Assembly (NCBI GenBank): GCA_017936005.1
Contig: JAGBGK010000027.1
Coordinates: forward strand, 1-46,946
Source of the DNA: Tidjanibacter sp.
Lineage (GTDB): Bacteria > Bacteroidota > Bacteroidia > Bacteroidales > Rikenellaceae
Direction: 5' to 3'
Length of the DNA stretch: 46,946 nucleotides
Below the pieces are notes generated by a model. The model saw only the letters and a program-made list of their open reading frames with translations. It did not search any database and was not told the DNA's origin. Both the position numbers and the translations under genes were made by a program. This document shows, in pieces, positions 1 through 46,946 of this stretch (position 1 is the stretch's first letter; each line of letters starts with the position of its first letter).

Positions 1-171
1 AAATTTGATTTTGATGGAAAATCATATCGAACCAACTCTTACAACAAGGTGCTTGATTTAATATACCTGCAAACCAATGAGTTACGAGGACAAAAGAAAA
101 GAGACTCTTCAGATTTTTCTGAAAAGTCTCTTCAAGTACCCGGAGCCGGGATCGAACCGGCACAGGGGTGA
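1..171 (+). CDS. C-terminal end of a serine recombinase (partial), reading into tRNA-Leu
   Basis: The frame starting at base 1 is open for 56 codons and stops with TGA at 169-171. Its first half (KFDFDGKSYRTNSYNKVLDL) resembles the tail of large serine recombinases, including the one at 42722-44332 in this window, which has NYRT followed by a similar helix and then a KK-rich stretch. The 5' part lies outside the window. The last residues, VPGAGIEPAQG, are encoded by the antisense of tRNA-Leu(CAA), so the gene takes its stop codon from the tRNA. The preceding codons also form the tRNA terminator hairpin. The family assignment rests on a short tail and on the parallel with the right-hand element. 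It could also be the end of another integrase type; the reading frame itself is clear. Confidence 0.6.
   Translation, partial: KFDFDGKSYRTNSYNKVLDLIYLQTNELRGQKKRDSSDFSEKSLQVPGAGIEPAQG
91..132 (-). terminator. Rho-independent terminator of tRNA-Leu(CAA)
   Basis: Bases 99-113 pair with 118-132 with one mismatch and a four-base loop. On the minus strand the hairpin follows the tRNA 3' end by four bases and is followed by a T-rich run (TTTTCTTTTG). The same bases are coding sequence for the recombinase tail on the plus strand. Confidence 0.75.
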
Positions 172-220
172 ACCTATTGGTGTTTGAGACCAACGCGTCT
201 ACCAATTCCGCCATCCGGGC
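137..220 (-). tRNA. tRNA-Leu (anticodon CAA)
   Basis: The reverse complement folds as a class II tRNA. The acceptor stem GCCCGGA pairs with TCCGGGT (one G-U) and leaves discriminator A at 137. The anticodon stem TTGGT/ACCAA encloses loop CTCAAAC, giving anticodon CAA. The T arm carries GGTTCGATCCC, and a long variable arm is present. CCA is not encoded. The 3' end abuts and overlaps the recombinase reading frame, so this is an insertion target. Confidence 0.96.
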
Positions 221-234
221 CTCTTTTGAGTGCA

Positions 235-264
235 CAAAGATACGGATAAAATTCAATTTTCCAA
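235..264 (-). promoter_or_regulatory. Promoter of tRNA-Leu(CAA)
   Basis: The minus strand has TATCTTTG (bases 242 to 235), a perfect match to the Bacteroidetes TAnnTTTG -7 box. TTGG at 264-261 lies 18 bases upstream as a partial -33 element. The predicted start falls just before the tRNA. Between 265 and 470 I see no gene, only the 3' trailer of the fimbrial operon. Confidence 0.7.
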
Positions 265-470
265 CTCTCAATCACATTTTTTTCACATCTTTCGCCCGCA
301 GGGAGGTTTTTGTGTGCCCCAACCACGCAAAACACACACTCCACACCCCACCACCTTGCGTTACACAAACCCCCAACCACACCCTCTTGATGTCAGCGCC
401 ATTAACCTTTTGCTGGCCCGAGTGCAAACACCCATAGTTTTGCCGGTTTTTTGTCGGTTTTGTGCCCCTC

Positions 471-3400
471 CTACAACAAGCCGTCGGCTACCAACTCGTC
501 GATGGTGGCATCGCGAACACAGCGAGGAACTCCCACATTGTGGGTGTCCACCATAAAAATATTGCCACCCTGAATACCCCATCCGGCCTTTGGCTCTTTG
601 GCAACACCGGGCTCGCCAAGAACACCAAACGAGTAGTAGGTGCGGCAGAAGGGAACACCCTCGTTTACATAGGACGGGAAGTAGTAGAGCATCATTGCCA
701 GCTCGTTCTGGTTGGGAATACGATAGCCTTCCGGACAGTGGCCGCTCAACACACTGCTACCCACGTCCGAGATGTACCTATTGTGGTTCACCCACGACAT
801 GTTGTGGTTGTAGGATGCGGGAAGTGTGGGTAGGGAAGCAACCTTTGTGGGGGCAATGTAGAATCGTTTGGAGAGTCGGTTAACCTCTCGATTTTCGTCG
901 CTGAACGGGAGGTCGATGGACGATTGGTCGCGGAGGGCTTTTTCGTCGAGCCTTACGCAGGTGATAGAGAGGTTTTCGGTGTCGTACTCAACATACGAAT
1001 CAGGCTCTTGTGTGAGGTCGTAGCCCGTAGGGGTGGTTTCGTTGGTGGTGCCGAGGTTGCGTACGCAGCGCACCGTCCATTGGTAAACACGTCCCACATT
1101 TCCACCCGTATTGCTCCACACCCACGAGTTGTACAAGTCGCCCGTGGAGCACAACTCTTCGGCCCACACGATGGTTGGGTTGTTGCTGTTGTCGCCATAC
1201 ATAGTGCTCGACACAATGTGTTGCCTCCACACGGCGTTGTCCATACTTTGTCGCTCCTCCGAGGTGCGATGATAGAGCCTCGAATCGAACTTCAACAAAC
1301 CTTGTCCAATGGTCATACCGATAAGCTGACGTATGGAGGCGGTGTACCAACGTATTTCATCTTGGTCAATAAGGCCGTTACCGTTGTTGTCCCTGTTGCG
1401 GGTCATACACGAGTAGCGCAACTTTTGGTGTTCTTCTTGTAGCATAGGAACCTCGTTTGTTACCTCCCAATTCACATAGTCGGTCCACTTGACATTGGCC
1501 TTGATGGCTGTGTTGCTCACAAAGAGATCCCACTCTTTGATGGAGTTGAGTCGTCCGTTGTCCTGCGAGTTGTTTCCTCGGTTTTGGGCGGGGTTCACAT
1601 TTGGCTCTTCATACCTTGTGGTTGGAGCATTTTGGTCGTAGCGCCACATTTCGCCATACTCGTCGGTGTATTCCACACCCCACGCCGTGTGGAAGGAGGT
1701 GTTGGACGGGTTGGTGTCATAGATTGACTGTATGGGCCTCTGTTGGATGGTAACCACAGAGCCTTTGGACGAGCTCTCCTTGTCGTTGGACATAAAGGCG
1801 TCGCTCAGAATATAAAGATACCTGTCCTGTGGTGCATTCACATAGTTTTTCCAGAAGTCGTCGGGAATTTCGGCATTGGGGTTGCGAGGGTCGTAGTCGT
1901 AGTAGAACTCATCCACAAAGGCGGTGATACAAATCTTCGGCCCCGCCGGGTCTTTGTCGAAATCTCCCAGAGTACTGTATCCCTTGCTTGCATCGTAGCC
2001 TTCGAGGAATAGGTCGTGCTGGGTTTTGATATACTTCACCAGCTGACTGACATTCATAATTCCATCGGGCGAGTTTGTGGCGTGGTATTCGACGTTGGTA
2101 TATTCGCGACGCAAGTCGGAGAAATAGATGTCGTTGTCATCCATCTTATTGACACGGAATTTAACCCACTCATAGTCCAGCCCCGGGGGGATGATGTCGT
2201 TGCCGTTTGCGTCGATTTCGGGACCACCTTCGCCAAAGGGAGTGTTTACAAACCAAGTTAGCGCCTTGTCGCTACTGATGTTTTTGGCGTGGAAGGTGAG
2301 GGTGCGGGACGAGTAGTGGCAGTCGCAGAGCGCAATCTCTTCCTTTGCCACAACGACATTACCGAAGGCACCCGGTTGTATCTCGCTCGGTTGGCGACCA
2401 CTTTCGTCCACCGACTCTCCGCGAGCATCCACTTCGGTAGTGATGCTGTTCAGACCGTTGATGGTTACGGTGTAGTGATAATATGTGTTGCGGTTTACAT
2501 TAAAATTGTTCACCTCCTCTTTGGTTTTGCTACTGCCGAAGTTGCCGAGGTGGAGCAGGTATTGAACATCGCCACCAAGCTCTTGTCCGGCTTGCTCGCC
2601 TTCGAGTTCGGTCTTGACGTTACATTTGATGAGGACGTAGGTTGACAGGTTGTCGGCATACATAAAGTCGCGATTGCCATCCACATCCACACCATTTAGC
2701 CACCACGTTCCGTCCTGATACTTCGTCTGTCGGCTACGCTCGTGCAGGGGGACATAGTTGGGCACTGCGCTGTTGGTCAACGGAATCTCCATTTTGGGTT
2801 TGCGTCGGTTTTCAAGCATATAGAACCACGCCTCATAGGTGCTTGTGGTGCGTCCGGAGATGGTGGTTTGCGAAACCTCGTCGAAGGAGTTGAAACCATA
2901 GTCAAAGAAGTCCTCGGAGGTGGTTGTGGCATCGTGTCCGGTGGTGGTGTCGGTTGCCCCCTCAACCCTCATCTCATAGGGGAATGCGAAGCCCACTTTG
3001 GGAAGATTCACCACCTTGATTTCGGCATTGGAGAGGCTCATCACCTTGTCGCCCTGTTTGAGTGTGATGTGAATCTTGGCGTCCATATGGTGGAGCTGGA
3101 TGGTGGCGGTGTTGTTGGTGTTGTCGCCGGTGAAGATTTTAACCACACCGTTGTTGTCTTTGTGAATCTTCACATTGTCCAATTTGCCGCTCATTTGCAG
3201 AGCACCATTACGCGAGAGGGTTTGTTGAATCATACGTCCTCGGATGTTGAGGAGCTCTTGTTCGTTTTGCACCTGCGAGAGTCGGTCGGAGGAGATATCG
3301 ACCATATCGGCATCCAGATTGGTAATGATGTAGATTTGGTAGGTGTCATCCTCGTCAACGGAGGTGTGGATGTTAACCACGCCGGTTGTTTTTGTGTCGG

Positions 3401-3752
3401 CCGAGGAGGAGTTGTTCACATACCAACAATCTTCCGTGGCGCTCTCTACTTGCGCAGCCGATGTTTTGAGGTTGTTGTTGTCATAGTACTGCGAGTACAC
3501 CTTGTCGCCCGACGAGTCGAAGAGGAATACAAACATATTGAGTACTCGGTTCTCGTCGAGGTGGTTGAGGTTGTAGGCTCTGCTACGTACTTCGATATTC
3601 TCCGTTTGCGGGGGTGCAAAGTGGAGTAGTATGCCGTTTGTGGCGGGCGAGGAACCCACATCCTCGCTCGCAAGGTCGTTGGTGCAACCGATTAGTGTCA
3701 GACCGCCAATCAGCAGCGCCATCAGTGCCAATATGTATCTATTCTTCGTCAT
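471..3752 (-). CDS. DUF4906-type fimbrial lipoprotein, probable tip adhesin
   Basis: This 1093-aa protein has a lipoprotein signal peptide (lipobox LIGC, lipidated Cys23) and would be exported to the cell surface. Residues about 40-440 look like a fimbrillin fold, with an SRA motif near residue 58 that may be a protease maturation site. The C-terminal half matches DUF4906: a complete EF-hand-like loop (DNNGNGLIDQDE, about residues 788-799) and CPEGYRIPNQNE near 1006. It is the last and by far the largest gene of the eight-gene operon. In type V pili large terminal subunits sit at the tip, so a tip adhesin role is inferred. The ATG at 3752 was chosen because the longer frame begins with TTG two codons earlier. 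Family call is good; ligand unknown. Confidence 0.8.
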   Translation of the reverse strand: MTKNRYILALMALLIGGLTLIGCTNDLASEDVGSSPATNGILLHFAPPQTENIEVRSRAYNLNHLDENRVLNMFVFLFDSSGDKVYSQYYDNNNLKTSAAQVESATEDCWYVNNSSSADTKTTGVVNIHTSVDEDDTYQIYIITNLDADMVDISSDRLSQVQNEQELLNIRGRMIQQTLSRNGALQMSGKLDNVKIHKDNNGVVKIFTGDNTNNTATIQLHHMDAKIHITLKQGDKVMSLSNAEIKVVNLPKVGFAFPYEMRVEGATDTTTGHDATTTSEDFFDYGFNSFDEVSQTTISGRTTSTYEAWFYMLENRRKPKMEIPLTNSAVPNYVPLHERSRQTKYQDGTWWLNGVDVDGNRDFMYADNLSTYVLIKCNVKTELEGEQAGQELGGDVQYLLHLGNFGSSKTKEEVNNFNVNRNTYYHYTVTINGLNSITTEVDARGESVDESGRQPSEIQPGAFGNVVVAKEEIALCDCHYSSRTLTFHAKNISSDKALTWFVNTPFGEGGPEIDANGNDIIPPGLDYEWVKFRVNKMDDNDIYFSDLRREYTNVEYHATNSPDGIMNVSQLVKYIKTQHDLFLEGYDASKGYSTLGDFDKDPAGPKICITAFVDEFYYDYDPRNPNAEIPDDFWKNYVNAPQDRYLYILSDAFMSNDKESSSKGSVVTIQQRPIQSIYDTNPSNTSFHTAWGVEYTDEYGEMWRYDQNAPTTRYEEPNVNPAQNRGNNSQDNGRLNSIKEWDLFVSNTAIKANVKWTDYVNWEVTNEVPMLQEEHQKLRYSCMTRNRDNNGNGLIDQDEIRWYTASIRQLIGMTIGQGLLKFDSRLYHRTSEERQSMDNAVWRQHIVSSTMYGDNSNNPTIVWAEELCSTGDLYNSWVWSNTGGNVGRVYQWTVRCVRNLGTTNETTPTGYDLTQEPDSYVEYDTENLSITCVRLDEKALRDQSSIDLPFSDENREVNRLSKRFYIAPTKVASLPTLPASYNHNMSWVNHNRYISDVGSSVLSGHCPEGYRIPNQNELAMMLYYFPSYVNEGVPFCRTYYSFGVLGEPGVAKEPKAGWGIQGGNIFMVDTHNVGVPRCVRDATIDELVADGLL

Positions 3753-3853
3753 AGTCAAAACGTGTTATACGCTCTCATCTTATCTCTTCCTCTCCCCCCA
3801 CCTTCCACTTATGTACCCACACAGAGGAATCGGAGGGTTTTTGTCCGTCCTTG

Positions 3854-5443
3854 TCAATCAAATGTAACATCGCCGCCAGAGCCACCCTTCCACGGCACAA
3901 CCTCAAAGTTGAAATAACCATCCTCTGGATTGAAGAAGATGTTTACACCAACCTTGATGTGTGCATTGCGTTTCACCTCGGTAAGCTCAATGGTTCGACC
4001 GTTCGAATCGATGATGGTCAGATTGGCCGAGTGTGTGATCTCTTTGTTGTTCCACGGAGTTTTTGTCCAATTGGTTGATTGCTTCGGGGTGTGCAGATAC
4101 CAGCGTTGATTGTTGCTGTTTGCGGAGGTTCCGTTGCGCGCACCTCGCGTCAGTCCGGGGGAGTTGTTGCTGTTTGCGAGGAAGTATTTGTAGTTGCTGC
4201 CGGTATAGGACGAACGGAACCACGCGCTTGTGTTGTTGTAGCTGCCGAAAACAAAGTTCTCGGCATAATTCGCGTTGGTATTCACTCCAAGAGTGGTGCT
4301 ACTACGTTGGAGGTAGTGTCCTGTGCCGACATTGCGAATTGTTCCCGATGTGTTGCCGGAGAATACCCACAGATAGTTTTCGTCGTTGGTTGTGGGTGCT
4401 GTTGCCGACAGGGCCAGATAGCCATTGTTGTTGATGTAGAGGTAGCGGTTGTTGCCCGCATTGCGCAAAAAATATTGGTGTCCGGCGATGATGTCATAGT
4501 GGTTTACGGAGGTGTCGGGACCACCTTCTGCGGTGGTAATTGTGGGCACCTCTTTGAGGGCCTCGTTGCTACTCTCCGGATTGAACACATCGTTGCCAAA
4601 GACGGCAACCTTCAACCCCATGGTGTAGCTGCCATTTGGGGCGCTGCCCTCATAGACATAGTCGTCGAATAGCACAAATTCGCCACCGTTTTCAACATAG
4701 TGCGAGTTGTTGTTGACAGCAAACCCATTCCAAGCAATGCCACCGGGGGCTGTGTAGTCGTGGTTGAAGAGGTATGCGTTGGAGGCATTGAAGTTGCCGA
4801 GCGAGAAATTCGCAACCACAATCCTGTAATTTTCGTCCAACACGTGGTTGTGGGCCACGATACTAACCCTTGCGACCACCCTCTCCACTTCGCCACTGAT
4901 GAGGTTGACACCTTGCTTGAACGACACGGGTAGAATGGCTGTCATTGGCATCCCGTTGGCCTCGGAAAACGAGGGTGTGTTGGGCTCCGTGAGGGCGCCC
5001 ACGAGCGCATCTTTGAGGTTTGCCACCGAAGCATTTTCGGCCGTGTAGGGGCTCAGGTCGATGGGGGTGTTGGCAATGAGGAAGATTTCGTGCTCGCCAC
5101 GGTCGAGGTTCTCAAACGACACGAGAGCTTCGGTTTGTTCGTCGTTAAACTCCGCATTGTGTTCGTTGAGTGTGATCCATTTGTGAACCACTCCGTCTTT
5201 GGTTATCAACACCGTGAGGTTGTTCATCTTCTCTCCGGCCACGGCAGAACCTGCGCTGCCAACGGCGCGACTCTCTTCCGCCGAGGACACAGAGCTGACG
5301 GTGAGGACTACGGAAGCATCCCGAGGCCCATTGCTACCACCTCCGCTCACATCGGGCACCTCGGGGGTGATGTTGGTACAGCCGACCAACATCATCAGTC
5401 CGACGATTGCGAGGGAGAATATGTTTTTGTTGTTCCGAATCAT
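3854..5443 (-). CDS. Fimbrillin-like lipoprotein with inserted ricin-type beta-trefoil
   Basis: The 529-aa protein has lipobox LVGC (Cys22). Residues 45-300 are a FimB/Mfa2-like fimbrillin domain (LTVLITKDG, then EHEIFLIANTP, then ERVVARVSIVAHN), with an SRA motif at residues 58-60. Residues about 318-455 are different: Asn/Tyr/Leu-rich repeats (RNAGNNRYLYINNNGYLAL, RNVGTGHYLQRSST, NNQRWYLHTP) typical of a ricin-B-like beta-trefoil, with a QxW motif at QRW. Residues about 456-529 return to a fimbrillin C-terminal strand (NAHIKVGVNIFFNPEDGYFN). The trefoil therefore looks inserted between fimbrillin strands. A carbohydrate-binding accessory or tip subunit is inferred. It lies between a 361-aa fimbrillin and the DUF4906 gene. 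Confidence 0.75.
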   Translation of the reverse strand: MIRNNKNIFSLAIVGLMMLVGCTNITPEVPDVSGGGSNGPRDASVVLTVSSVSSAEESRAVGSAGSAVAGEKMNNLTVLITKDGVVHKWITLNEHNAEFNDEQTEALVSFENLDRGEHEIFLIANTPIDLSPYTAENASVANLKDALVGALTEPNTPSFSEANGMPMTAILPVSFKQGVNLISGEVERVVARVSIVAHNHVLDENYRIVVANFSLGNFNASNAYLFNHDYTAPGGIAWNGFAVNNNSHYVENGGEFVLFDDYVYEGSAPNGSYTMGLKVAVFGNDVFNPESSNEALKEVPTITTAEGGPDTSVNHYDIIAGHQYFLRNAGNNRYLYINNNGYLALSATAPTTNDENYLWVFSGNTSGTIRNVGTGHYLQRSSTTLGVNTNANYAENFVFGSYNNTSAWFRSSYTGSNYKYFLANSNNSPGLTRGARNGTSANSNNQRWYLHTPKQSTNWTKTPWNNKEITHSANLTIIDSNGRTIELTEVKRNAHIKVGVNIFFNPEDGYFNFEVVPWKGGSGGDVTFD

Positions 5444-5476
5444 TGCGTGTCAGTCTTTGGTGGTTTTGCTGTGTGT

Positions 5477-6562
5477 TTACTGAATGTAGATGTCTTGGTT
5501 GGACTTCACCTCGGTCCACTCCTTGATGCTCACAGAGATATTCGTTGAGGCTCCGCTGAGCTCCATCGTAAAGAGATATTTTTTGCCTGCTTCGAGCGTC
5601 ATTGCGGGGAGGTATGCGCGGTGGATGGCTTGGTCGCCCGTCTCGGTTTTGAAGACGAACGACACCTGCTGCTCGCCGATGGTTTGGGGGATGGCGAAGA
5701 CTATTCCGTCGCCATCGAAGGCCACAGCGGCGGTGCCGTCGGTCCTACCGATGGTCTTGGAGCCGGTCCACAGATAGTTTCTGTTGGAGGGTTGCGAGGG
5801 GGTCCAATGTATGTTGGTTTCGGAGTCGCCCTCCAACCTTACGCCATAGTATAATACGCCCGAAGCGGCAATGCCGTCGATGTAGGCTTCGGTGAGCACA
5901 TCGGTATTTTCGAGTTTGTGTTTGATGCGGAATTGGAGAGCCGAAAGGACGTGCTGAAACTCCAACTTGACCTCACTCACACCTTCGGCATCCTTTGTCG
6001 GGTTGCGGAGGGTGCGTGCCACCATCAGGTCGAACTTGTTGGTCTGGGTGTAGTAGTTGAGCACCAATCTGCTTGCGTCGCTCATCGCCTGAATGTTTTC
6101 GGGAGGGAGGCCGTTTTGGTGGTCGTTACCGTCGGGATTGTATGGAACAAAGGCTCTGAATTCGTGGTCGAGGAGTCGGAGCCAAGGCCTGCGAGGTTCT
6201 TCGTCGGTGCCACAGTTATACTTGGAGGTGTCGCCATAGACCCATTGGTCGGTGTGTGTGGTGCCATTGGCATCACGGAAACTTGTTGCGTAGGAGAGTA
6301 TTTCGGGGTGGTTGAGGAAGATGTTGTCGCCCGTTTCATACCTTCCAAACACAGCAATCTTATGGTTCTGGATGGTGGTGGACACAATGGTAGTAGAGCC
6401 TGCGCCGGCACGCCCTGCTTCGGAGGGTTGCGGAGCCTCGGTGGGTGTGTCGAATACGAGCAAATCTCGCCGTGGTTGTGGTGTTACAACCTCGGGCGAG
6501 TTGCAGGCCGGCGTTGTAGCGAGCAGAGCCAACACAAAGGCGTATGTTGTCAGTTTCTTCAT
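5477..6562 (-). CDS. Fimbrillin family lipoprotein (Mfa-like)
   Basis: This 361-aa lipoprotein (signal peptide ending TTPAC, Cys20) has the domain layout of Bacteroidales Mfa-like/fimbrillin proteins. These features are an early disordered stretch with a GRA motif near residue 51, a WLRLLDHEFRAFVPYNPDG strand that resembles the family's W-x-F-x-A-Y/F-x-P block, and EFQHVLSALQFRIKH, the family's conserved H-x-L-S-x-L-x-F strand. It ends with IKEWTEVKSNQDIYIQ, the Trp-containing final strand. It probably is an accessory pilus subunit exported through the Lpp pathway. It is 33 bp upstream of the ricin-containing gene and 58 bp downstream of the next fimbrillin, so co-transcription is likely. Confidence 0.82.
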   Translation of the reverse strand: MKKLTTYAFVLALLATTPACNSPEVVTPQPRRDLLVFDTPTEAPQPSEAGRAGAGSTTIVSTTIQNHKIAVFGRYETGDNIFLNHPEILSYATSFRDANGTTHTDQWVYGDTSKYNCGTDEEPRRPWLRLLDHEFRAFVPYNPDGNDHQNGLPPENIQAMSDASRLVLNYYTQTNKFDLMVARTLRNPTKDAEGVSEVKLEFQHVLSALQFRIKHKLENTDVLTEAYIDGIAASGVLYYGVRLEGDSETNIHWTPSQPSNRNYLWTGSKTIGRTDGTAAVAFDGDGIVFAIPQTIGEQQVSFVFKTETGDQAIHRAYLPAMTLEAGKKYLFTMELSGASTNISVSIKEWTEVKSNQDIYIQ

Positions 6563-6620
6563 CTTTCTACCAAATTGAATTCAAATACTCTTTCTTCTCC
6601 TGCGACCACCACCTGTGTCC

Positions 6621-7565
6621 CTACTCTTCGATTATGGCGCTGATGTTGTCGTGTAGGAATCCGACGCTGTCGGTGTAAATTTTCAGGGTGTAGAGATAGC
6701 CCACACCCGGTTGCCAAGCGACGTTTTTGTCTGCCTCCAACGTTTGGTTGGGGAGGGTTGCGTTTGCATAGACGAAGTCGCACAAGATTTTCACTTTGGC
6801 GGTGGTTATCTGTGGGAGCACCCATTTCGGCTCTCCGAGCAGCTTCACTTCGCCCGACTGCACCGCCTCGTTGCCCTCAAAGACCACCTGCTCACACAGC
6901 TCTCCCTCTGTGGCCCACGACGGCTCGGGGAGAGAGGCAAAAGAGCCTTTGTGTTGTAGCTGCCCGACGGAAATTTTGCGAATCACAACGCCTATGTGGT
7001 CGGGCAGGTGTGGTATCACAGCAAATTGTACCGAGCAGAGGGCGTGCTTGAACGGGATGGTGATGACTCCGCTGCCCACTCCGTAGGACTTGTCGCAGAT
7101 GGGCCCTGCGAACAGCAACTCACTACCGCCATCCTCCAACACATCCACATCGCGGAACACCACACCCTCCTCGTCGGAGAACGATGCTTGGGCGGTTGCG
7201 GGCGAGTAGGCTGCCACGGTGAGCCTCTTTTCGGCAGGCCAAGCGTGTGGTGTTGCAGTGTTCCACTCCGTGCCGTTCCAGCCGACCACCTCGTCATCTA
7301 CAACCACCTCGGCGGTGTGGCTGTCGTACTCCCACAGGAGGTTGTCGTCGAGTGTGGCCACCCACACCCCAAAGGAGCTATCCTTCGGGTAGATGTTGCT
7401 GCCGCCTTCGCCTTCGTGGTCGGCTCTGGCCACCTGCGACATCACCACCACCGGCTCGTAGGAGATGGGCCCGAGGTCGGGCCACGTCTTTTCGGTGCAA
7501 CCACCCAACAAGAGGAGTGCTGCCGCACACAGGAACAGAGTGTCTATGTTGTTTGTCTTCTTCAT
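6621..7565 (-). CDS. Fimbrillin family lipoprotein (Mfa-like)
   Basis: This 314-aa lipoprotein has lipobox LGGC (Cys23). Family features are ARADHEGEG near residue 48 (possible Arg-Ala processing site), AWPAEKRLTVAAYSP (the W-P-x-x-x-x-L-x-F/A-x-A-Y-x-P strand) and IPFKHALCSVQFAVIP. The C-terminus (LHDNISAIIEE) lacks the Trp seen in three of the neighbouring proteins, so the last strand has diverged. It is probably a minor pilus subunit. It sits in the middle of the operon, 29 bp after the gene upstream. Confidence 0.78.
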   Translation of the reverse strand: MKKTNNIDTLFLCAAALLLLGGCTEKTWPDLGPISYEPVVVMSQVARADHEGEGGSNIYPKDSSFGVWVATLDDNLLWEYDSHTAEVVVDDEVVGWNGTEWNTATPHAWPAEKRLTVAAYSPATAQASFSDEEGVVFRDVDVLEDGGSELLFAGPICDKSYGVGSGVITIPFKHALCSVQFAVIPHLPDHIGVVIRKISVGQLQHKGSFASLPEPSWATEGELCEQVVFEGNEAVQSGEVKLLGEPKWVLPQITTAKVKILCDFVYANATLPNQTLEADKNVAWQPGVGYLYTLKIYTDSVGFLHDNISAIIEE

Positions 7566-7594
7566 TTGTTGCTCTTTGGTGTCATATTGTGGTA

Positions 7595-8668
7595 CTATTC
7601 GATTTCGAGGACAAAGTCGCCTCCGCTAATCCAGTCGGCAGAGATGACGGGCTTGTCAAACTCGATGAAACTTGTAGCACCTTTGTCCCAAGTGAGATAG
7701 TAGGTGTAGTGGTTACCACGCCCCCAGTAGCTATTGGTGAATTTTTGTCGGAGGTTGATGGTTGCGCTCTCCACAGCTCCGCTGTACGAATCGTGCCACT
7801 CCACATACATCTCGGCCTGCGTGCCCTCTTGGCCCACTTGGTGTACTTGTGGGAGCACGAGAGTCGGCTCGCCCACCTGATTGGCGCTCACGTCCAACAC
7901 CACACCTTCGGTGCCCTCGTTGCGGTAGTCGTAGAGGGTGATGGTTTTGGGTTGGGACTGTGCATCCCAACGCGATGTAGCGGAGGAGTAGTTGCCTCGG
8001 GTGAATATTTGTCGCAATTCCACACGTTGCAGGGTAATGTTGTATGTTCTGCCACCAACCACATACTCAGAGGCAAGGCCGGCGATGACCTGCACTCGGG
8101 AGAGGGTGTGGCGGAATACGGTGGGGACACCACCGAGGGTGTTTTCGTGGAAGCGGTTCTTCTGGCCTTCGCCCACCTCGGCAATCATCAGGTCGATACC
8201 TTTGGTTGCCTCTGCCGAGGTGTCCCAACCGGTTACGATTGTGGCGTCGGTAGCGGTGTCGATGGTGATGTTGGTTATCTGATTGCCATTGTTGTCGCCC
8301 CACGGGGAGTGTGCGAAGAATGTGAGCCAATAGGTGTGTGGCCAAAACTGTGCAGGGTTGCCCACCCACGCACCCAACGTGGGGTTGTACTCCACCTTCA
8401 CGCCCGAAAAATACTCCACGGCGTTCGCTTTGCTGCGGTCCCAATGGTAGTCGTTGGGCAGAGCATAGGCCGATGCGGAGAAGGGGATGTCGGTGGGATA
8501 GACCACACCGTCGGCCCTCGACTCGCTCTCTTCAAGGCCCACCACGCTCTGGAAGCCCACAAGCGACGGCTGTTCGCTCTCGTAACCATCCACGTTGACA
8601 CACGCCACCGAGGCACACATCGCCACCACGGCGGAGAGTAGTTTTGCTATGTGGGTTTTCGTTTTCAT
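7595..8668 (-). CDS. Fimbrillin family lipoprotein (Mfa-like)
   Basis: The start is set at the ATG at 8668 (MKTKTHIAKLLSAV) because this gives a clean lipoprotein signal (ASVAC, Cys23). The frame is open 54 codons further upstream, but that extension has no signal peptide. The 357-aa product carries ESRADGVVYP near residue 52, FWPHTYWLTFFAHSPWG (conserved strand), VFRHTLSRVQVIAG and a C-terminal Trp strand (SADWISGGDFVLEIE). All match the Mfa-like fimbrillin pattern. It is probably a pilus shaft or accessory subunit, second in the fimbrillin series. Confidence 0.8.
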   Translation of the reverse strand: MKTKTHIAKLLSAVVAMCASVACVNVDGYESEQPSLVGFQSVVGLEESESRADGVVYPTDIPFSASAYALPNDYHWDRSKANAVEYFSGVKVEYNPTLGAWVGNPAQFWPHTYWLTFFAHSPWGDNNGNQITNITIDTATDATIVTGWDTSAEATKGIDLMIAEVGEGQKNRFHENTLGGVPTVFRHTLSRVQVIAGLASEYVVGGRTYNITLQRVELRQIFTRGNYSSATSRWDAQSQPKTITLYDYRNEGTEGVVLDVSANQVGEPTLVLPQVHQVGQEGTQAEMYVEWHDSYSGAVESATINLRQKFTNSYWGRGNHYTYYLTWDKGATSFIEFDKPVISADWISGGDFVLEIE

Positions 8669-8775
8669 TCTGTTGGTTTCTTTACTTGTTTTTGTGTGCC
8701 TCGGGGGAGTAGTCGGCTCCCACGAGGCTTGGTTGGCGCACTTATACCCTGCGCCACGGGTTAAGGGGTGTTGGA

Positions 8776-9759
8776 TTAGAGTTCGATGGTGAAGCTCTGG
8801 TCGGTCCAATCCTCCTGCGAGGGAGCCCACATGATTTGCTCAACAGCACCGATGGTGAAGTTGTAGGAGATATTCTCGTTCATACTCCACATCTTGTCGG
8901 CGGTGTCAATATCGTCGCCGAGGTGTTTCTTAACGGTAACGGTCTCGGTTGCGCCATTGTTGGTTACGGTGTAAACAACGGTCAGGTAGCTTGCGCTGGT
9001 GAACTCCTGAGGAATCACGTAGGAGTGGTCAATTGTAATCTCCTGAGTTGCATCGGTAACGGTCAAATCGCCGGAGAAGAGAGTGCAAGTCTCGCTGCTG
9101 GCACCATCGGGCACGGTCCAGAAGTCAACAACGGTACCGCTGCCGTGAATGGTGTTGTAGGGCATGGTGTAGGTACCCTCGGAATATACACCGCTGATTA
9201 CGATGCTTTTGAGTTTGATTTCACGAGGGTCGCTTGCAGCCTTGGTGATACCGAAGTTGAGTTTGGTCAACTTGTGGCGGAACACGGCGGGAACGTCGTT
9301 ACCTTTTGCCTCGCGAACGATGTCGGCAACACGGAGGTCAACATTCTTGTTGGTCTCCACGCTGTAACCGGAGATGACGTAGTCTTTGTTGGTGTTCCAC
9401 TCGCGGGTTGCGGTGAAGCCGGTAGGAGCCACAGCGAAGAAGGTGAGGCTACCACGTGCGGGCCAATAGTAGGCGGTGCCGGTGGTCCAATCGCCGCTGG
9501 TGTTGGTTACCGTCTCGTTCTGGAAGTAGGGCTGAGCAGTGGAGTGTGCGCCGGCCCAAGTCTCGCCTTCGTTCAGCAGGAAAGCGGCAGCGATGAATGA
9601 GTCGCCCTCAAAGGCGCCACGATTCTCAACAGGCACGCTCTGAACAGCTTGGAAGTCGATCCTCTCACCCTGTGCAAAGTTACCACTGAAATCAACCTCG
9701 TTCTTCACGCAGCTGGCAAGTGCTACACATGCTGCTGCAATAGCGATAAGTTTTTTCAT
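8776..9759 (-). CDS. Fimbrillin family lipoprotein, candidate major pilin
   Basis: The ATG at 9759 starts MKKLIAIAAACVALASC with Cys17 as lipidation site; the longer open frame upstream is A/C-rich leader, not coding. The 327-aa product has NRGAFEG (possible Arg maturation site near residue 47), YYWPARGSLTFFAVAPTG, VFRHKLTKLNFGITK and a final strand EDWTDQSFTIEL. It is the first fimbrillin in the operon and the only one preceded by a long leader with almost no G. Such a leader is typical of highly translated Bacteroidetes genes, so I infer this is the main shaft subunit. The family assignment is firm; the major-pilin role is inference. Confidence 0.82.
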   Translation of the reverse strand: MKKLIAIAAACVALASCVKNEVDFSGNFAQGERIDFQAVQSVPVENRGAFEGDSFIAAAFLLNEGETWAGAHSTAQPYFQNETVTNTSGDWTTGTAYYWPARGSLTFFAVAPTGFTATREWNTNKDYVISGYSVETNKNVDLRVADIVREAKGNDVPAVFRHKLTKLNFGITKAASDPREIKLKSIVISGVYSEGTYTMPYNTIHGSGTVVDFWTVPDGASSETCTLFSGDLTVTDATQEITIDHSYVIPQEFTSASYLTVVYTVTNNGATETVTVKKHLGDDIDTADKMWSMNENISYNFTIGAVEQIMWAPSQEDWTDQSFTIEL

Positions 9760-9925
9760 AGTTTTGTTTGTTTTAGAAAGGTTAATAAATGTTAATTGGT
9801 TTGTTTGTGTTTTGTTTGTTGTTTGTTGATTAATTGGTTGTTTGTTTCTGTTATTTGCGTTTTTTGATGTTGTCTGTTGTGTCTGTTTCGTGTTGTCAAG
9901 TTTTATTTTGGTTAGTTTATTTTCA
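9760..9925 (-). promoter_or_regulatory. G-poor, A/C-rich leader upstream of the first fimbrillin
   Basis: This 166-base gap is the largest inside the operon. Read as mRNA (minus strand) it contains only about eight G residues and many AACAAAC-type runs, so it should be unstructured and favour ribosome loading in a genus that rarely uses Shine-Dalgarno pairing. I did not find a convincing TAnnTTTG box within it. A processing site or a separate start remains possible. Confidence 0.5.
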
Positions 9926-10948
9926 TTACAATTCCATATCGAAGTGCTCCTCCTTCCAATCCTCCGTCTCGGGCTTGAAACCACCACCCGCAGTGGGAGG
10001 AGTGGAGGGCTTGTCGATGGTGATAACCTCGTCCAACAGCAGCCAGTTGTGTTCCTTACACTCGGGGCTCTCAAACAATTTCGAAATGTTGAAATCCCTG
10101 TTCTCCACACGGCCGTCCACGGTGTTGATGTTGAACGACACCCACAACTCGTTGTTCGAGTGGTCGATGTGTCCAAAGGTGTTAAAGACACTACACAACA
10201 CCGCCGAGCCCTTGTCGTCGCTCTTCTGCAAGGAGAAATAGATGGCCGTCTCGGGCACGTCAACCCTCTGGCGGCTACCGAGCATATTGCTGCCGGCCAT
10301 ACCCGTCAGGATGGCCTGCGCACTCGACACCCATTCCAATCCCTCAACCTTCACCTGCAAGTAGAAGGTCTCGGTTACGGGTGTGGCGGTTGTGCGGATG
10401 GTGTAGAGCTCGTCGTGCCACGGGATGCTCTTTGCGGCATCGGTGGCCACCCACACAAGGTCGGGTTGGTGGCGTATGTCCAGAGGCTCGTTCGCACGGG
10501 TGTTGAAACGACTTGCAAGGGCCTCCGACACCGACGAGGTGTAGGCCTCGATGGTGTGGTGGCTGTAATCGTTGCGGATGATGGTCGATGGGGTGTCGAA
10601 GTTATAGACAACCATTTCGTAGTTGCCGGGCATAATACCCACACGGCCCGAAACAACGTGGCGGCCTTGCGAGTCGGTCGAAACGCTGCTGATGTAGCTC
10701 TCGCCTGCAATCCTGTTCTCCCCGGGCTCATAGAAGAGCACCCTCAGCATCTCTGGATTGGTGGGTTGGGGTTGTATCTTGGGATTGTAGATGTCGCAGG
10801 TTACGTTGCGCATACCTTCGGCGTCGATGACAACCTGCAATTCGGTGGTGAAGTTGGGGTCCAACAAGGGCCTGCGCTCACAGCCAAGCACCGCGAACAC
10901 CATCACCATCACAAGGAGTGCTGCCGTATGTCTGCACGCCAACCTCAT
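9926..10948 (-). CDS. DUF5119 domain lipoprotein of the fimbrial operon
   Basis: This 340-aa lipoprotein (VLGC lipobox at residues 20-23, then ERRPLLDPNFTT) matches DUF5119, a family usually found next to fimbrillin and DUF3575 genes in Bacteroidales. It has a fimbrillin-like beta-rich body (PEMLRVLFYEPG, GIMPGNYEMVVYNF, ETFYLQVKVEGLEWV) and ends EDWKEEHFDMEL, very like the end of the first fimbrillin (EDWTDQSFTIEL). The ATG at 10948 overlaps the stop of the preceding gene as TGATG, so the two are translationally coupled. An anchor or assembly role is inferred from position. Confidence 0.82.
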   Translation of the reverse strand: MRLACRHTAALLVMVMVFAVLGCERRPLLDPNFTTELQVVIDAEGMRNVTCDIYNPKIQPQPTNPEMLRVLFYEPGENRIAGESYISSVSTDSQGRHVVSGRVGIMPGNYEMVVYNFDTPSTIIRNDYSHHTIEAYTSSVSEALASRFNTRANEPLDIRHQPDLVWVATDAAKSIPWHDELYTIRTTATPVTETFYLQVKVEGLEWVSSAQAILTGMAGSNMLGSRQRVDVPETAIYFSLQKSDDKGSAVLCSVFNTFGHIDHSNNELWVSFNINTVDGRVENRDFNISKLFESPECKEHNWLLLDEVITIDKPSTPPTAGGGFKPETEDWKEEHFDMEL

Positions 10949-12213
10949 CACCAACTGCCTCCTTTCGTCTTAATGGTGATGGGTACAACAAGCGATATCT
11001 CCGCCTTGGTGGGACCAACCCAGTGGAGGCGGCCGGCGTTGAATTTATCTCTGATGAGGTCCTGCCAATCGTCCGTGGGGACATAGTGGCGGTAGGGGAT
11101 GTTGGCATAGCCCACTGAGAGCGAAAACTCGATGTTCATTCGCTTGCCCAACGGAGCCGAATAGCCATAAGTGAGTCCTGCGCTCCAAAATTCACCCTGA
11201 TAGCAGCCCCAAGTGTTGGCTTGGAAATCGAACATTCCGCTCATGGCATAGGCTCCCAAGAAGTGGCCCACAAGCCTATCTCTGCCGGGGAAGTTGCCAT
11301 TGGGTGCAACGGGTTTTGGTGCAAACCACCACCTTGCTTCGCCGCCAATCGCAAGCAGCTGCAAGCAGTAGCGGTTGTTCTCCGTCAGCCACCACGGGCA
11401 AATGTGGTTGTACACCAACGAGAAGCGATTGCCAATGGGTGCCTCCACTGCAAAGTTGACAACAGTGGCCGCATCGTAGAGGGCGTTGGTTTTCAGCGCC
11501 AGAATGGTCCTACGCGAGGAGCTTGGGGCGGGTAGTGGTCTGAATTGAAGGTGGAAGGGTGGGGTGATGTCGGATGCAACATCACTCTTGGGTGCGGTGG
11601 TGGGGAGTGCCGCCACGTGTTGCGACCAATAGATGACAAGCGTTGTTGCCGTACGCAGGTAGGGTAGGTGGTGGCGGTTGATGTAGGAATATGGCAGGCC
11701 CTTGCGCAACTTCATCAGTTGGCGCATCTTCTTGTCGGGGTGGACACCCTTGCGACGCAAAATCTGCAACACCTCCCTCTTGAAGGGAACATCTTTGTCG
11801 GCCTCCACGCGCTCGATAAGACCGGAGAAGTCCTCACCCAGAGGCTCCTCCCTCATCTGTTCCAGCCCCAGAGTCTTGTAGCGTTTCAGCAACCAATATT
11901 TGGTCGTGCCGGAACGACGGGCCGAAAGCCTTTGGTTGTAACGAACGCTACCCTCCGGCGAAGCATAGGCAACAATGGCGACACTGTCGATATACTTGCC
12001 GTTGGCCTCAAAGAAGTTGTCGAGGGATTGGATGGTTTGGCGGTTGGAGAGGTAGCTCTCGTCGAGGACATATTTGTCGTGGCGGAAATAGAGAGTAGCA
12101 GACATCGTGTGGGACTCTCTCTTTTGAGCCCAAAGCGACGTCGCGCACGTGAGTGCAACGAGCAACACGACAATTTTTCTGCAACTATATTTTATCGAAA
12201 AATAGTTCTCCAT
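10948..12213 (-). CDS. DUF3575 outer-membrane protein with OmpA-like N-terminal domain
   Basis: The first gene of the operon encodes 421 aa with a signal peptide ending SLWAQ. Residues about 35-130 resemble an OmpA-like peptidoglycan-binding fold (YASPEGSVRYNQRLSARR is its hallmark). Residues about 230-420 match DUF3575, a beta-barrel-like domain (LKTNALYDAATVVNFAVE, YGYSAPLGKRMNIEFSLSVG). Proteins of this architecture open many Bacteroidales fimbrial operons and may anchor or guide assembly in the outer membrane. Its stop overlaps the DUF5119 start. Confidence 0.85.
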   Translation of the reverse strand: MENYFSIKYSCRKIVVLLVALTCATSLWAQKRESHTMSATLYFRHDKYVLDESYLSNRQTIQSLDNFFEANGKYIDSVAIVAYASPEGSVRYNQRLSARRSGTTKYWLLKRYKTLGLEQMREEPLGEDFSGLIERVEADKDVPFKREVLQILRRKGVHPDKKMRQLMKLRKGLPYSYINRHHLPYLRTATTLVIYWSQHVAALPTTAPKSDVASDITPPFHLQFRPLPAPSSSRRTILALKTNALYDAATVVNFAVEAPIGNRFSLVYNHICPWWLTENNRYCLQLLAIGGEARWWFAPKPVAPNGNFPGRDRLVGHFLGAYAMSGMFDFQANTWGCYQGEFWSAGLTYGYSAPLGKRMNIEFSLSVGYANIPYRHYVPTDDWQDLIRDKFNAGRLHWVGPTKAEISLVVPITIKTKGGSW

Positions 12214-12350
12214 TCCTTCTCGACCTAACCAAATCGGTGGACAGTTGTGTTGTTTTTCGGAGGCAAAAGAGACTCAAACACCGCCCCGTTCAAGCCCCAC
12301 GTTTGTCCCCTTTTCTCTTAAAGAGAAAAAATAAATTATGCCCACGAAGC

Positions 12351-12468
12351 CTAAGATAGTGTTTTTTTGTGTTAGTAGGGTGAATTTTTCGATTAAAAAT
12401 AGTCATTTTGTCATTTTTTGGGTATATGGGGGGGGTAATTTGAATGTTAAAATCGGAAAATAGTACAT
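12351..12468 (-). promoter_or_regulatory. Candidate fimbrial operon promoter with two upstream motifs
   Basis: TATCTTAG (minus strand, 12358 to 12351) is one base off the TAnnTTTG -7 consensus. Upstream are AAAATagtCATTTT (12396-12409) and AAAATCGGAAAATAGTACAT (12449-12468). Both recur with almost the same spacing upstream of the araC gene (13739-13752 and 13791-13810). This shared layout suggests binding sites for the neighbouring AraC regulator. The -7 call is tentative; the motif repetition is seen directly. Confidence 0.5.
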
Positions 12469-12642
12469 ATTTGTTTTGCGGGCAAAATGTGGTAGGAGTG
12501 TGGTTCGGTTCGTCTTTGCCACCCCCAAATCATCCCCTCTGTGGCCCCATTTCGCATTGGCTGGCGACAACAGAAAAGAGGTCGTCCGACAAGGTGATTT
12601 TTGCGTTATGCACGTCTTGAAATCACTCGTGTCGCACAACCT

Positions 12643-12691
12643 CAACAAAAGAGGGTATGCCCAACTTTCGGTTAGGCATACCCCTTCTCAA
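12643..12691 (-). terminator. Terminator of the AraC regulator gene
   Basis: GGGTATGCC (12653-12661) pairs with GGCATACCC (12675-12683), with a further AAC/GTT pairing in the loop. On the minus strand it lies about 40 bases after the araC stop and is followed by TCTTTTGTTG. An A-rich stretch on the other side would let it also act on the plus strand. Confidence 0.7.
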
Positions 12692-12724
12692 AAAAGATAG
12701 TTTTAGGAATTGTGTAGAAGAATT

Positions 12725-13651
12725 CTAAACATTTTTTTGCTCCCTAATGGGGGAGTTCACACTCTGACGCCACTGTTGTGGGGTCATTCCCGTGTAGCGC
12801 TTGAAGTAGCGGCAGAAGAACGAAGGAGTTGCAAAGTTCATCCTATCGCTCACGATGGTCGTCGACAGGCTCGCATTGAGCAACAATCGTTTGGCATTTT
12901 TGATTACCATCTCTGCAATCATATCCGAAGGAGTGATGCCCGTAACCCTCTTGATTTTGCCCGAAAACTGCTTGGCGCTCATACCAAACAACTCGGCATA
13001 GTATTCCACGTCGCGGTGCTCGAACGAGCTGGCTGTAAGCATCATACTAAACCTCTTGGCCAACTGTTCGCTAGCAGAACTCTCCTTCACGGCGAGGTTG
13101 CGACGCAGGAAAATGTCAACCAACTCCGAGCGCAGAATGGCCAATGTGTTGCGGTCAATGTCAGCACGATTGCAGTTGCGATAGTTAGCCGAGGATGCGG
13201 CAATGTACTCCATCAGCGCGGTCATAACCCTGTTCTCTTGTTTGAGCAACGAGATTACGGGATTTTGGCGCAAACGGGGGAAGGTGTTTACAATGCTACC
13301 CACCGAAGCTTCGTCGTTGATGCGGCCCACAATGGTTGATGCCAAAAAGTCAGGCGATACGGTGGTGAAACGGCAGTAGGTGCCGGCAAAGATTATGAGC
13401 ATCTGTCCGGCCCTAACAATGTGGGAGGTTCCATCAACAGAAGCTTGTACGCTTCCGGCCCTGCATATCCACATTATCACGCCGTCCTTGAACATAATTG
13501 AACGATCCATCATTGTGGTCGTCATTGCATCGCCACCTGCAATGTCGAAGTAGTGAAACGAAGGCTCAGGACGCAATTGCAGACTCTTGACCATAAAGTC
13601 AAAGTCGAAAATTCGGTTAGGGTTTTGGGGGTTGTTGTGATGTGTCGGCAT
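12725..13651 (-). CDS. AraC family transcriptional regulator
   Basis: The 308-aa protein has an N-terminal cupin-like sensor region (about 30-180; GDAMTTTMMDRSIMFKDGVI, IVRAGQMLIIFAGTYC) and a C-terminal AraC double helix-turn-helix (about 205-300). The latter shows FGMSAKQFSGKIKRVTGITP and FATPSFFCRYFKRYTGMTPQQWR, the classic second-helix signature. It is transcribed toward the fimbrial operon and has its own terminator. A role in controlling the pili is inferred from adjacency and from sequence motifs shared by both promoters. Met20 (MVKSLQLRPEP) is an alternative start; the longer ATG was kept. Confidence 0.9.
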   Translation of the reverse strand: MPTHHNNPQNPNRIFDFDFMVKSLQLRPEPSFHYFDIAGGDAMTTTMMDRSIMFKDGVIMWICRAGSVQASVDGTSHIVRAGQMLIIFAGTYCRFTTVSPDFLASTIVGRINDEASVGSIVNTFPRLRQNPVISLLKQENRVMTALMEYIAASSANYRNCNRADIDRNTLAILRSELVDIFLRRNLAVKESSASEQLAKRFSMMLTASSFEHRDVEYYAELFGMSAKQFSGKIKRVTGITPSDMIAEMVIKNAKRLLLNASLSTTIVSDRMNFATPSFFCRYFKRYTGMTPQQWRQSVNSPIREQKNV

Positions 13652-13685
13652 AGAATAATGTGTTTTTTAGTATGTCGTTACGGTG

Positions 13686-13810
13686 CAAAGATAATTATTT
13701 ACACAAAACCTCGCGCGCAAAAGAGAAATTTGACATAGAAAATGCACATTTTTCATATATTTTCCAAAAGCCGCGCAAAAACAGCACATAAAAATCGGAT
13801 AATAGAACAT
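13686..13810 (-). promoter_or_regulatory. araC promoter with the two motifs shared with the fimbrial operon
   Basis: TATCTTTG (minus strand, 13693 to 13686) is a perfect -7 box about 35 bases before the start codon. Upstream are AAAATgcaCATTTT (13739-13752) and AAAATCGGATAATAGAACAT (13791-13810). The two motifs start 52 bases apart here and 53 bases apart before the fimbrial operon, in the same orientation. Confidence 0.6.
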
Positions 13811-13911
13811 CTTGCATACTCCTTTTTTACCCCTCTTATGTGTAAAAACGCCCACCACAACAGAGTCTTTGAGCCCCTGATGTGTAAAATCTACAAAGAA
13901 TATGGTGATGA

Positions 13912-14775
13912 TTATCGCTCGTTTTGGCCACCCATAATGTCGAGCAATTCTGTGGTGATGGCCTGCTGGCGTTGTTTGTTGTATTCAAGTGCGAGTTCGC
14001 CAATCAGCTTGTCGGCATTGTCGGTTGCGGTCTGCATCGCAATCATCCTCGCAGCGTGTTCGGAGGCAGAAGCCGAGAGTGCCGCAGAGTAGAGTTTCAG
14101 GGTGATTTGTCGGGGCACAATCTCCGCAATAAGTTGCTCCCTATCGGGCTCCAAAATATACTCCGTGGTGTAGCTGTCGCCACCCTCTGTTTTCTCCATT
14201 TCTATTGGCAGAAGTTGTTCACACACGAGTTTTTGTGTGCCGGCAGAGAGGAATTTATAATAGACAATATCCACCCTGTCGGTATCCCCCGCAAGGTACT
14301 CATTCATCAATCGATTGGCCATCTCGCCGGCCATCTCATAGGTGGGCTTATCTGCCAAATCCTCGTGCCCATCTTCGCACATAAAGCCCTCGCGATGTAG
14401 CCCCTTGGCAAGTTGTTCTCCCACAGCAATAATTTCCACTTTGCCACCCTCGGTTGCCCACTCTCGGGCGGTCTTGGTGGTGCGCCTCACCACATTACCA
14501 TTGTAGGCTCCGCAGAGCGTTCCGTTGGACGCAAAGCCCACGAGTGTAACCCTTTCTATGGTGCGTGGAGTGGCAAGGGTAAGGGGGGTGTTTTCCTGGC
14601 TGCCAACCAAGTGGGAGGTGATTTTTTGCAGTTCATCGGAGTAGGGTACAAGCGCACCAATGGCCCTTTGGGTGCGGTGCAGTTTTGCTGCCGCAACCAT
14701 CTTCATAGCCGAGGTAATCTTGCGTGTGCTACGCACCGATGCAATCCTCTCTTTTATCTCCCTGAGCGATGCCAC
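13912..14775 (-). CDS. atpG: ATP synthase F1 gamma subunit
   Basis: The 287-aa protein begins MASLREIKERIASVRSTRKI and contains ITSAMKMVAAAKLHRTQ, the gamma-chain signature of the N-terminal helix. Its C-terminal helix (SASASEHAARMIAMQTATDN) matches the family. Together the two helices form the rotating coiled-coil shaft inside the alpha/beta hexamer. The start codon is GTG. It is the last gene of the ATP synthase operon, 19 bp after atpA. Confidence 0.96.
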   Translation of the reverse strand: MASLREIKERIASVRSTRKITSAMKMVAAAKLHRTQRAIGALVPYSDELQKITSHLVGSQENTPLTLATPRTIERVTLVGFASNGTLCGAYNGNVVRRTTKTAREWATEGGKVEIIAVGEQLAKGLHREGFMCEDGHEDLADKPTYEMAGEMANRLMNEYLAGDTDRVDIVYYKFLSAGTQKLVCEQLLPIEMEKTEGGDSYTTEYILEPDREQLIAEIVPRQITLKLYSAALSASASEHAARMIAMQTATDNADKLIGELALEYNKQRQQAITTELLDIMGGQNER

Positions 14776-14794
14776 GATTGTTGTGTGTTGTTGA

Positions 14795-16378
14795 TTATGA
14801 GTTTATTGCAGCAATGGTTTCGGCTGCTGTTTTTTCTATTCCCGAGACAATCTCCTCGTTGAGTACACCCGCCTTTAGGCCCCCCAACACATCCTCCGAG
14901 TGGGTGGCTCGCAGTAGTTCCAAGAATAGCCTTTCAAAGTTCTTTACTTGTTCGGTTTGAAGCTCTTTGAGGAGTCCGTTCACACCACAATATAGCACCG
15001 CAATTTGCTCCTCTACGGGCATTGGTGCATACTGTGGTTGGATGAGCAGCTCGGTGTTTTTGTGTCCTTTGTCGATGACGTAGGCAGTAACGGGGTCCAA
15101 ATCGCCGCCAAACTTCGTAAACGCCTCCAACTCACGATATTGTGCTTGGTCTATTTTGAGCGTACCGGCCACCTTCTTCATCGCCTTAATCTGGGCATTT
15201 CCACCCACACGGCTCACCGAGATACCAACATTAATAGCAGGCCTTACGCCCTGATTGAAGAGGTCGCTTTCGAGGAAAATCTGACCATCGGTAATGGAAA
15301 TCACATTGGTTGGGATGTAGGCCGAAACGTCGCCCGCCTGTGTTTCAATGATGGGTAGTGCGGTCAGCGAGCCTCCGCCCTTAACCTTGCCACGCAGACA
15401 CTCCGGAAGGTCGTTCATCTTCTCGGCCACCGAGTCGTTGGCGATGATTTTGGCTGCCCTTTCCAAGAGTCGGGAGTGGAGGTAGAAGATGTCGCCGGGA
15501 TAGGCCTCCCTGCCCGAAGGACGACGCAGGATTAGCGACACCTCACGATAGGAAACAGCCTGCTTCGAGAGGTCGTCATAGACCACCAATGCGTGGCGGC
15601 CCGTGTCTCGGAACCATTCGCCAATGGCCGCACCTGCAAAGGGTGCAAAATATTGCAAAGCCGCAGGGTCCGAGGCTGTGGCTGCCACCACCACCGTATA
15701 GTCCATCGCTCCCTTTTCTCGGAGGGTGTTGACGATGTTGGCCACCGTTGAACCCTTCTGTCCCACAGCTACATAGATACAATAGACGGGCTTGCCGTTG
15801 AGGTAGTTATCTCTCTGGTTAATGATGGTGTCGATGGCAATGGCGGTCTTGCCCGTTTGGCGGTCGCCGATGATAAGCTCCCTCTGGCCCCTACCGATGG
15901 GAATCATTGCATCCACCGCTTTGAGGCCCGTTTGGAGGGGCTCGTTTACGGGTTGACGGAAGATAACACCGGGGGCTTTGCGCTCCAACGGCATTGAGAA
16001 CTTCTCGCCCTCAATATCGCCCCTGCCATCAAGGGTTTCGCCCAGAGGGTTAATCACCCTTCCCACCACATTGTCGTTGACCTCAATCGACACAATCCTC
16101 TCGGTGCGCCTTACTATTTGTCCCTCTTTGATGTGGTCGGTGGGGCCCAGAAGTACAGCTCCCACATTATCCTCTTCGAGGTTCATCACAACGCCCGACA
16201 CGCCACCCTCAAACTCCAATAACTCGCCACTCTCGGCATTGTGGAGTCCATAGATGCGTGCTACGCCGTCGCTCACTTGCAACACGGTGCCCACCTCTTC
16301 AAATTTTACTGTGGTGTCGATGCCGGCAAGTTGTTCTTGCAAAATGCGGCTCACCTCGCTTGGTCTTATCTCTGCCAT
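14795..16378 (-). CDS. atpA: ATP synthase F1 alpha subunit
   Basis: The start is the ATG at 16378 ([17 protein letters not shown]); 12 codons of open frame upstream are not part of the family. The 527-aa protein has the Walker A motif [11 protein letters not shown], the alpha-subunit loop [20 protein letters not shown] and the signature [14 protein letters not shown]. It forms the non-catalytic nucleotide sites of the F1 hexamer. A 75-bp gap separates it from atpH. Confidence 0.97.
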
Positions 16379-16453
16379 TTTTTGTTGTTTTAGGTTGTGC
16401 ACCCCGCCCATCATATTGGTGTTGTAAGATGTGGAGCCACAACGCTTTATGTC

Positions 16454-17020
16454 CTATACAAGTGTTTTGTTTTTGCGGAGAAACTCTCTGCGAATCTTCT
16501 CCAACTGCCCCTTCAACGAGGCGTCCAGCAGCAGGTCGTCAACCTGCAAAACGAAGCCACCCTTGATGTCGGGCGAGGTGTGTAAAATCACCTCTGCCAC
16601 GCCTCCTGTGCGCTCCTCTACGATGGCTTTTAATCGAGCGAGGAGTGCCTCTTCGGGCCGAGTGGTGGTTGTGAGTTGCACTCTTACAAGGCCACGACTC
16701 TTGCGGTAGAGCCTTACATATCCGAGCGACATCTCTCCCAGCCATCGCTCTCGGTGGTGGGCGAGTACCAAATCTACAAACCTACCCAGCAGAGCCCTAC
16801 ACTCCTCCGCACAGCACCCCTCTACACACGACAACACAATGGCACACTTTCTTTGTGGTGAAACCACAGGGTTGTTCAGCACCTCTCTTACCTCGTGCGA
16901 CCCCATCAGCAAGTGGGCCAACTGCTCCATTGTGGGGTAGAGGGCCTCGGCTTGCCCGATGCTGTCGGCTTGGGCAAGCAGTGCTTTGGCATAGCGACCT
17001 ATGAGGATGCTGCTATTCAT
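16454..17020 (-). CDS. atpH: ATP synthase F1 delta subunit
   Basis: The 188-aa protein starts MNSSILIGRYAKALLAQADS, matching the delta/OSCP N-terminal helical domain. Its C-terminal part (ILHTSPDIKGGFVLQVDDLLLDASLKGQLEKIRREF) carries the GG-F-x-x-x-x-D-x-x-x-D-x-S signature. It links the peripheral stalk to the top of the alpha/beta head. It lies between atpF and atpA. Confidence 0.93.
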   Translation of the reverse strand: MNSSILIGRYAKALLAQADSIGQAEALYPTMEQLAHLLMGSHEVREVLNNPVVSPQRKCAIVLSCVEGCCAEECRALLGRFVDLVLAHHRERWLGEMSLGYVRLYRKSRGLVRVQLTTTTRPEEALLARLKAIVEERTGGVAEVILHTSPDIKGGFVLQVDDLLLDASLKGQLEKIRREFLRKNKTLV

Positions 17021-17053
17021 CGTTTGAGTGTATTCAAGGTGGGCTTGTGTGGG

Positions 17054-17566
17054 TTAGGCATTGGTTTTGGGCGAGTTGTCTTCGGCCTCGGCTATGAGCC
17101 TTTCGATGTAGCCTGCCTGTGCTGTGGAGTCCTTCATCTTCTCACGCAGCACCTTTTCGGCCACATCTAGCGAGAGCATAGCAACCTCCCTGCGCAACTC
17201 CCCCAGAGCCTTCTGCTTTTCGATTTCGATTTGAGAAAGTGCCGCCTCCACTCTTGCGGTAGCTTCGGCTTCGGCCTTTTGGCGTGCGCCTTCAATGATG
17301 CGGCGGCTGTCGGCCATCGCATCTGCTACGATTTCGGACTGCTTTTTCTGTGCTTCGGCCAACATCTTTTCGGCCTCTTGCTGCACACCTTGGAGTCTTT
17401 CGGTGGCCTCTTTGGCGGCCAAAAGCCCCTCCTCAATGCGATCACGACGCTTGTCGACCATCCCCGTAATCACCGGGAAGCCGAACTTCGCCAGCACCCC
17501 AAAGACTATCAGGAACGAGAGGAGCATCCAGAAAAGGAGTCCCAATTCGGGAGTCAGTAACGACAT
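17054..17566 (-). CDS. atpF: ATP synthase Fo b subunit
   Basis: The 170-aa protein has one N-terminal membrane helix (LGLLFWMLLSFLIVFGVLAKF) followed by a long charged coiled coil, the usual build of the peripheral stalk b subunit. It is slightly longer than the E. coli protein. It is 33 bp from atpH and 44 bp from atpE. Confidence 0.93.
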   Translation of the reverse strand: MSLLTPELGLLFWMLLSFLIVFGVLAKFGFPVITGMVDKRRDRIEEGLLAAKEATERLQGVQQEAEKMLAEAQKKQSEIVADAMADSRRIIEGARQKAEAEATARVEAALSQIEIEKQKALGELRREVAMLSLDVAEKVLREKMKDSTAQAGYIERLIAEAEDNSPKTNA

Positions 17567-17610
17567 AATTTTTCCTCTGTTGTGTTAGTTTTTCTCCGAC
17601 CAACAGCCCA

Positions 17611-17853
17611 CTACAAGGCCATCAGGCAGACTACAATGGCAAAGAGGGTTGCACCCTCAATCAGCGCAGCAGCCACAATCATTGCGGTCTGCAACGAGCC
17701 TGCTGCCTCGGGCTGACGAGCCATAGCCTCCAATGCGTTGGAACCAATTTTACCAATACCCCAAGCGGCACCGAGAACTGCCAAAGCAGCACCAATGGGC
17801 GCAACTGCCGAACCGAGGTTGATTGCCTGCAAAAGTGTAATGAATGCTAACAT
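17611..17853 (-). CDS. atpE: ATP synthase Fo c subunit (rotor ring)
   Basis: The 80-aa protein is two membrane helices joined by the polar ARQPE loop. The ion-binding carboxylate is Glu66 in AALIEGATLFA. The residue after it is Gly, not the Ser/Thr typical of Na+-binding rings, and so favours H+ coupling, which is an inference. It lies between atpB and atpF. Confidence 0.95.
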   Translation of the reverse strand: MLAFITLLQAINLGSAVAPIGAALAVLGAAWGIGKIGSNALEAMARQPEAAGSLQTAMIVAAALIEGATLFAIVVCLMAL

Positions 17854-17897
17854 AGTGTTTTGAGTTTTAGTTGTTTATAATATTGTTTTTTGTGTTT

Positions 17898-19025
17898 CTA
17901 TTTCTTGTGTGCTGCGTGGTGTTCCTTGCGCGAAAGACCAATGAAGACAGCCGAAAGCATTGTGAACACATAGGCCTGAATGTAGGCTACCAACACCTCC
18001 AACACCAACATAAAGACCGATAGTAACACCGAAAAGACCGTCATCACGCCATTCATTGTTGCGCCCATATTCACCGTTATAAACACCAAACAAGTGAGCG
18101 CAATGAGCACCGTGTGTCCGGCCATAATGTTGGCAAATAGACGTATGGTGAGTGCAAAGGGCTTGGAGATGATGCCGAAGAGTTCAATGACGGGCATCAG
18201 TGGTATGGGCACCTTCATCCACACTGGCACGTCGGGCCACAAAATCTCTTTCCAATACTCCTTGTTGCCAAACACGTTCACCGCAAACATAGTGGAGAGT
18301 GCCAACACCAGCGTTACGGCAATGTTGCCCGTAACGTTTGCACCACCGGGAAAGATTGGAACCAAGCCCAGCAGGTTGCTTACAAAGATGAAGAAGAAGG
18401 CCGTAAGCAGGTAGGGCGAATAACGCTTGTAGTCCTTGCCCACCGAGGGCCTTATCACGTCGTCTTCAATGCTCGTGATGAGCATTTCCACAGCACCCAC
18501 AAAGCCCTTCGGTATGGCGTTTATGTCGTAGTTGCGGCGGCGATACCACCCCGCCACGCCAAGTATTATGATGATGACAACCAGAGAGTTGAACATCACA
18601 CCCGCGGCATTTTTGGTTATCGACAGGTCGAGAGGGCGGTAGAGTTCGCCCTCTGTATTTCGGGCCACAAGCTTACCCTTCCATTGCTCCCCTTCGTGGT
18701 TTATGAAAAAACCTTTGTGGGAGTGTCCGTGGGCCACCTTTGCCGACGAGAAGGCATACCATTGTCCCTCTTGTGAGCGCACAATGCAGAGTAGGGGAAT
18801 CTCTATGTGGTGGTCACCAATGGTGGCAATGTGCCACGAATAGCTGTCGCCAATGTGTTCGAAAATCAACCCCACAACGTCGAGTTTGGCCTCCTCTTGC
18901 TCGGCAGGACTTTCCTCTGTGGTGACATTATCTGTGGGCTCAACCGTGGGCATACTCCACCCCGACAGCACTCCAATGGCGAGTGCCGCCCACAAGAGTA
19001 GTGTATGTCGCAACAGCCTCTTCAC
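17898..19025 (-). CDS. atpB: ATP synthase Fo a subunit
   Basis: The 375-aa membrane protein has the essential Arg in LTIRLFANIMAGH and the final helices ending AYVFTMLSAVFIGLS. It carries a long N-terminal extension of about 150 residues with a signal-like helix (HTLLLWAALAIGVLSGWS) and a periplasmic segment, a layout common in Bacteroidetes. The start codon is GTG. It works with the c ring to pass ions through the membrane. Confidence 0.95.
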   Translation of the reverse strand: MKRLLRHTLLLWAALAIGVLSGWSMPTVEPTDNVTTEESPAEQEEAKLDVVGLIFEHIGDSYSWHIATIGDHHIEIPLLCIVRSQEGQWYAFSSAKVAHGHSHKGFFINHEGEQWKGKLVARNTEGELYRPLDLSITKNAAGVMFNSLVVIIIILGVAGWYRRRNYDINAIPKGFVGAVEMLITSIEDDVIRPSVGKDYKRYSPYLLTAFFFIFVSNLLGLVPIFPGGANVTGNIAVTLVLALSTMFAVNVFGNKEYWKEILWPDVPVWMKVPIPLMPVIELFGIISKPFALTIRLFANIMAGHTVLIALTCLVFITVNMGATMNGVMTVFSVLLSVFMLVLEVLVAYIQAYVFTMLSAVFIGLSRKEHHAAHKK

Positions 19026-19031
19026 AATTTG

Positions 19032-19059
19032 CAGTTGTCAGTTGTCAATTCTCAATTCC
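19032..19059. repeat. Heptamer array (4 units) between atpB and the atpI-like gene
   Basis: The bases read as CAGTTGT, CAGTTGT, CAATTCT, CAATTCC in strict 7-base phase. The last unit runs into the stop of the upstream membrane-protein gene. The same phase appears in two arrays near dut (30719-30746 and 30873-30942). Confidence 0.6.
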
Positions 19060-19441
19060 CCTTGTTCTTGTTATACACGCTCACACTCCACGTTTCGCAG
19101 GCCGAGGTGAGTACATAATATATTAAGGTATAGAGCAGGAAGTGAGCTCTGCCAGCTAGACCCAACTTAACATAGACGACCATCAAGGCGGCTACGCCCA
19201 AGAATTTCACACCCCTCATAATCATTGAGGTTAGCAACACTTTGTCGGATTTCATACTCCCATAACGCCCTAGCAGCCACATAAAAACCACCTCGTAGAG
19301 ATAGAAAAAGGCGGGTGTAACCCAGAACACAGGGCTCCACACCTCGGGCCACTTGGATTTGATGACCAGCACTGCCAAGCCAAAGAGAATGGTTGCTCCA
19401 ATGGATAGTTCAACCGCGGTATTTGTTTTCATCTGTTTCAT
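19052..19441 (-). CDS. AtpI-like membrane protein of the ATP synthase operon
   Basis: About 129 aa with four predicted membrane helices (ELSIGATILFGLAVLVI, PVFWVTPAFFYLYEVVFMWL, VLLTSMIMRGVKFLGVAALM, HFLLYTLIYYVLTSACETW). It sits where Bacteroidetes operons often carry an AtpI-like gene, between atpC and atpB. AtpI proteins help c-ring assembly in other bacteria; that role here is inferred from position. The ATG at 19441 is used; a GTG two codons earlier and a Met three codons later are possible. Confidence 0.65.
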   Translation of the reverse strand: MKQMKTNTAVELSIGATILFGLAVLVIKSKWPEVWSPVFWVTPAFFYLYEVVFMWLLGRYGSMKSDKVLLTSMIMRGVKFLGVAALMVVYVKLGLAGRAHFLLYTLIYYVLTSACETWSVSVYNKNKGN

Positions 19442-19461
19442 TCTCACGTTTCGGTTTTATT

Positions 19462-19701
19462 CTATTCGGTACACACCCTCACAATATCCCCCCTGATTTC
19501 CACAAAACCGCCGCCGACCTCAATGGTGTGTTCTGTGCCCGTCTCGTCGGTGTAGCGAATAACTCCTTTGGTGAGTGACGAAATCAGCGGAGCGTGCATC
19601 GGCAGCACCACAAAGGGGGCCTTTGCTCCCGGTAGCAACACTTTCGTCACCGAGCCGTTGAACACCTCACCCACAGGGGAAATGATATGAAGTTGTAACA
19701 T
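19462..19701 (-). CDS. atpC: ATP synthase F1 epsilon subunit (short form)
   Basis: The 79-aa protein has only the N-terminal beta-sandwich domain (MLQLHIISPVGEVFNGSV, LPMHAPLISSLTKGVIRY). The C-terminal helical hairpin that inhibits ATP hydrolysis in many bacteria is absent. Short epsilon chains are usual in Bacteroidales. It follows atpD by 16 bp. Confidence 0.93.
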   Translation of the reverse strand: MLQLHIISPVGEVFNGSVTKVLLPGAKAPFVVLPMHAPLISSLTKGVIRYTDETGTEHTIEVGGGFVEIRGDIVRVCTE

Positions 19702-19717
19702 TCTCACGTTTAATCAC

Positions 19718-21271
<1,554 letters not shown>

Positions 21272-21289
21272 TCAATCAGTTTTTCTGCA

Positions 21290-22690
21290 CTAATTCTCTG
21301 CCATAAAGGCCTCGATTTCGTCCACCGTAACGGGGATGTGCTTGTCGCCACCGAGCATAATATTTCCACTCTCGGTAATCAACAGGTCGTCCTCGATGCG
21401 GATACCGCCAAAGTTGTAGAGAGCCTCCAACTTGGAGTAGTTGATGAACTCCTCACACTTCCTTTCGGCCTTCCACTGCTCGATGTAGGCGGGGATAAAG
21501 TATATGCCCGGCTCGTCGGTCAACACCGTACCTGGGCGCAACAGCCACCTATCACGGATGATGCAGGTGTCAATCTCGTCGGCCCTTGCCAACATTGCGC
21601 CGTAGTCGGCCATACCCCTCTCGCCCATAGCCTCGCAGTCGTGGACATCCATACCGAGTCCGTGGCCCAAACCGTGGGGCATAAAGAGCCTTACGGCACC
21701 TGCTGCCACAGCCTCCTCGGCATTACCCTTCATCAGCCCCAACCCAATGAGTCCTTCGGCCAAAGCCTTGTAGGAGGCGTTGTGGAGGTCGGTGTACTTG
21801 CCGGGCTTGGCAATACGCAACACTTCGTCGTGGGCGTGGAGTACAACATTATAGATATCCCTTTGCAGGGGCGTAAACTTGCCACTCACGGGGAATGTAC
21901 GGGTGTGGTCCGAGCAGTAGTTGTTTACCGTCTCGCCACCGGCGTCCACCAAAAGCAGTCGGCCGTTTTCGCAAATGCCGTCGTGGGAGTGGTTGTGGAG
22001 TGTTTCGCCGTGCTGCGACACGATGGAGTGGAACGACACTCCGTCGCCCATCTGGTGGGTTACACCTTCCATAGCACCTGCAATCACCCTCTCGCTCACA
22101 CCCTCTTTGGTGAGGCGCATGGCGGTTGTGTGCATTGCATAGCCAATCTGGAAGGCCCTCTCCATCTCCTCAATCTCCTCGGCACTCTTCACCTCCCTCA
22201 TTGCGGCCACGTTGATGGCAAGGTCGGTGGAGTAGTGGTTGTAGTGCTCGGAGGTCTTGATGCCCGTCAGTTTGCTCATCAACAACACTCCCTCACCACG
22301 ATAGGGTACGAGGTAGTGTACTTTGCGACCGGCTCGGACAGCTGCCTGCACACAGTCCCTTGCGGCTGCAAATGGTGCGCTCTGGCCAACGCCAACACTC
22401 TCGGCCAACTCCTTAATGGAGGGCTGGGGGCCCATCCAGATAATGTCATCGACAGTGTAGTCGTCGCCAAAGAGAGTGTCAACCTCATTGTCGAGGTCGA
22501 TCACGCCCACGAGGTTGGCGTTTTGGAGTCCGAAGTAATAGAGAAAAGTGCTGTCCTGACGGAAGCCATAGGCATTGTCGAAATAGTTACGGGGTGCTTC
22601 GCCATTGCCAATAAGCACCACAATGCCCCCTTTGGGCATACGCCTGCGCAGTTCGTTGCGGCGGGCGATGTAGGTCTGTTTTGCAAACAT
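21290..22690 (-). CDS. Xaa-Pro aminopeptidase (M24B)
   Basis: The 466-aa enzyme has an aminopeptidase P N-terminal domain (RRNELRRRMPKGGIVVLIGN, FRQDSTFLYYFGL) and a pita-bread M24 domain. The five metal ligands are visible: Asp in LLVDAGGE, Asp in SDHTRTFPVSG, His in MPHGLGHGLGMDVHD, Glu in LTDEPGIYF and Glu in GIRIEDDLLI. It removes N-terminal residues before proline in the cytoplasm, using two divalent metals. Confidence 0.94.
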   Translation of the reverse strand: MFAKQTYIARRNELRRRMPKGGIVVLIGNGEAPRNYFDNAYGFRQDSTFLYYFGLQNANLVGVIDLDNEVDTLFGDDYTVDDIIWMGPQPSIKELAESVGVGQSAPFAAARDCVQAAVRAGRKVHYLVPYRGEGVLLMSKLTGIKTSEHYNHYSTDLAINVAAMREVKSAEEIEEMERAFQIGYAMHTTAMRLTKEGVSERVIAGAMEGVTHQMGDGVSFHSIVSQHGETLHNHSHDGICENGRLLLVDAGGETVNNYCSDHTRTFPVSGKFTPLQRDIYNVVLHAHDEVLRIAKPGKYTDLHNASYKALAEGLIGLGLMKGNAEEAVAAGAVRLFMPHGLGHGLGMDVHDCEAMGERGMADYGAMLARADEIDTCIIRDRWLLRPGTVLTDEPGIYFIPAYIEQWKAERKCEEFINYSKLEALYNFGGIRIEDDLLITESGNIMLGGDKHIPVTVDEIEAFMAEN

Positions 22691-22706
22691 ATCTCAAAAA
22701 GTGTTT

Positions 22707-23303
22707 TTAGTGCAATTTTGCGCCAATCAGGTCGAGGAACTCTTGGCGTGTGAGTTGTTGGTTAAGGAAGGCACCGCTGAATGCCGAGGTGGTGGTGATG
22801 GAGTTCTGCTTCTGCACACCCCTCATCTGCATACACATGTGTGCAGCCTCTATCACAACGGCTACACCCAACGGATTGAGCGTTTCCTGTATGCAATCCC
22901 TAATCTGCATTGTGAGCCTCTCTTGTACCTGCAACCTTCGGGCAAAACTCTCCACACAGCGTGGAATTTTTGACAGGCCCGTAATCTGGCCATTGGGAAT
23001 GTAGGCCACGTGAGCCTTGCCATAGAAGGGCAGCATATGGTGCTCGCACAGCGAGTATATCTCGATGTCCTTAACGATGACCATCTGTTTGTAGTCCTCC
23101 TTGAAGATTGCCGAGCGAAGAATCTCCGCAGGGTCTTCGTTGTAGCCTTTGGTGAGAAACTGCATACACTTGGCCACCCTCTCTGGGGTTTTCAGCAGGC
23201 CCTCACGCTGGGCATTTTCGCCGAGGAGTCGGAGGATAGCCTCGTAGTGCTCCATTAGTTCGGCGGTGGTTTTGGGGTCGTAGATTTCCTCTTTTGTGTA
23301 CAT
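22707..23303 (-). CDS. folE: GTP cyclohydrolase I (FolE type)
   Basis: The 198-aa enzyme starts at 23303 ([16 protein letters not shown]); the longer frame upstream overlaps the DUF4296 gene and is not family-like. Zn ligands are Cys and His in [18 protein letters not shown] and Cys in [25 protein letters not shown] and the QERLT motif are typical. It makes dihydroneopterin triphosphate from GTP for folate synthesis; folK is nearby at 28910. Confidence 0.95.
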
Positions 23304-23310
23304 ATGGTGT

Positions 23311-24258
23311 CTATTTTGTTTTTTTACTCCTATTCTTACTCCTCTTTTTTGCCTTCTCTTTGGCTTCGGCGGCCTCCTTTGCGCGTTTTTCCATAGCGGC
23401 CAGCGAGTCGCGCGAAAGCATTGGCACCACAGCATCCAGCGAGCCATAGACCTCCACCGAGTCGCAGAGCACAATGTTGGGTTTGAAACTCAACACCGAA
23501 TCCATATGTGCAAGGGCCTCCTCGCTGGGTGGTATGTAGGTTATACGCAGAGAGTCGATGGTGATGTAGGGCTTATCTTCCCTCTTGGCGTAGTCGGCAA
23601 ATTGGATAAAATATTCGGTTGCACCCGTCTTGGGGCGTAGGATTGTTTTGTAGTTCTTACGCTCGCCGTGTGTGAGCGATGTGCGCAGATAGTGGTTTCG
23701 CACGCTATCTGCCGTGAGGGTCCATTGGGTACTTTGGAGGTGGGTGTTCTTGTCGAGGGTGTCGATGTGGTAGTTGTAGGAGATGACATACTCGCCCACA
23801 TCCCTGATGGGCAACGAGAGGACAAGTTTGGCGGTATCTCTCAACCTCCTAACCCTGATTTTATCCACACTCATAACCTCTTTTGCACACATCGCTTTGG
23901 CCAACGAGTCGATGTAGTTGAGGTTGCGTAGCTTTTGCTCATAGCCATTGGCCATCGATTCGAGCGAGGCGATGGTGCTCTCAATCACATCACTCAATCG
24001 TGCGCTCTTGCGTTTTTGGAAGTTGGCAAGGGTGTTGAAAAAGTCATCCTGTGTGTAGCCATATTTTTCCAAAATAGGGGTGTAGATGTCGAGGCTATCG
24101 GTCCTGATGCTCTGTGCCTGTGCATAGGCATTAACAAGGAACATCTCCCTGGTGATTTTCTCCAACTCCCTATCGGGAATAACCTCGCTCTTCGAACAGC
24201 CCACCGCCACGAGTGCGACGGCTACAACAAAAAGGATATTTCTAATAACGTGTTTCAT
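23311..24258 (-). CDS. DUF4296 domain lipoprotein
   Basis: The 315-aa protein has a lipoprotein signal (VAVGC, Cys21). The next ~90 residues match DUF4296 ([41 protein letters not shown]). The rest is unassigned, and the end is a Lys/Ala-rich helix. The ATG at 24258 was chosen; a TTG four codons earlier would lengthen the overlap with the permease gene. Function unknown; coupling to the LolC/E-like gene suggests a cell-envelope role. Confidence 0.8.
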
Positions 24259-25492
24259 CGGGTTTGTCAATCTTCGGAACCATCCTCCGAACAGTAAGTT
24301 TTGTTATCACATAATTGACGGCCACAACCGCCACAACTATCATCACAATATCTGCGAGCCTGACCTCCACAGGGTAGTTCTCAACCAAAAAGGTATTGCC
24401 GGGCATCTTCACAAGTCCCAACCTAATTTGCGCAAAACACACCACAAGGCCGCCAACAACACCCCACACTGCTCCTCGTAGGCCAATGAGGAGCCCTTCG
24501 AGGGTGAAAACTTTTCTCACAAACGCATTTTTGGCACCAATGGCATAGAGTGTTGCCGTGTCGTTGCGCTTCTCTATGATGAGCATCACCAGCGAGCCGA
24601 TAATTGACACCGTGGCGATGAGTGTAACCAGCAATAAAATCAGGAAGATACTCGCCTTCTCAACCTTCATTACCTTGTAGAGAGCCTCGTTGCGTTGGTA
24701 GCGATTCTCCACCTTCCACCCCTCGCCCAAACTCTTTTGCAGCTCGGCTTGCACCCTATCAATACTCTTTCCCTCGGCCACCCTAACAGCCACAGCCGAA
24801 GCCTTGTTCTTTGCAGCCAAGAGCTCTTCGGCCACGTCGAGCGACACAAAAAGGTGGTTTACAAGTTCGGTGGCCGCATCGGAGAGTGTTCCTGCGTGGT
24901 CAACCCTCACGGTGCGTATGGCACTCATAGGAAGGAGCGACGATATGTTCTCCCTGCGGAGTGCGTGGAGTGAGAGTTTGCCGTGTAGTGCCGCATTGCG
25001 CACCGAGTAGCCGTCGGCAAAGATGTTGTCCAACTCAAAGCCCACCACGGCTCTGCGCCTATCACCGTGTACCAACTTCCACTCTCCATACCACATCACA
25101 CCGCTGTCGGCCAATGGCACAACCTTCGCATAGTGTTCATCCACACCCCTCAGTGTGGCAAACATCTGTTTGCGCCCATACTCGGCCAACACACTCTCCT
25201 CCAGGTAGAACGAGAAAGACTCTACCCCCTCGGTTGTTCCCAACACCTCTTGTGGCAGACTTTCTCGGGTGAAGAATGTACCCTTTGCGGGCGACACCAC
25301 AAGGTCGGCCTCGGTGGTGTTGTGTATGGAGTGGAGAATGGAGTTAAATCCATTCATCACCGACAGGAGTATCACCATAGCCGCCACAGCCACACCAATG
25401 GCCACCGAGCTCACTGTCGCTGTGGTGTTAATCACCGAGAGCGACTTCTTGGAGCGCAGATAGCGGCGGGCAAAGAGTAGTGGTAGGCGCAT
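24242..25492 (-). CDS. LolC/LolE-like FtsX-family ABC permease
   Basis: The 416-aa protein has an N-terminal membrane helix after MRLPLLFARRYLRSKKSLSV, a periplasmic MacB-like domain (about 50-270) and three C-terminal helices forming the FtsX domain (ILLLVTLIATVSIIGSLVML, LLIGLRGAVWGVVGGLVVCF). RNDTATLYAIGAKNAFVRKVF is the family's coupling motif. Such proteins extract lipoproteins from the inner membrane with an LolD ATPase, which is not in this window. Its stop overlaps the DUF4296 start by 17 bp. Confidence 0.88.
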   Translation of the reverse strand: MRLPLLFARRYLRSKKSLSVINTTATVSSVAIGVAVAAMVILLSVMNGFNSILHSIHNTTEADLVVSPAKGTFFTRESLPQEVLGTTEGVESFSFYLEESVLAEYGRKQMFATLRGVDEHYAKVVPLADSGVMWYGEWKLVHGDRRRAVVGFELDNIFADGYSVRNAALHGKLSLHALRRENISSLLPMSAIRTVRVDHAGTLSDAATELVNHLFVSLDVAEELLAAKNKASAVAVRVAEGKSIDRVQAELQKSLGEGWKVENRYQRNEALYKVMKVEKASIFLILLLVTLIATVSIIGSLVMLIIEKRNDTATLYAIGAKNAFVRKVFTLEGLLIGLRGAVWGVVGGLVVCFAQIRLGLVKMPGNTFLVENYPVEVRLADIVMIVVAVVAVNYVITKLTVRRMVPKIDKPDETRY

Positions 25493-25504
25493 GGTGTGTA
25501 GGGC

Positions 25505-25858
25505 CTATTTTTTGAGGAGGTTGTCGATGTTCTCAATGTACTCCAACGAGTCGTCGAGGAAGAAGGTTATCTCGGGAACAACCCTCAGTTGGTTGCGCAT
25601 CCTTGCGCCCAGCAACTTGCGCACCCTCCACGCATCAGCCTCAATGCGAGCCATTACAGCCTCGTGTTTGTCGAAGGGGAAGATGCTCAAATAGATTTTG
25701 GCATACTCCAAGTCGGGGCTAACCCTCACGGCTGTTACCGACACAATTACACCCTTCACCAAGTCGGCGCACTCCTTCAAAAAGAGTTCGCTGATGTCTT
25801 TTTGTATTTGACGAGCCACCTTTTGTTGTCTTGTGCTCTCTCCTGCAATGTTTTCCAT
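25505..25858 (-). CDS. rbfA: 30S ribosome-binding factor A
   Basis: The 117-aa protein has the RbfA KH-like pattern: RQQKVARQIQKDISELF, VSVTAVRVSPDLEYAKIYLSIF and RMRNQLRVVPEITFFLDDSLEY. It helps process the 5' end of 16S rRNA and mature the 30S subunit in the cold. It sits 12 bp before the permease gene. Confidence 0.94.
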   Translation of the reverse strand: MENIAGESTRQQKVARQIQKDISELFLKECADLVKGVIVSVTAVRVSPDLEYAKIYLSIFPFDKHEAVMARIEADAWRVRKLLGARMRNQLRVVPEITFFLDDSLEYIENIDNLLKK

Positions 25859-25888
25859 ATTTTCCGTTTTTTATATTTTCTAAACTCT

Positions 25889-26698
25889 TTAATTCTGAAT
25901 TTCCACATTCTCCGGCAACTCCTCGGCGATCTCTTTGGCCTTTCTTGCCGCAGCTCTCTGTGTGGGGCTCCAAGCCCACGAGCCGGAGTGGTTCCAATGG
26001 TAGGCGACACCAATACTCAGGTTGATGTTGTCCAACGGTGAGCGCAGGAATTGTGTTCCCGAGTAGATGGTTTTGCGTTTAACGATGTCGGAGTAGCCGA
26101 AATAGTAGCGGAACTCGGTCATCACCTCCCACTTACCAAAGCTGAAACCTCCACCAAGTCCCACCACTAAGCCATAGGCAAAGCGGTTATCCCTCACGGT
26201 CATCCACTCGTAGTCATGCTCCTCAACCTCGCCCGTTTCGTTGTCGATGTAGAACTCTGTCGAGTTGAGGTTAAACGAGCCTGTAACGCCCGCGTTGAGG
26301 TAGAGACGCAACCTGTCGTCGGCCAGTAGAACGTGGGGTTGCCACATCAGGGGCACCATTATGGAGTTGATGTGTCGGCCGTAGGTGTATCGTTTGGTGT
26401 TGCGGTCGAGTGCGGCATATTGGAATCCCCTTTGGATAAATTCCAACTCCACGCTGATACCACCCGCTACGTTGTCGTAGAGATAGGAGTTGGGTTTGTC
26501 GCCTCCATAGTAAACCCAAAAGAAGCCACCATTGAGGGCACCCCACAGAGGAGGGCTTGTCCAGTGGGGATATAGTCGCACGTCGGCTGTGCCGTAGCCA
26601 CCCTTGACTCCCACATATTGACGTTGTGCCACAGCCTTGTGGTTTACTCCACACAGCACCATCAACACCGTCGTTGCTATAATCAAAAATCTCTTCAT
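25889..26698 (-). CDS. Outer-membrane beta-barrel protein
   Basis: About 269 aa starting MKRFLIIATTVLMVLCGV with a signal peptide ending KAVAQ. The body alternates amphipathic strands with aromatic residues (VGVKGGYGTADVRLYP, FAYGLVVGLGGGFSFGKWEVMTEFRYYFGY, INLSIGVAYHWN), the pattern of porin-like barrels in Bacteroidetes. The C-terminal tail is charged. No substrate can be assigned. It lies 44 bp after the Ig-like lipoprotein gene. Confidence 0.75.
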   Translation of the reverse strand: MKRFLIIATTVLMVLCGVNHKAVAQRQYVGVKGGYGTADVRLYPHWTSPPLWGALNGGFFWVYYGGDKPNSYLYDNVAGGISVELEFIQRGFQYAALDRNTKRYTYGRHINSIMVPLMWQPHVLLADDRLRLYLNAGVTGSFNLNSTEFYIDNETGEVEEHDYEWMTVRDNRFAYGLVVGLGGGFSFGKWEVMTEFRYYFGYSDIVKRKTIYSGTQFLRSPLDNINLSIGVAYHWNHSGSWAWSPTQRAAARKAKEIAEELPENVEIQN

Positions 26699-26742
26699 TA
26701 GCTTTTGTTTTTCTTCTTGGTTGTCGTTGCCCACAGCGTGGA

Positions 26743-28863
26743 TTACCTACCCGTAACGCTGCCAACGGCTCCTCTCATGCTACCCATACCTGCGCCGAAG
26801 CCACCCAAGCCTCCACCGTTCTGACTCTCCTGTTCTCGTTTGAGGGCCTCCAAGCGTTTCTTCTCCCTCTCTTCGAGTATCTTTTTGAGCCTTGCGGCCT
26901 CGGTTTTACGCAACTGTTCGTTGACGCTCTCAAAGGTGATGGGGGCAAATATGGTGTTCATATTGGCACTAATCTCCACCTCCCAGTTGGCCTTCACGCT
27001 CATAATCTCCTCGCCTTTTTCATCCACATAAGGTTCGGTGCGTTCGGGTTGTCTGCGCTCAATGAGGTTGCCGGTGTCCCACACTCCATTGTTGTTTTTA
27101 TCCTCCAACACACCAACTCTCACATCGCCGGGTTTCACATAGTTGAAGCGGTACGAACCACTCTTTGCGCCCCTGATTTCGTCAATCACCTTGCCATTGG
27201 AATCTTTCAGGTAAAGCACATAGGTGTCGTTGGGGGTTTTGCCCGCCACGTTGACAATCACACTGCCGAACTCCTCGGGATTGAGGGTCTTGAACTCACT
27301 CTTCAAAGTGTCGTTCTGTTGGCTGGCCACATTGTGGAACACGCCCGCAGGTATCATCAGTTTATATTTGGTTGCAGGTGCCCACTCAGCTCGCAGGTGC
27401 CACAACTTCATATCAACAGCATCTCGCTCCAACGTGTACTCCACTTTGGGCATTGCAGCTTCGGCTGCAGCCTCTGCCTCAGCTGCTGCATCCCTCTCTT
27501 GTTGGTTTTTGGGCTTGGGTTTATTTTCGGCCTCCTCCTCGGCTTTTTTATCCACTGCGCCGGCCATCAAAAGTTCAATGGCGGCGGTGTCAATCTGTGT
27601 GAGTGGCATTGCGAATTTGAGCGTAATACTCTTTTCGGGGTTGAGGTCGCCCTTAAAGAGGTCCACCTTGAAGGGGTTGGGTTTCACGGGAGGGATGTAC
27701 TCCACGCTATCTTTGAGAGCCTTTTCCATCTTCTTTTCCTCCTCCTCGCGAGCTTTCTTTTCCTCTTTGCTCTCGAAGTATTTCCAGAAGAGTTCCAACT
27801 TGGCGGTGTCGGGCACAAGGTTATTCACCGAGTCGTGTTTCATGTAAATCACTCGGCCCCTCAGGGTGTCGCCCAATCGCTCCGAGGGCACGTTGAGCCA
27901 GTAGTTGACCGTGTCCCTATCTTTGGTTACATACTCCGTAACAATCTCCTCGGAGGCAATGCTGTCAATCGAAAAGTCAAGAACCTCGGGGTAAGGGGCG
28001 CCAAAGAAGAGAGTAATCTTGTGTTGCTCCTCTCGCTTCGACTCCGAGAGATTTTGACGTTTGAACCTTCCGTCCGTAAACATCTTGAAGTAGAGTTGCG
28101 GGTTGGCCGTCAGGTAGTGGCGTGTGGTGTCATACCACACCTTGAAGTCGGGGCCGGTCAAGGGATTGTAAACCGAGTCCTGAAAACCCACCATGTCGGT
28201 TTCGGGGTCGTAGGTGAAGTTGTTGTTCTTATCCTCGATAGCGTAAATCTTGTAGTCAATGGGTTTGAGGTTCTGGGCAATGAAGATGCCGTTATTAGCC
28301 GCTCTTGCCACCGCAACGGGTTTGTATTTGAGCAATAGAGAGTCGTATTCGGGAATGGAGTCGGCCTCGGCAGGGTAGAAGAATATGAGCGATTTGCTCA
28401 CACTGTCACCCTTGCTTGCGCTCACCGTGTAGCCACTCATCACCATAGAGTCGATCTCTCCACCTGTGGAAAAGACATAGCGAAGGTCGCTGAGCACATT
28501 GCCCTCGTTGTTGTCAACAACGCTATTGCCAAAGTTGAGCGCATAGGTTTGATTCTCGGCCAATGTGTCGAGGATGGTGATGCGTATACCCTTACCACTC
28601 GTGGTAATCGTGGGGTTACGCTTCATCATTGGCGAGGTGAAAAACTCCTTCTGTTGGTCTTTGATTTGGACATACTCGTTGAAGCCGATATAAATCTCCT
28701 TGCCCTTGAAGTTTGTGGTCCCAAAACCGGGAGCTGCGCTCACAATGATTGGTGGTAGCGAGTCCTTGGGGCCACCCTGTGGCGAGGAGATGTTGGCACA
28801 ACGCCACAAAAAAGCGCTTGCGAACATCACCAAGACGCCCGCACGTAACCACCTCTTAACCAT
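26743..28863 (-). CDS. Ig-like domain lipoprotein
   Basis: The protein is about 706 aa from the ATG at 28863 (MVKRWLRAGVLVMF), with a lipoprotein-like signal ending LWRC. CANISSPQGGPKDSLPPIIV and the following strands match the N-terminal bacterial Ig-like (Big_5) domain of a conserved Bacteroidetes family. A later segment (NYVKPGDVRVGVLEDKNNNG) repeats the VLEDKNNNG pattern of an earlier one (YAIEDKNNNFTYDPETD), suggesting repeated beta domains. A charged EEEKKMEKALKD helix and a Gly-rich C-terminus follow. The longer ATG at 28941 would overlap folK. Function unknown. Confidence 0.78.
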   Translation of the reverse strand: MVKRWLRAGVLVMFASAFLWRCANISSPQGGPKDSLPPIIVSAAPGFGTTNFKGKEIYIGFNEYVQIKDQQKEFFTSPMMKRNPTITTSGKGIRITILDTLAENQTYALNFGNSVVDNNEGNVLSDLRYVFSTGGEIDSMVMSGYTVSASKGDSVSKSLIFFYPAEADSIPEYDSLLLKYKPVAVARAANNGIFIAQNLKPIDYKIYAIEDKNNNFTYDPETDMVGFQDSVYNPLTGPDFKVWYDTTRHYLTANPQLYFKMFTDGRFKRQNLSESKREEQHKITLFFGAPYPEVLDFSIDSIASEEIVTEYVTKDRDTVNYWLNVPSERLGDTLRGRVIYMKHDSVNNLVPDTAKLELFWKYFESKEEKKAREEEEKKMEKALKDSVEYIPPVKPNPFKVDLFKGDLNPEKSITLKFAMPLTQIDTAAIELLMAGAVDKKAEEEAENKPKPKNQQERDAAAEAEAAAEAAMPKVEYTLERDAVDMKLWHLRAEWAPATKYKLMIPAGVFHNVASQQNDTLKSEFKTLNPEEFGSVIVNVAGKTPNDTYVLYLKDSNGKVIDEIRGAKSGSYRFNYVKPGDVRVGVLEDKNNNGVWDTGNLIERRQPERTEPYVDEKGEEIMSVKANWEVEISANMNTIFAPITFESVNEQLRKTEAARLKKILEEREKKRLEALKREQESQNGGGLGGFGAGMGSMRGAVGSVTGR

Positions 28864-28909
28864 CAACCCTCTCTCTGTCATCTTAACCTTGTCACTCTCT
28901 TTCAAACTT

Positions 28910-29410
28910 CTACTCATTGTTGTTCTGTTCCATCTCCTCAAAGAGGGTGTGTACCGTTTTGTTCAACACGGGGTGAATCTTGTCGGGGGCCACCTCGTTC
29001 AACGGACGGAGCACAAAGTCCCTATCCTGAATGAGAGGGTGGGGGATGGTTAGCCTAGGGGTGTCCATCACAAGGTCGTCGTAGAAGAGAATATCGATGT
29101 CGATAGCCCTTGGAGCAAACCTCTCGCCCGTTTGGGCCTTTACGGCAGCCTCCTCCTCTCGATTACGACCGAGCTTCAACTCTATCTCCAACACCTTGTC
29201 GAGCAACTCCTCGGGGGAGAAGTCGGTGTCGACAATGATAGCCTGATTATAAAAATTCTCTGCCGAGGTAAAGCCCCACGCTTTACTCTCGTAGCTGTGC
29301 GAACAACGCATAATAACTCCGAGCGAGGAGTTAATTTCCTGCTGTGCACGGCGCAAAGTATCCTTCACGTCGCCCACATTACCTCCTGTCATCAAAATAG
29401 CTTTTGCCAT
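28910..29410 (-). CDS. folK: Hydroxymethyl-dihydropterin pyrophosphokinase
   Basis: The 166-aa enzyme has MAKAILMTGGNVGDVKDTL (the GxNxGD substrate loop), SYESKAWGF, and FAPRAIDIDILFYDDLVMDTPRLTIPHP in parts (RAIDIDILFYDD and LTIPHPLIQDRDFVLRPL), which bind Mg-ATP and pterin. It transfers pyrophosphate to the pterin in folate synthesis. TATATTTG on the minus strand (29445 to 29438) is a fitting -7 box upstream. Confidence 0.95.
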   Translation of the reverse strand: MAKAILMTGGNVGDVKDTLRRAQQEINSSLGVIMRCSHSYESKAWGFTSAENFYNQAIIVDTDFSPEELLDKVLEIELKLGRNREEEAAVKAQTGERFAPRAIDIDILFYDDLVMDTPRLTIPHPLIQDRDFVLRPLNEVAPDKIHPVLNKTVHTLFEEMEQNNNE

Positions 29411-29437
29411 AGCGTTATAGTAGTTCTAGTTTTTGAA

Positions 29438-29445
29438 CAAATATA
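29438..29445 (-). promoter_or_regulatory. Candidate -7 box of folK
   Basis: TATATTTG on the minus strand matches TAnnTTTG and lies about 28 bases before the folK start. I saw no good -33 box. Confidence 0.5.
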
Positions 29446-29487
29446 GTGTTGTTGTGTTGTTGCATGTTGTTTTGTTTTCGGGAGAGC

Positions 29488-30630
29488 TTACCCTCTCATT
29501 GCAATTAGTTTGCTCATCGCAAGCGCAAAGTGAGTGAATACAATTTTGGCGTTACCATTTTGGCCTACATCCCTGAGTGCCCTCTCAATCTCTGCCACGA
29601 TGGCCTCCACATTGTGGTTGGCTACAAAGGGTGCAAATTTCGAGCAAAAAGCCTTCTCGTCGCCCCAAAGATAGCTCACGCTCTCCATTCCGGCCGTGAG
29701 CATATAGCTCTCCCTGATGAGGCGCAGCGAGTATTCCAAAAAACTCTTTTGGTTCTCTCGGCCCATTGCAGCCACCTGTTCGGCCCACTCGAATAGGTCG
29801 AGGTGCTTGTTGCTATACGAAAGCCTCATAAGGCGTGTGAAAAGTTCAAAGTTGTCCGTAGCACTACCATCGCTCCCCTCGGCCACAACCCTGCGTAGGG
29901 TCAATAGTGAACCGTCGGCCAACTTTGCCACCACATCGGCTTGCTCTTCGGTTGCGCCAAGTGAGCGTGTGGCGTAGCTGCGGAGTGCATCCTGCTCGAT
30001 GCGGCCCACGTTCACACTCTGGCAGCGCGAGATGATGGTGTCGAGGAGTGTTTCGGGGTGCTCGCTAATGAGAATAAACACGGTGTTTTCCCACGGCTCC
30101 TCCAAGATTTTTAGCAGTGCATTGGTGCAATTGGGGTGCATCTTCTCGGGAGCCCAGATGACCACACTCTTCCACTTGCCCTCAAACGCCTTGTAGGATA
30201 GTTTGCGGATAATCTCGTCGGCCTCCTTTGCGGTAATCAGACCTTGTGCGTTGTCGGCGCCTATGGCCTCATACCAAGCGTGCTCGTCGAAACAGGCATC
30301 GTTCTCGCCAACCACCTCCCTCCACTGCTCAATGTAGAGGTCGCTGGTTGGGGGTGTTGAGGAGCCCTTGGGCTTGATTGTGGGATAGATAAAGTGAACG
30401 TCGGGGTGAGTGAGCGACTGCATCTGCACACACGATGGGCACACGCCACAAGGTTCGCCATTTGTGCGATTGGGGCAGTGGAGATACTGCACATAGGCCA
30501 GAGCGAGTTGGAGCGTACCCCACCCGTGGTTGCCCGCAAAGAGTTGTGCGTGACTCACGCGCCCCTCGTCAATGTTCTTGCGAAGGCGTTCTTTAAGCTG
30601 CTCGTGTCCTGTAACTTGTGCGAATTTCAT
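29488..30630 (-). CDS. holB: DNA polymerase III delta' subunit
   Basis: The 380-aa clamp-loader protein starts MKFAQVTGHEQLKERLRKNI. The P-loop is degenerate (AGNHGWGTLQLA, no Lys-Thr), as expected for the non-hydrolysing delta' chain. The Zn-binding cysteines are in LHCPNRTNGEPCGVCPSC. LLKILEEPWENTVFILISE and ISRCQSVN (SRC motif, arginine finger) are diagnostic. It helps load the sliding clamp. Confidence 0.92.
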   Translation of the reverse strand: MKFAQVTGHEQLKERLRKNIDEGRVSHAQLFAGNHGWGTLQLALAYVQYLHCPNRTNGEPCGVCPSCVQMQSLTHPDVHFIYPTIKPKGSSTPPTSDLYIEQWREVVGENDACFDEHAWYEAIGADNAQGLITAKEADEIIRKLSYKAFEGKWKSVVIWAPEKMHPNCTNALLKILEEPWENTVFILISEHPETLLDTIISRCQSVNVGRIEQDALRSYATRSLGATEEQADVVAKLADGSLLTLRRVVAEGSDGSATDNFELFTRLMRLSYSNKHLDLFEWAEQVAAMGRENQKSFLEYSLRLIRESYMLTAGMESVSYLWGDEKAFCSKFAPFVANHNVEAIVAEIERALRDVGQNGNAKIVFTHFALAMSKLIAMRG

Positions 30631-30672
30631 CTCTGCATTTGCTTGTTTGTGGCGGCCCTACGGGATAGAGCC

Positions 30673-30709
30673 TATACCCTTTTAGGGTATATCCTAAAAT
30701 GCAAAGATA
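30673..30709 (-). promoter_or_regulatory. holB promoter with a downstream hairpin
   Basis: TATCTTTG (minus strand, 30709 to 30702) is a perfect -7 box. Just downstream, TATACCCT (30673-30680) and AGGGTATA (30684-30691) form a perfect 8-bp inverted repeat with a 3-base loop at the predicted 5' end of the mRNA. It could be an operator or a transcript-stabilising hairpin. Confidence 0.55.
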
Positions 30710-30718
30710 CTCAATAAA

Positions 30719-30746
30719 TTGAAAATGGAAAATTGAAAATGGAAAA
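30719..30746. repeat. Heptamer array TTGAAAA/TGGAAAA (4 units)
   Basis: Strict 7-base phase: TTGAAAA, TGGAAAA, TTGAAAA, TGGAAAA. It directly abuts the holB promoter and covers its -33 region. Confidence 0.75.
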
Positions 30747-30829
30747 TTGTGGTGCGCTTTGTAGCGCAGTTGTGATATTTCCCTTTTTTGCTGGTGTCTT
30801 TTTTAATACCCAAGACAACAACAGACAAC

Positions 30830-30868
30830 AAAACTCTCGAGTATCGAAGTTCGTTACCCGAGAGTTTT
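30830..30868 (-). terminator. Hairpin downstream of dut, probable terminator
   Basis: AAAACTCTCG (30830-30839) pairs with CGAGAGTTTT (30859-30868), with an inner GTA/TAC pairing. On the minus strand it ends in TTTT followed by GTTGTCTG. The stem is symmetric and could serve both strands. Confidence 0.55.
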
Positions 30869-30872
30869 GTGT

Positions 30873-30942
30873 CGATTGTTGATTGTTGATTGTTGATTGT
30901 CGATTGTTGGTTGTCGGCTGACGGCTGACGGCTGACGGTTGT
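30873..30942. repeat. Ten-unit heptamer array abutting dut
   Basis: Ten units in strict 7-base phase: CGATTGT, TGATTGT three times, CGATTGT, TGGTTGT, CGGCTGA three times, CGGTTGT. The array ends three bases before the dut stop. Two unit types (TGATTGT and CGGCTGA) occur in blocks. Confidence 0.85.
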
Positions 30943-30945
30943 CGT

Positions 30946-31377
30946 CTATTTTCCCGTACTGCCGAAGCCACCTGCGCCACGGGTGGTGTCGCTCAACTCC
31001 TCCGCCTGCTCCCACTCAACCTGTTCGTGGCGTGCTACCACGAGTTGCGCAATGCGCTCGCCATCGTTGATGGTGAACTCCTCGCCCGAAAGGTTTGCAA
31101 GGATAACCTTTACCTCGCCACGGTAGTCGGCATCAATGGTGCCGGGGGCGTTGAGTACGGTGAGTCCAAACTTGGCAGCCAGACCACTGCGAGGTCTAAC
31201 CTGCATCTCGAAGCCTGCGGGTAGTTCCACAAACAAGCCCGTGGGGACGAGTGCTCGTGCGAGGGGTTTGAGAACGATGGGCTCGGAGAGGTTGGCTCTC
31301 ACATCCATACCGGCCGAGAGGGCTGTTTCGTAGCGTGGCAGGTCGTGCTTGGAACGGTTGATAACTTTCACTTTCAT
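30946..31377 (-). CDS. dut: dUTP diphosphatase
   Basis: The 143-aa trimeric dUTPase has all five motifs: [40 protein letters not shown] and a C-terminal [11 protein letters not shown]. It hydrolyses dUTP to dUMP, lowering uracil in DNA and feeding dTMP synthesis. It follows the broken flippase gene by 21 bp. Confidence 0.96.
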
Positions 31378-31398
31378 AGTTTATAGTCTTTTTTGTTG

Positions 31399-32865
31399 CT
31401 ATTTTCTCTTCAAAATGGCCTTTATCATACCTCCGATGTTGATTCGCTCTCGGTGGATAGCATAGAGGACAAATAAAACAATTAATATGCTGTTAATAAA
31501 CAATTTAATAGCCTCTGCGCTGTTGCTACACAAGAGCGATATGCCATATACTATGCCACCAACCACGACATATTCGGCAATGCGTTTCAAATCGTAAGGT
31601 ATGGGGTAGTGCTTCTGTCCGAGGCGGTAGCTGACAAGAACCATCGCAACCTCACACAAAAGCCTTGCAACGGCTGCGCCCATATAACCCAATGAGGGCA
31701 CCAATAATACGTTGAACACAATCGTAAAGAGAAGCCCCACACCCGTAATGAGAATGGCATAGGTGGTGGCTCCAAGTTGCTTGTACCAGAACGAGAGGTT
31801 GAGCACAATTCCGGAGAGGGCGTTGCTTATCAAAACCACAGGAAGAATGTACATACCTTCCCTGAAATCGGGGCCTACGATGAGTGCAAATAGGTCGCTG
31901 AATAGTGTGATAAACAAGAAGATAAAGACGCTTACAAGCACAAAGTATTTCATTGCCGCAGCGTTGCTCTCCTTGAACTCATCCTTCTTGAATTCGGCCA
32001 AAAAGAATGGCTCGGCAGCCAGGCGGTACATCTGTGTAAAGAGCAACATCACCACACCGATTTTCACCACTGCACCATAGATTCCGAGTGCCGCAAGGCT
32101 CTCCTCGGCAGGCATCAGGAACTTAATCATCTGGCGGTCTATGAACTCGTTTGCCGTGCCGGCAATGCCACTAATAAGGAGTGGTAGCGAGTAGAGGAAG
32201 ATGGTTTTGAGGGTGCGTGTGTGGATGTGCAAATGGGCCCCCTTACACGATACAAGTAACAAAATGAAAGTCAAACCGCTTGCCACGAGGTTCGCAACAA
32301 AGGCATAACCGGGGTCGGTGGCGGTGGGAAACATCCTACACCACTCTGGTTGGCCGTTGTAGAACCACTAGCAGAGGCCTATGTTGACGATTACAGATAG
32401 TAACCTTATGCTCACATATCGCCCTGCACGTCCCTCTTGTCGCAGGCGAGCAAAGGGTATTGCTCCGGCCACATCGAGAAAGATAATTAGGGCAGTAATC
32501 CACACATAGTCCTGCCCTGCATAGCCGAGCGTGGCAGAAATTGGGGCTTCGAAAAGCAGCACGATACCCAAGAAAACGGAGGCCACAAGCGTTACAATGC
32601 CCCACGTTGTACCATAGACCCTCTTGCGTTCTTCGTCGTCCGAAGCCTTGGCCGCAAAGCGGAAATAGCCACTCTCCATTCCCATTGTCAACACAACAAG
32701 AGCAAAAGGTATGAGGGCGTAGATGTCGGTGATGACACCATACTCGGCGGGCGACATAATGCGTGTATAATATGGCACAAGCAGGTAGTTCAGTAGGCGT
32801 GCAACGACGCTACTGATGCCATAGATTGCCACTTGGCCTGCGAGTTTGGAGAGGTTTTTTCCCAT
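31399..32865 (-). pseudogene. Polysaccharide flippase (MOP family) interrupted by in-frame TAG
   Basis: Two open stretches in the same frame, 32865-32371 (164 aa, MGKNLSKLAGQVAIYGISSV) and 32367-31399, are split only by a TAG at 32370-32368. Read through, the whole is 488 codons, the normal length of an O-antigen/oligosaccharide flippase with about 12-14 membrane helices. The first half has the typical N-terminus (RLLNYLLVPYYTRIMSPAEYGV); the second half has helices 5-14 (LISGIAGTANEFIDRQMIKFL). The stop falls after VNIGLC, at the start of the fifth or sixth helix. A single-base nonsense change (from TGG or TTG) or a sequencing error would explain it. The Met at 32334 could restart a 311-aa fragment, probably non-functional. 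Confidence 0.85.
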
Positions 32866-32886
32866 AGGTTTTTTGTTTTCGGGCCA

Positions 32887-33903
32887 CTATTTTCGTCCGG
32901 CCTCACCGGAGAGGAGTCCGCAGGCGGCTTTTATGTCTTCGCCACGTGAGGCTCGTATGGTGGTGTGTATACCCTTGCGGGTTAGCGAATCGCGGAACCA
33001 CAACATCTTGTCGTTGTCGGGACTCACAAATGGCGAGTCGGGGATGGCGTGGAAGCGAATGAGGTTGATGCGGCATTTGAGTCCGTCGAGCAGGCGGGCC
33101 AACTCTTTGATGTGTTCGGGTGTGTCGTTGGTGTTTTTCAACACGATATACTCGAAACTAACCCTGCGCTGGTGGCTGAAATCATATTGTTTCAGCAGCG
33201 CAACAACTTCCCTGATGGGGAAGGCCTTTTCCACGGGCATAATATCCCTCCTCTGGTCGCTGAATGGGTTGTGCAACGACACGGCAAGGTGGCATTGCGA
33301 CTCGTCGAGGAATCGTTTGAGGTTGGGGATAATGCCCACAGTGGATAGTGTGATGCGTGTTGGGCTCCATCCAAAGCCCCACGCAGAGGTCATAACCTCC
33401 AACGCCCGCAACACATTGTCGGGGTTGTCCAGTGGCTCGCCCATACCCATCAGCACGATGTTGGTCAGGCTATCCCTCTCGGGTAGCGAGCATATCTGGT
33501 TGAGTATTTCGGCTGTGGAGAGTTGTCCGTGGTAGCCACCTCGCCCCGTAAAACAGAACTTACACCCCATCTTGCATCCCGCTTGGGAGGATATGCAGAG
33601 GGTTGCACGGTCGCCATCGGGTATGTAGGCGCTCTCAATGCGTTGTCCGCTCTCGACCACAAAGATATATTTCTTTGTGCCATCCGCACTCTCGGCCACG
33701 CTCACCGGTGCGCTCAGCCCCAGCGAGTATCGCTCGGCGAGGGCCTTACGCCCTGCGAGAGAGATGTTTGTCATCTGGTCGAAGGTGGTTGCCCCCTTTT
33801 TGTAGAGCCACTCGGCAAGTTGTGTGGCGGCAAACTTGGGCAATCCCACACTTGCGGCCACGTCGCGCAACTCCTCTATATTTTTACCCAACAGACTTTC
33901 CAT
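32887..33903 (-). CDS. rlmN: 23S rRNA (adenine2503-C2)-methyltransferase
   Basis: The 338-aa radical SAM enzyme has the cluster motif CKMGCKFCFTGRGG (CxxxCxxC), the N-terminal helical domain (LRDVAASVGLPKFAATQLAEWLYKK in parts), MGMGEPLDNPDNV and the catalytic Cys near the C-terminus (AACGLLSGEAGRK). It methylates A2503 of 23S rRNA and A37 of some tRNAs. A perfect -7 box ends only four bases before the ATG, so the mRNA may be leaderless. Confidence 0.95.
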   Translation of the reverse strand: MESLLGKNIEELRDVAASVGLPKFAATQLAEWLYKKGATTFDQMTNISLAGRKALAERYSLGLSAPVSVAESADGTKKYIFVVESGQRIESAYIPDGDRATLCISSQAGCKMGCKFCFTGRGGYHGQLSTAEILNQICSLPERDSLTNIVLMGMGEPLDNPDNVLRALEVMTSAWGFGWSPTRITLSTVGIIPNLKRFLDESQCHLAVSLHNPFSDQRRDIMPVEKAFPIREVVALLKQYDFSHQRRVSFEYIVLKNTNDTPEHIKELARLLDGLKCRINLIRFHAIPDSPFVSPDNDKMLWFRDSLTRKGIHTTIRASRGEDIKAACGLLSGEAGRK

Positions 33904-33907
33904 AGCA

Positions 33908-33915
33908 CAAAGATA
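33908..33915 (-). promoter_or_regulatory. -7 box of rlmN, close to the start codon
   Basis: TATCTTTG on the minus strand (33915 to 33908) matches TAnnTTTG. A start about six bases downstream would coincide with the ATG at 33903. Confidence 0.55.
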
Positions 33916-33935
33916 TGGATAATAATCGAATTAGC

Positions 33936-34619
33936 CTACCAAACGAATGGCACAATGTGCCAGCGCACCCTTTTACAGTAGTCGGCATAGCCCTCCAACT
34001 CCTTTGTGAGGAGTTTCTCCTCGTCGAGTGCACGCACCACAATCACAGGCACATAGCCCACGAATGGCACCACGGCCCACCACGATCCCAGCACCAAAGG
34101 CATCGCAAGAAACATCAGCAGGGTGGCGAGGTACATTGGGTGGCGTACAACACCATAGAGGCCATTGTCGATAACCTTCTGCCCCTCGCTTACCTCAATG
34201 GTGCGTGAGAGCCACACGTTTTCCCTCATAACCTCGGCGTAGAGCAGGTAGCCCACAATAAAGACTCCACACGCAATCCAAATGGTTGTTTGCGAAACAT
34301 TGCTCCACCCAAAGCGGAAGTCCAGTCCTGCAACCACAAAACCCACAATAAAGAGTAGGCCGGAGAGTCGCACCACACCACTTTGGGTTGTGCGCTCCTC
34401 TTTTGATTTGAGCCTGCGAGCCAACAGATCGGGCGATAATATGAGTGCTGTGAGTCCGAAGATAATCATCGGGATAAATAGAACGGCAAGCAGTCGCCAC
34501 GCACCAACGTAGCCCAGAGAGCCCGCCGGAGCAAACAATAGTGCGGCAACGGCAACAACTCCGACAAGAAATTTTGTCAGAGCACTCACTGCAAGTGAGC
34601 CCTTTTGTGTGGTTTTCAT
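33936..34619 (-). CDS. Isoprenylcysteine carboxyl methyltransferase-like membrane protein
   Basis: The 227-aa protein has about five membrane helices and the ICMT/PEMT signature: GVVRHPMYLATLLMFLAMP (RHPxY) followed by RALDEEKLLTKELEGYADYCKRVRWHIVPF in parts (DEEKLL and GYADYCKRVRW). These residues bind S-adenosylmethionine. The methyl acceptor in bacteria is generally unknown; a lipid substrate is possible. It follows the LuxR-type regulator by 13 bp, so the two are probably co-expressed. Confidence 0.82.
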   Translation of the reverse strand: MKTTQKGSLAVSALTKFLVGVVAVAALLFAPAGSLGYVGAWRLLAVLFIPMIIFGLTALILSPDLLARRLKSKEERTTQSGVVRLSGLLFIVGFVVAGLDFRFGWSNVSQTTIWIACGVFIVGYLLYAEVMRENVWLSRTIEVSEGQKVIDNGLYGVVRHPMYLATLLMFLAMPLVLGSWWAVVPFVGYVPVIVVRALDEEKLLTKELEGYADYCKRVRWHIVPFVW

Positions 34620-34632
34620 TACAGAGGGTGTG

Positions 34633-35601
34633 TTATTGTAGTTTGATTTCGTCGAGACTTACAAGGTGGTTTGCAATGGCATAGATTGTAAGTCCCGCAG
34701 GGGTGTGTATCTGCAATTTGTTGGTGATGTTGCGACGGTGGGTGGTGACGGTGTGGACCGAAAGGCACAATCTGTCGGCTATCTCCTTGCTGGTCATACC
34801 CTTGGCCACACACGCAACAATCTCTTTTTCACGCTGTGAGAGCTGTTCGGAGGGGTTGTCTGTGCCGTCTGTTGTCAACTCGCAATAGTTGGCTCCTCCT
34901 TTGCGCACCTCCTCTTCCATCTTCTTCACTGTGGGGATGAAAATCTTGTCCTCCACTGCACAATGGAGAGCGAGGTCGTTCTCGCAGTTGATGATGTCGA
35001 AGAGCACCGAGTGGAGCGAATAACCATTGGTCTCTTGTGGATAGTAGCGTATGATGACGTTCTTCAAGTCGGAGAGTTTGTCGTCGAGGCGAGAGTCGCG
35101 GTTGGAGTGCATTGCGGCAAAGGTCTCAATGGTGTACTCACGATTGAGATAGCCCTTCATTAGTGAGTCGGCATAGGTAAAGACCGTTGAGTTCTCGTGT
35201 CCCATATGCTCCCTAACCTCGGTTACGAAGTTGTCGTAAAACTTCAAAATTAGCAGTGCCACCTCGTCCTTGCCTGAGCAGTCGATGGCCTCGATAATCT
35301 TGCGACGGATGGCGGGCAGGTTGAAGTCTAAAAACCAAGTGTGGGCACGGCGAAGATAGTTAATCAATGCCGATAGGGATATTTCACTATTGTCGGTAGT
35401 GCGGTGGCACACATAGTTGGCCACGGCAAGAAAGGTGGCTGTGTCAACCCCTTGTGTTGCACACACTTCGCCCACCGACTTGTCGCCAAAGCCGAGCGGA
35501 ATACCAAAGCGACTTAGAACAAAGAGGATGTTGCCATTGTAGTTGATAACCTCCCTCATCATATCGGAGGCGTGGTATTTTGTGCGGGCGATGCGTGTCA
35601 T
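34633..35601 (-). CDS. RIC/hemerythrin-like di-iron domain fused to LuxR HTH regulator
   Basis: The 322-aa protein starts at 35601 (MTRIARTKYHASDMM). Residues about 25-65 resemble the ScdA_N domain. Residues about 78-230 match the RIC/YtfE hemerythrin-like fold: His87, His132, Glu136, His165, His213 and Glu217 fall at nearly the same spacing as the known di-iron ligands of YtfE (H84, H129, E133, H160, H204, E208). Residues 252-315 are a LuxR/GerE helix-turn-helix (LSQREKEIVACVAKGMTSKE, LSVHTVTTHRRNI). RIC proteins repair iron centres after nitric oxide or oxidative damage, so a sensor-regulator for such stress is inferred. A palindrome precedes the promoter. Confidence 0.8.
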   Translation of the reverse strand: MTRIARTKYHASDMMREVINYNGNILFVLSRFGIPLGFGDKSVGEVCATQGVDTATFLAVANYVCHRTTDNSEISLSALINYLRRAHTWFLDFNLPAIRRKIIEAIDCSGKDEVALLILKFYDNFVTEVREHMGHENSTVFTYADSLMKGYLNREYTIETFAAMHSNRDSRLDDKLSDLKNVIIRYYPQETNGYSLHSVLFDIINCENDLALHCAVEDKIFIPTVKKMEEEVRKGGANYCELTTDGTDNPSEQLSQREKEIVACVAKGMTSKEIADRLCLSVHTVTTHRRNITNKLQIHTPAGLTIYAIANHLVSLDEIKLQ

Positions 35602-35631
35602 TGGGTCGGTGTTTGTGTTTTTTTGTTGGCA

Positions 35632-35678
35632 CAAAGGTAGTGTGTTTTTTGATGACAGAAATACCAATTCATTGGTAT
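35632..35678 (-). promoter_or_regulatory. Promoter and palindromic operator of the RIC-LuxR regulator
   Basis: TACCTTTG on the minus strand (35639 to 35632) is a perfect -7 box about 31 bases before the ATG. ATACCAAT (35661-35668) and ATTGGTAT (35671-35678) form a perfect 8+8 inverted repeat with a 2-base centre, 21 bases upstream of the -7 box and overlapping the -33 region, a position suited to repression or autoregulation. Confidence 0.6.
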
Positions 35679-35706
35679 TTTTGCCACGCCCCCACTTCTT
35701 TATGCC

Positions 35707-36681
35707 CTATTTGATGTATATTTCGAGCAACTTGCCACAGCCTTTCAGCACAATGTCGGTGGCTTCAGCGGGTAGTAGGAGTGTTTGCAGTGCGGAGAGT
35801 TTTTCGCTCTCTCCACAAGCCTTAATCTCCACCTCGCCCTCGGTACACATATAGGCCACAAAACTGTCTAGCGGTGCGTAGTCCAACTCCAATGCGCCAT
35901 CCACCCATAATAGGTTAACGGTGAATTGGTCGCACGAGGTGAGTTCTACGGCTTTGCCTTTCTCGGCCGGCTTGGAGATATTGAGTCCCTGTTGCGGGGT
36001 GAGGTTGACCACCTCGGCAGCCAAGTCGATGTTGAGTTCTCGGCCATTGTTTACTCCCAACTTACGATTCCAATCGAAGATGCGGTAGGTGATGTCGGAT
36101 GTCTCCTGCACTTCGGCCAAAAGTACCCCTTTGTCGATGGAGTGGATGGTGCCGGCAGGAATCAGAAAGGCATCCCCTTTTTTCACAGCCACTCTGTTGA
36201 GGTGTTCGATAATGGTGCCATTTTCCACTGCGTCGTCATACTGCTCCTCTGTGAGGGAGTGTTTCAGGTCGAGGTAGATGGCTGCATCGGGGGCGGCGTC
36301 AATGATGTACCACATCTCGGTCTTGCCACGGGTGCCGTGCTTTTGCAGAGCAAACTCGTCGTTGGGGTGCACCTGCACCGATAGAGGCTCGTTTACGTCG
36401 AGGAATTTGAGCAGCAGGGGAAATTCTAAGCCAAACTTGTCATAGACCTTATCTCCCACAAGTTCACCCATATAGACTTCCGTGAGTTCCGATATGGTGT
36501 TGGCTTTCAGAAAACCATTGGAGACCACCGACTCGCAATCTTCGAGTCCGCAAATCTCCCTACTCTCTCCTATTTTGTCGGGGTTATTACCCTTGGATAC
36601 TCTCTTACCTGTGGCCGCAAGTCGGCTTCCGCCCCATACATTCTCCTTCATAATTGGGGCAAATTTCAACGGATACAACAT
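35707..36681 (-). CDS. manA: Mannose-6-phosphate isomerase, type I
   Basis: The 324-aa cupin enzyme starts at 36681 (MLYPLKFAPIMKENVWGG). Zn ligands are visible in LSVQVHPNDEFA (Gln, His) and KTEMWYII (Glu), with His in IPAGTIHSIDKGVLLAEVQ. Short type I forms without the fungal insert are usual in Bacteroidetes. It interconverts mannose-6-P and fructose-6-P, supplying GDP-mannose for surface glycans. Upstream is TACTTTTG on the minus strand (36722 to 36715). Confidence 0.92.
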   Translation of the reverse strand: MLYPLKFAPIMKENVWGGSRLAATGKRVSKGNNPDKIGESREICGLEDCESVVSNGFLKANTISELTEVYMGELVGDKVYDKFGLEFPLLLKFLDVNEPLSVQVHPNDEFALQKHGTRGKTEMWYIIDAAPDAAIYLDLKHSLTEEQYDDAVENGTIIEHLNRVAVKKGDAFLIPAGTIHSIDKGVLLAEVQETSDITYRIFDWNRKLGVNNGRELNIDLAAEVVNLTPQQGLNISKPAEKGKAVELTSCDQFTVNLLWVDGALELDYAPLDSFVAYMCTEGEVEIKACGESEKLSALQTLLLPAEATDIVLKGCGKLLEIYIK

Positions 36682-36714
36682 TGTGCAATCTCTCTTTTCT
36701 GTGTTTTCTTGTTT

Positions 36715-36774
36715 CAAAAGTACGCAAAAATTTGGTTTATAGTATGTGTTCCTCGAAATAAATCGTTACTTTTG
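36715..36774. promoter_or_regulatory. Divergent promoters of manA (-) and the ABC exporter (+)
   Basis: TACTTTTG occurs on the minus strand (36722 to 36715), pointing to manA, and on the plus strand (36767-36774), pointing to the ATP-binding gene at 36805. Both match TAnnTTTG exactly. They are 44 bases apart and share their upstream DNA. No clear -33 boxes were found. Confidence 0.6.
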
Positions 36775-36804
36775 TGTTTGTATTAAAAAATTGTAAATAG
36801 ACTT

Positions 36805-37749
36805 ATGGACATTTTTTTGAAGGTCGAGAACATCACAAAGCAATTTGCGGGCCATACTGCTTTGGATGATGTGTCTTTGGAGGTGCCACGCGGATGTGTC
36901 TATGGACTCCTTGGTCCAAATGGTGCCGGCAAAACAACCCTGATACGTATAATTAACCACATCACAGCTCCCGACAAAGGTCGTGTGTGGTTCAATGGAC
37001 ACCCTCTTTCGCCTGCGGATGTGGTTAATATTGGCTACCTACCCGAGGAGCGTGGACTCTACAAAACAATGAAGGTGGGCGAACAGGCGCTATATTTTGC
37101 TCAGCTCAAAGGACTCTCCAAGGCCGAGGCCACAGCGAGGCTCAAAAAGTGGTTTGTAAAATTTGGCATAGAGGGGTGGTGGAACAAGAAGGTGAGCGAG
37201 CTCTCGAAGGGTATGGCCCAGAAGGTGCAGTTCATTGTAACGGTACTCCACGAGCCACAGCTTCTTATTTTCGACGAGCCGTTCAGTGGCTTCGACCCCA
37301 TCAACGCCAATCTGTTGAAAAACGAGATTTTGGAGCTCCGAGATAAGGGCGCAACCGTGATTTTCTCCACCCACAATATGTCGTCCGTAGAGGAGGTGTG
37401 CGACCATATCACTCTGATTAACAAATCGAAAAACATCCTGAGTGGCCCGCTGGACGAGGTGCGCCGTGCCCACGGAGGCAACATCTTTGAGGTTGATTTC
37501 AGAGGCGATAGAGGGGCACTTGTGGGTGCGCTCGAAGGCCTGCCTTGTACGCTCCTCGACGAGAGTCTTGTGGCTACCGAAGAAGATGGTACCGACAAGG
37601 GCCTGAAAATTCACATCAATCGTGACGAGGACGTGCGCTCGGTGGTTGAGGTCATCAACAACTCTGTGCAACTACGTACCTTCCGTGAGGTTATCCCCTC
37701 AATGAACGACATCTTTATCAAGGCGGTGGCTAACCACTCCGCAAAATAA
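36805..37749 (+). CDS. ABC transporter ATP-binding protein (NatA type)
   Basis: The 314-aa protein has Walker A GLLGPNGAGKTTL, the signature LSKGMAQKVQF, Walker B LLIFDEPFSGFDP and the switch His in IFSTHNMSSVEEV. The C-terminal ~80 residues form the DUF4162-like domain common in NatA/YhaQ-type exporters. With the permease that starts 18 bp downstream it should form an exporter; Na+ or drug export is known for relatives, but the substrate is not evident here. Confidence 0.92.
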   Translation: MDIFLKVENITKQFAGHTALDDVSLEVPRGCVYGLLGPNGAGKTTLIRIINHITAPDKGRVWFNGHPLSPADVVNIGYLPEERGLYKTMKVGEQALYFAQLKGLSKAEATARLKKWFVKFGIEGWWNKKVSELSKGMAQKVQFIVTVLHEPQLLIFDEPFSGFDPINANLLKNEILELRDKGATVIFSTHNMSSVEEVCDHITLINKSKNILSGPLDEVRRAHGGNIFEVDFRGDRGALVGALEGLPCTLLDESLVATEEDGTDKGLKIHINRDEDVRSVVEVINNSVQLRTFREVIPSMNDIFIKAVANHSAK

Positions 37750-37767
37750 CACAAAGAGAGTTGACCT

Positions 37768-39084
37768 ATGGGAAAGATTAAAATCATAGCAGCACGCGAA
37801 TTTAATGAGCGTGTGAGAAAGAAGAGTTTCATCATCACAACAATCTTGATGCCCATCGCTTTTGTGGCCATTATGTTTGTGCCTGCGTTGATGATGAATA
37901 TTTCGAGCGACGAGAAAAAAGAGATTATTGTTGTGGACCAGAGTGGTCTGGTGGGTGGTGGCCTACACGACGACGGACAGGTTACGTTTACCACCTCGGA
38001 TAAGAGTTTTGATGCACTCAAAGAGGAGAACAACGAGGTGTTCGGCATCCTTGTCATTGGCGAGGATGTCGCCACCAACCCCTCAAATGTGCAACTATTC
38101 ACCTACGAATCTTCCACGATTAACATAGAGAGTGCAATCACGGAGCAGATTCGTGGCATTATCGAGTCGGAGAAACTCAAAGAGTATAATATTGAGGACC
38201 TCGACCGCATCCTCGACGAAATCAAAACCCCCGTCAGCCTCCAAGTTAAGCAACTCAACGAGAGTGGCGAGGCCAAGGATAGTAGTGCCATTCTCAACAT
38301 TGCGTTGGCCTATGTGTTTGGCTTCCTTATTTATATGTTCGTCTTCCTCTATGGCAATATGGTGATGCAGGGTGTGATTGAGGAGAAGAGCAACAAGGTT
38401 ATGGAGGTGATGGTGTCGAGTGTCAAACCCTTCCAATTGATGATGGGTAAGATTCTCGGTATTGCCGCTGTGGCCATCACACAGTTTATGATTTGGGTGG
38501 CCTTTATCATTGTGGTTGGCGCAGTTGCGTTGAACCTGCTCGGTGGCGAAGAGTTGATGGCTGCCGCACAGACAGGAGCTGCTATGGATCCCGCTATGGC
38601 TATGGGTGGCGTTTCGCTTGACAAAGATACCGTGGCCCTCATCAACACGGTTTCCGACCCTGGCTATCTGCTGCGCATCTTCGGTGGCTTCTTGATTTAC
38701 TTCGTGGGTGGCTACCTTCTGTATGCTGCAATGTTCGCAGCGGTGGGTAGTGCGGTGGACAACGAGAAGGATACCAACAACCTCCAACTGCCCATCACCA
38801 TTCCTCTGATTTTGGCAATCTTTGTGATGATGAACGCAATGCAGGAGCCCAATGGCCCGCTGGCCGTGTGGTTTAGTATGATACCTTTCACATCGCCGGT
38901 TGTGATGATGGTGCGTTTGCCTTACGGCCTACCCGACGGCTTCTGGTGGTCGGTTGTGCTACTCTATGCCACTTTCCTCGGTATGGTGTGGTTGGCGGGC
39001 AAAATCTATCGCGTGGGTGTGTTTATGTATGGCAAGAAACCAACACTTGGCGAACTGCTCAAATGGGTGCGCTATAAGTCCTAA
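37768..39084 (+). CDS. ABC-2 type transporter permease (NatB type)
   Basis: The 438-aa membrane protein has an N-terminal helix (SFIITTILMPIAFVAIMFVP), a large extracytoplasmic domain (about 45-170) and about five to six C-terminal helices (LAYVFGFLIYMFVFLYGNMV, AVAITQFMIWVAFIIVVGAV, FLIYFVGGYLLYAAMFAAVG). MQGVIEEKSNKVMEVMVSSVKP is the conserved cytoplasmic loop of NatB/YhaP proteins. It pairs with the ATPase just upstream. Confidence 0.9.
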   Translation: MGKIKIIAAREFNERVRKKSFIITTILMPIAFVAIMFVPALMMNISSDEKKEIIVVDQSGLVGGGLHDDGQVTFTTSDKSFDALKEENNEVFGILVIGEDVATNPSNVQLFTYESSTINIESAITEQIRGIIESEKLKEYNIEDLDRILDEIKTPVSLQVKQLNESGEAKDSSAILNIALAYVFGFLIYMFVFLYGNMVMQGVIEEKSNKVMEVMVSSVKPFQLMMGKILGIAAVAITQFMIWVAFIIVVGAVALNLLGGEELMAAAQTGAAMDPAMAMGGVSLDKDTVALINTVSDPGYLLRIFGGFLIYFVGGYLLYAAMFAAVGSAVDNEKDTNNLQLPITIPLILAIFVMMNAMQEPNGPLAVWFSMIPFTSPVVMMVRLPYGLPDGFWWSVVLLYATFLGMVWLAGKIYRVGVFMYGKKPTLGELLKWVRYKS

Positions 39085-39113
39085 TCCGACAACGCGACAT
39101 AAAAGAAATAGTA

Positions 39114-39149
39114 AAAACGGCGACCCTTCGAAGGGCCGCCGTTTTTTTT
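39114..39149 (+). terminator. Bidirectional terminator between the ABC exporter and btuB
   Basis: AACGGCG (39116-39122) pairs with CGCCGTT (39137-39143), one mismatch, then CCCTT/AAGGG around a CG turn. Eight T residues follow on the plus strand (39142-39149). On the minus strand the stem is followed by TTTTTAC, so it can also end the btuB transcript. Confidence 0.92.
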
Positions 39150-39207
39150 GTTTTGAGAGTAGGTGTGCGTGATTGAGGACGTGGAGTCCCCTGTGTTTAC
39201 GCTGCCG

Positions 39208-39223
39208 ATATTACCTTATTTTT
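39208..39223. repeat. Short copy of the btuB-flanking direct repeat
   Basis: ATATTACCTTATTTTT, spanning the btuB stop codon, shares its ends with the two 28-bp copies at 39323-39350 and 41200-41227. Confidence 0.5.
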
Positions 39224-41192
39224 GGCCAAAACGACACTCTATGCGGAGGGCATAGTTGCGAGGCGGCATAGGGCGCGACAGCACCGATTGGTACTCGCGA
39301 TTAAGGAGGTTGTTGATGTCGAATATTACCTTAAAACATACCTTATTTTTCAACTCTACACTACGGCCTAACGATATGTCGTTCAGCGCGTAACCCTCCA
39401 CAACATCGCCCGAAAAACTCGTTCCGGAATAGGAGGTCTGTCGGTCGCTATAATATTGCCATTTGTAGTCGGCAAACCACTCCTTCCACCTCACTCCAAG
39501 AGCCGACGATGCCGACCACAAGGGGATGTAGGGGAGTTGGTTGCCAAAGGAGTTGCTGCTCTCGGTGGCGTTGACCGACGAGGTGTAGCCCACAATCGTT
39601 CGCCACTCCACTCGCCACTCATTAGGCAACTTGGCTTCAGCGCTTGCCCTTGCCTCCACACCTTTGCTCACCACACGTTGTAAGTTTTGGGGAGTCCAAA
39701 ACCCCTTTACAGTTGGCACCCAAAGTATCCAATTGTTGACACGAGAGAAGTATCCCGTAACTTTGCCACTAATCTTAAATCGCTCATTTCCAGCGCTGCT
39801 CTCAATGCCGAGGTCGTATGTTTCACCATCTTCGGGAAGCAGGTCGGGGTTACCACCGGGGGTGTAGTAGAGGTCGTTGAGGGTGGGGTAGCGGTAGTTG
39901 CGGGCCACCGAGCCACTCACAATCATAGCTGCCTCGGGCCACACCGTAACATCCACAAACAGAGCCGGAATGAGAGGTGACCATACACCATCTCGCCACT
40001 CTTCGCGCACGTTCACCGCTGCACCAAACCACGCCGTAGGCTTCCAACGAGCCGATGCAAAGGCCGAAACCTCTTCGCGTGAGGCTTTGTAGCCGATGGG
40101 GGTGAGAGGGGCAACGTCTTCGCTCTCCACATTGTAGAGGTTGCCTTTGATGTTGCCGGCAAGCATCAGGTTGTTCCCGATGCTCCACTCGCCATTCAAC
40201 TCTGCAAAGGCAATGTCCGAGGTGCTCAGCGCATCCACACTCCTCTGAACTTGTCCTCCGCCGGTGGAAAATTGATAAATGTAGTGGATATTGTCGTGGT
40301 TGTAACCCATTCGTGCATTGAGCCTTATGCCCCCATAGTGGTTTGCCCACTCGGCCACACCTCGGAAGCTGTGCTCATCTTGCCAAGCCTTTGTGAGGTC
40401 GTCGTTGCGGAAGTCCACCGTCAGGCGAGGAATACCTCTGCTCGAGTCGGTAAACCACCCTTTGAGTGAGAAACGTCCAGCTTTGGGGGTGTTGTAGAAG
40501 AGTTCTTGGAGTAGGTGGAAGTCGTTGTAGCCGCAATTTTTGTTGCGCTCGACGGGATGTCCAAACTTGTCGCGATTGATATACTCGAAGTCGTTGTCGG
40601 AGCTGCTCCACAGTACTCTTGTGGAGGTGCCCCACTGCTTGGTGGTGTAGCTTATGCGTGCATATTCGTCGTAGGTGTCGTAGCTTGCAACACCCTGAAC
40701 AAGGTGAACATCAAGGCCTTGTGTTTGTGGTTTGGTGGTGGAGAGCACTACGGCACCTCCCAAACCTCCGCCCGTTATGCCAACCGAGGTCGCTCCGTGA
40801 TAGACCTCGCCGCCGTCAATAAAATAGGAAGGAATCATCGAAAAGTCAACCATTCCGAGCATCGGACTGCTAAGGTTGAGTCCGTTCCAGCTTACGGCGA
40901 TGTGCGAGGGTGCGGTGCCGCGTAGCGAGGCGGTTGCCAAGGTGGCTCGCCCTGATGATTTTATGAATATGGTGCTGTTTTTGGCCAACACATCAGCCAT
41001 TGAAGCCGAAACATTGTCGGTCAAAACCTGACTGCTCAGGGGGCTTTTCTGAACGCCAATATCGCGCAACGAACGAAAGGCCCAGACGTACACTCCGTCG
41101 ATGTTTACGGTACGCAAAGTGTCGCTCTGCTGTGCACAAATTTGTGTGCACAGCAGTAGCGATGATAATATTATGATTAACAGCCTTTTCAC
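39216..41192 (-). CDS. btuB: TonB-dependent outer-membrane cobalamin receptor (BtuB-like)
   Basis: The 658-aa protein has a signal peptide ending QICAQ and a plug domain (residues about 40-160: VQKSPLSSQVLTDN, ATASLRGTAPSHIAVSWNGL, VYHGATSVGITGGGLGGAVV). A 22-strand barrel follows, ending with aromatic-rich strands (YALRIECRFGQK). It lies in one transcript with a BtuG-like lipoprotein under a cobalamin riboswitch, so vitamin B12 is the likely substrate. The start codon is GTG. It is 50 bp after the btuG stop. Confidence 0.88.
   Translation of the reverse strand: MKRLLIIILSSLLLCTQICAQQSDTLRTVNIDGVYVWAFRSLRDIGVQKSPLSSQVLTDNVSASMADVLAKNSTIFIKSSGRATLATASLRGTAPSHIAVSWNGLNLSSPMLGMVDFSMIPSYFIDGGEVYHGATSVGITGGGLGGAVVLSTTKPQTQGLDVHLVQGVASYDTYDEYARISYTTKQWGTSTRVLWSSSDNDFEYINRDKFGHPVERNKNCGYNDFHLLQELFYNTPKAGRFSLKGWFTDSSRGIPRLTVDFRNDDLTKAWQDEHSFRGVAEWANHYGGIRLNARMGYNHDNIHYIYQFSTGGGQVQRSVDALSTSDIAFAELNGEWSIGNNLMLAGNIKGNLYNVESEDVAPLTPIGYKASREEVSAFASARWKPTAWFGAAVNVREEWRDGVWSPLIPALFVDVTVWPEAAMIVSGSVARNYRYPTLNDLYYTPGGNPDLLPEDGETYDLGIESSAGNERFKISGKVTGYFSRVNNWILWVPTVKGFWTPQNLQRVVSKGVEARASAEAKLPNEWRVEWRTIVGYTSSVNATESSNSFGNQLPYIPLWSASSALGVRWKEWFADYKWQYYSDRQTSYSGTSFSGDVVEGYALNDISLGRSVELKNKVCFKVIFDINNLLNREYQSVLSRPMPPRNYALRIECRFGQK
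39323..39350. repeat. 28-bp direct repeat, copy inside btuB
   Basis: Matches the copy at 41200-41227 at 25 of 28 positions (ATATTACCTTAAA, five variable bases, CCTTATTTTT). It lies in the last 45 codons of btuB. Confidence 0.6.
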
Positions 41193-41199
41193 TCTGCTT

Positions 41200-41227
41200 A
41201 TATTACCTTAAACAAAACCTTATTTTT
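41200..41227. repeat. 28-bp direct repeat, copy just upstream of btuB
   Basis: Second copy, in the 50-bp gap before the btuB start, about 1.9 kb from the first. It also covers the region where ribosomes would load on btuB. Confidence 0.6.
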
Positions 41228-41242
41228 GCCTTTGGGGACGAC

Positions 41243-42319
41243 CTATTTGGCCAGAAATATAAATTTCGACGGAAGCAGTCCGACCTCAAACTCATCAAGC
41301 AGTTTGCCCGTGGAATCATACCTTAGAACTGCCCCGTTGGACACATAATCCTTCGCATCGGCAATGTAGAGGTCGCCATTATAGGGGTTCACATCCAAGC
41401 CATATTGTCCGTAGCCTTCCACCGACAGCAGGGGCTCCGATGGGAAATTGCCCGTTGCAACATCCACGGCCCACACTGCGTCGCTAATAAAATAGAGGGT
41501 ATCGCCACCGCCATTCATAGCAAGACGTGAGCGGAAATAGCTACCGCTTGCAAAGGTGTGAACCTTCTCTGCCTTGTAGTTTTCGGTGTTGATTTTCCAC
41601 AGTGAGGGGTCTTCCACCTCCACTCCCTCGGGTAGGCTACTCCACGCATTGCCGCCATCGCACACCACCCAAAGGTTGTTTCGCTTATCAAGGGCCAACG
41701 AATAGGGTTGTACGCCCACGGTGAAGGTGGTCAGTTGTTTGTCGGTGGTGGTGTTTAGCACGGTTATTTTGTGGTCGTTACTCCACGAAGCAACGAAGAG
41801 TTTGTCGCCCACAATGGCCATTTGCTCCGAGCTGACAACCCCGTCAAGTATGACCTCACCTGTCTTGGCGAGGGTGCGAGGGTCGAAAGTTATCAACTTG
41901 TTGGTGTACATCTGCGAGATGTATCCCTTTGCTCCGGAGCCATCTATGGCCACAAAGCGTGGTGAGGTTAGACCGTCAATTAGGCCCAACACCTCACCCG
42001 TATTGGCATCCAACGCATAGACCACGCCCGAGTTGTTTACGACAACAAACAAGGTGTTGTTATACAAATACATAGATTGGCCCACATCCCCCAACATTGC
42101 GTTGTTTACCCTGCCAAACACGTCGGGTGTAACGGCCTTGGTGTCGGGGTTGTAGTGCCATAGAGAGGCGTTGCCCGAGCCAAAGCTACCCTCACAGAGT
42201 ACATAGACTCCGCCCTCAAAGGGTGTCGGTTGGTCGTCGGGGTTGGTGGAAGAAGGGTTACAGCCACCCAGCACCATGGTGGCCACAAAAACACAAAAAA
42301 TTCCAAATAACTTTTTCAT
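41243..42319 (-). CDS. btuG: BtuG-like surface lipoprotein (YncE/DUF5074 beta-propeller)
   Basis: The 358-aa lipoprotein has lipobox VLGGC (Cys20). EGGVYVLCEGSFGSGNASLWHY and repeats such as QMAIVGDKLFVASWSNDHKI, TVGVQPYSLALDKRNNLWVV and YGLDVNPYNGDLYIADAKDY give a seven-bladed propeller of the YncE/DUF5074 type. The characterised BtuG of Bacteroides is such a protein: it binds cobalamin at the cell surface and caps BtuB. The cobalamin riboswitch upstream and btuB downstream support this role. The symbol is by homology and context. Confidence 0.83.
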   Translation of the reverse strand: MKKLFGIFCVFVATMVLGGCNPSSTNPDDQPTPFEGGVYVLCEGSFGSGNASLWHYNPDTKAVTPDVFGRVNNAMLGDVGQSMYLYNNTLFVVVNNSGVVYALDANTGEVLGLIDGLTSPRFVAIDGSGAKGYISQMYTNKLITFDPRTLAKTGEVILDGVVSSEQMAIVGDKLFVASWSNDHKITVLNTTTDKQLTTFTVGVQPYSLALDKRNNLWVVCDGGNAWSSLPEGVEVEDPSLWKINTENYKAEKVHTFASGSYFRSRLAMNGGGDTLYFISDAVWAVDVATGNFPSEPLLSVEGYGQYGLDVNPYNGDLYIADAKDYVSNGAVLRYDSTGKLLDEFEVGLLPSKFIFLAK

Positions 42320-42493
42320 CTCTTTTACTAAAAGTTAAAAGGTTAAACATAAAACAAGTACTCCCGCTTGTGGTTTTTGCTACCGGCGGTTGCTTGTTTG
42401 TTGTTTTTGTGTCTGCTTATTTGCGGGGTGTTGCCCCTAAAAGAAACCTCACGAAAACCCTCCCATTCGCCGCAGGAGCAATCCCATTAACGA
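42320..42493 (-). promoter_or_regulatory. Leader between the riboswitch and btuG
   Basis: The 174-base leader contains a GGGG-caaca-CCCC hairpin and a weaker ACAAG/CTTGT stem followed by TTTA (around 42340-42365), candidates for the expression platform. No ORF is credible. Confidence 0.4.
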
Positions 42494-42679
42494 TGTGGCA
42501 GGTCTTCTGACTCACCTCGCTCTCGAACCGCCTTCCCAATGGTGTGCACCCCATCAGTGGCGAAAAAGATTTGTTCGAGAGCCTGAAACAGAGCACTTTA
42601 CTCTATCGAGGCTTACAGCAGCGGGAACTGTTGCCGACTTTCACGGCATTCCCTGTTAGTCCCACGAGGGGAACCGCAT
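42494..42679 (-). ncRNA. Cobalamin riboswitch
   Basis: On the minus strand the sequence has the conserved core GGGAATGCCGTGAAAGTCGG (42655 region), CCCGCTGCTGTAAGC (about 42607-42621, B12-box-like) and closes with GAGTCAGAAGACCTGCCAC near 42494-42512, the standard 3' end of this class. It lies directly downstream of a perfect -7 box and upstream of btuG and btuB. Binding of adenosylcobalamin should lower expression of the uptake genes. Confidence 0.92.
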
Positions 42680-42684
42680 CGGTA

Positions 42685-42692
42685 CAAAGGTA
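42685..42692 (-). promoter_or_regulatory. -7 box of the riboswitch-btuGB transcript
   Basis: TACCTTTG on the minus strand (42692 to 42685), matching TAnnTTTG, with the riboswitch beginning about six bases downstream. Confidence 0.7.
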
Positions 42693-42712
42693 TGTAAAAA
42701 AATGGCAGATTG

Positions 42713-42743
42713 TTCGCATAGTCAAAAAAATATTTTACCTTTG
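42713..42743 (+). promoter_or_regulatory. Promoter of tRNA-Leu(UAG)
   Basis: TTCG (42713-42716), 19 bases, then TACCTTTG (42736-42743), close to the TTTG/TAnnTTTG consensus, 13 bases before the tRNA. It diverges from the riboswitch promoter; the two -7 boxes are only 43 bases apart. Confidence 0.75.
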
Positions 42744-44332
42744 TGCCACAAACACTGCGGAGATGGCGTAATTGGTAGCCGCGCCAGACTTAGGATCTGG
42801 TGGCGAGAGCCGTGTGGGTTCGAGTCCCACTCCCCGCACAAAGTTACTTTCGAGGGAGAATTTTCGGATTCTCCCTCTTTTTTATTTTTATAACTGATTG
42901 ATATGTTGTGAATTATATTGAGAGCATAGTTCTCGTCTATGGTTCGATAATTGCCGATTTCTTTATCCCATAAAATACCGCTTGGAAAGAGTAAATTTTG
43001 GATTTTTTGACTTAATTCTAACTCCGAACCACTCCACAAACATCCTAATTTACAGCAAGTTGCCACTACTTCATCTGCTGTTGCGGTAAGGTTCGATAAT
43101 TTCTTTTTGACCTTTGCGATTTCCACCTCAATTTTAGCGAGTTTTTCTTGGATAACCTCAATAGTGGTGGTGTAAACATCTTCATCAATATCACCCATAC
43201 CACGACTGACCTTACATTTTTTCAACTTATTCTCCAACTCGCTCTTCTGTTTCTTCAATATCGACATTTCATCTGACTGCTCCTTGTTGTTAGATAAAAT
43301 TATCTGCTCCACAATCTCTCGGAACAAATCCATCAGTATCGGTGGGATTGTGTAGGAGTTCAACAACTCCTCATAGAGCTTGTGAACCTTCTTTGCCGAT
43401 ATGTTGTTCTTGCATCCTGCCTTGTTGCACTTGTAGTAGTCGATGTTCTTCTTTTTGGCGGTGTAGGCAGTGAATGGCAGACCGTCATAGGCACAACGGA
43501 TGTGGCGTTTGAGTGGGAATTGGGGCGTTTCTACCTTGACCTTGTAAATGCCCGTTCTGCCACTCAATATATCTTGCACTTGCAAGAATTCCACCCACGA
43601 AATGATTGCTGGATGTTTGCCGTCGATAATCTCACCGTTGGTAAACGAACTCTTGATTTTACCAGCATAGAATGGGTTGGTGAGTATCTTATGAAGTTTC
43701 TGTTTGCAGATATGTAATCCCATTGAGGAAAGTCTGTCAAGGATGCGAAAGTTGTCCACTCCTTGCAACTTCCACTTAAACGCCTTGCGGATTAGTTTGC
43801 CCGTTTCGTTAATTGTGTACTCGGTGTTGATGCTCTTCCCCACTTTGTTATATCCAATGGGGCGTTTGCCTATCCAAACACCAGACTCCATACAATGCTT
43901 ACGACCAGACACAAATTTATTGGTGCGATTGGTATTATCCCATTGCGCCAATGAGAGTTTGAACTGCATCATCATCACACCTTCGGGGGTGCTTGTATCA
44001 GACCCAGTAGATGCCTCAACAATGGTAACTCCTTGCGCTTTGAGGTCGTTGATGATGTTTATCGCCTGACCAGCATTGCGAGAAAATCGGTCTGCTTGGT
44101 TTACAATGATATACTTTACGGCCTTATCTTTCTTGATTGCAGCAATCATCTCCTTAATGAGTTTACCAGGGGTCTTTGCACTCTCGTGCTTACCTCCAAA
44201 GTAACCCTTAATTGTGTAACCATTATCCTTTGCAAATTTCTCACAGCGACACTTCTGGTCATCAAGACTGCCGCCATTATCCTCCTGGTGTTTGGTACTT
44301 ACACGAGTCCATATAAAACAATTTTTAATCAT
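42722..44332 (-). CDS. Large serine recombinase, reading antisense through tRNA-Leu
   Basis: The 536-aa protein starts MIKNCFIWTRVSTKHQEDN with catalytic Ser12 and a resolvase domain (about 5-150; YIIVNQADRFSRNAGQAINI). A recombinase domain follows (about 165-265; RKAFKWKLQGVDNFRILDRL), then a Cys zinc ribbon (RCAYDG then YYKCNKAGCKN) and a coiled coil (about 350-430). Residues about 499-526 (EWDSNPHGSRHQILSLARLP) are the antisense of tRNA-Leu(UAG), and the last ten residues are the antisense of its promoter. The element's own C-terminus probably ended before this, so the tail is set by the insertion site. An ATG four codons upstream (44344) is an alternative start. It should integrate and excise the element that extends beyond the right edge. 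Confidence 0.9.
   Translation of the reverse strand: MIKNCFIWTRVSTKHQEDNGGSLDDQKCRCEKFAKDNGYTIKGYFGGKHESAKTPGKLIKEMIAAIKKDKAVKYIIVNQADRFSRNAGQAINIINDLKAQGVTIVEASTGSDTSTPEGVMMMQFKLSLAQWDNTNRTNKFVSGRKHCMESGVWIGKRPIGYNKVGKSINTEYTINETGKLIRKAFKWKLQGVDNFRILDRLSSMGLHICKQKLHKILTNPFYAGKIKSSFTNGEIIDGKHPAIISWVEFLQVQDILSGRTGIYKVKVETPQFPLKRHIRCAYDGLPFTAYTAKKKNIDYYKCNKAGCKNNISAKKVHKLYEELLNSYTIPPILMDLFREIVEQIILSNNKEQSDEMSILKKQKSELENKLKKCKVSRGMGDIDEDVYTTTIEVIQEKLAKIEVEIAKVKKKLSNLTATADEVVATCCKLGCLWSGSELELSQKIQNLLFPSGILWDKEIGNYRTIDENYALNIIHNISISYKNKKEGESENSPSKVTLCGEWDSNPHGSRHQILSLARLPITPSPQCLWHKGKIFF
42757..42838 (+). tRNA. tRNA-Leu (anticodon UAG)
   Basis: Class II tRNA: the acceptor GCGGAGA pairs with TCCCCGC (one mismatch). 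Anticodon stem CCAGA/TCTGG encloses loop CTTAGGA, giving anticodon TAG. A long variable arm and T loop GGTTCGAGTCCC follow; the discriminator is A42838 and CCA is not encoded. It lies wholly inside the antisense reading frame of the serine recombinase. Confidence 0.95.
42853..42884 (+). terminator. Terminator of tRNA-Leu(UAG), inside recombinase coding sequence
   Basis: GAGGGAGAAT (42853-42862) pairs perfectly with ATTCTCCCTC (42869-42878), followed by six T residues. On the other strand it encodes the recombinase residues around KEGESENSPS. Confidence 0.9.
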
Positions 44333-44477
44333 ATAGGTAATCATTTATCTCTTTATTATTAAGGTATTCAATACCAATGAGTGCTAATGCCTCAAAATAG
44401 TTTAATAGAATTATTCCATCTTCTTTGTTGATGTTATATTTTTCAAAACAGTTATTAAAATCGTTGTAATTCAACAT
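44325..44477 (-). CDS. Small ORF (50 aa) overlapping the recombinase start
   Basis: ATG at 44477, stop TAA at 44327-44325, giving a 50-aa acidic, Asn/Tyr/Leu-rich peptide (MLNYNDFNNCFEKYNINKED, ending EINDYLYD). Its stop overlaps the recombinase ATG within ATGATTAA, an arrangement that favours translational coupling. I do not recognise the family. It may be a recombination directionality factor or partner of the recombinase, a guess from position only. Confidence 0.5.
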   Translation of the reverse strand: MLNYNDFNNCFEKYNINKEDGIILLNYFEALALIGIEYLNNKEINDYLYD

Positions 44478-45055
44478 TTTATAATTGTGTTACAATCCCC
44501 ATCAATGCCGATGGACATAGTGGGGTTATACAGTGCTTCGCCTCCTGCTGTCCGACGATGTGGGTTGAGCAGGTTTTCTGTTCGGCAAGGCACACTGAAA
44601 CCTTTGTGCGTCTGGCGCACTACCTGTTGGATATGTCTTTTTGAAAATTTGTTTTTTGGATGTCCTATGTAGGACTTATTTTTCCGACGGAGCGGTAAGG
44701 ACACAACGGATTACGAATAACTATTCAACCTCGATTTTGTCAAATATACAAACAAAAAACGAGAATTCCAAAAAATACTACATCCAACGCCATCGTAAAC
44801 ACATCGTAGTTGTTAGTCACAATGCTAATTTCTCTATATAATGTTAGTCTTTGACTAACATATCTTTATGTGTGTAATACCCTGAAAATTTTGTTATTTT
44901 TTGCGGAGGAGGGAGTGAGTAGGGGGTGGCATAAAGTGTTTTTTGAGAAGTGTTATCCCGATGTTTTTTTAGGGTGGGGTGCCCTTTCTCCTATACCCCC
45001 AAACTGTTGGTTGAAAGAATTTTTCCAAAAAATTTCGGATTTCAAAAAATCGCCT
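44478..45055. other. 578-bp intergenic region between recombinase and resolvase genes
   Basis: No convincing gene. The left part (about 44500-44705) is G/C-rich for this element and holds several short inverted repeats: CCTGCT/AGCAGG, GTGCG/CGCAC and GTCCTA/TAGGAC. They suggest a structured RNA or leader for the recombinase mRNA. The middle holds direct CATCGTA repeats (about 44792-44808) and the GTTAGTC palindrome cluster. The right part is T-rich without an ORF I trust. Confidence 0.5.
44812..44861. promoter_or_regulatory. GTTAGTC repeat cluster with perfect palindrome
   Basis: GTTAGTC occurs at 44812-44818 and again in ATGTTAGTC (44841-44849), which pairs perfectly with GACTAACAT (44853-44861) across TTT. 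It could be an operator or a recombinase binding site; there is no T-run to support a terminator. Confidence 0.5.
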
Positions 45056-45685
45056 CTACAATCCAAACTCCTTTTTGACACGCTGAACTGTACTTACACT
45101 GACCCCACAAATCGCCGCTGTATCACGGATTGACTTGCCCTGTTTCAACGAGCGGATGACCCTTGCATACTCCTCCTGCTTGCGCTCCTTACTCTTGACC
45201 GAACCAACCTTGCGACCAAGTTTGCCACCGTCGGCAATGTACTTGGCACGACCAGAGTTGAGGCGAAACGCAATGTTCTCACGCTCCATCTGCGCACATA
45301 CGCCAAGCACCGACACCATCACCGCTAAATATGGGTTTTCCTTGCCATCGGTGCCGAAAAGCGACAAACCCTCCTTCTGGAAATAGGCGTTGATACCATT
45401 GTCCTTCAATGTTCGGATGGTATCGAGCACCTCCCATACCGCACGACCGCAACGGGACAGTTCCGAGAAGAGCACCACACCTACTTTGTTGCCAACAGCA
45501 TAGGCGATGCACTCGGTTAAAACGGCACGCTCCTCGTTGCGCTTTGCTCCGCTGATATATTCTTCATATACCTCAACGACCTCCAAACCGTTACGATTAG
45601 CGTAGTCGGTCAGGTCGGCAACCTGACGAGAGGTCGATTGCCTCTCGCCAGTACTCGATACCCTTGCATAAATTACTGCCTTCAT
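45056..45685 (-). CDS. Small serine resolvase/invertase
   Basis: The 209-aa protein starts at 45685 (MKAVIYARVSSTGERQSTSRQ); the longer open frame overlaps the DUF2693 gene and is not family-like. Ser10 is the likely catalytic residue. FSELSRCGRAVWEVLDTIRTL is the resolvase core, and ERENIAFRLNSGRAKYIADGG leads into a C-terminal Hin-type helix-turn-helix (KQGKSIRDTAAICGVSVSTV). It would act on short crossover sites, as an element resolvase or DNA invertase. It follows the DUF2693 gene by 11 bp. Confidence 0.9.
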   Translation of the reverse strand: MKAVIYARVSSTGERQSTSRQVADLTDYANRNGLEVVEVYEEYISGAKRNEERAVLTECIAYAVGNKVGVVLFSELSRCGRAVWEVLDTIRTLKDNGINAYFQKEGLSLFGTDGKENPYLAVMVSVLGVCAQMERENIAFRLNSGRAKYIADGGKLGRKVGSVKSKERKQEEYARVIRSLKQGKSIRDTAAICGVSVSTVQRVKKEFGL

Positions 45686-45696
45686 ACCCACCTCAA

Positions 45697-46026
45697 CTAA
45701 AAGACCTGAACCAAATTTTCGTACCTCAATGAGCGGTAACCGCCGACCATCACATCGTAGTATTTGACCGTGTTCACTTGGTCGCCCGAAAGACCACGAC
45801 CGTTCTGGGTCGCACGCATCAGATTGCCCGAACAAGTGCCCCACGCCTCACGCAGAGTGCCATCCTTCTTCGTATAGAGGAAGTGCGCCACACCATTGTG
45901 GAGTTTCTCTTTGAGGAGGTCAATCATCTGTGCCTTTACCACGCCCATCGCTGCCGAACCAGTGCGGTTTGCGATTACATTTGCCCTGTGGGCAGTCATT
46001 CCGTTTACAATTACCATCTGTATCAT
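45697..46026 (-). CDS. DUF2693 (WYL_2, Sm-like SH3-fold) protein
   Basis: The 109-aa protein matches the DUF2693 pattern: FLYTKKDGTLREAWGTCSGN, VKYYDVMVGGYRSLRYENLVQV, a small SH3-like barrel common on Bacteroidales mobile elements. No function is known. It is the first gene of a minus-strand pair with the resolvase and has its own promoter. Confidence 0.8.
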   Translation of the reverse strand: MIQMVIVNGMTAHRANVIANRTGSAAMGVVKAQMIDLLKEKLHNGVAHFLYTKKDGTLREAWGTCSGNLMRATQNGRGLSGDQVNTVKYYDVMVGGYRSLRYENLVQVF

Positions 46027-46057
46027 ATCTGTAATGCTTTATTGTTTATTTCTGATG

Positions 46058-46089
46058 TAAAATTAGTAATATATTTTCAATTATGCAAA
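46058..46089 (-). promoter_or_regulatory. Promoter of the DUF2693-resolvase pair
   Basis: TTTG (46089 to 46086), 20 bases, then TAATTTTA (46065 to 46058) on the minus strand: the standard spacing, with one mismatch in the -7 box. Confidence 0.65.
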
Positions 46090-46114
46090 TTATTGTAATG
46101 GTAATTTACTAAAA

Positions 46115-46146
46115 TTTGGATTAAATTTTCAATTTTATTACCTTTG
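46115..46146 (+). promoter_or_regulatory. Promoter of the XRE regulator
   Basis: TTTG (46115-46118), 20 bases, then TACCTTTG (46139-46146): a full match to the Bacteroidetes consensus. It ends 19 bases before the ATG and faces away from the DUF2693 promoter. Confidence 0.85.
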
Positions 46147-46165
46147 GTGAAAATATATTACCACT

Positions 46166-46474
46166 ATGGAATTACGAGTAGTAGAAATTGCCCACTCCAA
46201 GGGAATGACGATGGCAGACATTGCCAAGCAAATCGGTATCAGCAGGGTAAATTTGAGCAATTCGCTCAACGGCAACCCCACATTGTCCCGTCTGGCCGAA
46301 GTGGCGAAAATCCTCGGTGTTGAGGTTGCGGAACTCTTCAAGACCAGCCCTGTCGAGAAGAGGGTGAGCGGTTATTTGGAGTACGAGGGTCGCATCGTGA
46401 AGGTTGATTCGCTCGATGCGGTCAAGCAATTTGTTGCCGATGTTGAGGCGGTATCGGAGAACTCTGCCGAATAA
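46166..46474 (+). CDS. XRE family helix-turn-helix regulator
   Basis: The 102-aa protein has a Cro/CI-type helix-turn-helix at residues 5-59 (KGMTMADIAKQIGISRVNLS, PTLSRLAEVAKILGVEVAEL) and a short C-terminal domain (GYLEYEGRIVKVDSLDAVKQ). It is divergent from the DUF2693-resolvase pair and probably controls the shared intergenic region, keeping the element's genes in check. Confidence 0.88.
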   Translation: MELRVVEIAHSKGMTMADIAKQIGISRVNLSNSLNGNPTLSRLAEVAKILGVEVAELFKTSPVEKRVSGYLEYEGRIVKVDSLDAVKQFVADVEAVSENSAE

Positions 46475-46824
46475 TTTTTTGAACACAAAACACCACTCCA
46501 ACGATATTATTTGTATCTTTGGACGAGCAAACAACTAAAACACGAAACACAAACAGATAAACAAAGTTATCTACATACTTAACTATTAGGACTTTTAGTT
46601 CTTATTCTCTACTCCGTAAACGACCAAATTAACAAGTAGGAGAGAATGAGTCACGAAGGTTCGCGGGCTGATTACAGATTATCGAACATTCTATGAGGGG
46701 TATTTGAAGTGTGTAGAGTTCTATAATTGGCTGAGGGAGAACAGATATTTCTACATTATATAAACTTATTGTAATATTTTTCTTAACTTTAACCGATAAA
46801 TCGGGATTTGACGAGGTAAGACAA
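46475..46824 (+). other. 350-bp region before the DUF4180 gene
   Basis: TATCTTTG at 46514-46521 is a perfect -7 box. After it come short inverted repeats (AACTA/TAGTT near 46581-46602; ATTCTCT/AGAGAAT near 46603-46648). A frame from about 46650 to 46761 reads VTKVRGLITDYRTFYEGYLK and KCVEFYNWLRENRYFYII but has no clear start, so it may be a gene remnant. I see no complete gene. Confidence 0.4.
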
Positions 46825-46946
46825 ATGACCATCCAAACAGTTGAACAAAACAACATATTATGCGCTGTTATAAACAGCGATGAAAAGGTATTTACAGATG
46901 CACAGTCTGCACTCGATGTGCTTATGACTGCAAAGTATAATGTAGG
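46825..46946 (+). CDS. DUF4180 domain protein (5' part)
   Basis: Starts MTIQTVEQNNILCAVINSDE and continues KVFTDAQSALDVLMTAKYNV to the window edge. The pattern (a strand, then an Asp-x-x-x-x-Leu-Asp helix) matches the N-terminus of DUF4180 proteins, small cytoplasmic proteins of unknown function. Only about 40 codons are visible. Confidence 0.6.
   Translation, partial: MTIQTVEQNNILCAVINSDEKVFTDAQSALDVLMTAKYNV

Follow-up and report, generated by a model that had tools for sequence, protein, structure and literature searches.

The locus analysed here places a gene for an AraC-family regulator directly before a row of pilus genes in a member of the Bacteroidales, and the question it raises is whether the stretches shared by the two promoters constitute an operator through which the regulator controls both the pili and itself. 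The preliminary description of this DNA had proposed that two spaced motifs, M1 and M2, occurring in the same order and orientation before both genes, jointly form the AraC binding pattern, implying autoregulation and direct control of the pili. As detailed below, comparison with related genomes supports the regulatory core of this proposal and replaces the form of the binding pattern.

An araC gene between ATP synthase and type V pilus genes

The window, that is, the whole stretch of 46.9 kb that was analysed, is the entire contig C39 of a 1.97-Mb Tidjanibacter sp. assembly with a completeness of 88.78%; the nearest relatives of its araC gene come from herbivore-gut assemblies, one labelled as a Rikenellaceae bacterium and the others as Tidjanibacter sp. 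In minus-strand order, the ATP synthase genes, of which atpG (13912..14775) is the last and adjoins araC upstream, are followed by araC, a DUF3575 gene, a DUF5119 gene and a fimbrillin-type row. The regulator (12725..13651, minus strand; 308 aa) carries HTH_18 at residues 218-296, and both Pfam models of the C-terminal double helix-turn-helix match it (PF12833, 68.1 bits, cut-off 33.6; PF00165, 41.4 bits, cut-off 26.6), whereas its N-terminal part has no Pfam match. It is one of seven AraC-type matches in its own genome (G000). All 19 NCBIfam families listed for it score below their cut-offs, and by this measure it is not a member of a known family; identity with the arabinose regulator AraC (NF007860) was considered and rejected at 25.6 bits against an equivalog cut-off of 208.

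A hairpin 3′ of araC (12653..12683, minus strand; inverted repeat I1, arms of 13 nt, loop of 5 nt) is, judged by its structure, a probable terminator, and because of it the regulator gene is probably not cotranscribed with the pilus row, which has a predicted promoter of its own. All genes of this row lie on the minus strand. The first (10948..12213) combines DUF3575 (108 bits) with a weak OmpA-like part (20.2 bits, below the cut-off of 27.2); the label “OmpA-DUF3575” was dropped for the larger DUF3575 genes, OmpA matching at E ≤ 0.001 in 4 of the 10 scanned and exceeding the cut-off in one. It is followed by a DUF5119 protein (9926..10954; Pfam-type domain match), two fimbrillin-like ORFs without a Pfam match that resemble ORFs in the relatives' operons (8776..10263, the true start of which is probably internal, and 7595..8830), two Mfa_like_1 fimbrillins recognized by domain matches (6621..7565 and 5477..6562), a FimA-like protein (3854..5443; 21.7 bits, cut-off 21.4) and, ending the row, a 1095-aa ORF without a Pfam or NCBIfam match (471..3758). 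With PF13149 in two ORFs and PF06321 in one, all in a single row, this is a type V pilus operon.

The araC gene is present in 12 of the 23 genomes of the genus, own genome included, with 43-82% identity in the other 11. Its upstream neighbour is atpG in 10 of the 11 relatives; in the remaining one (L038) atpG lies downstream and reversed. A pilus operon directly 3′ of araC was found in six loci (the window, L035, L036, L037, L039 and L040) and, later, just after araC in a seventh (L044).

Shared stretches resolve into a direct repeat of half-sites

The coordinates, sequences, order and spacings given for M1 and M2 in the preliminary description proved exact when read off the sequence. M1, described there as AAAATCGGAwAATAGwACAT, occurs at 12449-12468 (AAAATCGGAAAATAGTACAT) and 13791-13810 (AAAATCGGATAATAGAACAT), the copies being identical at 18 of 20 positions; both genes being on the minus strand, it is best read as ATGTWCTATTWTCCGATTTT. 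M2 is present, if weak, before the pilus operon (12396..12409) and before araC (13739..13752). The two motifs are 52 bases apart before araC and 53 before the pilus operon, and M2 and M1 precede the −7 boxes by 46 and 98 bases, respectively, at araC and by 38 and 91 at the pilus operon. The similarity of the M1 copies is beyond chance: when both intergenic regions were dinucleotide-shuffled, the best shared 20-mer reached at most 17/20 in 1000 trials, and with one region shuffled none of 100 trials reached 18/20. Genome-wide, at up to three mismatches, M1 was found in its two window copies (0 mismatches to the pattern) and once more with three, the reversed pattern, used as a control, giving 0 matches. 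The M2 pattern occurs within the window only at 12396 and 13739, and taken alone it is weak, since its copies agree at 11 of 14 positions and 19 of 1000 shuffles of the M1-to-−7 stretches, at matched offset, gave an equal match.

Absence of the motifs upstream of orthologous operons is what the preliminary description itself had named as refuting its proposal, and for the literal 20-mer this absence was found in the loci examined. At up to five mismatches, M1 has no match in L005-L007 or L009-L015 and a single five-mismatch match in L008; in the other genomes of the genus, three-mismatch near-matches show no common location, and several of these genomes have as many with the reversed control. 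What was recovered from the orthologous promoters by motif finding is a looser element, RTGTKCWAWWTTTCC, in direct repeat at 20-23 bp, of which M1 contains the first half. At the level of sequence, this is the layout of AraC/XylS operators, in which half-sites without internal symmetry follow each other in the same orientation at a distance of about two turns of the helix.

The tandem search covered 17 intergenic regions with atpG removed and looked for a 16-base element repeated at 20-23 bp; one region (L045, 58 bases) was left out as too short. An earlier version that included atpG coding DNA returned mostly atpG codons and was abandoned in favour of intergenic DNA only. De novo, the tandem search yielded ATGTgCaaTATTTCCc with a score of 187.0, compared with 80.9-99.8 in 14 shuffled sets, and a search for a single element gave nearly the same word, ATGTGCaaTTTTTCCC. 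In the window, the predicted araC operator spans 13774..13810 on the minus strand, with half-site 1 (ATGTTCTATTATCCGA, 13810-13795) inside M1 and half-site 2 (ATGTGCTGTTTTTGCG, 13789-13774) placed by the tandem model; the predicted pilus-operon operator spans 12432..12468, also on the minus strand, with ATGTACTATTTTCC from 12468, again inside M1, and a weaker ACATTCAAATTACCCC at 12447-12432 from the tandem model. In both, the half-sites are 21 bp apart. The notion of M1 and M2 as a joint pattern therefore gives way to half-sites 20-23 bp apart, M2 being weak and not picked by the half-site model. M2 was also considered as a third half-site copy, which found no support: in neither window promoter does the model pick M2 in the gap, and the gap half-sites of the relatives are inconsistent in position.

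Because shuffles ignore the relatedness of the sequences, held-out and cross-training tests count for more. A model built without the window ranked position 13810 first (16.7) and 12470 second (13.9) over both strands of the 46.9 kb; third place went to a shifted reading of the first site, and no unrelated place scored above 11.3. A model trained on the 11 araC promoters placed the pilus operator among the top three sites of the locus in L035, L036, L037, L039 and L040, the window pilus site not being among its top five. Conversely, a model trained on six pilus promoters placed the araC operator in the top three in the window, L035, L036, L039, L040 and L042, whereas its results for the araC promoters of L034, L037, L038, L041, L043 and L045 were not convincing. 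In all four held-out pilus loci (L044, L175, L176 and L177), the top site of the stretch precedes DUF3575, on the opposite strand in L177 (G016). Tandem scores above 18 were obtained for 8 of the 11 scorable araC promoters, all of them in training; L038 and L041 are weak, and the short intergenic stretches of L043 (G021) and L045 (G018) contain no site.

Identity between promoters is 0.27-0.30 in the flanks and 0.49-0.54 in half-site 2 (19 of the 22 promoters, all but that of L177 and those of araC in L040 and L041; the picking of sites by the model inflates the half-site figure). With the flanks at background identity and half-site 2 above it, the likeness is not one of plain shared descent. 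The same predicted operator sequence stands in the promoter of the regulator and in that of the pili, an arrangement of the Rns type. Single half-sites near −45 were seen only in the window araC promoter, in L176 and, reversed, in L175, as hints of a third half-site by the −33 box.

A set distance between operator and −7 box

Bacteroides promoters have the −7 consensus TANNTTTGY (PMC12632263). Counted from where half-site 2 starts, the araC −7 box (TATCTTTG, 13686..13693, minus strand) is at 96 bp and the probable pilus −7 box (TATCTTAG, 12351..12358, minus strand), with one mismatch to TAnnTTTG, at 89 bp. A strict TAnnTTTG at +25..150 from half-site 2 was found in 16 of the 22 promoters, and 14 of these 16 boxes fall at 87-90 or 97-102, the window araC box standing at 96 and that of L177 outside; these ranges were drawn after the data had been seen, two of the loci (L035 and L036) are closely related, and the araC sites of L040 and L041 are weak. 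When the DNA downstream of the sites was shuffled (300 trials), a mean of 0.15 and a maximum of one promoter had a box in range. Boxes with one mismatch lie in range in the window pilus promoter (89), the L039 pilus promoter (89), L042 (99), G009 (100) and G010 (88), although such boxes are common, most promoters having more than one in 60-140. The L044 (G018) pilus promoter has no spaced −7 box. Promoters of araC and of pili are alike in falling into two distance classes, 87-90 or 96-102 bp, which are about one helical turn apart and thus on the same side of the helix; this difference fits a protein that contacts RNA polymerase from a single face of the DNA.

The element tracks the regulator in held-out loci

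The link between the element and this particular regulator was examined at DUF3575 genes. The 23 genomes yielded 60 DUF3575 rows, of which 40 were examined, namely 24 large genes, of which 6 had served in training and 18 were held out, together with 16 small DUF3575-only controls; the other 20 were a 387-aa frame in G011, further short frames and contig-edge pieces. A tandem score of at least 16, a threshold chosen after the data had been seen, was reached by held-out large genes in 6 of 9 from araC-bearing genomes (L044, L175, L176, L177, L179 and L202) and in 0 of 9 from araC-less genomes (Fisher p = 0.0045), where the maximum was 11.9; gene starts were set mechanically. The three held-out loci of araC-bearing genomes without a site are L192, which has only 366 bp upstream, L194 and L197, and each of these genomes has another pilus operon with a site. 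A search for fimbrillins (PF13149) found pilus genes adjoining 15 of the 24 large DUF3575 genes, and in G018 (L044) a DUF5119 gene and a fimbrillin-like match; for the other 8 of the 24, no pilus genes were found on the contig, some of these loci lying at contig ends. With only pilus-confirmed loci counted, the comparison stands at 5/6 versus 0/4 (p = 0.024). At least one large DUF3575 gene with a site is present in 11 of the 12 araC-bearing genomes, six of which owe this in part to training loci; the genome left out is G021. Of the DUF3575-only controls, 15 of 16 score at most 8.6, some of them with short upstream DNA, and one (G016) scores 21.7.

To survey whole genomes, we used a sequence model built from 19 sites (R1), with which the 150 best first-look candidates per genome were scored. 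Matches at E ≤ 1 occur in all 12 araC-bearing and in 3 of the 11 araC-less genomes, a count that is mostly circular because 11 of the 12 araC-bearing genomes contributed training sites; the twelfth, G021, has weak matches only, without a spaced −7 box. The best four of the scored matches in the own genome precede araC (the top match genome-wide, and in the R1 training set), a second pilus operon on contig C20, and the window pilus operon on C39, the fourth lying at C11:35499. The C20 operator, held out of the tandem model and included in R1 training, consists of ATGTGCAATACTCCCG and ATGTGCAATAACACCC, 22 bp apart, followed by a G9 run. The C11 site, which was in neither set, has a −7 box (TACCTTTG) at +99 and precedes a gene whose 209-aa product looks, from its translation, like an outer-membrane barrel. 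A suitably spaced −7 box is missing from the three matches ranked next. On C113 of G022, a site outside the training set precedes a confirmed fimbrillin (93.4 bits), without a spaced −7 box. A further candidate pilus-type promoter, C31:4151 near a C9 run, was rejected: it lies between LacI-type and NAGLU-type genes (types judged from the translations) and against their direction, and it has no spaced −7 box.

The central claim of control by AraC, as distinct from its M1-plus-M2 form, thus finds good support in the comparison: the element recurs in the relatives' promoters of both kinds, keeps its distance to the −7 box, and tracks araC in held-out loci.

A G/C run in pilus promoters

An unexpected observation, outside the scope of the preliminary description, concerns a homopolymer of eight (12428..12435; G on the plus strand, C on the strand of the pilus operon) that overlaps the 3′ end of half-site 2 of the pilus operator. 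It is the only G/C run of at least 7 in the 46.9 kb of the window. Twelve loci (210,082 bases) contain nine such runs, six of which fall in the six pilus promoters, one in each, at or directly after the operator. Held-out loci L175, L176 and L177 have runs of 9 at the operator, and L044 has no G/C run in its pilus promoter, so that the total comes to nine of the first ten pilus promoters. Among further loci, L179 (the C20 operon) has its G9 at the operator and L202 has a G10 elsewhere, at +146 from the site. A run within 700 bp upstream was found for 16 of the 24 large DUF3575 genes and 0 of the 16 DUF3575-only controls (p = 1.2e-5), for 10 of the 18 held-out large genes (p = 3.3e-4), and for 13 of 16 with confirmed pilus genes (p = 1.6e-6; held-out 7/10), compared with 3 of 8 unconfirmed ones; the start positions being assumed ones, the L197 run is as far as 673 bp upstream, and L200, whose G8 falls just within the gene, was scored as lacking a run. 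Runs are a feature of pilus promoters and not, as a rule, of araC promoters, and their length (7-10) and strand differ between species.

The position of the run, between predicted activator site and core promoter, is that known from Bordetella. In 222,082 bases, runs of 5, 6, 7, 8 and 9 number 311, 37, 2, 4 and 4, respectively, and such an excess of runs of 8-9 over what the fall in number between lengths 5 and 7 would predict is typical of repeats under selection. The own genome has 26 runs (11 of length 7, 3 of 8, 11 of 9 and 1 of 10), and the long ones other than those of pilus promoters are mostly at unrelated genes or gene ends; the idea that all long runs are pilus switches was discarded, only one of the 13 inspected runs of at least 8, that on C20, preceding DUF3575. 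Runs also precede large DUF3575 genes in the araC-less genomes G003, G006 and G008, pilus genes being confirmed in G003 and G006, and for this reason run and operator are best seen as separate layers. We regard the run as a candidate slipped-strand element that may act between operator and core promoter. An invertible promoter was considered as well, since the operon strand carries C in the window run but G in those of five relatives, and was rejected: around 12214-12724 there are three weak pairs and no convincing inverted repeats like those at the ends of invertible promoters, and L175 and L176 also have their runs as C on that strand.

A proposed mechanism and its alternatives

Collectively, these results make it very probable that the shared stretches are the operator of the adjoining AraC-family protein, providing self-control, probably positive, and direct control of the pili. 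We infer that the direct repeat of RTGTKCWAWWTTTCC-like half-sites at 20-23 bp, or two helical turns, would accommodate two monomers of an AraC-type protein. Bound at the upstream operator, the protein would activate araC and would directly switch on the adjacent pilus operon and the second one on C20, and probably also the gene for the outer-membrane protein on C11. Activation of both araC and pilus promoters is likely and the simplest interpretation, since the geometry is equal in the two and the operator lies upstream rather than over the core promoter. Gain or loss of bases in the run would alter the distance between operator and promoter in living cells, and pilus expression could thereby be phase-variable. 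A combination of the two layers is conceivable, if somewhat doubtful: a self-activating AraC would give the Rikenellaceae pilus switch a memory-like on state, and slippage of the run would retune the spacing of each operon. Each pilus operon could then be turned on or off separately despite one shared regulator. The run may be the older layer, given that species of the genus without this araC have pilus-promoter runs as well.

The most serious competitor of the operator assignment, an unlikely one, is that the element belongs to another regulator, AraC-type or hybrid two-component, the nearness of araC being incidental. There is no shortage of candidates, as the seven AraC-type matches of the genome include six besides this one, and the matches at E ≤ 1 in 3 of the 11 araC-less genomes, one of which (G012:C91) has a −7 box at +88, would be at home under this explanation; yet the large DUF3575 loci of araC-less genomes lack the element in 9 of 9 cases, and most scorable araC promoters (8/11 above 18, training sites) carry it, as self-control predicts. 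It is less likely still that the AraC pattern is composed of M1 and M2 as separate elements at a fixed spacing. Their order, orientation and spacing (52/53) are indeed alike, and the M2 pattern is found only there in the window, but a second match as good arose in 19 of 1000 shuffles, the half-site model skips M2, and half-sites in the relatives' gaps are inconsistent. That the similarity of M1 is due to chance or to recent copying of a promoter, with no regulatory meaning, can draw on the missing literal 20-mer in the orthologous loci examined; it is already contradicted by the shuffles (0/1000), the cross-validation, the held-out loci and the spacing to the −7 box, and is extremely improbable.

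The run next to the operator could be a fixed spacer, a DNA-shape element or an assembly artefact rather than a length switch, and this is a strong contender, falling only somewhat short of an even call. The run lengths come from one consensus metagenome assembly per species, each with a single consensus length, and long G/C runs also occur at gene ends and in other genes of the own genome. Against a fixed run stand the over-representation of lengths 8-9 relative to the decay from 5 to 7, the presence at 13 of 16 pilus-confirmed loci compared with 0 of 16 controls, and the variation in length (7-10) and strand between species.

Should the runs vary in length, slipped-strand switching of pilus promoters would join the inversion-type phase variation that is described for this order (PMC12632263). 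Such variation is checkable in existing metagenome reads, for which culture is unnecessary, and the spacing rule makes the operator prediction testable at the level of single bases. The analysis provides a predicted regulator, operator and regulon for type V pili in a gut lineage known here from metagenome assemblies only. Among the matches listed from the open-access literature, titles and the beginnings of abstracts describe neither the operator nor a G/C run in Bacteroidales pilus promoters, which does not prove their absence.

Comparison with known systems

At araI1-I2, the Escherichia coli AraC protein binds a direct repeat whose asymmetric half-sites are spaced by about 21 bp, and CfaD is an AraC-family activator of E. 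coli fimbriae. The window regulator resembles the former in its predicted direct-repeat half-sites and in a related C-terminal helix-turn-helix (2k9s, E 0.00052), and differs from it in not being of the arabinose type (NF007860, 25.6 versus 208 bits). A closer parallel is Rns, which is positively autoregulated and acts at pilus promoters in which the centre of a distal site is at −109.5 or −108.5 (PMC2579436); if the first base of the −7 box precedes the transcription start by ~11 bp, the centre of the repeat would here lie near −100 or −111. AggR offers a further parallel as an AraC-family activator of E. coli fimbriae (PMC6392122). Common to Rns, AggR and, by prediction, the present locus is an AraC-family protein that controls pili, whereas phylum, promoter type and pilus class differ from those of Rns. 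The core of the Rns site is TATTTTTTTATC (PMC2579436), and Rns promoters also have a site beside the −35 box, of which the window and its relatives show hints only.

For the run, the nearest precedent is the fim2, fim3 and fimX promoters of Bordetella pertussis, in which a C run lies near the activator site and its length affects transcription, the fimX runs being only C7-C8 (PMC1891110, PMC10172299). The activator there is the response regulator BvgA, whereas the candidate here belongs to the AraC family; length change is demonstrated in Bordetella, whereas the window run is known as one consensus length, and the runs of the pilus promoters compared here end ~60-81 bp before the −7 box, farther than in Bordetella. 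In the gut commensal Bifidobacterium breve, slippage of a G run switches pili (PMC9187656), although that run is inside a coding gene and the pili are sortase-dependent, whereas the window run is in a promoter. For Bacteroides, a phase-variable fimbrial locus is mentioned in a source that gives DNA inversion for the capsule loci and, where it mentions the fimbrial locus, names no mechanism (PMC12632263). The window pilus operon is of the same class as the type V pili of Bacteroidota, and in B. thetaiotaomicron, BT4227-BT4236 likewise have DUF3575 genes by pilus genes, there beside a response regulator (PMC10434189).

Candidate regulon members and araC loci without an operator

Among matches to the operator model, which describes the direct repeat of two half-sites predicted to be the target of the AraC-family regulator, one in the window's own genome (L221; G000, contig C11, 35499-35531) is present in none of the training sets, has a -7 box at +99 and precedes a gene encoding a 209-aa, outer-membrane-barrel-like protein. 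Judging from these sequence features, this locus is likely to be an additional member of the regulon. In G022, another match (L242; contig C113, 9566-9599) places half-site 2 141 bp 5′ of a fimbrillin gene (PF13149), and no spaced -7 box was found there. The highest count in the genus, 13 matches at E ≤ 1, was obtained for G016, the regulon of which is possibly enlarged; a spaced -7 box was not found at the G016 matches L227 and L239. No operator was found between araC and atpG, its usual upstream neighbour, in L043 (G021) and L045 (G018), where the intervening gaps are 94 and 58 bp, respectively; perhaps araC is transcribed in these two loci by read-through from the ATP synthase operon.

Homopolymeric runs, and features of DUF3575 and FimA-like proteins

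A G/C homopolymer of 7-9 bases adjoins the operator of pilus promoters, at 12428-12435 in the window and at 10939-10947 in the second pilus operon of G000 (L179), as well as in L035, L036, L037, L039, L040, L175, L176 and L177; these runs may form a second regulatory layer in addition to the operator. Runs of 9-10 G/C bases also lie 5′ of large DUF3575 genes in the araC-less genomes G003 (L191), G008 (L193) and G006 (L201). A repeatedly seen pattern on G000 contigs C24, C37, C45 and C57 (L180, L182, L186 and L187) consists of nine C followed by 8-12 A, close to gene ends. The large DUF3575 proteins of L192, L202 and L179 carry added BACON domains. The FimA-like protein encoded at 3854-5443 in the window, for which a PDB sequence search returned nothing at E ≤ 1, contains a long middle part rich in Asn and Ser that looks like a lectin-type insertion.
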